This document shows, one piece after another, positions 1 through 64,000 of a stretch of DNA of 64,000 bases. This stretch comes from Prochlorococcus sp. AG-436-D21. Lineage in GTDB: Bacteria; Cyanobacteriota; Cyanobacteriia; PCC-6307; Cyanobiaceae. The notes under the pieces were generated by a model. It was not told the DNA's origin. It was given only the letters and a program-made list of their open reading frames with translations, and made no database searches. The stretch is taken from contig QCPF01000001.1 in the NCBI GenBank assembly GCA_003212655.1, positions 1 through 64,000 on the forward strand. Direction: 5' to 3'. Both the position numbers and the translations under genes were made by a program. Within the stretch, counting starts at the first letter, position 1, and every line of letters starts with the position of its first letter.

Positions 1-113
1 AGGAACTAAATAAATAATCAAGACGATTATAATTAACTTATCCAAGATTGGTTAAGTAAATACTATATTACTAGAAGATGTTTTCTTGATAATTTTCCCA
101 TAAGTTTTTTCAA

Positions 114-1205
114 ATGTTAAAAGCAGGTATTATTGGATTACCAAATGTTGGAAAATCAACTCTATTTAATGCACTTGTAGAAAATGCTAAGGCCCAAGCG
201 GCTAATTTTCCCTTTTGTACTATAGAACCTAATAAAGGCATAGTTTCAGTCCCAGATCAAAGGTTGCAAGAGTTAGGTAATTTAAGTTCTAGCCAAAATA
301 TTATCCCAACAAAAATTGAATTTGTAGATATAGCAGGACTAGTAAAAGGAGCTAGTAAAGGCGAAGGTTTGGGAAATAAATTTTTATCAAATATTAGGGA
401 GGTTGATGCAATAGTGCATGTTGTAAGGTGCTTTGAAGATAATGATGTAATTCATGTTTCTGGAAAGGTAGATCCCTTGGATGACATTGAGATAATTAAT
501 CTGGAATTGAATTTAGCTGATTTATCTCAACTCCAAAAAAGAAGAGAAAGAATTAAAAAACAGGTTAGAACTAGTAAAGAGGCAGCAAAAGAAGACACCC
601 TATTAGAAAAAATTGAAGAAGAGCTAGAGAAAGGCCTTTCAGTAAGATCAATATCATTAAGTGAAGAAGAAAATTTAATAATTAAGCAACTAGGCTTCCT
701 TACTTCTAAACCAATTATTTACGCAACAAATTTGAATGAAAATGATTTAGCTGAAGGTAATGATTTCTCATCGAAAGTTCAGAGTTTTGCGAGCAATGAA
801 AATACAGAATGTATAAAAATTTCAGCGCAAGTGGAATCTGAATTAATAGAGTTAGAACCAGAAGATAAAAAAGACTACCTTATGGGTTTGGGCGTAGAAG
901 AAGGGGGATTAAGTTCTTTAATTAGATCAACATATAAATTATTAGGATTAAAAACTTATTTCACTACCGGAGAAAAAGAGACAAAAGCATGGACCATAAA
1001 AGATGGGATGACTGCGCCACAGGCAGCAGGAGTAATTCATACTGATTTTGAAAAAGGATTTATAAGAGCTCAGACTATTTCGTATCAAAATTTAATTGAT
1101 TCGGGTTCAATTGCAAATGCAAAAACTAAAGGTCTTTTAAGAAGTGAAGGTAAGGAATATATTGTTAACGAAGGTGATGTAATGGAGTTCTTATTCAATG
1201 TTTAG
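114..1205 (+). CDS. ychF: Redox-regulated/ribosome-binding ATPase YchF (Obg-family GTPase)
   Basis: MLKAGIIGLPNVGKSTLFNAL P-loop, NFPFCTIEPN, C-terminal TGS-like region. Confidence 0.97.
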   Translation: MLKAGIIGLPNVGKSTLFNALVENAKAQAANFPFCTIEPNKGIVSVPDQRLQELGNLSSSQNIIPTKIEFVDIAGLVKGASKGEGLGNKFLSNIREVDAIVHVVRCFEDNDVIHVSGKVDPLDDIEIINLELNLADLSQLQKRRERIKKQVRTSKEAAKEDTLLEKIEEELEKGLSVRSISLSEEENLIIKQLGFLTSKPIIYATNLNENDLAEGNDFSSKVQSFASNENTECIKISAQVESELIELEPEDKKDYLMGLGVEEGGLSSLIRSTYKLLGLKTYFTTGEKETKAWTIKDGMTAPQAAGVIHTDFEKGFIRAQTISYQNLIDSGSIANAKTKGLLRSEGKEYIVNEGDVMEFLFNV

Positions 1206-1213
1206 TAAGTCTA

Positions 1214-1372
1214 TTAAGGCTTACTATTTTGCTTTTTGATTTTAAATTCAAAAAATGAAATTAATAAAATTAAGATACATCCCAAGCAACTGCCTATTAA
1301 CCCAAAAACAATGGTTGTAAAGCCATCATCGTATCCATATTGTAGTTGTGGTAAGTGAGGGGGTATTGGCAT
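1214..1372 (-). CDS. Small membrane protein, 52 aa
   Basis: Hand translation MPIPPHLPQLQYGYDDGFTTIVFGLIGSCLGCILILLISFFEF...; start overlaps upstream stop (TAATG). Confidence 0.5.
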   Translation of the reverse strand: MPIPPHLPQLQYGYDDGFTTIVFGLIGSCLGCILILLISFFEFKIKKQNSKP

Positions 1373-1515
1373 TATTTTTCAATAGAATTTTCAATATCTT
1401 CCAGTAAATGTTTAGTTGATCTACTGAAACCATTAGTTTTTAAATAGTTTTGAGCTTCTCTAAATTTTTCAGCTACTCTTTTTGCGTAAGGAGTATTCAT
1501 GGAATTTTGAGTCAT
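1372..1515 (-). CDS. Small protein, 47 aa
   Basis: MTQNSMNTPYAKRVAEKFREAQNYLKTNGFSRSTKHLLEDIENSIEK; translationally coupled to 1214..1372. Confidence 0.5.
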   Translation of the reverse strand: MTQNSMNTPYAKRVAEKFREAQNYLKTNGFSRSTKHLLEDIENSIEK

Positions 1516-1671
1516 GTTCAAAATGCGACTCATTTTATAATCCGATTTCGGTAAGGCCTTGATAAGTATTCAAAAATACAAGAATATAAAAATAGGATTT
1601 TTTACTTACTAAGAAATTTATTGTGAAAAGTTCTTGATTCTCCAAATTAAAGTTTTTTCAAATTAGAAAAA

Positions 1672-1962
1672 TTGACAATGACAAATATATTATTAATTCT
1701 TTTTTTTGTACTTTTATTTTTATTATTTTCTTTTTCAAAACGAAACAAAGGATTAGCCAAAAAATCCACAATTAGTCCACCTTATGAACCTTTTTTAAAA
1801 GAACAAGAATTTAATCCTGATATAAGTACAGATAATTGGGATTTACACAAACTTAGATTAGATAAATTTAGAAGATCACAATATAAGGGATTAACTTTCT
1901 TTGTAAGTTCAGAAAATAGAATTTACTATCTTTCTGAAGAAGGGAATAAAGTTTATTGCTAA
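1672..1962 (+). CDS. Hypothetical protein with N-terminal TM helix
   Basis: ORF track. Confidence 0.55.
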   Translation: MTMTNILLILFFVLLFLLFSFSKRNKGLAKKSTISPPYEPFLKEQEFNPDISTDNWDLHKLRLDKFRRSQYKGLTFFVSSENRIYYLSEEGNKVYC

Positions 1963-2017
1963 CAAGAGAAATTAATTTTATAAATAGGAAAAGCCCGATA
2001 GAAATTAATAATATTAA

Positions 2018-2269
2018 ATGAAGTATTTATTTTTATTATCAGAAAAGTTCTACAAGTTTGTTGAATGGGAGTGGAATACCTTAAAAAATCTAAGGAGAAC
2101 AAAAAGAAAGAATTTTTTTTTAAGAGGATCATTTGCTTTATTTAGTTTATTCTCTATTATTTTTTTAATATTTTCGCCTCCTATTGCTTTTGGAATAATA
2201 TTTGGAGAGGGTTTGAAATTTAGTACTTTTTTTATTTGGATATGGATTTTAAATTTGAAGTTTTTTTGA
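2018..2269 (+). CDS. Hypothetical small membrane protein
   Basis: ORF track; hydrophobic. Confidence 0.4.
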   Translation: MKYLFLLSEKFYKFVEWEWNTLKNLRRTKRKNFFLRGSFALFSLFSIIFLIFSPPIAFGIIFGEGLKFSTFFIWIWILNLKFF

Positions 2270-2328
2270 AAATTTATAATTTATTTTCCTAGATTATTTA
2301 AAATTAAGAGTATAAAAAAATTTATCTT

Positions 2329-2544
2329 ATGCCAAAAATATTCAAACAAAATAAGTTCGCTTTGTTGGGAGCAAATATATTAATAATTTTACTCTGGGTA
2401 ACTATATCTTCTTTTTTGATTAATTTATTTCAAAGTGAAAATGCCCCATTTTATATATATAAAATTTCTTTTTTAATAAGATTTCTCCCTCCTATTTGGG
2501 TTACATGGTTCCTATGGATAAAAAGAGGTGGTTTAAAAAGATAA
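2329..2544 (+). CDS. Hypothetical small membrane protein
   Basis: ORF track; two hydrophobic segments. Confidence 0.4.
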   Translation: MPKIFKQNKFALLGANILIILLWVTISSFLINLFQSENAPFYIYKISFLIRFLPPIWVTWFLWIKRGGLKR

Positions 2545-2638
2545 ATAACAAAAGCATTTTTGCGTATTTACTATAAAAATAAATCAGTTAAAATCTAGAA
2601 GCTTACTTGAATTTTTCATGTAAGAATTAGGTAATTGG

Positions 2639-2676
2639 GAGATTGTTTTTAGCTAAGAAACAATCTCTTTTTTTTA
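2639..2676 (+). terminator. Rho-independent terminator
   Basis: GAGATTGTTT-ttagctaag-AAACAATCTC followed by T run. Confidence 0.75.
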
Positions 2677-2689
2677 TAAATATTTTTTT

Positions 2690-2730
2690 TCATAAAAAAG
2701 TGTTTGTCAGTATCCCTAGTGACAAACACT
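2690..2730 (-). terminator. Terminator of the minus-strand hli cluster
   Basis: AGTGTTTGTC...GACAAACACT perfect 10-bp stem, T-run on the minus strand. Confidence 0.75.
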
Positions 2731-2753
2731 CATGACGATCAATTTTTTAAAAA

Positions 2754-2933
2754 TTAAACAGGCAATCTATGATCAATTTCCACTACTCCAGAATCCATAA
2801 GACGGCCGATTTTGATAACTAAAGCCATATCTAGTCTTGAAAATTCAGATTGATGGTTAGTTATCCAATCAAGCTCAGAAAGGGTTATAACTCCTAAAGT
2901 ATTTACTTTAAGAAAAAGTAAGCCTAAGTTCAT
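2754..2933 (-). CDS. Conserved small protein, 59 aa
   Basis: MNLGLLFLKVNTLGVITLSELDWITNHQSEFSRLDMALVIKIGRLMDSGVVEIDHRLPV. Confidence 0.6.
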   Translation of the reverse strand: MNLGLLFLKVNTLGVITLSELDWITNHQSEFSRLDMALVIKIGRLMDSGVVEIDHRLPV

Positions 2934-2934
2934 A

Positions 2935-3063
2935 TTAAAAAATTCCTGGGATTATCCAGCCGAATAAGCCATAATTTACAACCAATGCAAATAAGCCCAT
3001 CATTGCCATTCTTCCATTAGTTCTTTCGGCATTTTGCCAATAAGTTGTTTTTGAATTTTCCAT
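2935..3063 (-). CDS. High-light-inducible protein (Hli/SCP), 42 aa
   Basis: MENSKTTYWQNAERTNGRMAMMGLFALVVNYGLFGWIIPGIF; ExxNGRxAMxG chlorophyll-binding motif. Confidence 0.9.
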   Translation of the reverse strand: MENSKTTYWQNAERTNGRMAMMGLFALVVNYGLFGWIIPGIF

Positions 3064-3098
3064 TTTTCTGATTTAAAGAATTGTTAAATATTAGGTTT

Positions 3099-3359
3099 TT
3101 AAACGAAACCAGGAATTATTTGACCTGTTGTTAGGTATGCTCCAACAGCAGCAATTAATCCAAGCATTGCGAATCTGCCGTTAAGAGTTTCAGCAACAAC
3201 TTTTTCTTTTTCGATTGTTTTGATTTTTGTGTTTGTGTTTTTCATTTGATTAGAAGATGAATAGTTTAAATTTTCGTTTTGAAATTGCTTGGTTAAATAA
3301 GCAACGAGAATGGCTGTAGAAAATACAATTACGGCTAAAAAACCTGAAAGTGGACTCAT
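3099..3359 (-). CDS. High-light-inducible protein with extra N-terminal TM segment (start at MSPLSG; alternative short start at 3245)
   Basis: AETLNGRFAMLGLIAAVGAYLTTGQIIPGFV; ORF track start 3434 overlaps the upstream hli. Confidence 0.85.
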   Translation of the reverse strand: MSPLSGFLAVIVFSTAILVAYLTKQFQNENLNYSSSNQMKNTNTKIKTIEKEKVVAETLNGRFAMLGLIAAVGAYLTTGQIIPGFV

Positions 3360-3565
3360 TAAAAAATGCCAGGAATAATTTGTCCAGTTGAAACGTAAGC
3401 ACCTACTAAAGCAACAAGGCCAATCATTGCCCAACGACCATTAACTTTTTCTGCATTTTGTGGGTAGCTGTCGTATGAAACAGACTCATCTATGTAAGGA
3501 CGTGTTTCAGTAGGGAACATGTTCTGTCTGCCACCTGATTCAGTAGTAACGTTTGAATTAGCCAT
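3359..3565 (-). CDS. High-light-inducible protein, 68 aa
   Basis: AEKVNGRWAMIGLVALVGAYVSTGQIIPGIF. Confidence 0.93.
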   Translation of the reverse strand: MANSNVTTESGGRQNMFPTETRPYIDESVSYDSYPQNAEKVNGRWAMIGLVALVGAYVSTGQIIPGIF

Positions 3566-3579
3566 TGAAATTGTGTAAT

Positions 3580-3616
3580 TGTTAACTAATGTAACACTAC
3601 TATTAACAAATGTAAA
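3580..3616 (-). promoter_or_regulatory. Two HLR1-like (RpaB) boxes upstream of the hli cluster
   Basis: Minus-strand TTTACATTTGTTAATA and GTTACATTAGTTAACA, 21 bp apart. Confidence 0.45.
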
Positions 3617-3864
3617 GTATTAGGTCGAAATTAAGTTATTTTCAAGATATTTACTACATTAATGTACCATAACCGTGACAGATATTTTTAAATAGTTGTT
3701 TTTTAGGCTCGCCACGCTTTACAGATCGGCTGGCACTCTATTAAGGGTTCAATTCGTTGTTTAAGTGTTTTTAATCCTTAGAAAGATATCTATTTGGTAG
3801 AAAAAACTACATCATTCTGAAATTTGAATAGTTAATTTTTAGATATAGTATATTTCACTTTATT

Positions 3865-3993
3865 ATGGAATTCGCAAAAAAAATCATGACCGAGAAAGCT
3901 GAAAAGCTTAATGGTAAAGCCGCAATGCTTGGAATGTTTGCTCTTGTAGGAGCTTATTATTTTACTGGTCAAATTCTTCCAGGTATTTTCTAG
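3865..3993 (+). CDS. High-light-inducible protein, 42 aa
   Basis: MEFAKKIMTEKAEKLNGKAAMLGMFALVGAYYFTGQILPGIF. Confidence 0.92.
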   Translation: MEFAKKIMTEKAEKLNGKAAMLGMFALVGAYYFTGQILPGIF

Positions 3994-4017
3994 TAAAAAT
4001 CCTCTTTAAATTTTTTC

Positions 4018-4040
4018 AGGGCTTTACCAAGCCCTTTTTT
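4018..4040 (+). terminator. Rho-independent terminator after hli
   Basis: AGGGCTTTACCAAGCCCTTTTTT. Confidence 0.75.
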
Positions 4041-4060
4041 ACTGGATTATTATTCCCTTT

Positions 4061-4798
4061 TTAATTATCTAATAATTCAAATAATTTACTTATTAGAAGC
4101 TTTCTTTTTAAAAAAGTTTTATCAATATATTTTTTATTCTCTTCTTTTAAAATTTCCTGACCATTTAAGCCTAATCCTTTAAGGACAAACTCTTTATCTT
4201 CTTTAATCCAGTTATTTATCATTCTCCCCGTCGTCTCTATATGGAATTGTAATCCGTAAGCAAAATTACCAATCCTAAAAAACTGTTCCTTACAACGTGC
4301 ACTACTAGCAATGAGTACTGCTTTATTAGGTAATAAAATCCTATCTCCATGCCAATGCAGTACATGAAAAGGGTCTTTAAACAGTGCTTTAAAGTCTTTA
4401 TTTGATTTATTAATAAAAATTTGAGACCATCCAATTTCCGGTAATGCTTTTGGAGGTGATCCATATTTAAGAATTTCTACATCTCCTCCAGCAGCACTCG
4501 CAAGCAACTGAGCACCTAAGCAAACACCGATTATAGGTCTTTCATTTTCTAATTCTTTTTTTATAAAATCTCTTTCTAAATTGAGCCAGGGATATCTGTC
4601 GCTTCCAATATCTTTAACTCCCATTGGTCCACCCATAATTAGAATTAAGTCACCTTTTTTTGTTTGCGGCAGAGCATTTTTATTATCTAAACGAATAATT
4701 TCTATTTTCAAATCTCTTTCTTTAGCAAATTGTTCAAAAAGACCTGGCCCCTCTATTTCTAAATGCTGCAAAACTAATACTCGTCTTATTACCTTCAT
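4061..4798 (-). CDS. Class I glutamine amidotransferase-like protein
   Basis: GVCLGAQLLASAAGG nucleophile elbow, LQFHIE. Confidence 0.88.
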   Translation of the reverse strand: MKVIRRVLVLQHLEIEGPGLFEQFAKERDLKIEIIRLDNKNALPQTKKGDLILIMGGPMGVKDIGSDRYPWLNLERDFIKKELENERPIIGVCLGAQLLASAAGGDVEILKYGSPPKALPEIGWSQIFINKSNKDFKALFKDPFHVLHWHGDRILLPNKAVLIASSARCKEQFFRIGNFAYGLQFHIETTGRMINNWIKEDKEFVLKGLGLNGQEILKEENKKYIDKTFLKRKLLISKLFELLDN

Positions 4799-5121
4799 TC
4801 ACTTTCCATTATTTCGGCTGATTCAGAACAGACATTAACGCTAAACCACTTTATTGCCGACCAGGTATCTTCTTGGTATGTACCTGCTGCAATACTCACA
4901 AAACAATCATTTTCATACCAACTTCGATAACTGGGGGTTACTCCCGTTCCTTTTAATCTATTTTCTAGGCCTTTTCCATATTTTTTAATGACAAGATTTA
5001 TAGCTTCATTCTCAATTTCTCTTTGCTTTTCATCAGCAAAACCTCCTAGTGGTATAAAAAAAAGAATTGATGCTATAAGTAAACGTATCATTGAGTCTTT
5101 TTTATATGTAGCTGATTTCAT
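4795..5121 (-). CDS. Hypothetical secreted protein
   Basis: Signal-like N-terminus LLIASILFFIPLGGFA; overlaps next gene by 4 bp. Confidence 0.6.
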   Translation of the reverse strand: MKSATYKKDSMIRLLIASILFFIPLGGFADEKQREIENEAINLVIKKYGKGLENRLKGTGVTPSYRSWYENDCFVSIAAGTYQEDTWSAIKWFSVNVCSESAEIMESE

Positions 5122-5392
5122 TTAGATTAATTATTTTTTTAAAATCATCAACTCTATTTTGTCCATTTTTTAATGGTCTTGAGGAGTCAAGAACTGCTGC
5201 ACAGCATAAATGCCAACAAGATTTCTCATCTAGTCCTAATTTCTTGCATATGTTTTTAGGGGCTTTGATTACTGTATTTATTTCTGCGATATGTTGTGTA
5301 GTTTCCCATAATTCTCCTTCAAGAAAGTCAAGTTCAATACTTGATAATAATTCTGTAGCAACGTAATCCCTAATTAGCTCAGTTAATTCCAC
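5102..5392 (-). CDS. Hypothetical protein, apparent paralog of 10720..11019
   Basis: ORF track; shared KAPxxICxxLxLxxxxxWxxC...ILD pattern. Confidence 0.65.
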   Translation of the reverse strand: MELTELIRDYVATELLSSIELDFLEGELWETTQHIAEINTVIKAPKNICKKLGLDEKSCWHLCCAAVLDSSRPLKNGQNRVDDFKKIINLNEISYI

Positions 5393-5509
5393 AATATTTC
5401 ATTGAAGCAGAAGAAGTTAAATCATCTTTTATTATTTGTATAGCAAGATAAAAAAAAAGTAGCTAGTTTGCACCTTTCATCTATAAAGGCTTTTTCTTGG
5501 CCGGATAAC

Positions 5510-5779
5510 TTATCCGTAATTATGAGATACTTCTGTCCATCCTTTTTGGTGCAGTTCGTGCCACTTTTCCCAGGCTAAGTCTATGTTGAGTTTTTCAGAG
5601 GATTTGTACCCTCCAGGTTCGCCAAGGTGATTTGTAAAGAAAAGATGAGTATGAATTTTTGAATTAGGTTCAAGAGAATTTTTGCATTCTTCGAAAAAGA
5701 TAACTCTGCTGCCTTCAGGATTTAGAAGGCATCCGTTGGGTTTGCTAGTGCTACAACCAAATGAGTACTTAGGCTCCAT
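5510..5779 (-). CDS. DUF1651-like small protein
   Basis: C-terminal IDLAWEKWHELHQKGW. Confidence 0.55.
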   Translation of the reverse strand: MEPKYSFGCSTSKPNGCLLNPEGSRVIFFEECKNSLEPNSKIHTHLFFTNHLGEPGGYKSSEKLNIDLAWEKWHELHQKGWTEVSHNYG

Positions 5780-5928
5780 ACTTTATCTTTAATTGGCTGG
5801 TTGATTATTGATACTTTTGTACTACAAGTTATATCCTCCTTGTTTTGCTGTCAATCCTTTTAAGGTTAAGTACTTATTTACTAATAATTATTTTGTTTTT
5901 TAATAGATAAGATAATTTCTTTAAGCTT

Positions 5929-6111
5929 ATGAATTACAGGGAAGATCTAGAAATCAAACTACAAAAAGTAACACTTGCAATGCAGGAAGTTGTAGATGAT
6001 ATCCATAAAACTGATCCTGAGAAGCAAAGAATAATTTCCAAGCTCATTGAATTTAAAGAAGCAATTATTTCAAAGGGAATTGAACTTAATATTGAACTAG
6101 AGGCAGCCTAG
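5929..6111 (+). CDS. Hypothetical small protein
   Basis: ORF track. Confidence 0.5.
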   Translation: MNYREDLEIKLQKVTLAMQEVVDDIHKTDPEKQRIISKLIEFKEAIISKGIELNIELEAA

Positions 6112-6184
6112 AATTATTGAATATCTCATGAATGTTTAATAACTTTTAGAATAATTTTATTAATAAAGAAGGGTTATTTATCAA

Positions 6185-6346
6185 ATGCAGCCTGGTACTT
6201 TTGAATTATTGATCCTAGTATTTATCTTTTTAGGTCTTCAAGCCTGGTGGATTATCCCAATAGTTTTTAAAAATAATAAATTAAATAAGAGAGGTAAGGA
6301 TTTAAGAGAAGAAATTAAGCAATTAGAAAAGTTATATAAAAAATAA
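6185..6346 (+). CDS. Small membrane protein, 53 aa
   Basis: MQPGTFELLILVFIFLGLQAWWIIPIVFKNNKLNKRGKDLREEIKQLEKLYKK. Confidence 0.6.
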   Translation: MQPGTFELLILVFIFLGLQAWWIIPIVFKNNKLNKRGKDLREEIKQLEKLYKK

Positions 6347-6380
6347 ATTAGTTATTATTTTTGCAAAATAACTATTATTA

Positions 6381-6821
6381 GTGAAAATCAAATATCTAAT
6401 GAAATTAAAAATAATTATTCCATTTTGCTTTCTTTTTATTGGGACTTTAGCTTTACCACAACCTTCTCTTGTTGAAGAAAAGATTGAAGTTATACCTATT
6501 ATTCAAAGTTCAAAAGGTCTTAGTGGTAAAAATTTTAATTATCTCGAGGGTAAGCCTGAATTAAGACTCTTAAAAGTAAAAATTCCAGTTGGGTTGAAAA
6601 CTCCAATTCATACTCATCCTTCCCCAATGTTGATTCATGTCACCAGAGGAAGATTAAAGCATGTGAGGGGTGAAGAAATTAATTTCTTTAAAGCGGGTGA
6701 TGCATTTATAGAGAGTAATAATGGGGCCCCACATTATGTGAAAAATGTTGGAAAGAAGCCGGCCATACTTCATGTGGGAGTTGTATCAGTAGTTGGAATG
6801 CCTACAGCCATAAATAAATAA
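6381..6821 (+). CDS. Secreted cupin-domain protein
   Basis: Signal peptide; PIHTHPSPMLIHVTRGRLK and GDAFIESNNGAPHYVKNVG. Confidence 0.85.
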   Translation: MKIKYLMKLKIIIPFCFLFIGTLALPQPSLVEEKIEVIPIIQSSKGLSGKNFNYLEGKPELRLLKVKIPVGLKTPIHTHPSPMLIHVTRGRLKHVRGEEINFFKAGDAFIESNNGAPHYVKNVGKKPAILHVGVVSVVGMPTAINK

Positions 6822-6863
6822 GATTTTTCTCAAAGTTGTTCTATCAGTATGAGGATTGAACTT

Positions 6864-8570
6864 TTATGAAGAACAACTGTAATGAGATACTCCTCCATAG
6901 TTAAAATACTGGCTTGGCTTTAGTCGATTATATTTTTGATCTATTTCTGGGGGTTGTTCTACATATGGATTGCTAAAGACATCCTGTAACTCTTTTATTT
7001 TTTTATAATTTCCCTTTTCAGCTTCTTCATATGCTGGAACGACCATCCATTCGCGCCAAGTATAGACTGGATTAAGGGATTTCATTGATGCCGATTTTGC
7101 TTTAATATTTCCCTCTTTCTTCAAGACTGATTGCCAGTTTTCAAGCCATACTTCCCACCTATTATTGAGCTCGTCATTAATTGGTAAATAGAAACAGTCT
7201 TCTAAAGAATCTAAGTTATCAGGTATTTCAGACAGTTTACGGAACAAAATTGTATAATCCGCTTTTGAAATGACCATGAGATTAAAAAATTCATTTATTA
7301 GAGTTTCGTTGTAATGTGCTAAACCAAGCTTGTTTGCCCACATTTTCATCAATTCGTTATTCATTAATTCAGAAAAGTCTTTTTCGATTTGACCTAACTT
7401 TTCTTGACCTTGTTTGCTTTGTGAAAGTAACGGACTAAGAGATGAACAGAATGTTTTAAAGTTGATTGCCGCTGCAGAAGGTTGGTTAAAAAATGAGAAA
7501 TGTTCACCTCCACCTGTCCATGGCTGAAATCTTGGATCAAATAATTCACAGAATCCAAAGGGGCCATAATCCAATGTATAACCTCCAGCAGCACAATTAT
7601 CACTATTGAAATTACCCTGGCAATAACCAACTCTCATCCAGTTGGCTATAAGTGATATAAGTCTTGATCTGTATAAAGAAGCCAGTTTTATTACTTTACT
7701 TTCAATTGAAATCTCATATTCAATTTCATCTTTATAATTTCTATCAATTAGATGTTGAACTATCATCTTTAGTTCATTGAGGGCCTCATCATGCGCATTA
7801 TTACGAACTCGTCTTGCAAAAAGTTCAATCTGGCCTACACGTAAAAAAGATGGAGCGACTCTTGTAGTAATTGCCGCTTGATTATCAATCATGATATCAG
7901 GTTCAAAATATCTGGATCCTTTTGAATACCACGGTCTTCTAACTATTTCTGAACGTGAGACATAAAGTGTTAAAGATCTTGAGGTAGGGATTTCCAAGGA
8001 ATCCATTAATTCCTGTGCGAGAAATTCTCGTACGCTAGACCTTAAGACAGCTCTGCCATCTGCTCCACGACAGTATGGAGTTGGACCTCCTCCTTTAAGT
8101 TGCATTTCCATTCTTTTCCCATTGAATAAACCTTCAAAAACAGAAATTGCCCTGCCATCACCATAACCATTGCCAGTTCCAAAGGGACATTGTTGGGTAT
8201 ATTCAGTTCCGTAAATTGATAATGCATAACCTGTTGCCCAACCAACAGGACTCATTGGATAATTAGCAACAGAAATATCACCTGAGAAAAAACGACAAAA
8301 ATTCTTGTCCTTAGTAAGGTCTGAGCTTAGCCTTAGTTCTTTAAAAAGTTTCTTGCTATGAGAAATATATTCTGGTTCTGGAATAGCAGTTGGAACAACT
8401 GGTACATAATGACCTGAATATACTGAACGCGGCTTATGATCATTTCCATCTTTTGTTGATTGAGGATCTGCTTTAAGAGAATTCATAAAAGAATAGTCAG
8501 ATAGTTGAGAAAATTCAGAAAAATTTTCTGTAAGCTTTACTTTTAATGAATCGGATTTGGTTGACATCAA
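6864..8570 (-). CDS. selO: SelO/YdiU (UPF0061) protein adenylyltransferase-like
   Basis: QLKGGGPTPYCRGADGRAVLRSSVREFLAQELMDSLEIPTSRSL; GNFNSDNCAAGGYTLDYGPFGF. Confidence 0.93.
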   Translation of the reverse strand: MMSTKSDSLKVKLTENFSEFSQLSDYSFMNSLKADPQSTKDGNDHKPRSVYSGHYVPVVPTAIPEPEYISHSKKLFKELRLSSDLTKDKNFCRFFSGDISVANYPMSPVGWATGYALSIYGTEYTQQCPFGTGNGYGDGRAISVFEGLFNGKRMEMQLKGGGPTPYCRGADGRAVLRSSVREFLAQELMDSLEIPTSRSLTLYVSRSEIVRRPWYSKGSRYFEPDIMIDNQAAITTRVAPSFLRVGQIELFARRVRNNAHDEALNELKMIVQHLIDRNYKDEIEYEISIESKVIKLASLYRSRLISLIANWMRVGYCQGNFNSDNCAAGGYTLDYGPFGFCELFDPRFQPWTGGGEHFSFFNQPSAAAINFKTFCSSLSPLLSQSKQGQEKLGQIEKDFSELMNNELMKMWANKLGLAHYNETLINEFFNLMVISKADYTILFRKLSEIPDNLDSLEDCFYLPINDELNNRWEVWLENWQSVLKKEGNIKAKSASMKSLNPVYTWREWMVVPAYEEAEKGNYKKIKELQDVFSNPYVEQPPEIDQKYNRLKPSQYFNYGGVSHYSCSS

Positions 8571-8902
8571 ATTTGTTATCTATTCTTTGAGGCGCTCTAA
8601 TTTCTTTAAATTAAACACCTAAATGTATCTTATATAGATTCTATTAGGGATGTTTTTTGGCGATACGTTTGAGATTAAATATAAGTTAAAAGTTAATACT
8701 TAATTAAAAAAAATGGATCCGAGGTAAGACATTTTTATGGAAAAAATTTTTTGGCTTTTAAAAAATAAAAAGAACTTCTCCAATATATTAATTTTTAAAC
8801 AATAACCACTGCAAATATTTATACATTCAAGATCTTTCTTAGATTGCTTTTAAATAATTTGAAAAAAGTTTCAAAATTTAATTTGTTGATCGACTTATAC
8901 CA

Positions 8903-8912
8903 CCCCCCCCCC
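8903..8912. repeat. C10 homopolymer
   Basis: tataccaccccccccccttattt, 10 consecutive C in AT-rich context. Confidence 0.9.
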
Positions 8913-8945
8913 TTATTTCCGCACTATATTTCTTGTAAAAATTTT

Positions 8946-10289
8946 CTAACTTACCCATCCTTTCAGCAAATCAAATACACTAATAAATAGTCCAAAACCA
9001 ATAATTGGAGGGGCAACCCATCTTGTCATGAATTTCAAATAACGTGTCGTTTTGATTCCAACTTTTGAATCACTAAGTTCTTCATTAAATTTTCCAGGTA
9101 CTACCCATCCCATAAAGAAAGTAACCAAGAATCCACCAAAGATCAGTAATACGCCACCAAAAATCGAATCAACTGTTCCAAGAATATTTAAATTTAATGC
9201 AGAAGGAATGCCTGCTAAGAATAGGAAAAGAGTTATCAACCAAACCGATTTTTCTCTTTTAAAGCCGAATTTATCCATTAATGAGGAAACTGGAACCTCC
9301 AATAATGAAACAGATGAAGTTATGGCTGCGATATAAGCTAGTGCAAAAAATGCAACAGCTACAATTCTTCCTGCTGCACCATATGATCCTAGACCTGTTG
9401 GAATTGAGATGAATAAAGCACCAACAGTGGATTCAGAAATGGCGTCACTTAAACCGAATGTTAAAACTATTGGAAAAGTTATAAATCCAGCCATTAGTCC
9501 AACCAAAGTATCTAATGATGCAACTCCAACACTTAGTTTTGGAAGATTACTTTTTTTATTTAAATAGGATGCGTAGGTAACCATAATTCCAATCCCTAAG
9601 CTTAATGAAAAGAATGCTTGTGTAAAAGCGTTTCTTATTGTTTGAGGATTTCTCAATTCATTAAAATCAAACTTAAGTAGAAATGTTTTATATCCTTCCC
9701 ATGCTCCTGAAAGTGAAGTAGCCCAAATAGCAAGAATCACAATAATTATGAAAAGGATTGGCATGAAATATCTAGTAACCTTTTCTATACCTTTTTTTAT
9801 ACCTGATGAGACTATTATTGCTGTAAGTACAAGACTTAATAGGTGGCCCAACAAAACACTGCTGCCGCTACTAATCGAGCCAAAGAAGGTTTCTGCTTCA
9901 GTTAAATTCTTTGGTAATCCAAAAAATAAAGAATGGAACAAGGTATCTGCAGTCCATCCCATTATCACTGAATAATATGATGCTATTCCTAAAGGAGCTA
10001 TAAAGAAAAGAATTCCTAATGGATACCAATTCTTCCCTGCCAGCTTTACAGGAGCAAGCAATGTGCTTGCCATTGCGTTTCTCCCTAGAGCCATTTCAGC
10101 AACAAATACCGGAAGACATACAATTAAAACGATCAATATATATAAAAGTACAAACGCCGCACCTCCACCCTGAGATGCTCTGTAAGCAAAACCCCAAAGG
10201 TTGCCTAGACCTACTGCACTACCAGCAGCTGCGAGAATGAATCCTAGCTTACTAGTCCATTGTTCTCTCTGAGAAATTTTTGAGTCCAA
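8946..10289 (-). CDS. Neurotransmitter:sodium symporter (NSS/SNF family)
   Basis: WTSKLGFILAAAGSAVGLGNLWGFAYRASQGGGAAF, multi-TM. Confidence 0.95.
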   Translation of the reverse strand: MDSKISQREQWTSKLGFILAAAGSAVGLGNLWGFAYRASQGGGAAFVLLYILIVLIVCLPVFVAEMALGRNAMASTLLAPVKLAGKNWYPLGILFFIAPLGIASYYSVIMGWTADTLFHSLFFGLPKNLTEAETFFGSISSGSSVLLGHLLSLVLTAIIVSSGIKKGIEKVTRYFMPILFIIIVILAIWATSLSGAWEGYKTFLLKFDFNELRNPQTIRNAFTQAFFSLSLGIGIMVTYASYLNKKSNLPKLSVGVASLDTLVGLMAGFITFPIVLTFGLSDAISESTVGALFISIPTGLGSYGAAGRIVAVAFFALAYIAAITSSVSLLEVPVSSLMDKFGFKREKSVWLITLFLFLAGIPSALNLNILGTVDSIFGGVLLIFGGFLVTFFMGWVVPGKFNEELSDSKVGIKTTRYLKFMTRWVAPPIIGFGLFISVFDLLKGWVS

Positions 10290-10422
10290 AATTAAAATCG
10301 TTTTTTATAGTTGATTTATAACTCATAAATGAAAATTAGTTAACACTTTGCTTAATAAAAACTAATTTTTTTAGATTAATTTTTGGATAAAGTTTTAGAA
10401 TTGAAAAACTTTAATTATTCTT

Positions 10423-10704
10423 ATGACTATTGAAACGACTATTTTAGATTTTCAACTAAGTAATACCTATGAGGAGTATGAATCACATATGAATGCAAAA
10501 GAACAGCAGACGATGTTTGAAGAAATGGGAGTTACAACATTTTATATTGGTAAATCATTAGATGATCCTCAAAGGGCTACTGTAATTTTTCAAGGACCAG
10601 AAAATGTTTTATATGATATTTTTATTAATCCTGAAACAAAACCTATAGTTGAAGCTTCAGGACATATTTATGAGGGTACTAAAATAACACGCTGGATTTC
10701 TTAA
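10423..10704 (+). CDS. DUF3764-like protein
   Basis: ORF track; ETTILDFQLSNTYEEYE... Confidence 0.6.
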   Translation: MTIETTILDFQLSNTYEEYESHMNAKEQQTMFEEMGVTTFYIGKSLDDPQRATVIFQGPENVLYDIFINPETKPIVEASGHIYEGTKITRWIS

Positions 10705-10719
10705 AAAAATAATTCTTTA

Positions 10720-11019
10720 ATGAATTACCAACTTTTAATTGAATCATATGCATTTGGTTCAGCCCTTTCTGAGCAAGAAATAGAACTCTTAAGTCTTGAA
10801 CTTGAAACTCAAATAATGAACATAAATATATCAACAGAATTTGGATGTTTTAAATCTGCTCCCTCTCATATTTGCGAAAGTCTTAATTTAAAAAAAGATA
10901 CTTATTGGATAATGTGTCTTGCTGAAATATTAGATTTACATAAGCCCCCACAATTTGGGAAAACGAAAAGTGTGGAGGTTTTCGATTTACTTCTTGAAAG
11001 AGGACTTGTTATTGGCTAA
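10720..11019 (+). CDS. Hypothetical protein, apparent paralog of 5102..5392
   Basis: KSAPSHICESLNLKKDTYWIMCLAEILD. Confidence 0.65.
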   Translation: MNYQLLIESYAFGSALSEQEIELLSLELETQIMNINISTEFGCFKSAPSHICESLNLKKDTYWIMCLAEILDLHKPPQFGKTKSVEVFDLLLERGLVIG

Positions 11020-11075
11020 TTAATTATTTATTTGATTATTAAAAATGAATTCTTTTTTTCTTTAGGCTGATAGGA

Positions 11076-11456
11076 TTGTTTTTGGTCAGCAAAAAAAGAA
11101 TGGAAGATTCTGGTGAATTGATATTGGGAAATATTATTAAGCTAACCCGATCAAGTGAAAAGAAATTTAAACTTGGAAACTTTAAAGGAGCTTTAGACGA
11201 CAAAATTAAAGCTAATGAGATATTGAAATCTAAATCTTGTGATGAAAAAATTATTGAAAAATATAGAGAAGAATTATCTAGTTTGTACTTTTCAAAATTC
11301 GATCTTATATTTGATCATAAGCTTAAAATTGATGAAATAAAGAGAATTGAAATAGTACAAATGTTGGAACGTAAAAGTGAAGAAAAATTAAAAAAGCATG
11401 ATTACAGAGGAGCAATAAAAGCATTAAGAAGGGCAGAAAAATACATATCAAATTAA
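11076..11456 (+). CDS. Hypothetical helical protein (TPR-like)
   Basis: Repeated KLGNFKGALDDKIKANEIL / KHDYRGAIKALRRAEKYI. Confidence 0.55.
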   Translation: MFLVSKKRMEDSGELILGNIIKLTRSSEKKFKLGNFKGALDDKIKANEILKSKSCDEKIIEKYREELSSLYFSKFDLIFDHKLKIDEIKRIEIVQMLERKSEEKLKKHDYRGAIKALRRAEKYISN

Positions 11457-11819
11457 AAAAACTACAAAAAAAATTTTAAGAAGTATTGCTTATTGTGTTT
11501 TTTTTAACTTAGCTTACATTTGAAATACTTAAGCAATAATTTATGCAAAAACAAAAAAATAAAAATCTAAAAAAGGTTGAAAAAAAAGAATTAGATGTTT
11601 TAGATAGGTTTTTGAGGATTTTATGGAGAAAAGAGGTTGAATATAAAATAAATATCTCATAAAAGCATATTTGAAGGAGATATCTTATGAAACTTCGGAT
11701 AGGATTCCTTATTATACTTTTTATTTTTCACTCATTATCTGTTTTTGAGGTTAAAAAAAGAGTATTAAAAAATAAATTTAGAAGGGCTCAAAAAGTAAAT
11801 TAAATCATTTGATTAAAAC

Positions 11820-13124
11820 ATGAATTTAACAAAAGGAATACAAAAAAGTTTAGGTCCAGGAATTGTTCTGGCTGGAGCAGCAATTGGGGGTTCTCATTTA
11901 TTGTCATCCACTACTGCTGGTGCAAGGTTTGGATTTTCATTAGTTGGCCTAATCCTTATTACTAATCTTTTGAAATATCCATTCTTGTTGGTTGGGACTA
12001 GATTTACGGCATCTACTGGTAAATCATTATTAGAAGGTTTTAAAGAAAGGAATTCCTTATATCTTCCTTTATTTCTAATAGTTAGTCTAATTACAGGTAC
12101 TTTCACAATAGCTGCTGTAAGTTTTGTCTCTGGTGTCCTTTTAACTAATATTCCCTTTTTCTCAACTTTTCCAGCTATGGATTTGTCGATAGGAATCCTG
12201 ATTGTTTCTGGAATGATATTAATTCTTGGTAAATATAAAGCCCTTGATAGAATTTCAAAATTTTTAGTATCTCTACTAACTTTATTAACATTATTTGCAG
12301 TTTTATCTCTTTTGTTCAAAGGTTCAATAAATGAGTCCTTAAATACGAGTTTTTTTGAACCAGAAATTAGCCCATGGAAGTTAACAAATTTAGCTTTTTT
12401 GATCCCTTTAATGGGATGGATGCCTTGCCCAGTAGAGTTATGTGTTTGGCCTTCTTTATGGATGTTTTCTAGAGCGAAAGATTCAAATTATAAGCCAAAT
12501 ATCAGTGAAGCAGAATTTGATTTTAATCTCGGTTACATAATAACCGTTGTTACGGCTATTTTCTTCCTTACTCTTGGAGCAATAACAATGTATGGTACTG
12601 GCGATGGAATGCTTTCCGGAAGTGGAGTCTCCTTTGCTCAAAAGTTAATACTCCTTTACACTAAATCCATTGGCAATTGGGCTAAATGGATCATAATACC
12701 TGCAGCATTTGCCGCAATGTTTAGTACTACAATTACATGTCTAGATGCATATCCAAGAAGTATCTCTGCTATTCAAGGCTTATTAAGAGGGACTGATTTT
12801 GGACGTATTGATTCCAAAGCAGAGCGAAATAGATTTCAACTTTGGATGATTATACATATCTTTGCATCACTAATAGCTTTGCTGATTGCAAGGTCTGGAG
12901 GTATAGGAGTAAAAGATTTTGTATTTGCTGCAATGACTGGAAGCTTTCTAACCGCACCGTTATTTGCATGGATGGCAATGGATACTATAAATAGCAAATT
13001 AGTACCAATTAAAAATAGATATGGATTTTTTCTAAAAACAATAAGTTGGATAGGATTAATTTTCTTAACATTATTTTGTTTATTGTTTATTGCAAATTCA
13101 TTTTTTGGGATTGGGATTTATTAA
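11820..13124 (+). CDS. Nramp-family metal-ion transporter-like protein
   Basis: LGPGIVLAGAAIGGSHLLSSTTAGARFGFSLVG, multi-TM. Confidence 0.85.
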   Translation: MNLTKGIQKSLGPGIVLAGAAIGGSHLLSSTTAGARFGFSLVGLILITNLLKYPFLLVGTRFTASTGKSLLEGFKERNSLYLPLFLIVSLITGTFTIAAVSFVSGVLLTNIPFFSTFPAMDLSIGILIVSGMILILGKYKALDRISKFLVSLLTLLTLFAVLSLLFKGSINESLNTSFFEPEISPWKLTNLAFLIPLMGWMPCPVELCVWPSLWMFSRAKDSNYKPNISEAEFDFNLGYIITVVTAIFFLTLGAITMYGTGDGMLSGSGVSFAQKLILLYTKSIGNWAKWIIIPAAFAAMFSTTITCLDAYPRSISAIQGLLRGTDFGRIDSKAERNRFQLWMIIHIFASLIALLIARSGGIGVKDFVFAAMTGSFLTAPLFAWMAMDTINSKLVPIKNRYGFFLKTISWIGLIFLTLFCLLFIANSFFGIGIY

Positions 13125-13205
13125 TTTGAAAATAAAAAATAATTAAAGGGTTGATTTTTCTTCAGAATTCGTTTTTGTAGAAATATATTATTTTTGGTAC
13201 TTATT

Positions 13206-13319
13206 ATGGTTATGCCTCAATCTACTTTAGAGAGCTTATTATTTTTTTTGATACTATCTCTTGTTGCTACTTACATTGTTAATTTAAAGTATTCTTCAAA
13301 GTTAAAAATACAGAAGTAG
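13206..13319 (+). CDS. Small membrane protein, 37 aa
   Basis: MVMPQSTLESLLFFLILSLVATYIVNLKYSSKLKIQK. Confidence 0.45.
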   Translation: MVMPQSTLESLLFFLILSLVATYIVNLKYSSKLKIQK

Positions 13320-13348
13320 TTTCTTTATTTATCTTTTTTGAATTTGAT

Positions 13349-13546
13349 TTATTTCTTTGGATCACTCCAAGTTTCTTTGTATAACCAACTCAAAAAAGTA
13401 AGAGTAAGTATATTCCCAAATGCATAAGTAATTCCTAATAATGGGTCATAAATATTGGCAATAATCGTAGACATTATAAAGATTATTAACCCTGAAACAA
13501 CCAAATCCTGAATAGGCAAATGTTTAAAATCTACCGAATTTATCAT
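13349..13546 (-). CDS. Hypothetical membrane protein
   Basis: ORF track. Confidence 0.5.
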   Translation of the reverse strand: MINSVDFKHLPIQDLVVSGLIIFIMSTIIANIYDPLLGITYAFGNILTLTFLSWLYKETWSDPKK

Positions 13547-13563
13547 TTGATAATTGTTTTTAA

Positions 13564-13854
13564 ATGATTAAATTAATTATAAAACAAACAAGTGACTTAT
13601 TTATTTATAAGGCAATACCAAATATGAATAATTTTAGAATGGCAAAAATAATTATAGTTTTTTCATCATTATCTTATTTGAGTATTTCTTTTTTAAGAAA
13701 TTATAATTCTCCAGAAAATATAGAAAAAAGATGTATTCTTAAATTCGAAAAAGATTTTAAAAATAATTTGGAAACATCTCATGAAGAATGGAATCAAATT
13801 TTAGATTTAGCTGATAACAATTATTTAAAATGTATGGGTATTCCTCAGTATTAA
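13564..13854 (+). CDS. Hypothetical protein
   Basis: ORF track. Confidence 0.45.
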   Translation: MIKLIIKQTSDLFIYKAIPNMNNFRMAKIIIVFSSLSYLSISFLRNYNSPENIEKRCILKFEKDFKNNLETSHEEWNQILDLADNNYLKCMGIPQY

Positions 13855-13856
13855 TT

Positions 13857-14072
13857 ATGGGTGAGGCAAAGAGAAGAAAAAATTTAGGTATTCCGCCTAG
13901 AGAAAACACTGAAGATATAAAGTTGCCTCAACTTGATAAAAAAGTCATACAACAAAAAGTAAGGACTACATTGTATAAATATCCAATTATTCCTTTTCTT
14001 TTTTATGGAGCTGCAATATTGATCCTAATTGGAGGTTTATTTTATGTTTTCAAATTCTTTAATATTGCTTAA
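13857..14072 (+). CDS. DUF2839 family membrane protein
   Basis: MGEAKRRKNLGIPPR; start trimmed from track 13830. Confidence 0.8.
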   Translation: MGEAKRRKNLGIPPRENTEDIKLPQLDKKVIQQKVRTTLYKYPIIPFLFYGAAILILIGGLFYVFKFFNIA

Positions 14073-14252
14073 TTATGATGATTCTTTATTTTGTTATTTA
14101 TGATTTTTGGCATCATCAATTAAAAAAAACTTGAAGGATAATAAATGAACAATTTTTTTGTGCAAATATAATTAAATAAGTAATATATAAGAATTATTTA
14201 CGATTGACACCCTCATATAGTGTTGTAATTTTGAATTAAATTAAAACTATTT

Positions 14253-14387
14253 ATGAAAAAAATAAATAAAAAATATGCTGAAATTATGCGTCAAGCTGAT
14301 AAGGCAGTTGGAAGAAAAGAAGTAGTTAGTTTATTAAAAAAAGCTGCGATTATTATGTCTAAATCAGAGGAAAATTTAGCTGCTTAA
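14253..14387 (+). CDS. Small protein, 44 aa
   Basis: MKKINKKYAEIMRQADKAVGRKEVVSLLKKAAIIMSKSEENLAA. Confidence 0.55.
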   Translation: MKKINKKYAEIMRQADKAVGRKEVVSLLKKAAIIMSKSEENLAA

Positions 14388-14396
14388 ATGATAAAG

Positions 14397-14528
14397 CTAT
14401 TTTATTAGGAAAAATAAAACACAATAAAGAATAATAGATGAGGATGCAGCCATAAAGATAAATGGTAATATCATGCCTGAGTTTAACCATCTTAAAAGTC
14501 TAATTTTTTTGCTTATTACTCTTGGCAT
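14397..14528 (-). CDS. Small membrane protein, 43 aa
   Basis: MPRVISKKIRLLRWLNSGMILPFIFMAASSSIILYCVLFFLIK. Confidence 0.5.
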   Translation of the reverse strand: MPRVISKKIRLLRWLNSGMILPFIFMAASSSIILYCVLFFLIK

Positions 14529-14753
14529 TTTTCCTTAATCTCTTATTTGCAACTTAACAAGTAAAATAATTGTGTAAATGATTAATTAATCTTTTTAAAT
14601 ATCACTCTTTAGCTATTTTGGAATTAAATTTTCTAAAGAAAATTATTTTAATTGCATCAGGATTTTTTATCTTTAGAGAAATTTTTAGGTAATTAATACC
14701 TTGTATTCTTCAAATTTCTTATGCAAGATTTAGAAACATTAAATTTCTAAATA

Positions 14754-15029
14754 ATGATTAAAAATTTAAAAGATGTCTTTGAAGAATTTAAAGATTATGA
14801 TTCAGAACTGTTACTTAAAATTCTAAATAATACATCACTAGAGAATGAAAAAGGTGATGATAAAGAACTATTTGTAGATGAAAATTGGAAGATTAATTCA
14901 AAAAATATGAGTAATATAATTCCTTCAGATAATTCAAATTTGAAAAGAATATTATCAGATATTTTCCCAAATAAAAAAATAGTGATTCAGGATAATAATG
15001 ATGGGTCGCAAACAATTCTCTTATCCTAA
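14754..15029 (+). CDS. Hypothetical acidic protein
   Basis: ORF track. Confidence 0.5.
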   Translation: MIKNLKDVFEEFKDYDSELLLKILNNTSLENEKGDDKELFVDENWKINSKNMSNIIPSDNSNLKRILSDIFPNKKIVIQDNNDGSQTILLS

Positions 15030-15133
15030 TTTAGGAATTATTAAAACCTTATTTATACTATCTATTCAATATTTATTTTTTCGAGAAAAATTTAGTAAAA
15101 ATTACTCTCGCGGAATTTTTTTAAAGATGTTAT

Positions 15134-15218
15134 CGTTCACTAGCGTTCATCCAAGTTTATATCTCTGGACGCATGAAATGGGAGTAGGGAACGGGATTCT
15201 CATTAACTGCAAAAGACC
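15134..15218 (+). ncRNA. Candidate glutamine-II (Downstream-peptide) riboswitch-like leader
   Basis: CGTTCATCC...GGACGC...GGGAGTAGGGAACGG immediately upstream of a small ORF; resembles the remembered motif, not covariance-model checked. Confidence 0.5.
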
Positions 15219-15389
15219 ATGAATAACCTCTTACAAATAAGAGAAAAAATCAAAAGAGCCAATAGGCTATATGAAGCTCAACTTTTGGCTAAAAAAAATG
15301 GAGAAGTTACTCCATACAGAAGATCCATCTTTGAAGAAAGAATCAAGAAAACACAAAAAGAAATGAAGTTGAAAGACTCAAAAAATTAA
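15219..15389 (+). CDS. Small basic protein, 56 aa, downstream of the riboswitch candidate
   Basis: MNNLLQIREKIKRANRLYEAQLLAKKNGEVTPYRRSIFEERIKKTQKEMKLKDSKN. Confidence 0.65.
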   Translation: MNNLLQIREKIKRANRLYEAQLLAKKNGEVTPYRRSIFEERIKKTQKEMKLKDSKN

Positions 15390-15413
15390 ATTCTTTTTTG
15401 AAACTTATCAATT

Positions 15414-15445
15414 AAGAGGGGGTTTTAACCCTCTCTTTTTTTATT
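15414..15445 (+). terminator. Rho-independent terminator
   Basis: AAGAGGGGGTTTTAACCCTCTCTTTTTTT. Confidence 0.8.
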
Positions 15446-15581
15446 TTTATAAAAACAACGTAACTATTAATTGATTTTTTCGATTATCGATTATTAAAAA
15501 GAACATAATTTTGATGCGTTTACTGTTGATTTAAATTATATAAATGGCAAATTTAATTCAGTAATTAAGAGGTAAATAAAT

Positions 15582-15872
15582 ATGTTTAAAAAGAAAAATA
15601 AACGAATTAAAAACTTACCCAATAAATCAAATTTAGATCAAGTTTTATGGTTTATAGAAAATTATTTGCCCCAAAAGAAAGATCGAGCTGTTAGAAAAAA
15701 ATTGTATATGGATAATCTAGAAGCAGAGACTATTAAGATATTTTCTAAATTAGCCTCTACATATACTAAAAAATTATTACCAACTACAAAAAATACAACA
15801 ATCTCTTTTACCTTTGGGAATTGGGCCTTGCCTTACTTGAAAATGCTTAAGAAAATAGGATTAGCTAAGTAA
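15582..15872 (+). CDS. Hypothetical basic protein
   Basis: ORF track. Confidence 0.5.
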   Translation: MFKKKNKRIKNLPNKSNLDQVLWFIENYLPQKKDRAVRKKLYMDNLEAETIKIFSKLASTYTKKLLPTTKNTTISFTFGNWALPYLKMLKKIGLAK

Positions 15873-15951
15873 GAAAATGGTAAACGACTATAACTAGATT
15901 TATCCCGCAAATAAAAATAAATAAAGATTAAAAAGTCTAAGAAAGTACTTT

Positions 15952-16173
15952 TTGAAATTTAAGGAGGAATACTTACTTTACATAAAAAATACAATTGCTA
16001 AGTTAAAAATAAGAGATCTATTGATTATGTTTCTAAATTATCTGCCTAGTGAGATGGTTGAAGTTGTTGGGTTGACAATGATTTTTTCATTTCTAGTTGG
16101 AACTATATTAATTTTGTTATTTACATCAGATCAGGCAAATACAAAGAATCTATATTTAAAGAAGGCTAAATAA
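15952..16173 (+). CDS. Hypothetical membrane protein (start uncertain)
   Basis: ORF track; one TM. Confidence 0.45.
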   Translation: MKFKEEYLLYIKNTIAKLKIRDLLIMFLNYLPSEMVEVVGLTMIFSFLVGTILILLFTSDQANTKNLYLKKAK

Positions 16174-16279
16174 ATTTTAAATAATTTGCTTATCTATAAA
16201 GGACCTCTGTTCTTAATAAAGTTAACTCGCAGGTGTGGTACATAAATTTTAATATTGATACATAAACAAATTTAAGATT

Positions 16280-16477
16280 ATGGGCGAAGCTAAAAGAAGA
16301 GAAGAATTAGGATTGCCACCTAGGCAAAAAAATGAATTAAATAAATCTGATAAATACTTTTCATGGCTTCCAATTACTAAATCAAGAATTAAGAAATATC
16401 CTTATATGGGTGTAGCAACAATGGCGCTAGGAGCGATAATTTTCTTAGTAAGTGGTGGCGCAAATAGTATTAATTAG
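16280..16477 (+). CDS. DUF2839 family membrane protein
   Basis: MGEAKRREELGLPPRQKNE. Confidence 0.85.
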   Translation: MGEAKRREELGLPPRQKNELNKSDKYFSWLPITKSRIKKYPYMGVATMALGAIIFLVSGGANSIN

Positions 16478-16505
16478 TTAGATTTTGACTTGGCTTAGAA
16501 TATGT

Positions 16506-16766
16506 CTAAGATTCTTTTTGTAATAGTTTAACGCCAGATATTATTGAGATTATTGAAGCTATACCAAGAAATATCGAATAAAAAGGCTGCAAATTAATAA
16601 TGCCAAAATTACCCGTATGCCATTTTATTAACCAAAAAGCATCTACTCCTAATGGTTGAAGAACACTATAAATAGTCCCAGATACAATAGTAACTAGTAA
16701 GGGAATTGCTGAAATTGCGGTTATTTTTCTGTGAATTTTTCTTTTATTGGTTTTTAATCTTTCCAT
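16506..16766 (-). CDS. PepSY-TM-like small membrane protein
   Basis: RKIHRKITAISAIPLLVTIVSGTIYSVL. Confidence 0.6.
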   Translation of the reverse strand: MERLKTNKRKIHRKITAISAIPLLVTIVSGTIYSVLQPLGVDAFWLIKWHTGNFGIINLQPFYSIFLGIASIISIISGVKLLQKES

Positions 16767-16988
16767 CTATTTCCTCAAATAAATATGTAATTCTTTTTCG
16801 TTTTTGCATGGCATCCATTTATCCTGGTTCTTATGTATTCCTTCGCAACCAAGTTCTAAAGACCTTTTTTCAGCTTCATCTTCAGAAATAAATGTACCCC
16901 TCATATGTGCAAGAGAATAATTATTGAAATTTAGAGATAAGAAAAATAAAAAAATAAAAAATCTAAAATTTCTAAAAATAATATGCAT
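16767..16988 (-). CDS. Secreted DUF3721-like protein
   Basis: GTFISEDEAEKRSLELGCEGIHKNQDKWMPC. Confidence 0.7.
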   Translation of the reverse strand: MHIIFRNFRFFIFLFFLSLNFNNYSLAHMRGTFISEDEAEKRSLELGCEGIHKNQDKWMPCKNEKELHIYLRK

Positions 16989-16990
16989 TT

Positions 16991-17221
16991 TTAACTTTTG
17001 AGGATAGAGTCACAAATACTAGATGGATTAGCTTGTTTAACTATTTTTAGTCTTTTGATAAGCTTGTCTCTATCTATTTGATGTTTTAAATATTTAATAC
17101 ATAAATTTTTTTCCTGATATACCATTGCTATTGGAGCAATCTTTATAGCAATAGAAAAAGTACCAATAACTAAAAGAATATTTGTAGCTAGTCGAATATT
17201 TGGTCGAAAATTTGATCTCAT
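16991..17221 (-). CDS. Hypothetical protein
   Basis: ORF track; one TM. Confidence 0.45.
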   Translation of the reverse strand: MRSNFRPNIRLATNILLVIGTFSIAIKIAPIAMVYQEKNLCIKYLKHQIDRDKLIKRLKIVKQANPSSICDSILKS

Positions 17222-17334
17222 TCGTATTCTTTATTTCTGTCAATAACTTCCCTTAAATATATATCTTTTAGCTCGTCATTGTATCCATTTTCTTTTGCAA
17301 ATTTCTTTAATTCCTTCAATTCTTTTTCTGTCAT
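17218..17334 (-). CDS. Small protein, 38 aa
   Basis: MTEKELKELKKFAKENGYNDELKDIYLREVIDRNKEYE; ATGA overlap with 16991..17221. Confidence 0.5.
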   Translation of the reverse strand: MTEKELKELKKFAKENGYNDELKDIYLREVIDRNKEYE

Positions 17335-17477
17335 TAAGCAGATTTGGAAATATTGTTTTTAATAACTTCAATTTGGTTGATTAATTCATCTAACCATTCT
17401 GTATTATTTTCGGATCTTTTCTGAAAATATCTAATTTTAGGTTGATTGATTTCTAGCGTCTCATAATCTCCACTCAT
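17334..17477 (-). CDS. Small protein, 47 aa
   Basis: MSGDYETLEINQPKIRYFQKRSENNTEWLDELINQIEVIKNNISKSA. Confidence 0.5.
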   Translation of the reverse strand: MSGDYETLEINQPKIRYFQKRSENNTEWLDELINQIEVIKNNISKSA

Positions 17478-17621
17478 AAATTACCCCTAAATTTATACTT
17501 TGCATAATTTATCTAGAGAAATTATGCCCATCAATAGGCTCTAATACTTATTTGAAATTATCATGGGTAACAAGTCACTTTTTTAATAGTATAAATATCA
17601 AGGAATTTATCTCTGAAAAAT

Positions 17622-17726
17622 ATGGCAACCAATGAAGAACTTGAAAAAAGAATTGAGACTTTAGAAAAAGAAGTACAACATCTAAAAGCTGTTTTGCAAT
17701 ATCAAATTAGAAATAAGAAAAAGTGA
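17622..17726 (+). CDS. Small coiled-coil protein, 34 aa
   Basis: MATNEELEKRIETLEKEVQHLKAVLQYQIRNKKK heptads. Confidence 0.5.
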   Translation: MATNEELEKRIETLEKEVQHLKAVLQYQIRNKKK

Positions 17727-17903
17727 TTCTTATTGCATAGCAATTCCTTTTGATTAGTAAGCATTTTCTCTTGGTTGTTTAGGTACCTGATGAAAAAAGC
17801 TAAATATTAAAAATTAGTCTTTAATTTATCACTTTTTAAAAAAATAACTTTAGTCATTGATATTTAGAACATATTTGTTTTTATATATATAAAACTACTT
17901 GAT

Positions 17904-18020
17904 ATGATTAACTCAATAGCTATTACATTGTTATTATTGGGCTCTTTAGTCGCTTACAAAAGACTCAAAAGAAAAAAACGGCAATTTCACGCACCACCTA
18001 CAAATCAGCTTCCTAGTTGA
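17904..18020 (+). CDS. Small membrane protein, 38 aa
   Basis: MINSIAITLLLLGSLVAYKRLKRKKRQFHAPPTNQLPS. Confidence 0.5.
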   Translation: MINSIAITLLLLGSLVAYKRLKRKKRQFHAPPTNQLPS

Positions 18021-18170
18021 AGATTAAATTCCGTCTTCGTCTTCTCCAAAAGGATTGTATCTAATATCCCAGATAAGAACGACTGCTATAGATAAAAGCA
18101 ATAAACCAAAAATAACTTGAGGAGGAGGAAATAACACTAATGAAATATAACAATTATCAATAAGCTTTGC

Positions 18171-18371
18171 TTATGAAAATTTTAAAGGGTAATCGATATT
18201 TTTTGGTTCTAAATGTTTTACATAACATGCTGTTGTACAATCTACTCCCTCACTATTGATGCTACAAGAAGTTATACATTCAAAAAAACTTTCCAAAGCA
18301 TCTGAATCTTTAATATTTGAATAAATTTCATTTTTCACGATCAATCTTCCATTATGAAGCTTATCTAGCAA
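18171..18371 (-). CDS. Hypothetical Cys-rich small protein
   Basis: ORF track; FFECITSCSINSEGVDCTTACYVKHL. Confidence 0.5.
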   Translation of the reverse strand: MLDKLHNGRLIVKNEIYSNIKDSDALESFFECITSCSINSEGVDCTTACYVKHLEPKNIDYPLKFS

Positions 18372-18468
18372 TTAATTTTTAATAATGTCAAATTTTAGGT
18401 AAAGTACCTATTCTCCATTTTTTTTAAAAAAAACTATTGAATATATAAGTTTTTCCCCACCCTTCCTC

Positions 18469-18702
18469 TTATAGTTTTTTATATTCTTTTCTTGCTTCTT
18501 CGATAGATTCAACCCTAGAGCCTTTCATAACTGGCTTACTTGATCGCTTAAAAACGCAACCATAAGAGATTAAAATTGCGTTAATCATAGAAGAGTTCTT
18601 AGAACTATCTTCAAAAGGTTCAAATACTTTAATCCTCGATCTGGCTTTTTGATTAAAGTAAATTTTTCCATAAAAAAAGGGCGTTAGCTTCGCCCCAATC
18701 AA
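18469..18702 (-). CDS. DUF1651-like small protein (true start probably internal)
   Basis: RSRIKVFEPFEDS...SRVESIEEARKEYKKL; N-terminal part overlaps a terminator hairpin. Confidence 0.45.
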   Translation of the reverse strand: MIGAKLTPFFYGKIYFNQKARSRIKVFEPFEDSSKNSSMINAILISYGCVFKRSSKPVMKGSRVESIEEARKEYKKL

Positions 18703-18810
18703 AAAGCGGGATAATCCCCATCACCCAGCCTTTTCTAAAATCTTAGCACTACATATGGTGTTTGTAAGTATTTAAAATTACCTATTGATGGGGTTGTTTG
18801 TTTCTGTTTA
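18672..18810 (-). ncRNA. Candidate sRNA, about 135 nt
   Basis: Minus-strand TATAAT (18818..18823); internal CCCCATCA/TGATGGGG complementarity; GGGGCG-aagctaa-CGCCC hairpin then T7. Confidence 0.45.
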
Positions 18811-18966
18811 ATTTGTCATTATAGGAGTCCCCATCACCTAGGCTCGTAAGAGTCTTTTTTTTTGCTATTTTCCCTTTTAGGCTTAAGCCCTTTTTAATTA
18901 GTGTTTAAAAACTTTTTATTTAATTTTTAAATTTAATAATTAATAATTAAAATAAATAGCTTTTTT

Positions 18967-19278
18967 ATGCAAACTTACATCGTACACTGGCAATTTCCAG
19001 ATCAAGAAAGTCATATGCAAGGGGCCGAAGCTTTCGCCGGTTTTGTCGAAGGAGGATGCGAAGGTGATGAATTTGAGGGGTTTAAAGTTCTTAATCGAGT
19101 AGTAAATCCTGAGGGAGCTAATGGTTGGGCAATAGTTGAATCTTCAAACCATCAGAACATTTGGAAATGGAGTAGTATCTGGGTCGATAATTTTGGCGTG
19201 GAAATTGAAGTTACGCCAGTTCTAACTGATAAAGAATTTCTTTCCGTCCATAAAGAAATTGCAGCAGCCTCTAACTAA
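18967..19278 (+). CDS. DUF3303-like protein
   Basis: MQTYIVHWQFPDQESHMQGAEAFAGFVEGG. Confidence 0.75.
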   Translation: MQTYIVHWQFPDQESHMQGAEAFAGFVEGGCEGDEFEGFKVLNRVVNPEGANGWAIVESSNHQNIWKWSSIWVDNFGVEIEVTPVLTDKEFLSVHKEIAAASN

Positions 19279-19337
19279 CAATAAATTTTTTGAGTAATGA
19301 CTGGTGATCTAAAATAAAAGGGTAGGATCTATTTTCA

Positions 19338-19505
19338 ATGGGTAAATTTTCTTCTGAAGAAATCGAAAGTCAATACAATTTAATAAAAATACTTTTAGCT
19401 GAACCTGAAAAGTATCAAGATGCCATTAATGCAATAAAGAAAGATATTGCATATATGCCTATAGAACTTAAAAAAAAACTAGAGGAAGAAAATATTATTT
19501 TATGA
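19338..19505 (+). CDS. Small protein, 55 aa
   Basis: MGKFSSEEIESQYNLIKILLAEPEKYQDAINAIKKDIAYMPIELKKKLEEENIIL. Confidence 0.5.
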   Translation: MGKFSSEEIESQYNLIKILLAEPEKYQDAINAIKKDIAYMPIELKKKLEEENIIL

Positions 19506-19573
19506 ATGAAGCGTAAATAGCATTCATAATAATCGTTAATTTTTAAAAATTAGTAAACAGCCATCCTCGTAAA

Positions 19574-19738
19574 CTAACCGAGAGAGTCTAAATCTCTACG
19601 ATAGTGAACTGGGTTTGCATAATCTTGCGGAACTTTCTGTTCTCTCATTAAATCTGCAATTGTTGGATATTCTTTTGCGTTATCAAGATCTCTTGCATTT
19701 TTATCTTGAATTGCGAATGGTGATCTTTTTAGATTCAT
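19574..19738 (-). CDS. Small protein, 54 aa
   Basis: MNLKRSPFAIQDKNARDLDNAKEYPTIADLMREQKVPQDYANPVHYRRDLDSLG. Confidence 0.55.
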   Translation of the reverse strand: MNLKRSPFAIQDKNARDLDNAKEYPTIADLMREQKVPQDYANPVHYRRDLDSLG

Positions 19739-19749
19739 AATTGATTTAT

Positions 19750-19935
19750 TCAAAATTTTTGTTGGATTCTGATTACGGATCCTGGATTGTCATGTACGTA
19801 AGTGTTGAATTCTCTCGCAAGCATTAGGCAATCGTATGCATCGCGCGCGTAGAAACCAACTTCATGTGTCTTATTTGTTGAATCTTTGTAACTCAACACA
19901 TATTTATTACAAGATTTTATTGGCGTTGAAGGCAT
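19750..19935 (-). CDS. Hypothetical small protein
   Basis: ORF track. Confidence 0.55.
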   Translation of the reverse strand: MPSTPIKSCNKYVLSYKDSTNKTHEVGFYARDAYDCLMLAREFNTYVHDNPGSVIRIQQKF

Positions 19936-20183
19936 TTAATTTATCTCCGTTACTGTTTAGTTCTAACTAGGCATGCTTATCAATTGACTAATAAAAATGT
20001 ACGGTTTAAGGCACAAATATATACGGATAGAGGACCAACAACTTAATTTAAAAATTAATATAATGAAAAAGAAATTTTGCAACGAAATAAGATATTTCCT
20101 TTACTCCTTAAAAACTATTTTCAGTAGCAGCCTGTTTTTGCAAAAAACTTTTTGAAGATAATATATTTTTATAAACAAATAAA

Positions 20184-20330
20184 CTATCTTGCTAAATAAG
20201 TTTTTTCGAGATTATAGATGTATTTTTCTCCATCATCATCACCATCGTCATCATCATGGAAAGAAGAGATTAATACATAAACTCCCCCAAGTCCCAATAA
20301 CATAGATAAATAAAGAATAGGATCTGTCAT
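20184..20330 (-). CDS. Small membrane protein with Asp-rich patch, 48 aa
   Basis: MTDPILYLSMLLGLGGVYVLISSFHDDDDGDDDGEKYIYNLEKTYLAR. Confidence 0.5.
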   Translation of the reverse strand: MTDPILYLSMLLGLGGVYVLISSFHDDDDGDDDGEKYIYNLEKTYLAR

Positions 20331-20519
20331 AGTTCAATTGTGAAACATTCAAATTAAATTTGAGGAAGCTTTTCAATATCTATACTTTCTTTTAATTATT
20401 TTAAAAAACTTTCTAAGATCAAAAAATTTGTTTTTTTTATTTGAGAAAATTGAAAGTAGATCTAAAATTAAGGGAAGTTTGCTTTTTTTTGAGTTAGTTT
20501 TAAAAAATTTTAAAAGTCA

Positions 20520-21158
20520 ATGTGCGGAAGATTTGAGCTGAAAACAAAATTTGAGAATTTGCCAAAGGTTTTGAAAAAAAACTATCCAAGTGGACTTGAT
20601 TCTAATTATGAGACTCAAAATCTAATAAGACCTAATGATCCTGTTCTGGTAATTAAAAACGAAGGAAGAATTAAAACTACTTTTATGACATGGGGCTTTA
20701 TTTCTCCTTGGGCTAGAGACCCATTTGATAAAGAAAGACCAAGACCATTTAATGCTAGATCAGAAACCGTAGAAGAAAAAAAATTATTTAGTGGAAGTTG
20801 GAAACATAAAAGGTGCCTAATACCTGCGAGCGGTTTTTTTGAAAAAAAATATCGTATTCGAAAAGTGAATTATGAGACTTTTTGGTTGGGAGGAATTTGG
20901 AGTAAGTGGACCTCACCAGATGGAGCAGAACTTGAGAGTTGCTGCGTTTTAACTACTGATCCAAATGATTTAATTAAACCTTTACATCATCGCATGCCTG
21001 TGATCGTTCCTAATGGATATGAGGAACAATGGACCGAGCAAGTTAAAGATGCAGATCAATTAAAAGGATTATTTGCAATCATGATGAGTTGTTCTCCTGA
21101 TGGTTGGCTAGTAGAGGATTTAAAGAAAAAAGAAACTGATCAAATGAGTTTGTTTTAA
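20520..21158 (+). CDS. SOS response-associated peptidase (SRAP/YedK-HMCES family)
   Basis: MCGRFELK catalytic Cys2, RPFNARSETV, CLIPASGFFE, HHRMPVIVP. Confidence 0.96.
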   Translation: MCGRFELKTKFENLPKVLKKNYPSGLDSNYETQNLIRPNDPVLVIKNEGRIKTTFMTWGFISPWARDPFDKERPRPFNARSETVEEKKLFSGSWKHKRCLIPASGFFEKKYRIRKVNYETFWLGGIWSKWTSPDGAELESCCVLTTDPNDLIKPLHHRMPVIVPNGYEEQWTEQVKDADQLKGLFAIMMSCSPDGWLVEDLKKKETDQMSLF

Positions 21159-21190
21159 ATGGAACGTTTACTAATTGCAAGAATAGATTA

Positions 21191-21436
21191 ATGGCTAAAT
21201 CTTATTGGTTGATTAACTCAAATAGTTCAGAAGTTAAAAGATTTATGAAAAATGATAAGAGCATTGATGGAGTTTTTGAGTATATGTTTATAGATACTGG
21301 AAAAATAGTGGGGGGATTAGGAAACAAAACACCAGTAATGATAAATACAGTTTCTGTTGAAATAGATTTAGCTAGAGAAATTTATGAAAGATTACTTTCT
21401 AAGGGATGGAGGAAAATTGAAGAAAATTGGAATTAA
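21191..21436 (+). CDS. DUF1651-like small protein
   Basis: EIDLAREIYERLLSKGWRKIEENW. Confidence 0.55.
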   Translation: MAKSYWLINSNSSEVKRFMKNDKSIDGVFEYMFIDTGKIVGGLGNKTPVMINTVSVEIDLAREIYERLLSKGWRKIEENWN

Positions 21437-21588
21437 AAAGAGAGTTAGATCTGTGCGTTAGAAATTATTGATGAAAATAATTTGAAATTCAATAATGAGA
21501 ATTTTTTACTAAAATTGACACCCGATTTAGAATATGAGGAGATTAGTAAATTATTTAATTTAGTGCAGATAAAAAAGAAACATCCAAA

Positions 21589-22312
21589 ATGGCTATCAGA
21601 ATAAATAAATATTTAAGTGAAGTAGGTTATTGTTCTAGAAGAGAAGCAGATAGATTAATCCTAGAGGGAAAGGTAACCATTAATGGAAAAATTCCAGAAA
21701 TTGGCTCTAAAGTAGAAGAAAGTGATCAAGTAAAAGTTAAAGGTCAAAGAATAGAAAAATCAAAGATACAAAAAAAACATATACTTAGCCTTTAATAAAC
21801 CTGTAGGAATTGTTTGCACAACAGATAGAAAAGTAGAACCTAATAATCTAATAGATTTCATCAAATATCCTAAAAGAATTTTCCCCATCGGGAGATTAGA
21901 TAAGCTCAGTGAGGGATTGATTTTCTTAACTAATGATGGAGATATCGTAAATAAAATACTCCGAGCAAGAAATAATCATGAAAAAGAATATATTGTAAAA
22001 GTTAATCGTCCTATTAATAGCGACTTTATTCAAAGTATGAGTAATGGAGTTGAAATATTAGACACAATAACTAAAAATTGTTTTGTAAAACAATTGGGTC
22101 CAAGAAATTTTAAAATAATACTCACACAAGGACTTAACCGTCAGATTAGAAGAATGTGTGAGGAATTAGGATATAGAGTACTATCATTAAAGCGTGTAAG
22201 AATTATGAATATTAAGTTAGACGTGCCAACAGGAAAATATAGAGAACTTACAAAAGAAGAACTCTTGGAATTAAATAGATTACTCGAAAACTCCTCAAAA
22301 ACATATGACTAA
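21589..22312 (+). pseudogene. RsuA/RluB-type pseudouridine synthase split by a frameshift at an A8 run
   Basis: S4 domain in track ORF 21589..21795; AFNKPVGIVCTTD...FPIGRLDKLSEGL...GLNRQIRRMCEELGY in another frame; removing one A near 21770-21777 restores one frame. Confidence 0.85.
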
Positions 22313-22464
22313 TTAAAAACCAATAAGAGTAATTGGGAAGTTAAAGTAAATTCGCTAGCAAAAATGCAAGATTTATACTTTTCGATTTTTGTAGAATTAA
22401 CTTAAATAGTATTAAAAGCATAATACTCGCACCGCCATTAGTTAGTAATTGAGGATTAATTAGA

Positions 22465-22605
22465 CTACCTATTAAGGATTAGAAGCCCCAGCTCTCTTTT
22501 TTGTCCAATCTTCCTCGGTTCTTCTCAAACCCTGAGCAATTAAATTTTTCCATTCTTCACGAGATGCATCTTTCTTTAATTCTTCTCTGGTTGTTATGAA
22601 AGATG
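22465..22605 (-). pseudogene. Remnant of a small cyanobacterial protein
   Basis: In-frame PSFITTREELKKDASREEWKNLIAQGLRRTEEDWTKKRAGASNP* with a stop just upstream and no start. Confidence 0.4.
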
Positions 22606-22959
22606 GCTATTTGCTTATGCAATAGTAACCTTCCCATAATTAATAAACATATATTTAAAAATTGATTATTGTTATTTGTATTTTCGATAAAACTTTTTAC
22701 CCTTGATCTATTTAAATAAACCAAAAGTAAGAACTAGTAGCCATTTTAAGGATAAAAGTCTATCTTCCAATGCATCTCACAATAACTTAATGGGTTATAT
22801 CCATTAAAATTCAAGAACTTAAATATTTTTACAGAGAATTGATGGAAATTGGCATCATTGAAAAATACCCAGCCAAAATAAACTTACTTTAAATGCAGCA
22901 TATGAAGCCAGTGTGTTCCAGACTTATCTACACCATTATTGTCAAAATTAATTACTCAT

Positions 22960-23214
22960 TTAAAGGATTGGATAAGCTATCCATCCTAATAAGGTGTAGT
23001 TAATAATGACAGCCATGAAACCTATCATTGCAAGCCTTCCATTTGTTCTCTCAGCAATAAACCAATAGGTATTAGGCCACTCAAAATCTTCACCCATATT
23101 GGATTTTTGAACTTCTGAAACTGTATTCTCTCTAGGAGGATTATCCTGATCAAGGTAATAATTACTATCTGGGTAGAAGCTTTCGCTTGAAAAATTATCT
23201 TTAAATTTGCTCAT
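22960..23214 (-). CDS. High-light-inducible protein, long form, 84 aa
   Basis: YWFIAERTNGRLAMIGFMAVIINYTLLGWI. Confidence 0.9.
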   Translation of the reverse strand: MSKFKDNFSSESFYPDSNYYLDQDNPPRENTVSEVQKSNMGEDFEWPNTYWFIAERTNGRLAMIGFMAVIINYTLLGWIAYPIL

Positions 23215-23784
23215 TTTTATTGATGATTTATAATATTTTAAAGAAAAAAAAGACTAATTAGGTTAAAAAAGTAACTTATCAACTACATATATTTTTCTTA
23301 TTTGAATCATTTCATGGGAACTAATCAGCCAATTGTATCTCTACCCCTAAATTATTTACTCAGATATACGGAATACATAAGTTATGTGACCCTTGGAGAT
23401 CTAGCACCATATGTCAAGTAGATAGATAAGTTAAATAATAAAAAGTCTTATATAAAAAAATATATTTATTAAGAAAATTTAGTTAGCATTTTATACTAGA
23501 TGTTGATTTATTTAAGTCAATAAAAATTTGAAAGCTGGTATATAGTTTTAAGAAATTATGAAAAAAAATTTTGGAATCATTTGATTACTTCGAATACCTA
23601 AATTCAATATCATTTCATCCACCTGTAATGATAATAACTACATTGGTATTTTTTTATATAAGGAGAAAAATTTTATTAGCTGACAAAAAACATTAGCAAT
23701 CTATTTAATATTTATATTTTTGAATGTGTCAAAAATTAAATAAACAAAGCATGTAATAAAAACAATTATATATACAGATTCCAT

Positions 23785-24153
23785 TTAACTAACCGTTGTT
23801 ATTGAACTGCTTAATCCATAAGTGAGAAAAATAAAACTTGCAAAAGCAACTCCAATCATTACTGTTGTGTAAAGTTTATTTAGTTTGAAATTATTACTTA
23901 CAGATGAAAAGTCAGCAATAACCAAATTTTTCATTGAATATTTATCTCTATTTATGAAATTGTTGCTCTTAACTAGATTGCCTAAAATTGGATCTTTTGA
24001 AATAGTTGTTTCTTGATTGATAAAAGAATTTAAACCTTTATCTTCGTTAAAGAATCTTGGGAACATGTATGCATGCCATAAAGCTATTATTGCAACCCAA
24101 AAAACTACAGTAATTCCTGCAAAACCAAAAAGTAAGAATCTAAAGGTTTCCAT
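23785..24153 (-). CDS. Hypothetical membrane protein
   Basis: ORF track; N- and C-terminal TM helices. Confidence 0.6.
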   Translation of the reverse strand: METFRFLLFGFAGITVVFWVAIIALWHAYMFPRFFNEDKGLNSFINQETTISKDPILGNLVKSNNFINRDKYSMKNLVIADFSSVSNNFKLNKLYTTVMIGVAFASFIFLTYGLSSSITTVS

Positions 24154-24371
24154 AATTTTTTTTATTAATTAAAATCTACATCAAAAAAAACACATAAATA
24201 TTGCAATTCAAAAAATATACCTTAAATAAATCAATTAATCATTGCATGATGTTACTAATGATTAGAAACAATGTTATTAGGAGTTTCTCTTTAAATATAA
24301 CTTAATGATCAAATCATTTATTTAATTTAAAAAGACAAAATAATAAACAAATTTATTATTACTTTTTAGAA

Positions 24372-24668
24372 ATGGATTTCAGGATTTTACTTGTTATTAC
24401 ACCAATAATATTCTCATGGATATTCACAGTTTTTTGGTTAGGTAGGTGGGATGTATTTAGATTAACACCACTAGGATTACCAAAGAGCGGAGTAGCTCCT
24501 TTTAAAAATTATCAAGTATGGGAAGATTCAGCATTAGTTCCTGATTCTGGCAGATCTGCAGAAGGTTATCCAGTATTTACTGTAAGAACTGCGGCTGTTA
24601 ATGCCCTTGGGATTCCAACGGTTTTCTTCCTTGGAGCAATTTTGGCAATGCAGTTTAAATCTTATTAA
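24372..24668 (+). CDS. Hypothetical small membrane protein, 98 aa
   Basis: [29 protein letters not shown]...[25 protein letters not shown]. Confidence 0.75.
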
Positions 24669-24680
24669 TAGGAATTATTA

Positions 24681-24866
24681 ATGGACATTAGATTTTTAAT
24701 TGTTGGAGCACCATTTTTAATTTCATTTTTTTATACATTATTTTGGCTAAAAAAATGGGGTGCTTTTAATTCTCCGAATAATAATTTGCCAAAAAAAATT
24801 TCTCTTAAAAATGAATCAATAGTAGAAAGTTATATTTTAGAGGATATCTTTTTAACAAAAAATTAA
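24681..24866 (+). CDS. Paralogous small membrane protein (truncated form of 24372..24668)
   Basis: MDIRFLIVGAPFLISFFYTLFWLKKWGAF aligns to the N-terminus of the upstream ORF. Confidence 0.6.
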   Translation: MDIRFLIVGAPFLISFFYTLFWLKKWGAFNSPNNNLPKKISLKNESIVESYILEDIFLTKN

Positions 24867-24901
24867 TCAAATTTTTCTTCCCCCTTAATTAAAGCCTTGT
24901 C

Positions 24902-25000
24902 ATGATTCCCATAGAACAGTATTTATTTTTTGCAATTTCTCTTTATGCATTTTTTTATCTTTCAATGACAATTGTAAATAATTTTATTCGCTTTTCATAA
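24902..25000 (+). CDS. Small membrane protein, 32 aa
   Basis: MIPIEQYLFFAISLYAFFYLSMTIVNNFIRFS. Confidence 0.4.
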   Translation: MIPIEQYLFFAISLYAFFYLSMTIVNNFIRFS

Positions 25001-25083
25001 ACAATAATTTCATAAAATATTAAACACTTATTTGTATAAAATTAAGCTTCCTGTTTTTAAAATCTTATTATATAAATATATAA

Positions 25084-25200
25084 GTAGATATTAGGGGAAT
25101 CTACTAACCGCTAGCTTTGATAAAGCGGTTCGTAATGAGAACCTCCCTTTGACCTCATTTTCTTTTTCGCAATCTTAGAAAATGAGGTTTAAAAAAATTT
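25084..25200 (+). ncRNA. Candidate structured sRNA, tandem copy 1
   Basis: GTAGAT-attagggga-ATCTAC hairpin; AACCGCT...AGCGGTT hairpin; CCTCATTTTC...GAAAATGAGG terminator; TATAAATA just upstream. Confidence 0.55.
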
Positions 25201-25315
25201 TTATTCAGAAAAAATAAAATTTAATTTTCTACAAAAATTCGAACCATTAAATATTATTCATGGTTATGTATATTATTTACTTTTTAAAAAAGTGTTTTTT
25301 ATTTATAAATAATAT

Positions 25316-25435
25316 GTAGATATTTGGCGAATCTGCAACGGTATAGATTCCGTCTTTATGAACCTAGCCAGCGCAAATATTCTTAACTACGTTTTAGTTA
25401 TTTTAGTAGTTGAGAATATTTTTATTTTAAGGTTA
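25316..25435 (+). ncRNA. Candidate structured sRNA, tandem copy 2
   Basis: GTAGAT-atttggcga-ATCTGC hairpin; ACGG...CCGT hairpin; AATATTCT..AACTAC...GTAGTTGAGAATATT terminator; TATAAAT just upstream. Confidence 0.55.
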
Positions 25436-25453
25436 ATTTTTTCTTAAAACTAA

Positions 25454-25867
25454 ATGATCAATAAATCACGAAAAGTATCCTCATTAGAAAATATCTACAA
25501 GAACTTGGAATCTGGAATGCCAGCGAATAAATCTATTAAAGACTATTCTCTCCCTAATGCGAGACAGTGGTTAGGTGGAAGATATGTAGCCCTTTGGGTA
25601 TTACCTATTTATTTAATTAGAAAAATTGCAAAAATTGCAGCTTCCTCTGCATTTATAAAACCATATTCGCCAAATAAAAATGGACTTGCTTATAAAAGAC
25701 CAGAAACTTTGTACACCTCTTTAAAAGGTGTTTTTAAAGGAGAAGATCATTTAAGATTTTTTGATCATAGGTTTATCGCTATTTGGGTATTGCCTATTGC
25801 TTTGACTGGAATTGTTTTTGAATTACTTTTTATATCTCCTACTAAGAATATTTTCCCCTTCAATTAA
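25454..25867 (+). CDS. Hypothetical membrane protein with internal duplication
   Basis: GGRYVALWVLPIYLI and DHRFIAIWVLPIALT. Confidence 0.6.
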   Translation: MINKSRKVSSLENIYKNLESGMPANKSIKDYSLPNARQWLGGRYVALWVLPIYLIRKIAKIAASSAFIKPYSPNKNGLAYKRPETLYTSLKGVFKGEDHLRFFDHRFIAIWVLPIALTGIVFELLFISPTKNIFPFN

Positions 25868-26101
25868 GCATCTTTTGCCCGCAATTTGTCCTCAATCATT
25901 AAAGACATAATAGAATATAAACAATAAAAATAATAGGTTTTGAAACCCTTCTATTTGAAACTGAAAATACTAATAGTTGCTGAAATATTTTAGAGAAAGA
26001 GAGAAGATTTAAGTTTTGGTAAAAAAATTGCAGAAAATTATTAATTAATTTAGAGAAAAATCTTATAAGTGTTAACCTTATTGGGCAATAGTTATTAAGT
26101 A

Positions 26102-26224
26102 TTGAAAGAATTTTTACAGGAGATTTGGCAGAATCATCATGACCCGGCCCATGCAACTTATGGAACAGTTGGAGTAATATTATTGTTAGTAATTTATAAT
26201 CGCTTACTCAATAAATATCAGTAA
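26102..26224 (+). CDS. Small membrane protein (TTG start), about 40 aa
   Basis: LKEFLQEIWQNHHDPAHATYGTVGVILLLVIYNRLLNKYQ. Confidence 0.4.
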   Translation: MKEFLQEIWQNHHDPAHATYGTVGVILLLVIYNRLLNKYQ

Positions 26225-26361
26225 CAAGAACCCCACAAGATATTCCAACTAATGAAAGGGTTATTAAATCGACTCGCAACTATATCGAATCAATCTATGT
26301 GTTGCCGCAAATGTAAAGTGTGCTGATGAGGTTTGGCCTCAATTAGTTTAAGCAAAAATTT

Positions 26362-26577
26362 TTAAACTCCCGCTATTTTTCGTTTTGCTTGTCGTTTTTT
26401 TAGAATTGAATAAGCTTGTAAAGCCCATTTTCGAGAAATATCAAATTCAGTATCTAACTTCTCTCTAATTAATTTGCCAATTTTAAATACTTCTGCGAAG
26501 CCTAGATAAATTATTATCAGCACCTTAGTTATGTTTACTGCACCAGCTGCTATCTTTTCAATTCTTTGATCTTGCAT
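26362..26577 (-). CDS. Hypothetical protein
   Basis: ORF track. Confidence 0.5.
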   Translation of the reverse strand: MQDQRIEKIAAGAVNITKVLIIIYLGFAEVFKIGKLIREKLDTEFDISRKWALQAYSILKKRQAKRKIAGV

Positions 26578-26720
26578 TTGTATTTATTCGATTCCACTAA
26601 AATTAACAGAGGTAAGAAATTAAGCAACATTTGCCCCTCTTTGACCACATTTAGAATATTAAATTTTTTATTTCTTTCCAAAGCAAAGAGTTAAAATTAA
26701 ATTACCAAATTAAGCTAAGA

Positions 26721-28475
26721 TTGACTCTTAAAGAACATCTCACTCAGATATCAAATGTTCTCGTGATTGGCTGCGGTGGGGCTGGTTTAAGATCTGCTAT
26801 TGAAATTAAAAAATCTGGTCTCGATGTATGTATTCTAGGAAAGAGACCGAAGACAGATGCTCATACCGTCTTAGCAGCAGGAGGCATTAATGCTGCTTTA
26901 GGCAACTTAGATAAAGAAGACTCATGGGAACAGCATTTTATTGATACTTATTTAGAGGGTTATGGCATTGGTGATCCTTTAAAAGTTGAAATAATGGCTA
27001 AAGAATCACCATCACTAGTAAAAGAAATTGATAAATGGGGGGCTAATTTTGCAAAATTAAAAAATGGTGAACTCGATCAAAGATTTTTTGGTGCGCACAA
27101 ATATCGCAGAACTTGTTATTCAGGTGATTTTACTGGATTATCAATTTTAAAAACTCTCTTAAAAAAATCAGATGATTTAAAGATTCCTATTTACGACAAT
27201 CAATATGTAACTGAATTATTGATTAGGGAAAATACATGCTTTGGAGCAATGTCATTTAATTTGTCTACTTCAGAGAGGACTGTGCACTTTGCAGATGCAG
27301 TTATTTTATGTACAGGAGGGCACACAAGATTATGGAAAAAAAGTTCATCAAGAAAAAATGAAAACACAGGTGATGGTTATTATTTAAGTCTAAAAGGAGG
27401 TTGTGAACTAATAGATATGGAAATGGTACAATTCCACCCTTCTGGAATGGTTTTGCCCGAAGAAATTGAGGGAACTTTGGTTACAGAAGCGGTAAGAGGT
27501 GAGGGTGGAAAGTTAATAAATAATAAAGGCGAGAGATTTATGAAACAATATGATCCGAAAAGGATGGAATTATCTACAAGAGATAGAGTAGCAATTGCTA
27601 ACTACACAGAAATAATTGAAGGCAGAGGAACAAAAAATGGGGGCGTTTTTCTTGATATAAGCCATAAAAGTAAAGAGTTCATTATTGAAAAACTGCCAAC
27701 CATATATAGACAATTTCTTGAAGCCCAAATGCTTGATATTTCAAAATCACCAATGGAAGTTGCACCAACTGCCCACTATTCAATGGGTGGAATTTTAGTT
27801 AATCCTGAGGATTTATCCACTTCTGTGGAGGGTCTATTTGCCGCTGGTGAAGTTGCAGGAGGACTTCATGGAGCTAATCGTTTAGGTGGTAATTCTTTGG
27901 CAGAAATTATTATTTTTGGGAGACGTGCTGGTATTGCAGCTTTAAAATATTCAAAAAATATAGATCAGCAAATTAGATCAAATAAAGCCATCGCCATTGC
28001 CCATGAAAATATTAATAAGTTTATTAAAAATGGTAATGAATTAGTGAGGCCTCTTCAAAATGAATTGCGATTAATAATGTGGAAATATTGTGGGGTGATT
28101 AAAAATGAGACATTACTTTTAGAGGGGTTATCAAAAATTGAAAGTATCAAAACAAAACTTAGTGATGTTGATGTAAGAATCGATCAATACAATTGCGAAG
28201 ATCTAGCATTAATCTTTGATTTACAATCTTCTTTGTTAAGTGCAAAAGCGACAATTGTTTCTGCATTACAAAGAAATGAAAGTAGGGGCGCACATCAAAG
28301 AAGTGATTACCCATTACTTGACCCCTTATTTCAATTTAATTGTGTAGTAAGCATGGATGATGATAATAATTTAAAAATCTCTAAAATACCTCTAAAAGAA
28401 TTAAGTAAGGAACAAAAAATAATTGTTAAAAATGCTAAAAGAGAAGAGGATATCAGAAATAAACTGCTTGAATAA
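26721..28475 (+). CDS. Succinate dehydrogenase/fumarate reductase flavoprotein-like (SdhA/FrdA family)
   Basis: VLVIGCGGAGLRSAIEIKKSG, AHTVLAAGGINAALGN, HGANRLGGNSLAEIIIFGRRAG. Confidence 0.9.
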   Translation: MTLKEHLTQISNVLVIGCGGAGLRSAIEIKKSGLDVCILGKRPKTDAHTVLAAGGINAALGNLDKEDSWEQHFIDTYLEGYGIGDPLKVEIMAKESPSLVKEIDKWGANFAKLKNGELDQRFFGAHKYRRTCYSGDFTGLSILKTLLKKSDDLKIPIYDNQYVTELLIRENTCFGAMSFNLSTSERTVHFADAVILCTGGHTRLWKKSSSRKNENTGDGYYLSLKGGCELIDMEMVQFHPSGMVLPEEIEGTLVTEAVRGEGGKLINNKGERFMKQYDPKRMELSTRDRVAIANYTEIIEGRGTKNGGVFLDISHKSKEFIIEKLPTIYRQFLEAQMLDISKSPMEVAPTAHYSMGGILVNPEDLSTSVEGLFAAGEVAGGLHGANRLGGNSLAEIIIFGRRAGIAALKYSKNIDQQIRSNKAIAIAHENINKFIKNGNELVRPLQNELRLIMWKYCGVIKNETLLLEGLSKIESIKTKLSDVDVRIDQYNCEDLALIFDLQSSLLSAKATIVSALQRNESRGAHQRSDYPLLDPLFQFNCVVSMDDDNNLKISKIPLKELSKEQKIIVKNAKREEDIRNKLLE

Positions 28476-28596
28476 TATGGATATTTAAAACTAAATAAAT
28501 GATTAATTACGTTCGTTAAGAAAATTTAAATTAATAAAAAATAAATTCTTGACCACTTTTCGACTACTTTTTGGGATAAGTAGCCCTAGCTCTTTT

Positions 28597-28962
28597 TTAT
28601 CTATTTCTTTCAACTATTCTAAAATTCATATCTATAGCTCCTTTTCTTAAAGGAATTAATTCTTGATATGGTCCTTCATAACAGTTAATTACTGCTTGTT
28701 TACTAGGAAATTTTGAAAGCACAGAAAACGGACCATCATATCCCTCTCTGACATCAGTCTCGAAGTCAACTGATAATGTCTTTGCTCCGCAACCTTTAAC
28801 AACAACATCATTTACTGCTTCAAAGTATTTACCTGCTTGTTCTGGATTTGTAATCCTGCCAGAAATCATTACATAACCAGCATTCTTATCTTTTGGGACT
28901 TTATAACCAATTGCAAGCCCAGCAATGCCAGCAATTAAACCAGTTAAAATAGTTTTTTTCAT
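28597..28962 (-). CDS. DUF1330-like secreted/membrane-anchored protein
   Basis: GYVMISGRITNPEQAGKYFEAVNDVVVKGCG. Confidence 0.8.
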   Translation of the reverse strand: MKKTILTGLIAGIAGLAIGYKVPKDKNAGYVMISGRITNPEQAGKYFEAVNDVVVKGCGAKTLSVDFETDVREGYDGPFSVLSKFPSKQAVINCYEGPYQELIPLRKGAIDMNFRIVERNR

Positions 28963-29114
28963 TAAAGATTTTGATTTTTATAAATGGTATACGATTAACT
29001 CTAAGTTGGCTGTCATTTTTTAACTATCAGCAGTGCAAGTAGTAAGCGTTTCTTAAAAAAACTGCTAATGAGAATAGATTTTATTTAGGATATAAAAATT
29101 TTTGGGAGGATTAA

Positions 29115-29492
29115 ATGTCTATCATTACCGACAATACAGTATTAGTACATATTTACAGCGGTTTAGAATTCAAAAATAAAATAACTTTAGGCTTATTGGT
29201 TGCCCTTACTGCAGAAAAAAACGATCATAAAGTAACACTTTTTCTAGCAGGAGACGGAGTACAAATATTAAATTGTAAAAAAGCTGGTGAAATAGTTGGT
29301 CAAGGTACTGGAGATTTATACGAACATCTTCAAAATTTAAAGAATTCAAAAATTACCATATATGTCTCAGGAATGTCTGCTAAATCTAGGGGTTACGATG
29401 AGAAGCTTCTAGATGGATACAATGCAGAGTTTGTTATGCCAGATGTTCTAGTTGAAGAATCAATTAAAGCGGATAGCGTACTTTGCTATTAA
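29115..29492 (+). CDS. DsrE-family protein
   Basis: LVHIYSGLEFKNKITLGLLVALTAEKNDHKVTLFLAGDGVQIL. Confidence 0.8.
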   Translation: MSIITDNTVLVHIYSGLEFKNKITLGLLVALTAEKNDHKVTLFLAGDGVQILNCKKAGEIVGQGTGDLYEHLQNLKNSKITIYVSGMSAKSRGYDEKLLDGYNAEFVMPDVLVEESIKADSVLCY

Positions 29493-29532
29493 AAAAGGAG
29501 CTAATTGCCCCTTATTTTAGATCGACAGTCAA
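29491..29532. repeat. Dispersed repeat copy 1 (other copy 31804..31844)
   Basis: AAAAAAGGAGCTAATTGCCCCTTATTTTAGATCGAC(A/T)GTCAAT. Confidence 0.85.
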
Positions 29533-29631
29533 TAAATTTGGCCACTATTTGACCACTTTTCAAGTGGTCATATTTTTGCAATAAAAAAGAGAGTCTGGGT
29601 AACTCGCTAGTATGACTTGATTTTTAAATGG

Positions 29632-29685
29632 TCGGGGCGACAGGATTCGAACCTACGACCTAATTCTCGCAATGCACTAGGGAGG
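29632..29685 (-). repeat. Degenerate tRNA-Pro 3'-end remnant (att-like core B)
   Basis: tcggggcgacaggattcgaacctacgaccta... with the tRNA-Pro terminator-like flank retained at 29581..29630. Confidence 0.85.
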
Positions 29686-29801
29686 TTTTTTAAGAGATTT
29701 CCAAGAACTATTGATATTACTGATTAAATATCTAATAGTTAATCATTTTTAAACAGAAAAAACAATACTAATATTGTTTGAAATAGTATGATATCAGTCG
29801 G

Positions 29802-29837
29802 GAGGGGCTCTGTGAGGGGCTCTGTGAGGGGCTCTTC
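29802..29837. repeat. 12-bp tandem repeat x3
   Basis: GAGGGGCTCTGT GAGGGGCTCTGT GAGGGGCTCTTC. Confidence 0.95.
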
Positions 29838-29852
29838 TGATTTGATAGATAT

Positions 29853-30170
29853 TTAGTTAATTATTTTTTTAATTTTTTCTAAATTCCATTTATCAAATAT
29901 TAATTTCATTTCTCTTTCGTAATATCTTACTTTCTTTGCGAAAGGTAGTTGTTGAATAATTATCCCAAAAGGAAATTTAAAAAAAGAAGAAACATAAACA
30001 ATATAAAACTCGACAAATGAAGGTTTTGGTGGGAGAGTTAAATTTTTTATATATGCCCAATCAATGCAAGGTTTTAGTTGCTTATCACTAGCGATAATAT
30101 TTTTTTTACATCTCCACCAAGAGAATAAATAAATGCAAATAAAAATTGGTAACGGAAGAAGTCGCAACAT
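29853..30170 (-). CDS. Hypothetical membrane-associated protein
   Basis: ORF track. Confidence 0.5.
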   Translation of the reverse strand: MLRLLPLPIFICIYLFSWWRCKKNIIASDKQLKPCIDWAYIKNLTLPPKPSFVEFYIVYVSSFFKFPFGIIIQQLPFAKKVRYYEREMKLIFDKWNLEKIKKIIN

Positions 30171-30276
30171 TAAATAATAAAGATTATTTTTCTTCTTATT
30201 TATTCTATAAATAATATTTGATTTTTATTTGCAATACGTTTCTATATATATAGAAGTTTTTAAGGGATTAACGATT

Positions 30277-30477
30277 ATGGAAATTCCAGACGAAATGTTG
30301 AAAGAAATTCGAGAAAGTGGATACGATCAAGAGCTTGTATATAACTACATAAGAGAACTATTAAACAGCGATAAACAAATTAAAGAAAATTACAATCTAG
30401 AGCTTATAGACAATTACTTATTAGATAAAAGATTTATGAGAGAGCTTGAAGATAGGAATGAATATGATGCTGCTTAA
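30277..30477 (+). CDS. Hypothetical small acidic protein (start at MEIPDEM)
   Basis: ORF track 30229..30477, trimmed. Confidence 0.5.
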   Translation: MEIPDEMLKEIRESGYDQELVYNYIRELLNSDKQIKENYNLELIDNYLLDKRFMRELEDRNEYDAA

Positions 30478-30493
30478 AAATAATTTTTAAATC

Positions 30494-30619
30494 ATGCAAG
30501 ATCGAAAAACTATAGCTATCTCCGAGATAGTAAAAATAATTGAAGAGTGCAGATATAATGATGAGCTTGCTGAGGTTTATAAGAGGGAGATATTAGACCA
30601 GGAGAAAGTATATGACTAG
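30494..30619 (+). CDS. Hypothetical small protein, 41 aa
   Basis: MQDRKTIAISEIVKIIEECRYNDELAEVYKREILDQEKVYD. Confidence 0.45.
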   Translation: MQDRKTIAISEIVKIIEECRYNDELAEVYKREILDQEKVYD

Positions 30620-30742
30620 AGGGGCAAAATGAGTCCAATAGGTGCAAGTAATAGCAAGCTATGGCTCAGTAGGGGATACTAAAGGGGGCAAATCTTGTAT
30701 TAAGATGAATAGTGAATATCTCAAACTCACTGCAATAACTAA

Positions 30743-30784
30743 TCGGGGCGACAGGATTCGAACCTGCGACCTAGTGCTCCCAAA
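30743..30784 (-). repeat. tRNA-Pro 3'-end remnant (att-like core C), 42 bp
   Basis: tcggggcgacaggattcgaacctgcgacctagtgctcccaaa identical to the functional tRNA. Confidence 0.93.
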
Positions 30785-30985
30785 TCACTAGCTCAAAAGA
30801 CCCTATAACTACGATTTGAAACTATAACTAAAGTTATAAGCCCTTTTTTCTACTAAAACCTTATAAGACTTTCTAATACTTAATGGATTTTTCCCTAAAT
30901 TTTCCCTAAAGTTGACCTAGTGCCACATAAGGTTTTAAAAGACGCCACAAACTAATAAAAGCGTTGGCAAGTAGTAAGCGTTTCA

Positions 30986-31570
30986 TTAATTACAGATAGG
31001 CTTCTTTTTCCAAACAGTAGAATCGCAATTAACATTTCCTTTTTTCTTATTGGTAGTTTTTTCCATGAAATCAATTATTGGGGGATTGCTATAAGGATTC
31101 AAACCTTTATCTCTTCCCCATGTATCTTGAGGTCCTTGGCTATTAGGTAAACGATAGTTTGGTATTGGTTGAGCTATCTGCTTTTTCCATCTAAAGAAAG
31201 CCTTCATGAAATCTTGTTGAGCATTTCTATTTATGAAAATAAATAAAGCTTGTCTGAGTTGTCCAGATTTACTTTCATACGTTATGTAGTTGTAGTAATC
31301 TCGATGACTTATTGCACTGCCTTCGGCATCATATCTATAGGATTTAAATTGTGAAAGTTCAATACCTCCGTAACCCTCTACCCACATTGCGGTCCCTTGA
31401 AAACGAACTCTACATCTATTCTTCAACGATCTACATGCAGCATCGTGATAACTTTTTGGTCCATCATCAAACATTTCAATAGGAAAATCAGCATCTCCAA
31501 AATCAGCGAAAACAGGATTTATTGGACAAAAAAGGCCCATTAAAAGAACTAGGAAAAATTTAATTCTCAT
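30986..31570 (-). CDS. Hypothetical secreted protein, 194 aa
   Basis: Signal peptide MRIKFFLVLLMGLFCPINPVFA. Confidence 0.7.
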   Translation of the reverse strand: MRIKFFLVLLMGLFCPINPVFADFGDADFPIEMFDDGPKSYHDAACRSLKNRCRVRFQGTAMWVEGYGGIELSQFKSYRYDAEGSAISHRDYYNYITYESKSGQLRQALFIFINRNAQQDFMKAFFRWKKQIAQPIPNYRLPNSQGPQDTWGRDKGLNPYSNPPIIDFMEKTTNKKKGNVNCDSTVWKKKPICN

Positions 31571-31803
31571 TATTTACCAAAAAAGCATTCAAATCCTCTC
31601 CTCTCATTTGATCGATATAGTCTTTCACTACTAACATACAGTGCTCCTGCCTCCTCACATTGTTCCATATTTTCCATGGGCATAACAGCGAAACCAGGAG
31701 TTGCCAAATACCCATCTCTAACTAAGAGGTAAACATTTCCCGCATAACTAGCTGTAGGTAAGGCAAGAGCAGCTAATAAGGGTATTAAAAATCTCTTTCT
31801 CAT
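31570..31803 (-). CDS. Hypothetical secreted protein, 77 aa
   Basis: Signal peptide MRKRFLIPLLAALALPTASYA; overlaps next ORF. Confidence 0.65.
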   Translation of the reverse strand: MRKRFLIPLLAALALPTASYAGNVYLLVRDGYLATPGFAVMPMENMEQCEEAGALYVSSERLYRSNERRGFECFFGK

Positions 31804-31844
31804 AAAAAAAGGAGCTAATTGCCCCTTATTTTAGATCGACTGTC
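31804..31844. repeat. Dispersed repeat copy 2
   Basis: Matches 29491..29532. Confidence 0.85.
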
Positions 31845-32039
31845 AATTATTAATTAATAGGCATCTACTAATAAGGATTACAACCAGTTCTATCAATCAA
31901 TATAAGGTAATCTTATATCCTAAAAAATTTAATAAAATTCTATAAAGTCTAGGGAAAAACCATAAGAAAACCCCCTAAAAAGGAGGTCATTTTCCCTAAT
32001 TTTTCCCTAAGTCAAATTAGGCAATCGCTGAAAAGCCAG

Positions 32040-32085
32040 TCGGGGCGACAGGATTCGAACCTGCGACCTAGTGCTCCCAAAGCAC
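32040..32085 (-). repeat. tRNA-Pro 3'-end remnant (att-like core D), 46 bp
   Basis: tcggggcgacaggattcgaacctgcgacctagtgctcccaaagcac identical to the functional tRNA. Confidence 0.95.
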
Positions 32086-32205
32086 TTAACAACCCAAGTA
32101 GGGCACAATGTCTACAAGCTATGACTGAATAGTTGAGGGTTTTGCTTAGCTTGTTATGACAAACTAATTGACGATTGACGGCATATTGACGGCTATTTGA
32201 ATTAG

Positions 32206-33585
32206 TTAATTGAATTTGTTGCCACAAGAGTTTAGCTTCATTTCTAAGCTATCTAACCCACCAGGCCTTCTAACTTTAAGTTGTTGCATTATATCAACTA
32301 TTGAAACAGCAAAATTTAAGCCTTCGCTCGAGGTTTGACCAAATGTATTTACTCCAATAACTTCTCCATTCTCGTTTAAAAGAGGTCCTCCACTATTACC
32401 TGGATTTATTGCAGCATCAGTTTGAATTAATGCAGAGCCACTCATGACAATGGAATCAAAGTCACTTCCTGATCTTCTCAAGGCGCTAACAATTCCCCTA
32501 GTAACTGTGTTTGACAAACCAAGAGGAGAGCCTAATGCAACCACATCTTCTCCGGCCATTGGATAATTTGAATAACAGATAGGCAAGGCTTTTGGAAGAT
32601 CAGTGCCATTTACAGCAATGATTGCAAAATCATCTTCTCTACTTATATAAGATACCTTTCCCTTATATTGTCTCCCTGAAACAGTATCAATAAGAATTTC
32701 TTTATTGGTTGCTCCGCTAACAACATGCCTATTAGTAAGTAAAGTACCTTCGTCGGTAATGAAAAACCCAGTTCCTTGACCACTTCCGGCTCTTACAGTA
32801 ACCACACTGGGAAGTGAGCTTCCTGCTATTTCTTTAATAGATGGATTCTTTTTAATGTTTTTTATGTTTATGGCAATCTTTGGTAGATCCCATTTTTTAA
32901 TTGATTTTTTATAAAGAAGAGATAGTTTTTCAACAGTTTCTTCTCCTATCGGAACAACAGTACGTCTTACTCTTATTGATAATCCATCATAGGTTTTTGC
33001 GTTTTTGATATCATTCACGAATCTACTAGGAAGCATAAATTTGCCATCATCGCCATACAGAGAGTAAGTTTTTCCAGCAAATTTAACTTCTAAAGGAGAA
33101 GGTAAATCTCCACCATCTGTCTCATATCCTGCACTGCAAGCTATGAGACCGCAACCTGCTTTTAAAGTCCAAATTCCTCTTACATAATCTGATGACCACT
33201 TTGTAAAAACGGTGGATTCATATGGATAACTAAATTTATAATTCCGATCATAAACAACATACTCAGTAGTCCCATCAAAACCTGATGTAGCTTTAACTAT
33301 CTGACCATAAGGAACTCTGTTTCTTCTTGGAATTCTGTTCCATAATATGTCACTTTCCATTTCGACAACAGCAAGGCCCGTGTCAGGGTCAATTAGTTCT
33401 TTTCTTTTGGGACGTCCATCTTTATCAACACAATCCTTATGTTTACCTCTATGAACTGGAGATTCACAATTAATTTTCGCTGCAAATGCACTTTCTGATA
33501 AAGGGGAGAAGGTGGATAGACCAAAGAAGCTCCCAAAAGAAATTATTGAGATTATAAATTTTTTAAAACGCATTAATAAAAACAT
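32206..33585 (-). CDS. Secreted trypsin-like (S1C/HtrA-type) serine protease without evident PDZ domain
   Basis: LLTNRHVV, REDDFAII, NPGNSGGPLLNENGEVIGVNTF; protein ends shortly after the protease domain; extended N-terminal region. Confidence 0.88.
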   Translation of the reverse strand: MFLLMRFKKFIISIISFGSFFGLSTFSPLSESAFAAKINCESPVHRGKHKDCVDKDGRPKRKELIDPDTGLAVVEMESDILWNRIPRRNRVPYGQIVKATSGFDGTTEYVVYDRNYKFSYPYESTVFTKWSSDYVRGIWTLKAGCGLIACSAGYETDGGDLPSPLEVKFAGKTYSLYGDDGKFMLPSRFVNDIKNAKTYDGLSIRVRRTVVPIGEETVEKLSLLYKKSIKKWDLPKIAINIKNIKKNPSIKEIAGSSLPSVVTVRAGSGQGTGFFITDEGTLLTNRHVVSGATNKEILIDTVSGRQYKGKVSYISREDDFAIIAVNGTDLPKALPICYSNYPMAGEDVVALGSPLGLSNTVTRGIVSALRRSGSDFDSIVMSGSALIQTDAAINPGNSGGPLLNENGEVIGVNTFGQTSSEGLNFAVSIVDIMQQLKVRRPGGLDSLEMKLNSCGNKFN

Positions 33586-33689
33586 CGTTGATAAATAATA
33601 ATTTGATTGTCATATGATTTCTACCTTTTTAAAAATAGTTTTAATAAAAAATTGTTTTGACGGCATTTTGACGGCTTTCTCTGCCGTCA

Positions 33690-33740
33690 GATTTTCCAAT
33701 AAAAAAGCGAGTCTGGGAAACTCGCTAGTATAACTTGGTT
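33690..33740 (-). terminator. tRNA-Pro terminator
   Basis: Minus strand GCGAGT-ttcccag-ACTCGC-TTTTTT. Confidence 0.7.
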
Positions 33741-33748
33741 TTTAAGAG

Positions 33749-33822
33749 TCGGGGCGACAGGATTCGAACCTGCGACCTAGTGCTCCCAAAGCACCCGCGC
33801 TACCAAGCTGCGCCACGCCCCG
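33749..33822 (-). tRNA. tRNA-Pro(UGG)
   Basis: CGGGGCG acceptor, TGG anticodon, GGTTCGAATCC T-loop. Confidence 0.97.
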
Positions 33823-34002
33823 TTCATAAGATCTTAATTCATAACATGCATCTGTTAAAGACTAAATTGATAAATCTTTTATAAAAATTACTTATTAGGA
33901 TTTAGAATGTTTAAGGTTCTATCTAATTGGTAAATCTATTCATAACATTTGGTCGCAAATAACGAATTTAAATTTTAGGTTTAAAAAAAGATTATTTAGA
34001 AC

Positions 34003-34107
34003 TTATATAATTCCGACTGATCCAGCAGTAAAGCCAACTGCCATAAAGAAAACAAATTCGAGTAAATCTCTAGGCAAAGAATTTACAATAATATTAATTT
34101 GAGTCAT
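34003..34107 (-). CDS. Small membrane protein, 34 aa
   Basis: MTQINIIVNSLPRDLLEFVFFMAVGFTAGSVGII. Confidence 0.5.
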   Translation of the reverse strand: MTQINIIVNSLPRDLLEFVFFMAVGFTAGSVGII

Positions 34108-34337
34108 TTGACCTTGTGCTCCTCAGGTTTATAAATTTAAAAAAAATATAACTAATAATTTTTTCTGTTGAGGGAAATAAAAGTGTTTTTTTCTTTTTTC
34201 TAAAGATTTCGGAAAGTAAAGATCCTAAATTATATTATTCACAAATTTCTTTTAAACTCCTCAAATTAAATGTATATACTGCCCAAAAAAATTTTAAATG
34301 CTATATTTTTAAAAATTAAAGTACAAATACTAAATCG

Positions 34338-34502
34338 ATGGATTATAAAAAGAAATCCTTAAACAAATTAAATCGAAAAGAAACGTATGAGGAAATTGAC
34401 ACCAGGTTAGCTTCTGGATGGTATGTTGATTCAGCTGACAACAGCAAAAAGAAAAAATACAAAACAAAAGAGGTTTTTTTTAAAATTTCAAAAAAACAAT
34501 AA
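34338..34502 (+). CDS. Small basic protein, 54 aa
   Basis: MDYKKKSLNKLNRKETYEEIDTRLASGWYVDSADNSKKKKYKTKEVFFKISKKQ. Confidence 0.5.
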   Translation: MDYKKKSLNKLNRKETYEEIDTRLASGWYVDSADNSKKKKYKTKEVFFKISKKQ

Positions 34503-34660
34503 TAATTATTTAGTTAGGTAAAACTATGAGATTTGTAATGAATATTTCAAGTATCTGATTGTATAACTTTAGAAAGTGGCACAAATTTTTCAAAAATGTA
34601 GCGGTTAATACTTGATTTTGTATATCAAAATACACTATCTTAAAGTGTCCTTTAAATTTC

Positions 34661-34669
34661 GTGTGAGGA
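34661..34669 (+). promoter_or_regulatory. Yfr1-complementary site in porin 1 leader
   Basis: GTGTGAGGA, complementary to the UCCUCACAC motif of Yfr1. Confidence 0.7.
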
Positions 34670-34674
34670 AATTT

Positions 34675-35775
34675 ATGAAGCTTTTTAAAAGCTTGCTAGT
34701 AGCACCAGCGACATTAGGCTTACTTGCCCCTTTGTCAGCTACTGCAACCGAAGTTACTATTAATGACTTCAACCCTGCTGAAGAACTTGCTATTACTAAC
34801 AGCCGTGTAGATGGTTTAGAAGCAAGACTTAATAATTTTGAAGCTGGCGGTTTCTCAGAAACAACAACTGCTTCTTTCAGTGTTGATGCTGCTATCGGAG
34901 CTATCGATGGTGATGAAACTTCTGAAGCAACTGTATTTGATTATCAGTTCAACATTGGTTTATCTACTAGTTTCACTGGAGAAGATTCTCTTGATGTAGC
35001 AATTGACAGTGGTTCTTCTTTTGCATCAACAAAAGATAATCCATTGGCATTTGATACAGGTGCTGGATTAAGCGTTGATGGAATTACTTATGCTTTCCCT
35101 GTTGGTGGATTGTCAATGGTTGTTGGTGTTGACACAGATCTAAGTACTGCATTTACAGGAGCTTGTTCATACAGCGCATTCACTGATTACATGGGTGATT
35201 GTGGTACTGGTAATTCTATCGGTTCTGTTGGTAACGGTGTAACAGCTGCTGGTAGTTATGCTTTTGATTCAGGATTCTCACTAGCTGGCGCTATCACATC
35301 TACTAATGATACTGATGCTGCAACTAAGGAAAAAGTTGGACTTTTAACAAAAGAAGGTTCTGACTCTTACGGTATTGAGGCTGCATATACTGCTGACTCA
35401 TGGGGTGTATCAGTTGCTTATGTATATGATGATAATGCTGCAGCTGCTGAGACAACAACTTGGGGAGTCAACGGTACTTACAGTTTTGATTTAGCAGACG
35501 TAAGTGTTGGTTATGAAACTGAAGAAACATCTGGAACAGATAAGTCTGGATACTTCGTTGGTGTAACTTTCCCTGAAGTTGGTCCTGGTTCTGTTAGCAT
35601 TGGTGCTGCAACAGTTGGTAACTACACTGATGCAGAAACAGAGTACTTGATGTATGAAGCATCTTACTCTTATCCAGTTAATGATGGCCTAACCATCACT
35701 CCTGGTGTTTACATCAAAGAAACAGATGGCGATGATCTAACAGGAGTTATCGTTAAATCTTCATTCTCTTTCTAA
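34675..35775 (+). CDS. Outer-membrane porin (Som-like), copy 1
   Basis: Signal peptide MKLFKSLLVAPATLGLLAPLS; beta-barrel-like repeats ending in F; start trimmed from track 34612. Confidence 0.88.
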   Translation: MKLFKSLLVAPATLGLLAPLSATATEVTINDFNPAEELAITNSRVDGLEARLNNFEAGGFSETTTASFSVDAAIGAIDGDETSEATVFDYQFNIGLSTSFTGEDSLDVAIDSGSSFASTKDNPLAFDTGAGLSVDGITYAFPVGGLSMVVGVDTDLSTAFTGACSYSAFTDYMGDCGTGNSIGSVGNGVTAAGSYAFDSGFSLAGAITSTNDTDAATKEKVGLLTKEGSDSYGIEAAYTADSWGVSVAYVYDDNAAAAETTTWGVNGTYSFDLADVSVGYETEETSGTDKSGYFVGVTFPEVGPGSVSIGAATVGNYTDAETEYLMYEASYSYPVNDGLTITPGVYIKETDGDDLTGVIVKSSFSF

Positions 35776-35831
35776 GAGAACTAGAAAAATCTTACACACA
35801 AAAAAAGGCCTGCTTTATAGCAGGTCTTTTT
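34846..35831 (+). repeat. Apparently identical duplicated block, copy 1 (copy 2 38063..39048)
   Basis: Read in parallel; constant offset 3217. Confidence 0.93.
35807..35831 (+). terminator. Porin terminator, copy 1
   Basis: GCCTGCTTTATAGCAGGTCTTTTT. Confidence 0.8.
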
Positions 35832-35910
35832 AATGCAGATTTATGATTTAGTAATTTTTTTTGAATCTAATTAAGTTTAAGTATAATGGGGAAAAACCAT
35901 AAGAAATATA

Positions 35911-37749
35911 TTGAAGAAAATTGATTTATACAAAAAAATTGAGAAGGCTAAAGTAAATCACAATGCAGGAAATTCTTCAGAGGCAAATAAAATTTTTCAA
36001 GAATTGTTAAAAACAAACAACGATTCTTTTGATGTACTATTTGCTTATGGTTTATTTTGTAGAGATTTAAAGAAGTTTAATTTAGCAAAAAGAGTATTTT
36101 TAAATTTAATTAATAAATTTCCATCCAATATAAGTTCTTATATTTTATTAGCAGAAATATTAAGACTTGAGAATAAATTCAATGATGCTGGAAGGGTCCT
36201 GAAAAAGGCTATGCAAATTGATCCTAATCATGGCGATTTACTTTATAATTTCTCTCTTTTGTACTTTGCATCAAAAGATTTTGATTATGCATTAACTTAT
36301 ATTGATAAAGCGATTAAATTATCGACAGATAACTTTACCTATAAACTTTTAAAATCAGAGATTTATATTCAGAAATTCAATTTAGATGAAGCATTAAATA
36401 TTCTAGAGAGACTAAAAAATAAAAAAATTTCAAAAGATAATAACAATGAAGTAAGAGTTAAGATACTCATGGCTAATGCTTACATAAAAAAAAGAAAGTA
36501 CGAGGAAGCAGAAAATATTCTTTTAAAGTTAATCAAAAAATATAAAAGATTGGAATTGGCATATTTAAATTTAAGTATTCTTTATCGAGACAAAAATCAG
36601 TTAAATAAAAGTATAAAAATACTGAAAGAGGGAATAAATTTATCTCCTAACTACATGCCTTTTTATACCAACCTAGCATGTTTCTATAGAAATTCAGGTC
36701 AACTAAAACTTGCCATTGAGACTAACTTATTTATTATCTCAAAAAATAAATTTGACTTTAATAGTTTTCATGAATTATCTGGGATGTATGATTTCAAGGA
36801 TCATAAAGATGAATTAAATTTTTTATTAAATACAAAAATTGAGAATTTAAATCCTAATTCGAAAATCTATGCAGCATTTGCAATCTCAAATTTGCTGCAT
36901 AAACAAAAAAAATTTAAGGAAAGCTCAAAATATCTAAAAATAGGCAATGATGAAAGCTTAAAATATAGAGAATCTGACTTAAATCTCAAGATAAAACATA
37001 TTGAATTTTATAGATCAATAAAATTCAAAGATTCAAAAAATAAATTTATCAAGAATTCTTGTAATTACATCTTCATTGTAGGCATGCCAAGATCTGGCAG
37101 TACTTTGCTTGAAAATATATTGAGCTTAAATCCCAATGTTATCGATATGGGTGAGGTTAACTTTTTAGAGGAATCTGTTAAGGAAACTAAAAATATCGAA
37201 GATGTTTATGACTCATACCAAAAGAAAGTCAATAATAAATATAAATCCTTTAATGTTTATACGGATAAAAATTTATTTAATTACATTTACTGTCCCATAA
37301 TTGCTAATTTTTTCTCTGAAGCAAAAATAATAAATTGTATTAGAAATCCTCTCGATAATATTTTATCTATATACAGAGCAAACTTTTTAAATCAGACATT
37401 TTCTTTCTCTTTGCCTGATATCGCAAATTTATATATTCGTTATTTTGAAACTATGCAGGAGTATAAAAATAAATATGGTGAAAACATTTATGATTATTAC
37501 TACGAGGATTTAATTGATAATCCAAATGAAATTATACCTGAGATTATAAATTGGCTTGATTGGGATTGGAACGAAGAATATCTTTCGCCACATAAAAATA
37601 AGAGAAATGTATTTACTGCAAGTAGCGCTCAAATAAGAAAGAAATTTTATTCTTCATCCATTGGGATTTGGAGAGAATATGAAGAGCTTTTGCAACCCGC
37701 AATTGAAATTATTAAAACAAATAAAATTCTTCGAGAACAAATTTTGTAG
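35911..37749 (+). CDS. TPR-repeat sulfotransferase (TTG start)
   Basis: N-terminal TPRs; FIVGMPRSGSTLLENILSLNPNVIDMGEVNFLEE PAPS-binding loop. Confidence 0.9.
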   Translation: MKKIDLYKKIEKAKVNHNAGNSSEANKIFQELLKTNNDSFDVLFAYGLFCRDLKKFNLAKRVFLNLINKFPSNISSYILLAEILRLENKFNDAGRVLKKAMQIDPNHGDLLYNFSLLYFASKDFDYALTYIDKAIKLSTDNFTYKLLKSEIYIQKFNLDEALNILERLKNKKISKDNNNEVRVKILMANAYIKKRKYEEAENILLKLIKKYKRLELAYLNLSILYRDKNQLNKSIKILKEGINLSPNYMPFYTNLACFYRNSGQLKLAIETNLFIISKNKFDFNSFHELSGMYDFKDHKDELNFLLNTKIENLNPNSKIYAAFAISNLLHKQKKFKESSKYLKIGNDESLKYRESDLNLKIKHIEFYRSIKFKDSKNKFIKNSCNYIFIVGMPRSGSTLLENILSLNPNVIDMGEVNFLEESVKETKNIEDVYDSYQKKVNNKYKSFNVYTDKNLFNYIYCPIIANFFSEAKIINCIRNPLDNILSIYRANFLNQTFSFSLPDIANLYIRYFETMQEYKNKYGENIYDYYYEDLIDNPNEIIPEIINWLDWDWNEEYLSPHKNKRNVFTASSAQIRKKFYSSSIGIWREYEELLQPAIEIIKTNKILREQIL

Positions 37750-37839
37750 TAAAGTTAGCAATTTATATCCAGCTTTGATTTTGTCTACTGAGAGTTGTTA
37801 ATAGTCGGGATATACATTACCATTTGGTTACCTTAAATT

Positions 37840-37848
37840 GTGTGAGGA
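37840..37848 (+). promoter_or_regulatory. Yfr1-complementary site in porin 2 leader
   Basis: GTGTGAGGA 5 nt before ATG. Confidence 0.7.
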
Positions 37849-37852
37849 ATTT

Positions 37853-38992
37853 ATGAAGCTTTTTAAAAGCTTGCTAGTAGCACCTGCAACTTTAGGACTA
37901 TTAGCTCCATTATCTGTTTTTGCTGGTGAGGCCAGCTTAGATGATATTTCAAAATATTCTAGTTCAGAGAATATTGACTTTGCTAATGCATTCATAAATG
38001 AAGCATCTAGTAATACCCCTTTAATTGCTGGTGGAGAAGGTTTGGTTGATTCCAGTCCTGAAGGCGGTTTCTCAGAAACAACAACTGCTTCTTTCAGTGT
38101 TGATGCTGCTATCGGAGCTATCGATGGTGATGAAACTTCTGAAGCAACTGTATTTGATTATCAGTTCAACATTGGTTTATCTACTAGTTTCACTGGAGAA
38201 GATTCTCTTGATGTAGCAATTGACAGTGGTTCTTCTTTTGCATCAACAAAAGATAATCCATTGGCATTTGATACAGGTGCTGGATTAAGCGTTGATGGAA
38301 TTACTTATGCTTTCCCTGTTGGTGGATTGTCAATGGTTGTTGGTGTTGACACAGATCTAAGTACTGCATTTACAGGAGCTTGTTCATACAGCGCATTCAC
38401 TGATTACATGGGTGATTGTGGTACTGGTAATTCTATCGGTTCTGTTGGTAACGGTGTAACAGCTGCTGGTAGTTATGCTTTTGATTCAGGATTCTCACTA
38501 GCTGGCGCTATCACATCTACTAATGATACTGATGCTGCAACTAAGGAAAAAGTTGGACTTTTAACAAAAGAAGGTTCTGACTCTTACGGTATTGAGGCTG
38601 CATATACTGCTGACTCATGGGGTGTATCAGTTGCTTATGTATATGATGATAATGCTGCAGCTGCTGAGACAACAACTTGGGGAGTCAACGGTACTTACAG
38701 TTTTGATTTAGCAGACGTAAGTGTTGGTTATGAAACTGAAGAAACATCTGGAACAGATAAGTCTGGATACTTCGTTGGTGTAACTTTCCCTGAAGTTGGT
38801 CCTGGTTCTGTTAGCATTGGTGCTGCAACAGTTGGTAACTACACTGATGCAGAAACAGAGTACTTGATGTATGAAGCATCTTACTCTTATCCAGTTAATG
38901 ATGGCCTAACCATCACTCCTGGTGTTTACATCAAAGAAACAGATGGCGATGATCTAACAGGAGTTATCGTTAAATCTTCATTCTCTTTCTAA
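37853..38992 (+). CDS. Outer-membrane porin (Som-like), copy 2
   Basis: Same mature barrel as copy 1, different N-terminal region. Confidence 0.88.
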   Translation: MKLFKSLLVAPATLGLLAPLSVFAGEASLDDISKYSSSENIDFANAFINEASSNTPLIAGGEGLVDSSPEGGFSETTTASFSVDAAIGAIDGDETSEATVFDYQFNIGLSTSFTGEDSLDVAIDSGSSFASTKDNPLAFDTGAGLSVDGITYAFPVGGLSMVVGVDTDLSTAFTGACSYSAFTDYMGDCGTGNSIGSVGNGVTAAGSYAFDSGFSLAGAITSTNDTDAATKEKVGLLTKEGSDSYGIEAAYTADSWGVSVAYVYDDNAAAAETTTWGVNGTYSFDLADVSVGYETEETSGTDKSGYFVGVTFPEVGPGSVSIGAATVGNYTDAETEYLMYEASYSYPVNDGLTITPGVYIKETDGDDLTGVIVKSSFSF

Positions 38993-39048
38993 GAGAACTA
39001 GAAAAATCTTACACACAAAAAAAGGCCTGCTTTATAGCAGGTCTTTTT
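38063..39048 (+). repeat. Apparently identical duplicated block, copy 2
   Basis: See copy 1. Confidence 0.93.
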
Positions 39049-39050
39049 TT
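39024..39050 (+). terminator. Porin terminator, copy 2
   Basis: Same hairpin as 35807..35831. Confidence 0.8.
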
Positions 39051-39208
39051 TGTGTACTCTTCTTCTTATTTTTATCATTTAGTACTTAGAGACTTTAGAT
39101 AAAATAAAACTTTTAAACTTTTGTATTGCTTTAAATTTTAGTCTTAATATAATTTAGTTAAATTTTAATTTTTTAAAAGAAATTTTTACTCAAGAAATTT
39201 AAAATTCA

Positions 39209-39343
39209 ATGGTTCCAATTTTTAAATGTTTGATATGTAGAAAGGATATAGAGAGGTCAACAAAAGCATTTTGGAATAAAAAAGGCCATTTATTATGCTC
39301 AACCTGTTTGGATAATATTGATAAAAATCGAGACTTAAAATGA
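39209..39343 (+). CDS. Small zinc-ribbon-like protein, 44 aa
   Basis: MVPIFKCLICRKDIERSTKAFWNKKGHLLCSTCLDNIDKNRDLK (CxxC..CxxC). Confidence 0.6.
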   Translation: MVPIFKCLICRKDIERSTKAFWNKKGHLLCSTCLDNIDKNRDLK

Positions 39344-39688
39344 TAATTAGAAAGTTATTTAGAAGTGATAATTAATGGTTTTAAACAAATAAAAACAGCC
39401 CTGATAGATCAGAGCTGATAACTTAGGATTTTTGAGGACTTAAATTTTATAGGGTGCAAAACACCTATAAAGTCACTTGATAATTACGTAAGCTTTGAAA
39501 TCTTATATTTTTTTTCTAAATAATTGAGTTTAATTATTTAGGTAAAATTGATTAAAGAAATTTATCAGTGTTTTAAATAAAGAACCTAAACAAATATTTG
39601 TAATTAAGTTAATTAATTTTCAGTTTTTCTGATAAGAATTTATTTTTTGAGACATTATGTCTCTAAATTACTTTAATAAAATAAGAAT

Positions 39689-39796
39689 TTAAAACCAGCC
39701 AGGAATGATTTGGCCTGTTGTTACGTACGCACCTACTGCTGCTACGAAACCAAGCATTGCTGCCCAACCGTTAAAACGTTCTGCTTCAGGAGTCAT
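39689..39796 (-). CDS. High-light-inducible protein, 35 aa
   Basis: MTPEAERFNGWAAMLGFVAAVGAYVTTGQIIPGWF. Confidence 0.9.
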   Translation of the reverse strand: MTPEAERFNGWAAMLGFVAAVGAYVTTGQIIPGWF

Positions 39797-39813
39797 GATA
39801 GTTTGGATTAAAT

Positions 39814-39831
39814 TATGTAAATGATTGTAAC
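39814..39831 (-). promoter_or_regulatory. HLR1-type (RpaB) box upstream of hli
   Basis: Minus-strand GTTACAAT-CA-TTTACATA fits (G/T)TTACAWW NN (G/T)TTACAWW. Confidence 0.6.
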
Positions 39832-40133
39832 AGGAAATATGAAGCTTTGTAAAGTAATATCTTTTTTTTTTGAAAGTTTAAAAAAAATAGCTACTTGGTT
39901 GCAAGTATTTTACATAAATGCTACATAAATGTGACGCTTTAGACTTTATCTTTAGGGTCATTAATTCAATTATGAGTAAATTTTTGGATCAAAACATTTT
40001 TTATTTAAAATTCAATGCTGTAATAATTTTTTTAATTATTTATGTATTTTTATATTAATAATTCATTTTTTAACAGCAAAATATTCGGTAATTTGTTGTT
40101 AAGGAATTTCAATAATTAACTCAATTTTAAATG

Positions 40134-40205
40134 TGGGTCGCCTGAGATTCGAACTCAGGACCAGCCGGTTAAAAGCCGGATGCTCTACCGCTGAGCTAGC
40201 GACCC
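40134..40205 (-). tRNA. tRNA-Lys(UUU)
   Basis: GGGTCGC acceptor, CTTTTAA anticodon loop, GTTCGAATC. Confidence 0.97.
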
Positions 40206-40382
40206 ATTTTGTAAAATTGAGTACATATGAAATTATCCCTTTTTAAGGTAAAAAAAACAACTTTTTATCTCAAGTTGAACAATAGAAAAACAATTCTTAA
40301 CTTATGAAATAAAAATTTAAAATTTCTCTCTAAATTTACAGTTAAAAGATAAAATAATTTAATAAATAATCGGATTTTTAAA

Positions 40383-40499
40383 ATGCTAAGAACAATCGTA
40401 GTTTTTGCCCCAATAATCGCCGCTTTAGCTTGGGTTATATTCAACATACAAAAACCCGCAAGAGAGCAATTTAATAGGGATTTTTTGGGAAAGGATTAG
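40383..40499 (+). CDS. psbY: Photosystem II protein PsbY
   Basis: [38 protein letters not shown]. Confidence 0.75.
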
Positions 40500-40505
40500 T
40501 CCAAT

Positions 40506-41918
40506 TTGTTAAATAAAGAAGTAATAGTTATTGGAGCTGGTCTCGCAGGATCAGAAGCTGCTTGGCAAGTAGCGAATTCTGGTATACCAGTAAAATTAAT
40601 TGAAATGCGACCTATCAAATCAACTCCAGCTCATCATACGAGTGAGTTTGGAGAATTGGTTTGTAGTAATAGTTTTGGAGCTTTAAGTCCTGATAGAGCT
40701 GCTGGTTTATTGCAAAAAGAACTCAGAATTTTTAAATCATTAATAGTTCAAACTGCAGATAAATTTGCTGTTCCTGCTGGAGGTGCTTTGGCAGTTGATA
40801 GAGCTAAATTTAGTAAAGCTTTGACTGAAGCATTATCAAATCACCCTCTAATCGAAATTAAGAGATTTGAACAATTGGATCTCCCAAGCAAAGAAAATAT
40901 AACTATTCTCGCCACTGGGCCATTAACTGCCGATAAGTTGTCTTATAGAATTAAAGATTTTACTGGTATCGATGCATGTCATTTTTTTGATGCCGCTAGT
41001 CCTATAATCCATGGAGATTCTATTGATCAAGATATTGTATTTAAAGCTAGTAGATACGACAAAGGAGATCCGGCATATCTTAACTGCCCAATGGATAAAA
41101 ATGATTACAGCCATTTCAGAAATGAACTTATAGAAGGGGAACAGGCTAATTTAAAGGACTTTGAGAAAGAATCAGCTAATTTCTTTGAAGCTTGCTTACC
41201 AATTGAAGAAATTGCTAGAAGAGGAGTTGATACAATGAGATTCGGACCCTTAAAAGCAATCGGGTTGTGGAATCCAAAATGGGGAGATTTATTTGATAAG
41301 GAAAATAGATTGAAGAAAAGACCTCATGCAATTGTCCAATTGAGGAAAGAAGATTGCGAAGGGAAATTACTTAATATGGTGGGGTTTCAAACTAACCTCA
41401 AATGGTCAGAGCAGAAAAGAATATTTAGGATGATTCCTGGTTTAGAAAAGGCTGAGTTTGTACGTTTTGGAGTGATGCATAGAAATACTTTTTTAGAATC
41501 TCCAAAATTAATTTTACCCACCTTACAATTTATGAAAAGAGAAAATCTTTTTGCTGCTGGTCAAATAACAGGGACAGAAGGTTATGCTGCGGCTGCTGCG
41601 GGTGGATTGCTTGCAGGGGTAAATGCAGCATTATTAGCTAAAGGTAAAAATCCAGTAAGTTTTCCTGAGGAATCAATGATTGGTTCTCTAATAAATTTCA
41701 TCAGTAATAAAAATCAAATATTGTCTAATCAGAAAAAGAATAGATTTCAGCCAATGCCTGCTTCATTTGGTTTGGTCCCAGAACTAACTAGAAGAATAAA
41801 GGATAAAAGATTAAGGTATAAAGCTTATCAAGAAAGATCTACAAAAGTCTTAAATAGCTTTAAAAAAACACTAGATTCTTGTTTTGAAAAAGACCAATTA
41901 TTTAGCAAAATTTACTAA
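40506..41918 (+). CDS. trmFO: tRNA (uracil-54) methyltransferase TrmFO
   Basis: [51 protein letters not shown]. Confidence 0.97.
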
Positions 41919-41942
41919 TATTAAATATTAAAGATCTAAAAA

Positions 41943-43487
41943 ATGAAAATTAATAAGGAAAACTATGATGCAATTATCATTGGATCTGGAATAGGAGGCT
42001 TAGTAACAGCATCACAATTAGCTGCTAAGGGAGCTCGAGTATTAGTTCTTGAAAAATATATTATCCCTGGAGGAAGTGGGGGCTCTTTTAAGAGAAATGG
42101 TTATACCTTTGATGTAGGTGCTTCAATGATATTTGGATTTGGAGAAAAAGGTTATACCAATTTATTAACTCGCGCTCTGAAAGATGTAAACGAAAAATGC
42201 GAAACTATTCCTGATCCTGTGCAGCTGGAATATCACTTGCCAAATAATTTTAATATTTCTGTAGATAAAAATTACGAGCAATTTATAAGCAAATTATCAA
42301 CTAGTTTTCCCAAGGAAAAAAAAGGTATTAAGAAATTCTACGATACTTGTGCAAGTGTATTTAAATGTTTAGATACAATGCCTCTTTTATCAATAGAGGA
42401 TCCAAGTTATCTTTTTAAAGTTTTTTTTAAGTCTCCATTATCGTGTTTAGGTTTAGCTAGATGGTTACCAGTAAATGCAGGTGATGTTGCTAGAAGGTTT
42501 ATAAAAGATCCTGAACTTTTAAAATTTATCGATATTGAATGTTTTTGTTGGTCTGTAATGCCAGCTCTCAAAACTCCTATGATTAATGCAGGAATGGTTT
42601 TTACAGATAGGCATGCTGGAGGCATAAATTATCCAAAGGGGGGAGTAGGAACCATAGCAAATAAGTTAGTTAATGGGATCCAAAAATTAGGAGGCGAAAT
42701 TAGATACAAAGCAAATGTGACTGAAATCCTTTTAAGAGATGAGAAAGCGATAGGAGTTAAGCTTTCAAATGGGGAAAAGATTTATTCAAACATTATTGTA
42801 TCCAACTCCACCAGGTGGGATACATTTGGATTGAAAGACAAGAATAAAGGATTAATTTCGAGGAAATATGTGCCAAAAAATGAATATAAGTGGTCAGAAA
42901 TTTATAAACCCTCACCTTCTTTTGTTTCGATTCACCTTGGGGTAGAAAAAAATCTAATAAACGATAATTTTAATTGTCATCATATAATTGTTGAAAATTG
43001 GGATGAATTAGAAAGTGAAAAGGGAGTTATTTTTGTTTCTATCCCTACTTTGCTTGACTCGTCCTTAGCTCCAGAAGGTAAACATATCGTACATGCATTT
43101 ACTCCTTCATCAATGAGTGAATGGGAAGGCCTATCAAGAAAAGAGTATTTGCAAAAGAAAGAAAAATATTTTTTATTTCTTGTTGAAAAAATATCAAGTA
43201 TTCTTCCTAATCTTGAAGCAAATATCGATCATAAAGAAATTGGTACTCCTAAAACTCATAAAAAGTTTCTTGGAAGATATGAAGGTAGTTATGGGCCAAT
43301 TCCTAGTAAAAAGTTGCTTGGACTTTTGCCAATGCCTTTCAACACTACAAAAATTAAAAACCTCTATTGTGTAGGGGATTCATGCTTCCCCGGTCAAGGC
43401 TTAAATGCAGTAGCTTTTAGTGGATACGCATGCGCTCATAAAATAGGTGCAAAATTAAACATAAACAGTTTTAAATTGCCAAACTAA
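41943..43487 (+). CDS. crtH: Carotenoid isomerase (CRTISO/CrtH)
   Basis: DAIIIGSGIGGLVTASQLAAKGARVLVLEKYIIPGGSGGSF; NLYCVGDSCFPGQGLNAVAFSG. Confidence 0.92.
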   Translation: MKINKENYDAIIIGSGIGGLVTASQLAAKGARVLVLEKYIIPGGSGGSFKRNGYTFDVGASMIFGFGEKGYTNLLTRALKDVNEKCETIPDPVQLEYHLPNNFNISVDKNYEQFISKLSTSFPKEKKGIKKFYDTCASVFKCLDTMPLLSIEDPSYLFKVFFKSPLSCLGLARWLPVNAGDVARRFIKDPELLKFIDIECFCWSVMPALKTPMINAGMVFTDRHAGGINYPKGGVGTIANKLVNGIQKLGGEIRYKANVTEILLRDEKAIGVKLSNGEKIYSNIIVSNSTRWDTFGLKDKNKGLISRKYVPKNEYKWSEIYKPSPSFVSIHLGVEKNLINDNFNCHHIIVENWDELESEKGVIFVSIPTLLDSSLAPEGKHIVHAFTPSSMSEWEGLSRKEYLQKKEKYFLFLVEKISSILPNLEANIDHKEIGTPKTHKKFLGRYEGSYGPIPSKKLLGLLPMPFNTTKIKNLYCVGDSCFPGQGLNAVAFSGYACAHKIGAKLNINSFKLPN

Positions 43488-43502
43488 ACGGACCACTTTG
43501 CA

Positions 43503-44009
43503 ATGATAGAAAAGTTTAAAACTCTTTTTTTTGTTAAAAGTTCTTTAGTTTCTCTATATCTAGCGCTTACAATTCCTATCCCATTTGTCTCAACAGATAG
43601 TTTAAGGTTTCCTTCTATAATCGCATTCGTCATAGGCCTCTATTTAATAATCAATATCACAAGTGATTATGTGGAAACTTGTAATAATAAAATTTCATAT
43701 AAAACTAGCTTTATTTCAAAAACCTTAGGAAAAAAAAATTGGGAGATTTCTTGGAAAGATATTAAGTTGATCAAATCTTTACCAACTAGCCAGGGTAGTA
43801 AGATTTATTACTTTAATACTCATCAAGGTGATAATTTTCTTTTCCCACAAAGATTGGAAAATTTTGAAAAATTTCTTTTAATTGTTGGTAGCAAAACAAG
43901 AATTTCTATTGATGAAATTTCTTACATATCACCGCTTTGGACTTATAAGTTACTCACATTTCTATCAGTTTTAATGATTGTTGGTGAACTTTTTGCCTTT
44001 TTATATTAG
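43503..44009 (+). CDS. Hypothetical membrane protein
   Basis: ORF track; TM segments at both ends. Confidence 0.6.
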   Translation: MIEKFKTLFFVKSSLVSLYLALTIPIPFVSTDSLRFPSIIAFVIGLYLIINITSDYVETCNNKISYKTSFISKTLGKKNWEISWKDIKLIKSLPTSQGSKIYYFNTHQGDNFLFPQRLENFEKFLLIVGSKTRISIDEISYISPLWTYKLLTFLSVLMIVGELFAFLY

Positions 44010-44743
44010 ATATTATCGATACTGAATCTATAACCTTGTTGTCTAACAGTGGTTATCCCCCCACCTTCACCTAATCCCGCCTGTTCTAATTTCCTCCGCA
44101 AAGTTAATACCTGAGTGTCTACAGACCTAGGACCTCCACTGAAAGGCGGCCAGGCCATCCTTAAGAGCTCTTGACGACTCCTTACCATTCCTGGTGGCAT
44201 TAATAAGGCACAAAGCAGTGCAAACTCCCTAGGGCTTAACTCTACGGGCTTCTCGCTAAGGGTAACTTGTCTTAAAAGAAGATGAACCTCTAGAGGTCCA
44301 ACCTCAACTTTTTCTTGTAATCCTATTCTTCCCCTTTTTAAAAGTGTTCTACATCGCGCTGCAAGCTCTTCAAGACCAAAAGGTTTTCTAAGGACATCAT
44401 CTGCCCCATCATCTAATAGATTTACTAGTGCTTCAACACCTGATCTTGCTGTTAAAACAATTACAGAAGACCCCAGTTGCTGGGCTAGTCTCATTGCAGT
44501 ATTCTGCTCAAGGATTTCTGCGCTAACTAATAGGTCAGGTGATTGTTCTCTGCATAAGTCAACAGCTTCTGCTGCTGTACCTACTGCAGCAGCTAAATGG
44601 CCATCTTGGCGAAGCCTTTGCACAAGGACCGTTCTAAGTGTGGGGTGAGGTTCAACAACTAGAATTCTCGAGGGAGTCTGAGAACTATTAGGCAATTGTG
44701 AACTGCCAGGAGTTGAAGCTAAGATTTGCTCAGTTGATTGCAT
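44006..44743 (-). CDS. OmpR/PhoB-type response regulator with atypical receiver
   Basis: ILVVEPHPTLR..., GADDVLRKPFGLEELAAR; wHTH ELSPREFALLCALL...GYRFSI. Confidence 0.9.
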   Translation of the reverse strand: MQSTEQILASTPGSSQLPNSSQTPSRILVVEPHPTLRTVLVQRLRQDGHLAAAVGTAAEAVDLCREQSPDLLVSAEILEQNTAMRLAQQLGSSVIVLTARSGVEALVNLLDDGADDVLRKPFGLEELAARCRTLLKRGRIGLQEKVEVGPLEVHLLLRQVTLSEKPVELSPREFALLCALLMPPGMVRSRQELLRMAWPPFSGGPRSVDTQVLTLRRKLEQAGLGEGGGITTVRQQGYRFSIDNI

Positions 44744-44829
44744 TCTTAATTACTGTTTGGCCAGGCAATATTTGATCATCCTTAATAAGGTATAACAAAT
44801 GCTAAATAAAAATCAGAATCTATCGAATT

Positions 44830-45099
44830 ATGACATCATTTGAAAATCCCAAAGCAATACGTCATTTTCAATCAATTTGCGATAGTTGCCAGGACTTAGT
44901 TACTCGTTTTCATACACCAACTGACCTTAAATTATATAGTGATGGTTATCTCCAAGCCTTAAGGAATTGCAATAGTTTAGAGCAAAAGGACCAAGAAAAA
45001 TTAGAAAGATTAATTGAAAGATGGATTTTAGATCCTTCTAGTTTTATTGATCCAGAAGGGGATGGAAATAAAGGTTTTTTTGATAAAAAAAGGATTTAA
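44830..45099 (+). CDS. Conserved cyanobacterial hypothetical protein
   Basis: ORF track. Confidence 0.65.
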   Translation: MTSFENPKAIRHFQSICDSCQDLVTRFHTPTDLKLYSDGYLQALRNCNSLEQKDQEKLERLIERWILDPSSFIDPEGDGNKGFFDKKRI

Positions 45100-45147
45100 A
45101 ATATTAATTTTTATTAATTATTTCAGTATTTATACTTACTAATTGTC

Positions 45148-45471
45148 TTAAGACGCTAATTCAATTTCTATTTTTTCTTTAAGAGATCCTGAGTTGTACA
45201 TCTCAATAAGAATGTCTGATCCACCAAGAAATTCTCCTTTTAAGTAAACTTGAGGAATTGTTGGCCAATCTGAATATTCTTTGATACCTTCCCTTATAGT
45301 AAAATCACTTAGGACATCGAACGTACTAAATTCTACCCCTAGGGAATTTAGTATTTGAACTACATTGTTGGAAAAACCGCATTGAGGCATTAATTTTGTC
45401 CCTTTCATGAAAACCATTACTGGATTAGAATCGATCAGTTTTTGTATTTTATCTTTTGTTAAGTTGTCCAT
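45148..45471 (-). CDS. grxD: Monothiol glutaredoxin
   Basis: [43 protein letters not shown]. Confidence 0.96.
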
Positions 45472-45474
45472 AAT

Positions 45475-45705
45475 TTAATTTGGAGTTTCTGTTTTTAATG
45501 CCAGTGCATGTATAGCTTCTGAAGCTAATTCTTCTTTCAAGGCAGAATAGACTAGCTGGTGTTGTTTAACTAATGATAATCCATTAAATTCAGAAGCAAT
45601 TACAGTTACTTGCAAATGATCATTTCCCTTAAGATTTTCAACAAAAACTTGGGAACTTGGTATTTTTTTAGTGATTAAATTAATAACGTCTGCTTTCGTA
45701 ATCAT
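45475..45705 (-). CDS. BolA family protein
   Basis: DHLQVTVIASEFNGLSLVKQHQLVYSAL...IHALALKT; adjacent to grxD. Confidence 0.95.
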   Translation of the reverse strand: MITKADVINLITKKIPSSQVFVENLKGNDHLQVTVIASEFNGLSLVKQHQLVYSALKEELASEAIHALALKTETPN

Positions 45706-45717
45706 AATTAATTTTAA

Positions 45718-46245
45718 TTAACCTTTGTATTTTGTCTCAACAAATCCTAGTTGAATCAATCTTTCATAAGCTTCTTTACCTTCAGAACTGTTAGGTGACA
45801 TTACTCTAATTATTTCAACAAGTAAGGGTACTGCAACCTCAGGTTTTTTAGTTTTTATATACATAGAGGCTAATCTTTCATTTGATTCTGCCAAAATTTG
45901 TAATGTTTGCTTACCTTTCCTTTGCATCTCTTTTGGTATTCTCGCATCAATTCCTTTGAAGGATGAATTTAGATCAGAAAAAAAAGACGCAAGTTGCTTC
46001 GCTAATTTTCTAGCGTCTAGGTAAGAATCCTTAGCTTTTTCGAAATCCCCGTTTTTAATGTATTGATCTCCTTGTTTTATGAAATATTCTACTTTTGATA
46101 TGGAAAGCTTTTTACTCTCATCGGATAGCACTCTGAAGTCTTTTGGACTCTTTATTTCTGCATTAACTTCATTTTTGTAAAAAACATTTCCAAAGAATAT
46201 GAATAAAATTGGGATTAATTTTAAGAATTTCATTTTCTTATTCAA
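45718..46245 (-). CDS. Hypothetical secreted TPR-like protein
   Basis: Signal peptide; YIKNGDFEKAKDSYLDARKLAKQLASFF. Confidence 0.75.
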   Translation of the reverse strand: MNKKMKFLKLIPILFIFFGNVFYKNEVNAEIKSPKDFRVLSDESKKLSISKVEYFIKQGDQYIKNGDFEKAKDSYLDARKLAKQLASFFSDLNSSFKGIDARIPKEMQRKGKQTLQILAESNERLASMYIKTKKPEVAVPLLVEIIRVMSPNSSEGKEAYERLIQLGFVETKYKG

Positions 46246-46276
46246 TTATTAAAATTCATAGTAACTTATTGCAGAT

Positions 46277-46951
46277 TCATCTACCTACATTTTTTAATGC
46301 TTTTTCTTCCTCTTGACTCATTTTTTCATTTAGAAATATATTAAAGTCCCCTATTGTAAAGTTTAGGTAATCATTAATTGGGATTGGTTTTCCAAAGGAT
46401 AAACAAAATTCGCCCCGAAAGTTGGGAGGAACTTTGTTGTAAGCAATTCCAATTGGAATAATTGTAATAGATGTTGTTTTTTTTGTAGCTAATCTAGCTA
46501 ATCTATATAGTCCTTCTTTGAGAACTAATTTTTTCCCATATTTATTGATCTTTCCTTCGGGGAAAACAACTAGTAATTCTCCTTTTTCAATAAGGTCAAT
46601 CGCATATCTTAACGCTGAGAGAGATGGAGTTAATTGATTTATCGAAAAACATCCTAGTCTTTTTAAAAACCAACCTTGTATTCCTTCCATTTCGGATTTA
46701 GTAACCATAAATCTACAATCCTTTTTGGTTACCCTTCTACCCATTGCCATGGTGAGTAGTAAGCCATCCCATCTTGATCTGTGTGTTGGAGCTAAAATGA
46801 TAGAGGAATTTATGGGAATCGAAAAACCATTATTTAAAATTTTCTTTTTTTTAAAAAAGAACCTCAAAACAACATCCTGGGTAACGAACATTGCAATAAA
46901 TCCCAATAAGGGATTGATTTTATGCCAAATATCTAAGGATTTCTTCTTCAA
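46277..46951 (-). CDS. plsC: 1-acyl-sn-glycerol-3-phosphate acyltransferase family
   Basis: APTHRSRWDGLLL (HX4D-type), VVFPEGKIN. Confidence 0.88.
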   Translation of the reverse strand: MKKKSLDIWHKINPLLGFIAMFVTQDVVLRFFFKKKKILNNGFSIPINSSIILAPTHRSRWDGLLLTMAMGRRVTKKDCRFMVTKSEMEGIQGWFLKRLGCFSINQLTPSLSALRYAIDLIEKGELLVVFPEGKINKYGKKLVLKEGLYRLARLATKKTTSITIIPIGIAYNKVPPNFRGEFCLSFGKPIPINDYLNFTIGDFNIFLNEKMSQEEEKALKNVGR

Positions 46952-47051
46952 GTTCTATTAACTATATATTAATAATTTAAGTGCTTGCTTTTTTTTATTA
47001 GCTATTATTGGGCGGTTACTAGATTGTCTAGAAAATAAGATTTTCAAAATT

Positions 47052-47768
47052 ATGGCTACTTTAGGAGTAAACATTGATCATATTGCAAATGTAAGGCAAG
47101 CAAGGAAAACTGTTGAGCCTGACCCTGTACAATTTGCTTTTTTAGCTGAATTAGGAGGTGCAGACTCCATAACAGTTCATTTAAGAGAAGATAGAAGACA
47201 CATACAAGATAGAGACGTATTCCTTCTTAAAAAGACTATAAAAACAAAACTCAATTTAGAAATGGCTGCTACAGAAGAAATGTTAGAAATTGCTAAAAAA
47301 GTTCTTCCCGATTATGTAACGCTTGTACCCGAGAAAAGGGAGGAAGTTACTACTGAAGGCGGGTTGGATTTAAAAAGTAATGTGCAATACCTTAAGAAGG
47401 CTGTTGGGAATTTAAAGGATTCAAATATAGAAGTAAGCGCATTTATTGATCCTCTTGGTGAACAGATAAATTATTCCAAAGAAATAGGGTTTAACTTTAT
47501 AGAATTACATACTGGAAAATATGCTGAACTATCGGGATCTGAACAATATAAAGAGCTCCAAAGGATTATAGAGTCTACACATTTAGCAAATGACCTTGGA
47601 TTAGTTGTTAATGCTGGTCATGGCCTGAACTACAATAATGTTAAAAAAATTGCATCAATTAACAATATGAACGAGTTGAACATAGGTCATAGTATTGTTG
47701 CAAGGGCTTTAGCTATAGGATTAGAAAAGTCTGTACGTGAAATGAAGTCCCTTATCACATCAAATTAA
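47052..47768 (+). CDS. pdxJ: Pyridoxine 5'-phosphate synthase
   Basis: LGVNIDHIANVRQARKTVEPDPVQFA. Confidence 0.98.
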   Translation: MATLGVNIDHIANVRQARKTVEPDPVQFAFLAELGGADSITVHLREDRRHIQDRDVFLLKKTIKTKLNLEMAATEEMLEIAKKVLPDYVTLVPEKREEVTTEGGLDLKSNVQYLKKAVGNLKDSNIEVSAFIDPLGEQINYSKEIGFNFIELHTGKYAELSGSEQYKELQRIIESTHLANDLGLVVNAGHGLNYNNVKKIASINNMNELNIGHSIVARALAIGLEKSVREMKSLITSN

Positions 47769-47776
47769 ATTTCAAA

Positions 47777-48094
47777 ATGACAACATACTTTTTCGTTGCG
47801 GCAAGTGAAAAGTTTTTAACAGTTGAAGAACCACTTGATGAAATTTTGAAAGAGAGGATGAGGAACTATAAAGAAAATAATAAAGAAATAGATTTTTGGC
47901 TCTTAAAAAATCCATCATTTTTACAAACCACCCAATTTACTGATCTAAAAGCAAAAATTCCATCTACCCCAGCAGTTGTTTTATCGACTGATAAAAAATT
48001 TATAACTTTCTTAAAGCTTCGTTTAGAGTTTGTTGCTGTGGGGGAATTCGAATGTCCTAATGCAGAAATAATTGATCCATTTAAAGTTGAGTAA
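47777..48094 (+). CDS. ycf54: Ycf54 (Mg-protoporphyrin ester cyclase assembly)
   Basis: TYFFVAASEKFLTVEEPLDEILKERMRNYKENNKEIDFWLLKNP. Confidence 0.9.
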   Translation: MTTYFFVAASEKFLTVEEPLDEILKERMRNYKENNKEIDFWLLKNPSFLQTTQFTDLKAKIPSTPAVVLSTDKKFITFLKLRLEFVAVGEFECPNAEIIDPFKVE

Positions 48095-48111
48095 TATATC
48101 CATCTAGTAAA

Positions 48112-51100
48112 TTGCTCAATCTTTATAAGTCAAATAAAATTGAAGTAATTAGTGAGCTGTTAGCAGAGGAATTAAAAATATGTCCTCCGCCTATAAATGA
48201 GAAATTAGAAATAGTTGTCCCGAATTACTTTTTGGGGAATTGGTTACGTGAACAAATAACTATAAAAAACAAAATAAGTGCTCTTTATGAATTAAAGACA
48301 ATATCAACGTATACCGAAACTTTATTGACAAATTTTTTCCCTGCAATTGATATGAGCGCATGGAATTTTGAGTCAATTAAATGGGGAATTATTGATTCCT
48401 TGGAAGAATTAAATAGCTTTAAAGAATCATTTCCGCTTAGAAATTGGATTAATAAATATTTGGATAATAAAAAGACAATTGATGGAGACATATATAATCT
48501 GACAAAAAAGATCACGAATAATTTTATTGATTATTTGATTTTTAGACCTGAAATGATTGCTCAATGGAATAGATATGAAATTAATTCATCTAATCTATTT
48601 AAGAATTTAAACTCAGATCAATTTTGGCAACCTATTTTATATAAATTATTAGAGGAAAAGATATCTGAAAAGCCATCATGTTTGTACATGATTGAAGTAA
48701 TAAAGAATTTAAGAAAAATTAAAAACGTTCAATTTCAAGTGCCAAATCAAATTTATATTTTTTCAGATAATAACTTATCTAAACTACATATTAATTTTTA
48801 TTCAGAACTTTCAAAATTTATTAAGGTAAATTTGTATTTATTATCTCCTGGAGAAGATTTATGGAATAGAATAAATTGTCTTGAAGGTGAGTTGGAATTT
48901 GATGATAATGAAAGTAAATTGAATTTAAATAATACAAATATAGAGAAAATATTTGGTAAATTTGGAGCAAACTTTCAGAAATTAATTGATGAAAATATTT
49001 ATAAAGAAGGTATAAATTTAAAAAATAATCTTATTTATCTCGATCCAACAACTAATTTTCATAATAAGAAGGATATTCCTCTTCTTAATCAAATACAAAA
49101 AAGACTAATTGATAATAATAGCGTTGATTTTATAGTAGGTGAAAGGGATGAATCAATATTGCTTTGTGAGCATTATAATCATAATAGTCAATTTGAATAT
49201 TTAAGAAATAAAATTATAGAAATAATAAATTCTTGCGAGAATATTAAATATAGTGATATTGCTGTTTTATCTCCACAAACTAATTTAATTAAACCTTATT
49301 TAAGGTACATATTTAATAATGAGTTAATTAATGGTGAAAAGATACCTTATTTTTTTAATGATGAGGATAATCATGACTCTTCAGGCATTTATGAATTTCT
49401 AATTGACATCTCTGATATAGCAAGTGAAAAAATTACACTTGAAAAAATAGATTATATTCTTTCGAAAAAAGTAACTCAGAACATTTTTGATTTTAATATT
49501 TCTGAGAAGGATGAAATTATTTTTTTACTTACCCAAGCCGGTTTTCATTGGGGATTAGATGATAAAGAAAGATTAGGTGAAGAGAAAAATACTCTAGATT
49601 GGTGCATAAATAGAATTACTTTAGGCTTAATTTATGACAAAGAAGTAAATTTAAATACTTTTAATTTAAAACCATTTAGCTATAAAAATATAAGTTTGGA
49701 TTTGAATAAATGGGTTAAAATATTAATTCATTTAAAAAAATATATTAATTTGATTAGGGGATCTTTTTCTTACTCAAATTGGGTTGAAAAGATAAAGTTT
49801 ATATTAAAAAGTATCTCTGATTCTAATGCAAATTTCAATTTAGAAATAAGTGAAATAAATAGAAGTCTTGATAATTACGCAATACCTTTAATAACTGATG
49901 ATCTTATCTTATTAAAAGTTTTTAGAGAAATATTAATTTCTTGCATAAATAAAGTTAAATATCAAAGCAAATCACGAGTTAACAAGATCCTAGTAAGTGA
50001 TATTGAGAATTCAAGGCATATCCCACATAAGGTTATCTTCCTTATAGACATGAATAGTGTTAATTATCCAAAATTACCAAAGAGTGAAAACATTAATCTA
50101 TTAAATAATAAATATCACCTAGGCGATCCATCAGTTTTTGAAAGAGAGAAATATTCATTTCTTGAGTTGTTAATTTCCTGCAGAGATAAATTTATAGTTA
50201 ATTGGGTAAAAAATGATAAAGACAATAATAAATTAGATGTTTCTTTTCCTATAAAAGAGTTGATTTCTTTTTTTGATAGTTTCTTAAACCAAAGGCAAAG
50301 AGAACTAATAATTAAAGATTCTGATTTAAATAAAAATGAAATAATCGATCTTGAAAAATCTAAGATTCTTAAAAGTAATTATTCTTTAATAGAAGATATA
50401 AATTGGAATGAAAAAAAATCTGATATTAAAAATTACAAATTATCAGAATTGATTTATTGGTTCAAGACTCCACAAAAATATTGGCTTAATAAAAATAATA
50501 TTTCTCCCAAGGAAATATTTATTCATCATCCAGACGAGGAGTGTGTAAGCAATCTGCAAAAGTCGCAACTAATTACAAAAATAATCCACCAAGTAGAGAT
50601 TGATAATCATAATATTATTGATGATTTAAATGAATTAAATATTAATGATCAATTGGTTGAAAATGGTATTATTATGCCCAAAAATAGTATTTTTACAAAA
50701 GAAAAAGAAATCAAAGACTTATTAAGCAGTCTATGTGCAAGTTTGAGTCAGCATAAAAAGATTAATAGAATTTATGTTAAATCAAATGCAAATAAAGAAG
50801 AATATTTAATTGCTGAAGACACCATAATTGAATTAATTAATTCGAATTTAAGTTTAAGTCGTTTGACTGAGGCTTGGATAAAATTACTCTTTATTTCTTC
50901 TTTAAAGAGGAGTATAAAAAGAACTAAAGTAATTTTTAGAACAGAAAATAATTATAAATCGCAAATTATTCAATCACCTGGAGCAACTGAATCAAATCTA
51001 ATTTTGGAGGAGTACATAAATATTTTTAAAAATTATTCTGAAAAATGTTTACCTCTTCCTCCAGAAAGTGCTTATAAATATGTAGAAGCAAAAATAAAAT

Positions 51101-51294
51101 CAAAAAATGAAATAAAAGCTTTTACAGATAAATGGATTGGTAATAAAAATTTTTCTAAAGGAGAAAGAGATAATATCGAAATGAAAATGTGTTTTGGTAA
51201 TGAAAAAGAACCAGATTTCTTTCTTGGAAATTATAATTTTGATCAATTATCATACAGATTATATGGTCCTCTAATTAAAGCATTAAAGAAATAA
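48112..51294 (+). CDS. recC: RecC-like exodeoxyribonuclease V subunit (TTG start)
   Basis: Operon position before recB/recD; N-terminal PNYFLGNWLREQI, KLSELIYWFKTPQKYWLNK. Confidence 0.88.
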   Translation: MLNLYKSNKIEVISELLAEELKICPPPINEKLEIVVPNYFLGNWLREQITIKNKISALYELKTISTYTETLLTNFFPAIDMSAWNFESIKWGIIDSLEELNSFKESFPLRNWINKYLDNKKTIDGDIYNLTKKITNNFIDYLIFRPEMIAQWNRYEINSSNLFKNLNSDQFWQPILYKLLEEKISEKPSCLYMIEVIKNLRKIKNVQFQVPNQIYIFSDNNLSKLHINFYSELSKFIKVNLYLLSPGEDLWNRINCLEGELEFDDNESKLNLNNTNIEKIFGKFGANFQKLIDENIYKEGINLKNNLIYLDPTTNFHNKKDIPLLNQIQKRLIDNNSVDFIVGERDESILLCEHYNHNSQFEYLRNKIIEIINSCENIKYSDIAVLSPQTNLIKPYLRYIFNNELINGEKIPYFFNDEDNHDSSGIYEFLIDISDIASEKITLEKIDYILSKKVTQNIFDFNISEKDEIIFLLTQAGFHWGLDDKERLGEEKNTLDWCINRITLGLIYDKEVNLNTFNLKPFSYKNISLDLNKWVKILIHLKKYINLIRGSFSYSNWVEKIKFILKSISDSNANFNLEISEINRSLDNYAIPLITDDLILLKVFREILISCINKVKYQSKSRVNKILVSDIENSRHIPHKVIFLIDMNSVNYPKLPKSENINLLNNKYHLGDPSVFEREKYSFLELLISCRDKFIVNWVKNDKDNNKLDVSFPIKELISFFDSFLNQRQRELIIKDSDLNKNEIIDLEKSKILKSNYSLIEDINWNEKKSDIKNYKLSELIYWFKTPQKYWLNKNNISPKEIFIHHPDEECVSNLQKSQLITKIIHQVEIDNHNIIDDLNELNINDQLVENGIIMPKNSIFTKEKEIKDLLSSLCASLSQHKKINRIYVKSNANKEEYLIAEDTIIELINSNLSLSRLTEAWIKLLFISSLKRSIKRTKVIFRTENNYKSQIIQSPGATESNLILEEYINIFKNYSEKCLPLPPESAYKYVEAKIKSKNEIKAFTDKWIGNKNFSKGERDNIEMKMCFGNEKEPDFFLGNYNFDQLSYRLYGPLIKALKK

Positions 51295-51297
51295 AAA

Positions 51298-51771
51298 ATG
51301 TCTAAATTTCAGTTAAAAATTTTTTTTAAAGCTGCTTATGATCTAATACTTGTTTTTTTACAGTTCTTGATTATTAGTCTTCATTTTTTTTTATGGGAAT
51401 TTCTTCCACAAAAACAAATAATTCAAGCAAGTCCTTTTACTTATTTCCTGGGTATTTTAATTATCATAATCGCTTTCATAATAATGTTAGTTTCAATTAA
51501 AGACTTAGGTAGAAATTTATCCCCTTTCCCAAGACCTATAAACAATAGCAATCTTGTTACTACAGGTATTTATCGATTTACTCGTCATCCAATGTACTAT
51601 TCTTTAATATTTATTTCCATTGGAGTTTTTATAATAAAATTATCTATTTATTATTTATTTCTGACAATAAGTTTAGCTTTAATAATTAAATTTAAGATTG
51701 CCTTGGAAGAGAAATATTTAATGCATAAATTTAAGAATTACTTAATTTATAAAAATGAAGTAAAAGTTTAA
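51298..51771 (+). CDS. Isoprenylcysteine methyltransferase/PEMT-family membrane protein
   Basis: LVTTGIYRFTRHPMYYSLI. Confidence 0.87.
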   Translation: MSKFQLKIFFKAAYDLILVFLQFLIISLHFFLWEFLPQKQIIQASPFTYFLGILIIIIAFIIMLVSIKDLGRNLSPFPRPINNSNLVTTGIYRFTRHPMYYSLIFISIGVFIIKLSIYYLFLTISLALIIKFKIALEEKYLMHKFKNYLIYKNEVKV

Positions 51772-51783
51772 TTTAATAAAGAA

Positions 51784-54700
51784 ATGGATATTAATCAAAT
51801 TAAATTAGATAATAATTTTAAATTAGTAGAAGCAAGTGCAGGAACTGGTAAAAGTTTTACTTTGGCTCACATAGTTTTAAGAAATGTTTTGGAGAAAAAA
51901 GTTAAACCAGATGAAATACTCCTGCTAAGTTTTACAAAAAATACTTGTTCTGAATTAAGAGATAAAATACTTTTGAGATTTAAGGATTTAAAATTATATT
52001 TGGAAAATCATAATGAAAGTAAGATAGATAATACTCTTAAGGATTGGTATCTAAAGTTTAAGGAGAAGGAAAAATCTAAGGAAAAAACTTTATCCGAAAT
52101 TGATAATTTTATTAATGAAATTTATAAATTACAAGTAACTACATTCCATGCTTTTTGCAATAATATTATTGATGAATACAGTATTGAAATAGGGATCACT
52201 CAAGATCCATGCATTGATAATAATATAGATAATTTGTATCAACAAGTAATAGATAATTTGTGGATTGATGATTTTCTAAATCTTAATCCTGAGCTTATTT
52301 CAGCAGTAAACCAAAAAAAAATAAGTTCTAGATTTGGAAGTAGAATAAATAAGTCATTTTTTGTAGAAATTTTAAAAAATATAGATCAAGAAAATATTTG
52401 TAAATTTCAAATAAATAATAAATATAAGATTAGTGATTTGAATAATTATTTTAATGATTTTTTTTATTTAAATTGGAATGCGTTTTGTGTTGAATGGAAT
52501 AAGCAAGGTAAGGAATTATTTTTACAACTTAAAGAGTTGGGAAAATTAATTAAGGAGAGTGGCGGAAAAAGTCAAATATATGCTGCAAAACCAAGAAATG
52601 ATAAGTTTACTCAAATAATTTGTTGGATTGAAGAGATTAACAAAAGGCTTAATTCTAAAAATGTTATTGATTTTATATATGATATTTCTAAGGATGATCT
52701 TTTATTTAAATATTTTTACATTGAAAATATATCTAAAGAAATTAATAAACATAATCTAAAATTAGATTTTACTAAATTTAATTTATTACAAGATAAAATT
52801 TATAAAATTAAAGAAGGTTTCTTTACTGAATTTGTAAGAATATTTACCCAATTAGCTTATATAAAATTAATTGAATTAAAGAAAAGTTTTTCTATTTTCA
52901 ACTTTAGTGATCTTATAAAGACTGTAGAAAATACATTTGTAGATTCGGAAATTAGTAATAGTAATACTCTATCTAAAATTCAAAAAAGATTTAAATGTGT
53001 CTTAGTTGATGAGTTCCAAGATACAGATATTACTCAGTGGAATTTAATAAAAAAGTTCTTTAATACAAAAAATCATTTTTTACTTTGCGTAGGTGATCCA
53101 AAACAAGCTATTTACAAATTTAGAGGTGGAGATATTGAAACTTACTTAGATGCAAGATCTAATGCAATTGAAGTTTTTAGTCTTACAGATAACTATAGAT
53201 CCTCAAAAAAGTTAATCGCTGTTCTTAATAAAATTTATAAGAATGGACTTAAACAATCAAAACTAAAATATAGGAAATTAACCTCTAGAATTAATGAAAA
53301 TATTAAGCCTGAATTTAAATTTAAGAATGTATTTGAAATTGTAGAATTTTCAAAAAAAGAGACTGATATAGAGGATCTTGTAACACATTACATAGTTAAT
53401 TTTATTTTAAATAATAAAGATATTGATATTAATAAAATTGCAATTCTTACATTAAATAATTCGCAATGCTTAAATTTTAAAAAAAAATTAAATCAGTTTA
53501 ACCTCCCATGCAAAATTCAAAATAAACAAAATATTTTTGATACAGAAGCAAGTTCTCTACTATTTTTATTCATTGAATGTTTATTAAATCCTAGGTCTCT
53601 AAAAAATATAACTTTGCTTGCTTCTTCAAAGTTTATAGAAATAAAATTAGAAGAATTAATCGATCATGGAATTAGTAATAATTTAGAAATTTTAATTAAT
53701 AAATGCATTACTTGGTCCCAAGAACTAAGAGAAAAAGGCTTTTTAAGCATTGTTAACGAACTACTTATAAATTACAAGTCATCCTCGATTATTCACGATG
53801 CAGATTTAAATTCAAATTTATTTCAACTTTCAGAAATTGTTGAAATAGAATTAATAAATTGTGATTTTGACCTCAATATAGTCTTCAACTGGTATAAAAA
53901 TCAAATAGATCATATTTTAAGAATTTCTACTGGAGAAGATTTTTTGACCAAAGATTATAATCTTCAAAATGGAATTAATCTCTCTACCATTCATAGTAGT
54001 AAGGGCCTCGAATTTGATATAGTCCTATGTCCATATCTCTCAATTATTTCAAATAATTCAAATAAAATTAAAGGACCTATGTGGAAATCAATTATTGATA
54101 GAAATATATACCTTAATATTTCTAATAATTACGCGAAGGTTGAAAAATTTAAATTAATAGAACAAGAAGATTTATTTAAAGAGAGTGAGAGGTTAATTTA
54201 TGTAGCACTTACAAGGAGCAAATATAAACTTATTGTTTTTAATGATTTAGATGATAGAAATAATATTTTTAATAATGATTTACTTAATAATTTAGAAAAT
54301 ATCAATTTTTATAAGTCTAGTTTTGAAGTCAGGATAGAAAAAGATAAAATAAAAGAAATTTTTTCTAAGTTCCAAACCAACAGATTCAATAATAATCTTT
54401 GGAAAATCGATAACGTTAATAAAAAAATATCTAATTTATTTAATTCTGATCAATTTATTTCTTATTCAAGTTATTCTTCTTGGATAAGTAAAGATAAAAA
54501 TATTGATGCTGTCATTAATCAATATAGGGATTATGAAGATAATATATCAATTATCAAAGATTCTAATATTAAGAATTCAAAGAATTATCCTAATTATTTT
54601 TCTGATCCAAATCCCTTAAGTGAATTTCCAAAAGGAACTATTGCTGGGACTTGCCTGCACAAAATAATAGAAAGATTTGAATTTAGAAACGATAATAATC

Positions 54701-55410
54701 AAGAATTAATTGATTTAATTATTGAGGAATTGAACTTTCATCAAATCGATACCTCTTTGGCTTTTAAAGTAAAAGATGCAATTTTAAGAATCATAAATAC
54801 ATCTTTAGGAAGAGAATTACAAAATAAGAAACTAGTTGATATTCCTAATGAATACTTAATTAAGGAACTCAAATATGATTTAACCCTATCTTATGAAGGT
54901 AGAAATATTAAGTCTAATGATATATCAAATTGCTTTTTTTTAGATCAGGAATATGAATTTGGTGAAGAATATGCAAATAAAATAAATGATCTTCAAATTA
55001 TGAATAAAGGCTTTCATTCAGGATGTATTGATTGTGTTTTTCCTGTAGGAAATAAATTAGAAGATAGTAAATGGTGGGTAATTGATTGGAAAAGTAATTT
55101 GATTTCTGGTAGTGATAATAATGATTGTTTACCAAGAAACTATAACTATGAAAACATGAGAAATGAAATGATTAAACATCATTATCCATTGCAATCTCAT
55201 CTTTATTTATTAGCATTGCATAGATTATTAAAGTGGCGACTTAAAAATTATCAACCAAATAAACATCTGGGAGGATATATTTATTTGTTTTTAAAGGGAT
55301 TGCCAGATTTTGAATTATTTGAAAAATCTAAGTCTGAAGCTATATCTCCAGGTATTTTTATTAGCAAAGCACCTTTAAAAAGAATTAATTATTTAGATAA
55401 CCTTTTTTAG
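51784..55410 (+). CDS. recB: Exodeoxyribonuclease V beta subunit (helicase-nuclease)
   Basis: VEASAGTGKSFTLAHIV, LVDEFQDTDITQW, VGDPKQAIYKFRGGD, WVIDWKSN nuclease motif. Confidence 0.95.
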   Translation: MDINQIKLDNNFKLVEASAGTGKSFTLAHIVLRNVLEKKVKPDEILLLSFTKNTCSELRDKILLRFKDLKLYLENHNESKIDNTLKDWYLKFKEKEKSKEKTLSEIDNFINEIYKLQVTTFHAFCNNIIDEYSIEIGITQDPCIDNNIDNLYQQVIDNLWIDDFLNLNPELISAVNQKKISSRFGSRINKSFFVEILKNIDQENICKFQINNKYKISDLNNYFNDFFYLNWNAFCVEWNKQGKELFLQLKELGKLIKESGGKSQIYAAKPRNDKFTQIICWIEEINKRLNSKNVIDFIYDISKDDLLFKYFYIENISKEINKHNLKLDFTKFNLLQDKIYKIKEGFFTEFVRIFTQLAYIKLIELKKSFSIFNFSDLIKTVENTFVDSEISNSNTLSKIQKRFKCVLVDEFQDTDITQWNLIKKFFNTKNHFLLCVGDPKQAIYKFRGGDIETYLDARSNAIEVFSLTDNYRSSKKLIAVLNKIYKNGLKQSKLKYRKLTSRINENIKPEFKFKNVFEIVEFSKKETDIEDLVTHYIVNFILNNKDIDINKIAILTLNNSQCLNFKKKLNQFNLPCKIQNKQNIFDTEASSLLFLFIECLLNPRSLKNITLLASSKFIEIKLEELIDHGISNNLEILINKCITWSQELREKGFLSIVNELLINYKSSSIIHDADLNSNLFQLSEIVEIELINCDFDLNIVFNWYKNQIDHILRISTGEDFLTKDYNLQNGINLSTIHSSKGLEFDIVLCPYLSIISNNSNKIKGPMWKSIIDRNIYLNISNNYAKVEKFKLIEQEDLFKESERLIYVALTRSKYKLIVFNDLDDRNNIFNNDLLNNLENINFYKSSFEVRIEKDKIKEIFSKFQTNRFNNNLWKIDNVNKKISNLFNSDQFISYSSYSSWISKDKNIDAVINQYRDYEDNISIIKDSNIKNSKNYPNYFSDPNPLSEFPKGTIAGTCLHKIIERFEFRNDNNQELIDLIIEELNFHQIDTSLAFKVKDAILRIINTSLGRELQNKKLVDIPNEYLIKELKYDLTLSYEGRNIKSNDISNCFFLDQEYEFGEEYANKINDLQIMNKGFHSGCIDCVFPVGNKLEDSKWWVIDWKSNLISGSDNNDCLPRNYNYENMRNEMIKHHYPLQSHLYLLALHRLLKWRLKNYQPNKHLGGYIYLFLKGLPDFELFEKSKSEAISPGIFISKAPLKRINYLDNLF

Positions 55411-55411
55411 A

Positions 55412-57115
55412 ATGACTAAAACTATTAAAGATATTGAAAAGTTCCAATACGATCATATATTTAATTTAATCTTAGGTATTTTCAAATTTAGTGAAAAAAA
55501 ATATGGAAATTTTGTAAAAGATGTAATAAGAATCTTATTAGAGTTTGAAAAAAATGGTGAAACTATTATTGATGTTGATAATAGTTTAATAAACTTTGAA
55601 TTATTTGAAGATGGCTGGCCCAATAAACATATAGATGTTCTCAAAAATATAGGTTTGATTGGTTCCCTTCATTCTCCATTCGTATTAGTAAATAGAAAAT
55701 TATCCTTATCAAAATGGTCAAAAAAGATAGAAAGAGTTATTAATTTATTTCTAAAAAAAATAGATACCGATAATTTAGTGAATTCAATAATTTATAAAGA
55801 TGATAATAAAATTGATCAAATTAAAAATATATTTAAATATTCAAACTTAGTTTTCCTTCAAGGAGGACCAGGTACGGGTAAAACTACTTTAATAATAAAG
55901 TTAATACTAGAACTCCTTCAAATTGATAAATTTTTAAATATTGGTTTATCCGCTCCAACTGGTAAAGCTACAGCTCGTTTAAAAGAAGCTCTTAATGATA
56001 AAAAAAATATTTCCTTTAGCAAATTTCTAGAACAAATAGAATTTCAAACTTTACATAGATGGATTTTAAACTCTCAAAATAAATCTCTTAAGTTGAAATT
56101 TAAACTAAAAGAGCTTGATATTTTCATAATTGATGAAATGTCAATGGTTAATATCGATTTGATTGAAATAGTTTTAAATTTGCTAGCAAAGGACTGTAAA
56201 ATCATTTTAGTTGGAGATAAAAATCAATTGTCTCCAGTAAATAACTGTTCTATATGGAATTATTTGTTTGAATATTCCGATAATAGTTCAATTAAATCTT
56301 GTGTAGTTAATTTAGAAAAAACTTATAGAAATATTGGAGATATAGCATTAATTAGTAGTTTAATATTTAATAATGATTTTTCTTTATTTAATCAAAAGTT
56401 AAAAGAATTAGAAAAAGATAATAATTCAAAAGAAATTACTATTTCAAAGAGTAGAGAAAAAGATATTCCAAAAGAGCTATTATTTTCGATTACAAGTCAT
56501 CTAAAACAGTTAAATATTTCAACTTCAAATTTAAGTAAAAAAAAATATATATTTGATAAGAGTATTGAAAATTTATTGCTTAATGAAAAAGATTTAGTAG
56601 ATAAGATATTTCTGGATTTACAAAGTCACTTGATTTTATGCGAAAAAAATTCCGGAATATGGAGTGTTGAATATTTGAATGAAATTGTTTTTGGTCAAAA
56701 AAAACCCTATGACCTTAAAACCCTTAATGAGGGTGTTCCGATCATGTGTACAAAAAATAATAATGAACTTGGATTGTCAAATGGGGATATCGGAGTAATC
56801 ATAGGTTTAAAAAATAAAAGAAAATATCTTTTTAGAAAATTTAATGATAACAATGAAGAAATTGTCACATTAATTGATCCATCTAATTTAGAAAATGTTG
56901 TACCAGCAATAGCTATTACTATACATAAATCTCAAGGAAGTGAATCTGAAAAAGTAAACATTTTGTGGTCCCAAAATTATAGAAGAAATCAATATGCTGT
57001 AAAAGAAAAAAAAGATAAACAAAATATCTTTTGCAGAGATAATTTTGAAAGAAGGTTATTTTATACTGCTGTTACAAGAGCGAAAAAATCTTTAAATATA
57101 TTTTATTTAAATTAA
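55412..57115 (+). CDS. recD: Exodeoxyribonuclease V alpha subunit
   Basis: FLQGGPGTGKTTL, IIDEMSMVNI, VGDKNQLSPV, AITIHKSQGSE, TAVTRAKKSL. Confidence 0.94.
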   Translation: MTKTIKDIEKFQYDHIFNLILGIFKFSEKKYGNFVKDVIRILLEFEKNGETIIDVDNSLINFELFEDGWPNKHIDVLKNIGLIGSLHSPFVLVNRKLSLSKWSKKIERVINLFLKKIDTDNLVNSIIYKDDNKIDQIKNIFKYSNLVFLQGGPGTGKTTLIIKLILELLQIDKFLNIGLSAPTGKATARLKEALNDKKNISFSKFLEQIEFQTLHRWILNSQNKSLKLKFKLKELDIFIIDEMSMVNIDLIEIVLNLLAKDCKIILVGDKNQLSPVNNCSIWNYLFEYSDNSSIKSCVVNLEKTYRNIGDIALISSLIFNNDFSLFNQKLKELEKDNNSKEITISKSREKDIPKELLFSITSHLKQLNISTSNLSKKKYIFDKSIENLLLNEKDLVDKIFLDLQSHLILCEKNSGIWSVEYLNEIVFGQKKPYDLKTLNEGVPIMCTKNNNELGLSNGDIGVIIGLKNKRKYLFRKFNDNNEEIVTLIDPSNLENVVPAIAITIHKSQGSESEKVNILWSQNYRRNQYAVKEKKDKQNIFCRDNFERRLFYTAVTRAKKSLNIFYLN

Positions 57116-57222
57116 ATTTTATTTTTTAGAAATTAGTAATATTTTAACCCCGAGATGTTAGATTAATAATTCGGCTCTGTAAGGCTAATCAACAATTTAA
57201 GTCAATTTAGATATTTGTTGGA

Positions 57223-57247
57223 TGCCTAATCAGAAGATTATTAGGCA
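57223..57247 (+). promoter_or_regulatory. Hairpin immediately before the DEAD-box helicase start
   Basis: TGCCTAAT-cagaagatt-ATTAGGCA, 6 nt before ATG. Confidence 0.5.
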
Positions 57248-57253
57248 TTTAAA

Positions 57254-59035
57254 ATGGCTTTAAAAAAAGATAGTAAATCTCTTGGTAGTGAGCAGGAAAA
57301 TTCTCAGAATGAAGATTCTTCCCTACTAGAGTTCAAGAACTTAGATAACAAAAAAGAAATTGAATCTCAACTATTAGAAGTATCGAAAGGAGATGATAAT
57401 GAGAATGGATTTCTCGATTTTGGGTTTAATCAATCGATCTTAAACTCGTTAAAAAATAAAGGATATAAAAATCCAACTCCCATCCAAAAAGCTGCAATTC
57501 CCGAACTAATGTTAGGCAGGGATTTACTAGGCCAAGCACAAACAGGAACAGGAAAGACTGCAGCTTTCGCATTACCATTAATAGAAAAACTAACAGATAA
57601 CAAAGAATTAAATGCCAAGGTTTTAGTAATGACTCCTACAAGAGAATTAGCAACTCAAGTGGCAGAATCTTTTAAAAGTTATAGTTCTGAATCTAGCAAT
57701 TTTAAGACGGTTGCAATATATGGAGGTACCGACTATCGAAATCAAATTTCTGCATTAAAAAGAAAAGTTGACGTAGTAGTTGGGACCCCAGGCCGAATAA
57801 TGGATCATATAAGGCAGGGGACTTTTAAAATTAAAGATATAAATTGTCTTGTTTTAGATGAGGCAGATGAAATGTTAAATATGGGTTTTCTTGAGGATAT
57901 TGAATGGATAATAGATCAACTTCCAGAAAATAAGCAGATGGTATTGTTTTCAGCAACAATGCCTAGTGAGATAAAAAACATAGCAAAAAAATATCTAAAT
58001 GATCCCGCCGAAATATTAATCAAAAGTGTCAAAAAAGAAACTCAATTAATTTCGCAAAAATTTCTATATGTACAAAGGCATCATAAGTTAGATGCTTTAA
58101 AAAGAATACTAGAACTTAATAAGGAGGGAGTAATTATTTTTGTTAGGACAAAACTACTTACTACTTCAATAGCTGAAGCTTTAGAGAATTCAGGTCATAC
58201 TGTGGCAGTGCTTAATGGAGATATACCTCAAAATCAAAGAGAAAATACTGTAGATAGATTGAAAAAAGGATTTATTAATATCCTTGTTGCAACTGATGTC
58301 GCAGCTAGAGGATTAGATGTTGAGAGGATAAAACTTGTTGTTAATTACGATTTTCCTTTTGACAAGGAAACATATACTCATAGAATTGGAAGAACTGGAA
58401 GGGCAGGCAGATCAGGAGAAGCAATTTTATTTGTTAATCAAAGAGAAAAACATTTTCTAAGAAACTTAGAAAACTCAACAAGAACTAAGATTGAAGAAAT
58501 TAATATACCAAGTAATAAAATAATAAATGAAAAAAGGATGGAGAAACTTATAGATAATGTTAATGAGAGTTCTTTAGCTAAAGATGAAAATGAAGAAAAT
58601 AAAGCTTTGATTATTGATGTACTTGATAATTTAAAAGATAAATACTCTATGGATGACTCAAATATTGCAATGGCGGCGATTAATTTAGTAATAGGTAATA
58701 AATCATTTTTTGTTAATGAAGATGATTCTTGGATTAATAAACAAAATAATACTGATCGCAATAGATCAAATAGAAATAGTAATAATCGTATGAGAAATTC
58801 AAATAGAAGAAATAATTATCAAAATGATTCTTTTGAAACCTATAAATTTAACTTTGGTAAATTTGATGGGGTTAGAGTTGCAAATATCATATCCTCAATC
58901 TGTAATTCAACTAATATAAATGGTAGATCCATAGGTAAGATCCAGATTTTTAATGATTACAGTTTGGTAGATTTACCAAGAGATCTGCATAGAGAAACTA
59001 AAAATAAATTAAAAAAAATTAAAGTCAGAAACTAG
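57254..59035 (+). CDS. deaD: DEAD-box RNA helicase (DeaD/CsdA type)
   Basis: AQTGTGKTAAF, DEAD, SAT, HRIGRTGRAGR; C-terminal RNA-binding region. Confidence 0.95.
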   Translation: MALKKDSKSLGSEQENSQNEDSSLLEFKNLDNKKEIESQLLEVSKGDDNENGFLDFGFNQSILNSLKNKGYKNPTPIQKAAIPELMLGRDLLGQAQTGTGKTAAFALPLIEKLTDNKELNAKVLVMTPTRELATQVAESFKSYSSESSNFKTVAIYGGTDYRNQISALKRKVDVVVGTPGRIMDHIRQGTFKIKDINCLVLDEADEMLNMGFLEDIEWIIDQLPENKQMVLFSATMPSEIKNIAKKYLNDPAEILIKSVKKETQLISQKFLYVQRHHKLDALKRILELNKEGVIIFVRTKLLTTSIAEALENSGHTVAVLNGDIPQNQRENTVDRLKKGFINILVATDVAARGLDVERIKLVVNYDFPFDKETYTHRIGRTGRAGRSGEAILFVNQREKHFLRNLENSTRTKIEEINIPSNKIINEKRMEKLIDNVNESSLAKDENEENKALIIDVLDNLKDKYSMDDSNIAMAAINLVIGNKSFFVNEDDSWINKQNNTDRNRSNRNSNNRMRNSNRRNNYQNDSFETYKFNFGKFDGVRVANIISSICNSTNINGRSIGKIQIFNDYSLVDLPRDLHRETKNKLKKIKVRN

Positions 59036-59044
59036 GTATAAAGA

Positions 59045-59338
59045 ATGAAAGCTAGCGAATATAGATTATTTATTTTTGTGAATCTGATAATCCTATTCAA
59101 CTCTTTTAATAGTTATTATTTAGCTCAAATTAAACAAGATTCAATCATAAAATTATTTTGTCTTCAGAGTGTCAAAGAGGAGATGTTGAAAGCAGAAATA
59201 GTATATAGTAAGGAAATTGCGAAAGAAACTTGTGATTGTTACTACGAAGAATTTACACAAACTGCAAGTCATCAAGAGGCAAAAAGAAAATGTAAATTAG
59301 AAACTAAAGAAAATTTAAATAATAATAGAAAAATTTAA
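59045..59338 (+). CDS. Hypothetical secreted/membrane-anchored protein
   Basis: ORF track; downstream of deaD. Confidence 0.6.
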   Translation: MKASEYRLFIFVNLIILFNSFNSYYLAQIKQDSIIKLFCLQSVKEEMLKAEIVYSKEIAKETCDCYYEEFTQTASHQEAKRKCKLETKENLNNNRKI

Positions 59339-59348
59339 TAGTTATTAT

Positions 59349-61121
59349 ATGAGTTCTAAGAACAACCAAAATCCAATAATTAGACTTTATTTAAATCTGA
59401 TTGAAGAAAGAAGGTTACTATTTTTTGCTTTTCTTAGTTCCATTATTAACAAAATATTAGATTTAGCTCCCCCTGTAATAATTGGTCTTGCAGTTGATAT
59501 CGTTGTAAAAGAACAGAATTCATGGATTGCTGGTTTTGGGATAAAAGAAGTACCAGCACAATTGATTTTTCTTGCATTTGCTTCAGGAATAGTTTGGTCT
59601 GGAGAATCCTCCTTTGAATATTTATATTCGATTTTATGGAGAAATTTGGCTCAGCTATCGCAACATAAATTAAGAATAAAAGCTTATGAGCATATCCAGG
59701 AATTAGATATGGATTTTTTTGAAAATGATAATACTGGAAGGCTATTATCTATTTTGAATGATGATATAAATCAACTCGAGAGATTTCTAGACCAAGGGGC
59801 GAATCAGATTATTCAATTATTTATAACTGTTTTAATAATTGGGGGCACAATGATTTTTGTCGCTCCAAAAATTGCTTTATTTGCTTTCTTTCCTATTCCA
59901 ATAATATTTTTAGGATCAATTAAATTTCAAAGGAAGCTTGCTCCAAAATATAGAGATGTTAGAAATAAAGCTGGACTCTTGGCATCAAGACTAAATAATA
60001 ATTTAAGTGGAATTCTAACCATAAAAAGTTTTACTAAAGAAAAATGGGAACTAAATAGATTAAATAAAGAAAGTCTCGATTATCAAAGAAGTAATAAGGC
60101 TGCAATAAAATTATCTTCTGCTTTTATCCCTCTTATAAGATTTGCAATCTTATTTGCTTTTATAGCTATTCTATTAATTGGAGGTTTCCAAACTTGGAAC
60201 AATGCACTTGATGTAGGAACTTATAGTTTTTTAGTGTTTATTACACAAAGACTATTATGGCCTTTAACTACTTTGGGGCATGTTTTAGATGATTTTCAGA
60301 GATCTATGGCTTCAATAGATAGAGTAATTGATCTCATAGATACCCCTATAAAAATAAAAGATGGAAAAATAAAAATTGAACCTAAAGATATCAAAGGTGA
60401 AATTATTTTTAATAATGTAAATTTTAATTATCCTGGACGAGATTTAACTTTAAAAAACATAAATTTCAAAATTGAAAATAACTCCACATTAGGAATTGTT
60501 GGTTTAACAGGTTCCGGGAAAAGTACAATAATAAAATTACTTCTTAGGATTTATGATAGTAAAAATGGGTCAATAACCTTGGATGGGGTTTCTATTAAAG
60601 AAATAAATTTGAGGGATTTAAGAAAGTGTATTTCTTTAGTAAGTCAAGAAACTTATCTATTTCATGGCAGTGTACAAGAAAATATTGCTTATGGCTCAAT
60701 CAACCCAAGTCTTAAAGATATCATTAAAGCTTCAAAGATTGCGGAAGCTCATAAATTTATTGAACAATTACCAGATGGTTATAAAACTATAGTGGGGGAA
60801 AGAGGCCAAAGGCTCTCAGGTGGACAACGTCAAAGAATTGCTTTGGCGAGAGCTGTTTTAAAGGATGCTCCAATATTAATATTAGATGAAGCTACAGCCT
60901 CAGTTGATAATGAAACAGAGGCTTTAATTCAAAAATCATTATCTAAAATCACCAAAGAAAGAACAACAATAGTAATAGCGCATAGATTAAGCACCATAAA
61001 AAATGCGGATAATATTGTTGTTATTGATAAAGGTAAAATAGTTGAAAGCGGAAAACATGAAAATCTATTAGATCAGAATAAAATATATGCTGATTTATGG
61101 AACGTTCAAGTAGGAATTTAG
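59349..61121 (+). CDS. ABC transporter, fused permease/ATPase (MsbA-like)
   Basis: GLTGSGKSTIIKLLLR, LSGGQRQRIALARAV, LILDEATASVD. Confidence 0.96.
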   Translation: MSSKNNQNPIIRLYLNLIEERRLLFFAFLSSIINKILDLAPPVIIGLAVDIVVKEQNSWIAGFGIKEVPAQLIFLAFASGIVWSGESSFEYLYSILWRNLAQLSQHKLRIKAYEHIQELDMDFFENDNTGRLLSILNDDINQLERFLDQGANQIIQLFITVLIIGGTMIFVAPKIALFAFFPIPIIFLGSIKFQRKLAPKYRDVRNKAGLLASRLNNNLSGILTIKSFTKEKWELNRLNKESLDYQRSNKAAIKLSSAFIPLIRFAILFAFIAILLIGGFQTWNNALDVGTYSFLVFITQRLLWPLTTLGHVLDDFQRSMASIDRVIDLIDTPIKIKDGKIKIEPKDIKGEIIFNNVNFNYPGRDLTLKNINFKIENNSTLGIVGLTGSGKSTIIKLLLRIYDSKNGSITLDGVSIKEINLRDLRKCISLVSQETYLFHGSVQENIAYGSINPSLKDIIKASKIAEAHKFIEQLPDGYKTIVGERGQRLSGGQRQRIALARAVLKDAPILILDEATASVDNETEALIQKSLSKITKERTTIVIAHRLSTIKNADNIVVIDKGKIVESGKHENLLDQNKIYADLWNVQVGI

Positions 61122-61136
61122 TATGAAATTTCTAAA

Positions 61137-61694
61137 CTATATTAAAAAATTAAATGATTCAATTACATTGCTAAACATACCGTCAACTTTATTCCATCTC
61201 TCTTCATTTGTTCCCACAGCGAAAGTGTAAAGTGTTCCTCTATCAATTACGACAGTAGCTAATTCGTGTCTGGCCTGGTCATTTAGATTTAGTTCATACT
61301 CTAAATCATAGAATATATGATTCGAGGAATCCCTCTTGTTAGCATTAATTAGCTTTACCTCTCTACCTGAACCTTCGGGAGCAATAACTTTATCAATTAA
61401 TGTTTGACCTACTTCACTTGGGCTTCCTAATTGCTCTAATTGAATCTCTTTATTTACATCAGAAATAACTAAACTTAAGGTCTCATTACTATTTATTAGA
61501 TCATGATAAATAATTTCAGGACCTCCATCGACTTTTACTCTAGTCCATCCTGTTGGATACAAAAAGGCATATCTTCCATCTGGACTTTGATAAGCTTCTA
61601 ATCCTGCATTTAGTCCGCCACTACAAGCACTCAGTGTTAAACACAAAAAAATCAAAAATAAATATTTGAAAGGGTTAAATTTAATATTTTTCAT
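61137..61694 (-). CDS. psbP: PsbP-family photosystem II lipoprotein
   Basis: Lipobox LSAC; YQSPDGRYAFLYPTGWTRVKVDGGPEIIYHDLI. Confidence 0.93.
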   Translation of the reverse strand: MKNIKFNPFKYLFLIFLCLTLSACSGGLNAGLEAYQSPDGRYAFLYPTGWTRVKVDGGPEIIYHDLINSNETLSLVISDVNKEIQLEQLGSPSEVGQTLIDKVIAPEGSGREVKLINANKRDSSNHIFYDLEYELNLNDQARHELATVVIDRGTLYTFAVGTNEERWNKVDGMFSNVIESFNFLI

Positions 61695-61776
61695 TTTGTT
61701 TGAAATTACTAACTAAAAACATAATAAGACATTAAAAGCAAACAATTATGGCATTTCAGAATTTTGCGTCTAAATT

Positions 61777-62397
61777 ATGCCTAGAAATAGTTTAATTTTG
61801 ATTACTTATACCAAACCGCTTTCAAAATTAATTGGTCATTTTGAGAAATTCCCAGGGATTGGTCCAAGAACAGCGCAACGATTAGCCCTGTTTATTTTGA
61901 AACAACCTGAAAATACAATAAGAGATTTTTCAAAAGCTCTGTTAGAAGCACATAGTAATGTTGGTCGTTGTAAAAAATGTTTTAATTTGACTTCAGAAGA
62001 TGAATGTGAAATTTGTAAAAATACTGAAAGAAATCAAAAATTAATCTGTGTAGTAGCAGAAACTAAAGATTTGCTTGCTTTGGAGCGCGCTAGAGAATTT
62101 AAAGGTGTTTACCATGTTATTGGTGGTTTAATATCCCCAATGGATTCTGTTGGCCCCGAACTCTTGGAAATAAGAAGTTTGGTAGAAAGAGTTAGTAAAT
62201 CTGAAATAGATGAGATCATATTGGCATTGACCCCCAGCGTTGAGGGAGATACAACAAGCCTTTATATAGGAAAATTGTTAGCTCCTTTTACTAAAGTTAC
62301 AAGGATTGCATATGGCCTCCCAATGGGCAGTGAACTTGAATATGTGGATGAAGTTACACTTGCAAGGGCGTTAGAAGGAAGAACAAAACTAAATTAG
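61777..62397 (+). CDS. recR: Recombination protein RecR
   Basis: [33 protein letters not shown]. Confidence 0.97.
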
Positions 62398-62400
62398 ATA

Positions 62401-63300
62401 ATGAGAGAAAATAATCTAATCAAGAAAGAAAAAATTTTAAGACTTCCCTCTTGGATTAAATTTCCTATTAGTAAAGCTTCAGAATTCGAAAGAATACAAA
62501 CACTTATCAAAAAATCAAATATTCATACTATTTGTGAAGAAGCAAGATGTCCAAATAGAGCAGAATGTTATGCCTCAGGAACAGCCACTTTCTTGCTGGG
62601 TGGATCGATATGTTCTCGTTCATGTGCTTTTTGTCAGGTAAATAAAGGTAGACCTAGTTCTATCAATATCAATGAATGCACTCAAGTAGCTGAAGCAGTG
62701 AAAGTACTAAATTTGAAATATGTTGTTTTAACATCTGTAGCTAGAGACGATCTCCCTGATCATGGTGCAAATTTATTTATATCTACAATTGATGAGATTA
62801 GAAAATTTGATTCAACAATTGAAATAGAGGTTTTAACTCCTGATTTATGGGGTGGGGGCAAAAATTTTGATGAAACTAATAACCTTCAGACTCAGAGATT
62901 GAAGATGATTTTAGAAAAAGATCCAATATGCTTTAATCATAATCTTGAAACTGTTGAAAGACTGCAAAAAGAAGTTAGGAGGGGTGCAAATTACAAAAAA
63001 TCTCTAAGTTTACTAAAAAAGTCAAAAGATATTGCTCCTCATATTCAAACTAAATCAGGCATTATGTTAGGTCTTGGGGAAACATTGGATGAAATAAAAA
63101 ATACAATTTATGATCTTAAAAAAATAGACTGTGATCAAATTACAATTGGCCAATATTTAAGGCCCTCATTCAATCATTTGGCAGTTAAGAAATACTGGGA
63201 TCCATCAGAGTTTGAATATTTACATCGATTCTCTAAGGAATTAGGATTCAAAAAAGTATCTTCTGGCCCTTTAGTTAGAAGTAGTTATCATGCTGGTTAA
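62401..63300 (+). CDS. lipA: Lipoyl synthase
   Basis: CEEARCPNRAEC; GGSICSRSCAFCQV radical-SAM motif. Confidence 0.97.
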   Translation: MRENNLIKKEKILRLPSWIKFPISKASEFERIQTLIKKSNIHTICEEARCPNRAECYASGTATFLLGGSICSRSCAFCQVNKGRPSSININECTQVAEAVKVLNLKYVVLTSVARDDLPDHGANLFISTIDEIRKFDSTIEIEVLTPDLWGGGKNFDETNNLQTQRLKMILEKDPICFNHNLETVERLQKEVRRGANYKKSLSLLKKSKDIAPHIQTKSGIMLGLGETLDEIKNTIYDLKKIDCDQITIGQYLRPSFNHLAVKKYWDPSEFEYLHRFSKELGFKKVSSGPLVRSSYHAG

Positions 63301-63797
63301 ATTTCTTCAATTGAAGAGAGTTTCTTTTCAAGTTTTTTCAATAAGGAAATACATTCCCCGTTCATAAGTGTACCTGCACCTCCCCAAACCAATCTTAATA
63401 ATAGATCTACTGGGCTAGAACCAACTTCTTTTACAATTTTGAATCCTATTAACTTGAAATATCTTACAAGTTTTTTACTATATCCTTCACTATCAAAAAT
63501 AGCTAAAAGTCTTACTTTGTTGCTTGATTTTTTTTCAATTGCCCAAGCCATAGTTGTTGCCCATATTAATTCCGAAACAAAAGCAGGAGCTTTACTAAGT
63601 ATTCTTAATGTATCAAGCTGAATACCTTGTTTATTTAAAAAAGTCCAACCTTTCATTTCACCCCAAATCTTGATTATGTTATCTTTCTGTTCTGCTATAA
63701 CGATTCTAAAGAAACATAATCCGAGAGTTTCTCTAACTTGAATTTTAATTAATAATCCAAGGGTATTTGCTAATTTTTCTAATTCTTCAACTTTCAT
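63297..63797 (-). CDS. Conserved cyanobacterial hypothetical protein
   Basis: ORF track. Confidence 0.65.
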   Translation of the reverse strand: MKVEELEKLANTLGLLIKIQVRETLGLCFFRIVIAEQKDNIIKIWGEMKGWTFLNKQGIQLDTLRILSKAPAFVSELIWATTMAWAIEKKSSNKVRLLAIFDSEGYSKKLVRYFKLIGFKIVKEVGSSPVDLLLRLVWGGAGTLMNGECISLLKKLEKKLSSIEEI

Positions 63798-63808
63798 GAT
63801 TTTGAAAA

Positions 63809-64000
63809 TTAGTCCTTATAGATTTTTTGATTTTCCCCTTTTAATCTTTCGATTTGTTTTTGTCTTTCTTCAAACCTTTTCCTATCATCGTCACTGAACT
63901 GTTCTATGCAGAAATGACATTGGATACCCTTTCTATATTCTTTTCTTTTTTGATCTTCAATTGAAATTGGCATTCCGCATGCATGACAAATCGAGTAGGA
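63809..64000 (-). CDS. C-terminal part of a rhodanese-like/TrhO-type protein (truncated by window)
   Basis: [63 protein letters not shown]. Confidence 0.6.

What the first reader, a model, noticed from the sequence alone, without database searches (positions are those of the whole stretch)
30889..32011. TTTTCCCTAAN 11-bp doublets just inside both ends of element C-D: candidate arm-type integrase sites
At 30889..30910 there are two identical TTTTCCCTAAA units back to back. At 31990..32011 there is TTTTCCCTAAT TTTTCCCTAAG. The doublets sit about 105 bp inside core C and about 28 bp before core D, in the same orientation. An 11-bp period is about one DNA helical turn, as with contiguous arm sites of lambda-type integrases. 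Core plus subterminal phased arm repeats at both ends defines a minimal mobilisable unit without its own integrase. I know of no published description of this signature but cannot search.
Basis: partly seen in the sequence, partly recalled or inferred. Interest (0 to 1): 0.85.

Follow-up and report, generated by a model that had tools for sequence, protein, structure and literature searches.

The report
Address-tagged mobile units at tRNA-Pro
The paired 11-bp repeats look like docking sites for a DNA-inserting enzyme at both ends of a small mobile unit that lacks that enzyme; in Prochlorococcus, rows of such units at one tRNA gene share the same insertion sequence, but each kind carries its own matching pair of docking sites, like an address label saying which enzyme can move it.

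Summary
The arm-site reading is well supported and is one case of a general rule. In 227 core-bounded Prochlorococcus segments, period-11/12 doublets of the same sequence sit at both ends (57 and 15 exact matches; 2.5 and 0.6 expected; none at any other period from 6 to 30). About 31 different doublet sequences ("addresses") share one core. tRNA-Pro integrase genes start right at such a doublet, and doublet layout follows integrase clades (9 changes on the tree, 42 by shuffling). Integrase-less units carry the same addresses as integrase-coding ones (54 of 94; shuffled 3.9). The C-D unit has the geometry of one clade (left 118, right -56); full elements of that clade include satellites with a phage capsid gene. 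No integrase with exactly TTTTCCCTAA arms was found, and no excised circle. Best reading: C-D is an integrase-less, trans-mobilisable (CIME-like) unit addressed to one clade of tycheposon-type integrases. Binding and mobility are inferred.

The parts
30743..30788 (+). core C: copy of tRNA-Pro(TGG) 3' end, left boundary of the unit
   Evidence: 42-bp exact match to the tRNA gene; 1 mismatch in 46
30889..30910 (+). left doublet TTTTCCCTAAA x2, period 11: candidate arm-type integrase sites (class T118)
   Evidence: same position after a core at 18 sites of the genus
30743..30991 (+). conserved left-end module of the TTTTCCC family (core, doublet and up to about 80 bp more)
   Evidence: blastn 73-91% identity in about 30 loci, most ending between 30941 and 31030
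30986..31570 (-). cargo ORF, 194 aa, no Pfam or PHROG match; weak homologue (34%) in a unit with another address (TTTGACCAC)
31570..31803 (-). cargo ORF, 77 aa, no family
31851..32086 (+). conserved right-end module of the TTTTCCC family
   Evidence: blastn 74-93% identity in over 30 loci; end alignment
31949..31958 (-). third, inverted copy TTTTCCCTAG of the arm unit
   Evidence: conserved in most TTTTCCC right ends
31969..31988 (-). terminator-like hairpin carried by the unit, placed to end a leftward tRNA transcript (inference)
   Evidence: z = -1.76, modest
31990..32011 (+). right doublet TTTTCCCTAAT TTTTCCCTAAG, period 11: candidate arm-type sites
   Evidence: same position before a core at 23 sites
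32040..32085 (+). core D: right boundary of the unit and left boundary of the next
32174..32195 (+). left doublet ATTGACGGCAT ATTGACGGCTA of the neighbouring unit (class T105)
32206..33585 (-). cargo of the neighbouring unit: trypsin-like serine protease, 459 aa
   Evidence: PF13365, E = 2e-30
33655..33676 (+). right doublet TTTTGACGGCA TTTTGACGGCT of the neighbouring unit; inverted copy TGCCGTCA at 33682-33689
33706..33726 (-). tRNA terminator hairpin
   Evidence: z = -4.45
33748..33822 (-). intact tRNA-Pro(TGG); its 3' end is the shared core
   Evidence: ARAGORN
29632..29677 (+). degenerate core (5 mismatches in 46), left boundary of a further unit 29632-30743
29802..29837 (+). GAGGGGCTCTGT repeat, period 12 (class T142 address), left end of the unit 29632-30743; its right end is degenerate
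   Evidence: same address next to an integrase in L199

Best explanation
The doublets are arm-type binding sites of tyrosine integrases of the tycheposon kind, read by the integrase's N-terminal domain, while the tRNA-Pro 3' end is the core where strands are exchanged. The unit 30743-32085 is an integrase-less (CIME-like) element: it keeps both cores and both arm doublets, including a third inverted site, around exchangeable cargo. It would be excised or inserted only when an integrase that reads TTTTCCCTAA-type arms is supplied in trans, most likely from the T118 clade, several of whose full elements carry a phage capsid gene. Shown: sequence, geometry, matching at both ends, link of doublet layout and sequence to integrase clade, exchange of cargo, and (for the neighbouring unit) boundaries at the cores. 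Inferred: that the integrase binds the doublets, that it acts in trans, and that this unit is still mobile.
For: Same doublet at both ends in 57 (period 11) and 15 (period 12) of 227 unique core-bounded segments, against 2.5 and 0.6 with shuffled pairing; 0 at every other period from 6 to 30; interior windows 4 and 1 of 178. With mismatches allowed, 110 against 8.5 (max 14), 31 address groups. Fixed positions: left mostly 103-110, 117-120 or 140-149; right about -56, -79 or -100, with single addresses jumping by about 22 or 45 bp. Integrase ORFs begin at such doublets. Layout classes on a 63-integrase tree: 9 changes, shuffled mean 42, 0 of 200 as low; T118, T105, T142 and T214 are one change each. 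Doublet similarity tracks the N-terminal 75 residues after controlling for the catalytic part (partial 0.246, 0 of 999) but not the reverse (0.105, 72 of 999; 29 thinned sequences). 54 of 94 integrase-less units carry an address within 3 of 18 bases of an integrase-linked one (29 exact; shuffled 3.9). Integrase-coding T118 elements have the same geometry as the TTTTCCCTAA units. Terminal modules conserved, cargo not. Neighbour unit about 90% identical in G062 and G064, dropping to about 40% or less next to both cores.
Against: No integrase with exactly TTTTCCCTAA arms was seen among those fetched from 267 genus genomes; the nearest address (TTTTTCCCACG, L196/L198) differs at 4 of 18 bases. No attP-like junction of this family. 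The window's genome (72.6% complete) has no hit to the tRNA-Pro integrase profile. Pfam sees no arm-binding domain in four tRNA-Pro-type integrases; only L121's integrase has a sub-threshold PF13356 match. Of 28 segments with an integrase, 12 lack a matching direct doublet at both ends, partly because one clade uses an inverted pair instead. Many segments are decayed.
Confidence: 0.85

Rival explanations
1. The units are dead remains: the ends are decayed att sites, and present shuffling is by ordinary homologous recombination between cores and end modules.
For: About half of the segments lack matching ends; hybrids with different left and right doublets occur, e.g. L012 11430-13694; no attP junction found; no helper in the window's genome.
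Against: Doublets and distances are conserved while cargo changes, which selection on att function explains; the neighbour unit has breaks at the cores; the same addresses exist with intact integrases.
Confidence: 0.2
2. The doublets are operators or regulator boxes (Pho-box-like 11-bp repeats, or autoregulation of the integrase promoter) rather than recombination arms.
For: Period 11 with an 8-bp unit resembles response-regulator boxes (own knowledge); in full elements the left doublet lies at the integrase start.
Against: Present at both ends, also in units without an integrase; distance is fixed to the core, not to a gene; about 31 sequences matched within a unit. Autoregulation in addition to arm function is not excluded.
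Confidence: 0.05
3. The doublets bind another element protein (excisionase or replication initiator; iteron-like).
For: Short phased direct repeats are also typical of Xis and iteron sites (own knowledge); a full T118 element has an excisionase-like gene.
Against: Layout and sequence track the integrase tree and its N-terminal part; doublets lie at both ends close to the core.
Confidence: 0.08
4. Common host repeat or terminator element.
For: A terminator-like hairpin lies next to the right doublet.
Against: 41 of 50 genus sites are at fixed core distances; the terminator is a separate feature; with up to 1 mismatch the doublet is found in no other genus of the family among 301 genomes.
Confidence: 0.01

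Closest known systems
Tycheposons of Prochlorococcus (Hackl et al. 2023, from memory; described as ref. [quoted passage not shown]
   Same: tRNA 3'-end target, tyrosine recombinase at one end, cargo and satellite forms; the integrase-coding elements found here fit
   Different: The unit of the finding has no integrase and is 1.3 kb; the arm-address rule was not found in the papers searched, but the founding paper is not in the library
CIME (cis-mobilisable element) and accretion arrays (PMC5704250)
   Same: Lost integration genes, kept att sites, tandem arrays at one gene end
   Different: Here units of about 31 arm addresses share one core, and many addresses also exist with their own integrase, which would sort helpers from units
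ssrA island arrays of Dehalococcoides (PMC3146451)
   Same: Over a dozen direct repeats of an RNA-gene 3' end; islands with and without an integration module
   Different: Serine recombinase there; tyrosine recombinases with arm doublets here
Lambda-type arm sites (PMC4880445) and arm-binding-domain recombinases (PMC8138268)
   Same: Arm sites near the core on both sides; N-terminal domain is the likely reader
   Different: Extreme diversification of arm sequence over a single shared core; integrase-less units keep them
Integron cassettes / CALINs (PMC11389934)
   Same: Arrays of integrase-less, exchangeable cargo units mobilised in trans
   Different: Boundaries are tRNA 3'-end copies; specificity would lie in arm sites, not in the cassette recombination site

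Membership tests
Arm-type sites of tyrosine integrases | Repeated sites on both sides of the core, at distances that allow bridging | tested here: met
Arm-type sites of tyrosine integrases | Site sequence co-varies with the integrase, its N-terminal domain in particular | tested here: met
Arm-type sites of tyrosine integrases | Integrase has a recognisable arm-binding domain | tested here: inconclusive
   No Pfam match in four tRNA-Pro-type integrases; sub-threshold PF13356 in L121's
Arm-type sites of tyrosine integrases | Integrase binds the sites | not testable with these tools
   needs EMSA or footprinting
CIME | No integrase in the unit | tested here: met
   only two small cargo ORFs of unknown family
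CIME | attL and attR retained | tested here: met
   cores and doublets at both ends
CIME | Mobilised by a related element | not testable with these tools
   inferred only
Tycheposon | Own tyrosine recombinase | tested here: not met
   absent from 30743-32085, so the unit is not filed as a full tycheposon
Tycheposon | tRNA 3'-end integration site | tested here: met
Integron cassette | attC-type foldable site and IntI | not tested
   boundaries are tRNA 3'-end copies; attC not searched for

The most novel reading that the evidence does not exclude
Prochlorococcus and related genera use an address code: one shared tRNA core fixes where units go, and about 31 or more arm addresses decide which integrase may move which unit, so that many helper-unit sets coexist in one array without cross-talk, and cargo changes its helper when end modules are exchanged.
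Probability: 0.5. Interest if true: 0.88.

Novelty: new variant of a known kind. Interest (0 to 1): 0.8.

Why it matters
It offers a sequence rule that cuts tRNA islands of one of the most abundant photosynthetic organisms into units with defined ends, predicts which integrase could move each unit, and gives a directly testable account of how island genes move in genomes that often hold few or no matching integrases.

Tried and rejected
IMG/VR scans for the doublet failed three times for lack of an answer from the machine, so viral contigs are untested. attP-like junction search for this family: nothing in 267 genomes. Terminator and host-motif explanations rejected by position data. The conserved 389-aa recombinase found in nearly all 24 genomes searched was considered as the single mover: it has no 11/12-bp direct doublet with the island layout and no tRNA in the three wider loci examined, and one enzyme would hardly read 31 addresses. 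tRNA-Thr integrases of the 321-aa type showed no such doublets near the tRNA, so the rule is not universal.

Full report
OBSERVATION. They sit inside two exact 42-bp copies of the 3' end of tRNA-Pro(TGG), whose intact gene is at 33748-33822. A third, inverted copy at 31949-31958 and a terminator-like hairpin at 31969-31988 belong to the right end.

SPREAD. A search of 267 same-genus genomes found the doublet (up to 2 mismatches) in 35, often as a left form (11th base A) and a right form (11th base T) 0.6-1.2 kb apart. In the loci fetched, 41 of 50 genus sites lie 52-60 bp before a tRNA-Pro core or 112-122 bp after one. Single hits in four genomes of other families of the class have no core nearby and look like chance; with up to 1 mismatch none was found outside the genus in 301 family genomes.

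GENERAL RULE. tRNA-Pro cores occur in many copies per genome. Reading the flanks of 17 cores showed a different 11-bp doublet for most units, the same at both ends. This was tested on 156 segments and then on 227 unique ones: exact 8-mer doublets with period 11 matched at both ends in 57 (2.5 expected from shuffled pairing, max 7) and with period 12 in 15 (0.6, max 4); every other period from 6 to 30 gave none, and segment interiors had almost none. With mismatches, 110 of 227 match (8.5 by shuffling, max 14), in 31 address groups. The segments are not independent, since some are copies of one element, but counting address groups alone leaves 31 matched cases. Left doublets stand mostly at about 103-110, 117-120 or 140-149 bp from the core, right ones at about -56, -79 or -100. 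Single addresses use two right positions about 22 or 45 bp apart (AGCTACCC -100/-78; CTCGCTCA -101/-55; TAATCGCT -103/-57), that is about two or four helical turns, which fits phased protein bridging (inference).

INTEGRASES. A profile of seven integrases from these islands found relatives across the genus and in 25 of 29 genera sampled in the order. In elements with a tRNA-Pro core the integrase ORF starts at the left doublet. On a tree of 63 integrases the layout classes need 9 changes (42 when shuffled; T118, T105, T142 and T214 one each); a clade of 20 uses an inverted pair such as TCCACGGANNTCCGTGGA or a degenerate form of it. Doublet similarity is explained by the N-terminal 75 residues beyond the catalytic part, not the reverse, in the thinned set; in the unthinned set and within T118 both parts contribute. 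Full T118 elements (3.8-11.6 kb in the set) have left 117-120 and mostly right -56, the geometry of the TTTTCCCTAA units. One of them (L198) encodes an HK97-type capsid/protease, a ligase domain, an AAA protein and an excisionase-like protein, so it looks like a phage satellite. 54 of 94 integrase-less units have an address within 3 of 18 bases of an integrase-linked one, 29 exactly, against 3.9 for shuffled units. TTTTCCCTAA itself has no exact partner: the nearest is TTTTTCCCACG (L196, L198; 4 of 18 differ), in the expected class. The same architecture at another tRNA (tRNA-Ser, L121) has core, period-12 doublets at both ends and an integrase, and another genus (L245) shows core, doublets and integrase at tRNA-Pro.

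MOBILITY EVIDENCE. For TTTTCCC units the end modules (about 200-250 bp each) are conserved at 73-93% in tens of loci, whereas the cargo of C-D has no nucleotide match over 170 bp in the fetched loci; a distant homologue of its 194-aa ORF sits in a unit with another address, and several cargo families occur under more than one address. The neighbouring unit 32040-33794 is about 90% identical in two other genomes and identity collapses next to both cores. No attP junction of the TTTTCCC family was found.

MECHANISM. Best reading: the integrase N-terminal domain docks on the doublets, its core-binding and catalytic parts act on the tRNA core, and units without an integrase are moved by integrases that share their address. 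Shown are anatomy, matching, clade association and cargo exchange. Not shown are binding, trans action and present mobility. Rivals (dead remains; regulatory boxes; excisionase or replication sites) are weighed in their sections; that this particular unit is no longer mobile remains quite possible.

KNOWN OR NEW. Arm sites, CIMEs, accretion arrays and tycheposons are known (PMC4880445, PMC5704250, PMC3146451, PMC10872708). A diversified arm-address code over one shared core, kept by integrase-less units, was not found in five literature searches, but the tycheposon paper itself is not held, so priority is uncertain. Rated a new variant of a known kind.

Noticed in passing
L121 (G029:C12) about 6048-11448: A tRNA-Ser(gct) element of about 5.4 kb with a short core copy at both ends, TCCCAACAACAT doublets (period 12) at both ends, a third direct copy, and an integrase just inside the left doublet.
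   Followed up: partly
L054, L168 and similar T142/T148 elements: A second recombinase of about 190-225 aa, apparently the catalytic domain only, occurs inside elements of four addresses.
   Followed up: no
L118, L129, L130 and others (about 389 aa): A conserved tyrosine recombinase is present in nearly all 24 genomes searched; no tRNA in the three wider loci examined. It may be domesticated.
   Followed up: partly
window 23785-25867: These small membrane-protein genes recur elsewhere as cargo of TTTGTCCGC/TTTGACCGC units, but no tRNA-Pro core is detectable near them here: possibly cargo fixed after loss of its cores.
   Followed up: partly
window 28401-28571: The 3' end of the FAD-binding (sdhA/frdA-like) gene plus a TTGACCAC-like repeat matches, at 90%, sequence near a unit end in L041.
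   Followed up: no
window 34612-35775 and 37838-38992: Two porin-like genes share a long identical C-terminal part; gene conversion, recent duplication or an assembly effect.
   Followed up: no
L012 2077-13695: Hybrid units: the left end of one address with the right end of another, in a reciprocal pair (TTTTCCC and TTTTGACGG), suggesting exchange between units.
   Followed up: partly
L175 and L176 (G097:C1): Two integrase matches with the same score and length lie 200 kb apart in one complete genome, which may be a recent copy of one element.
   Followed up: no
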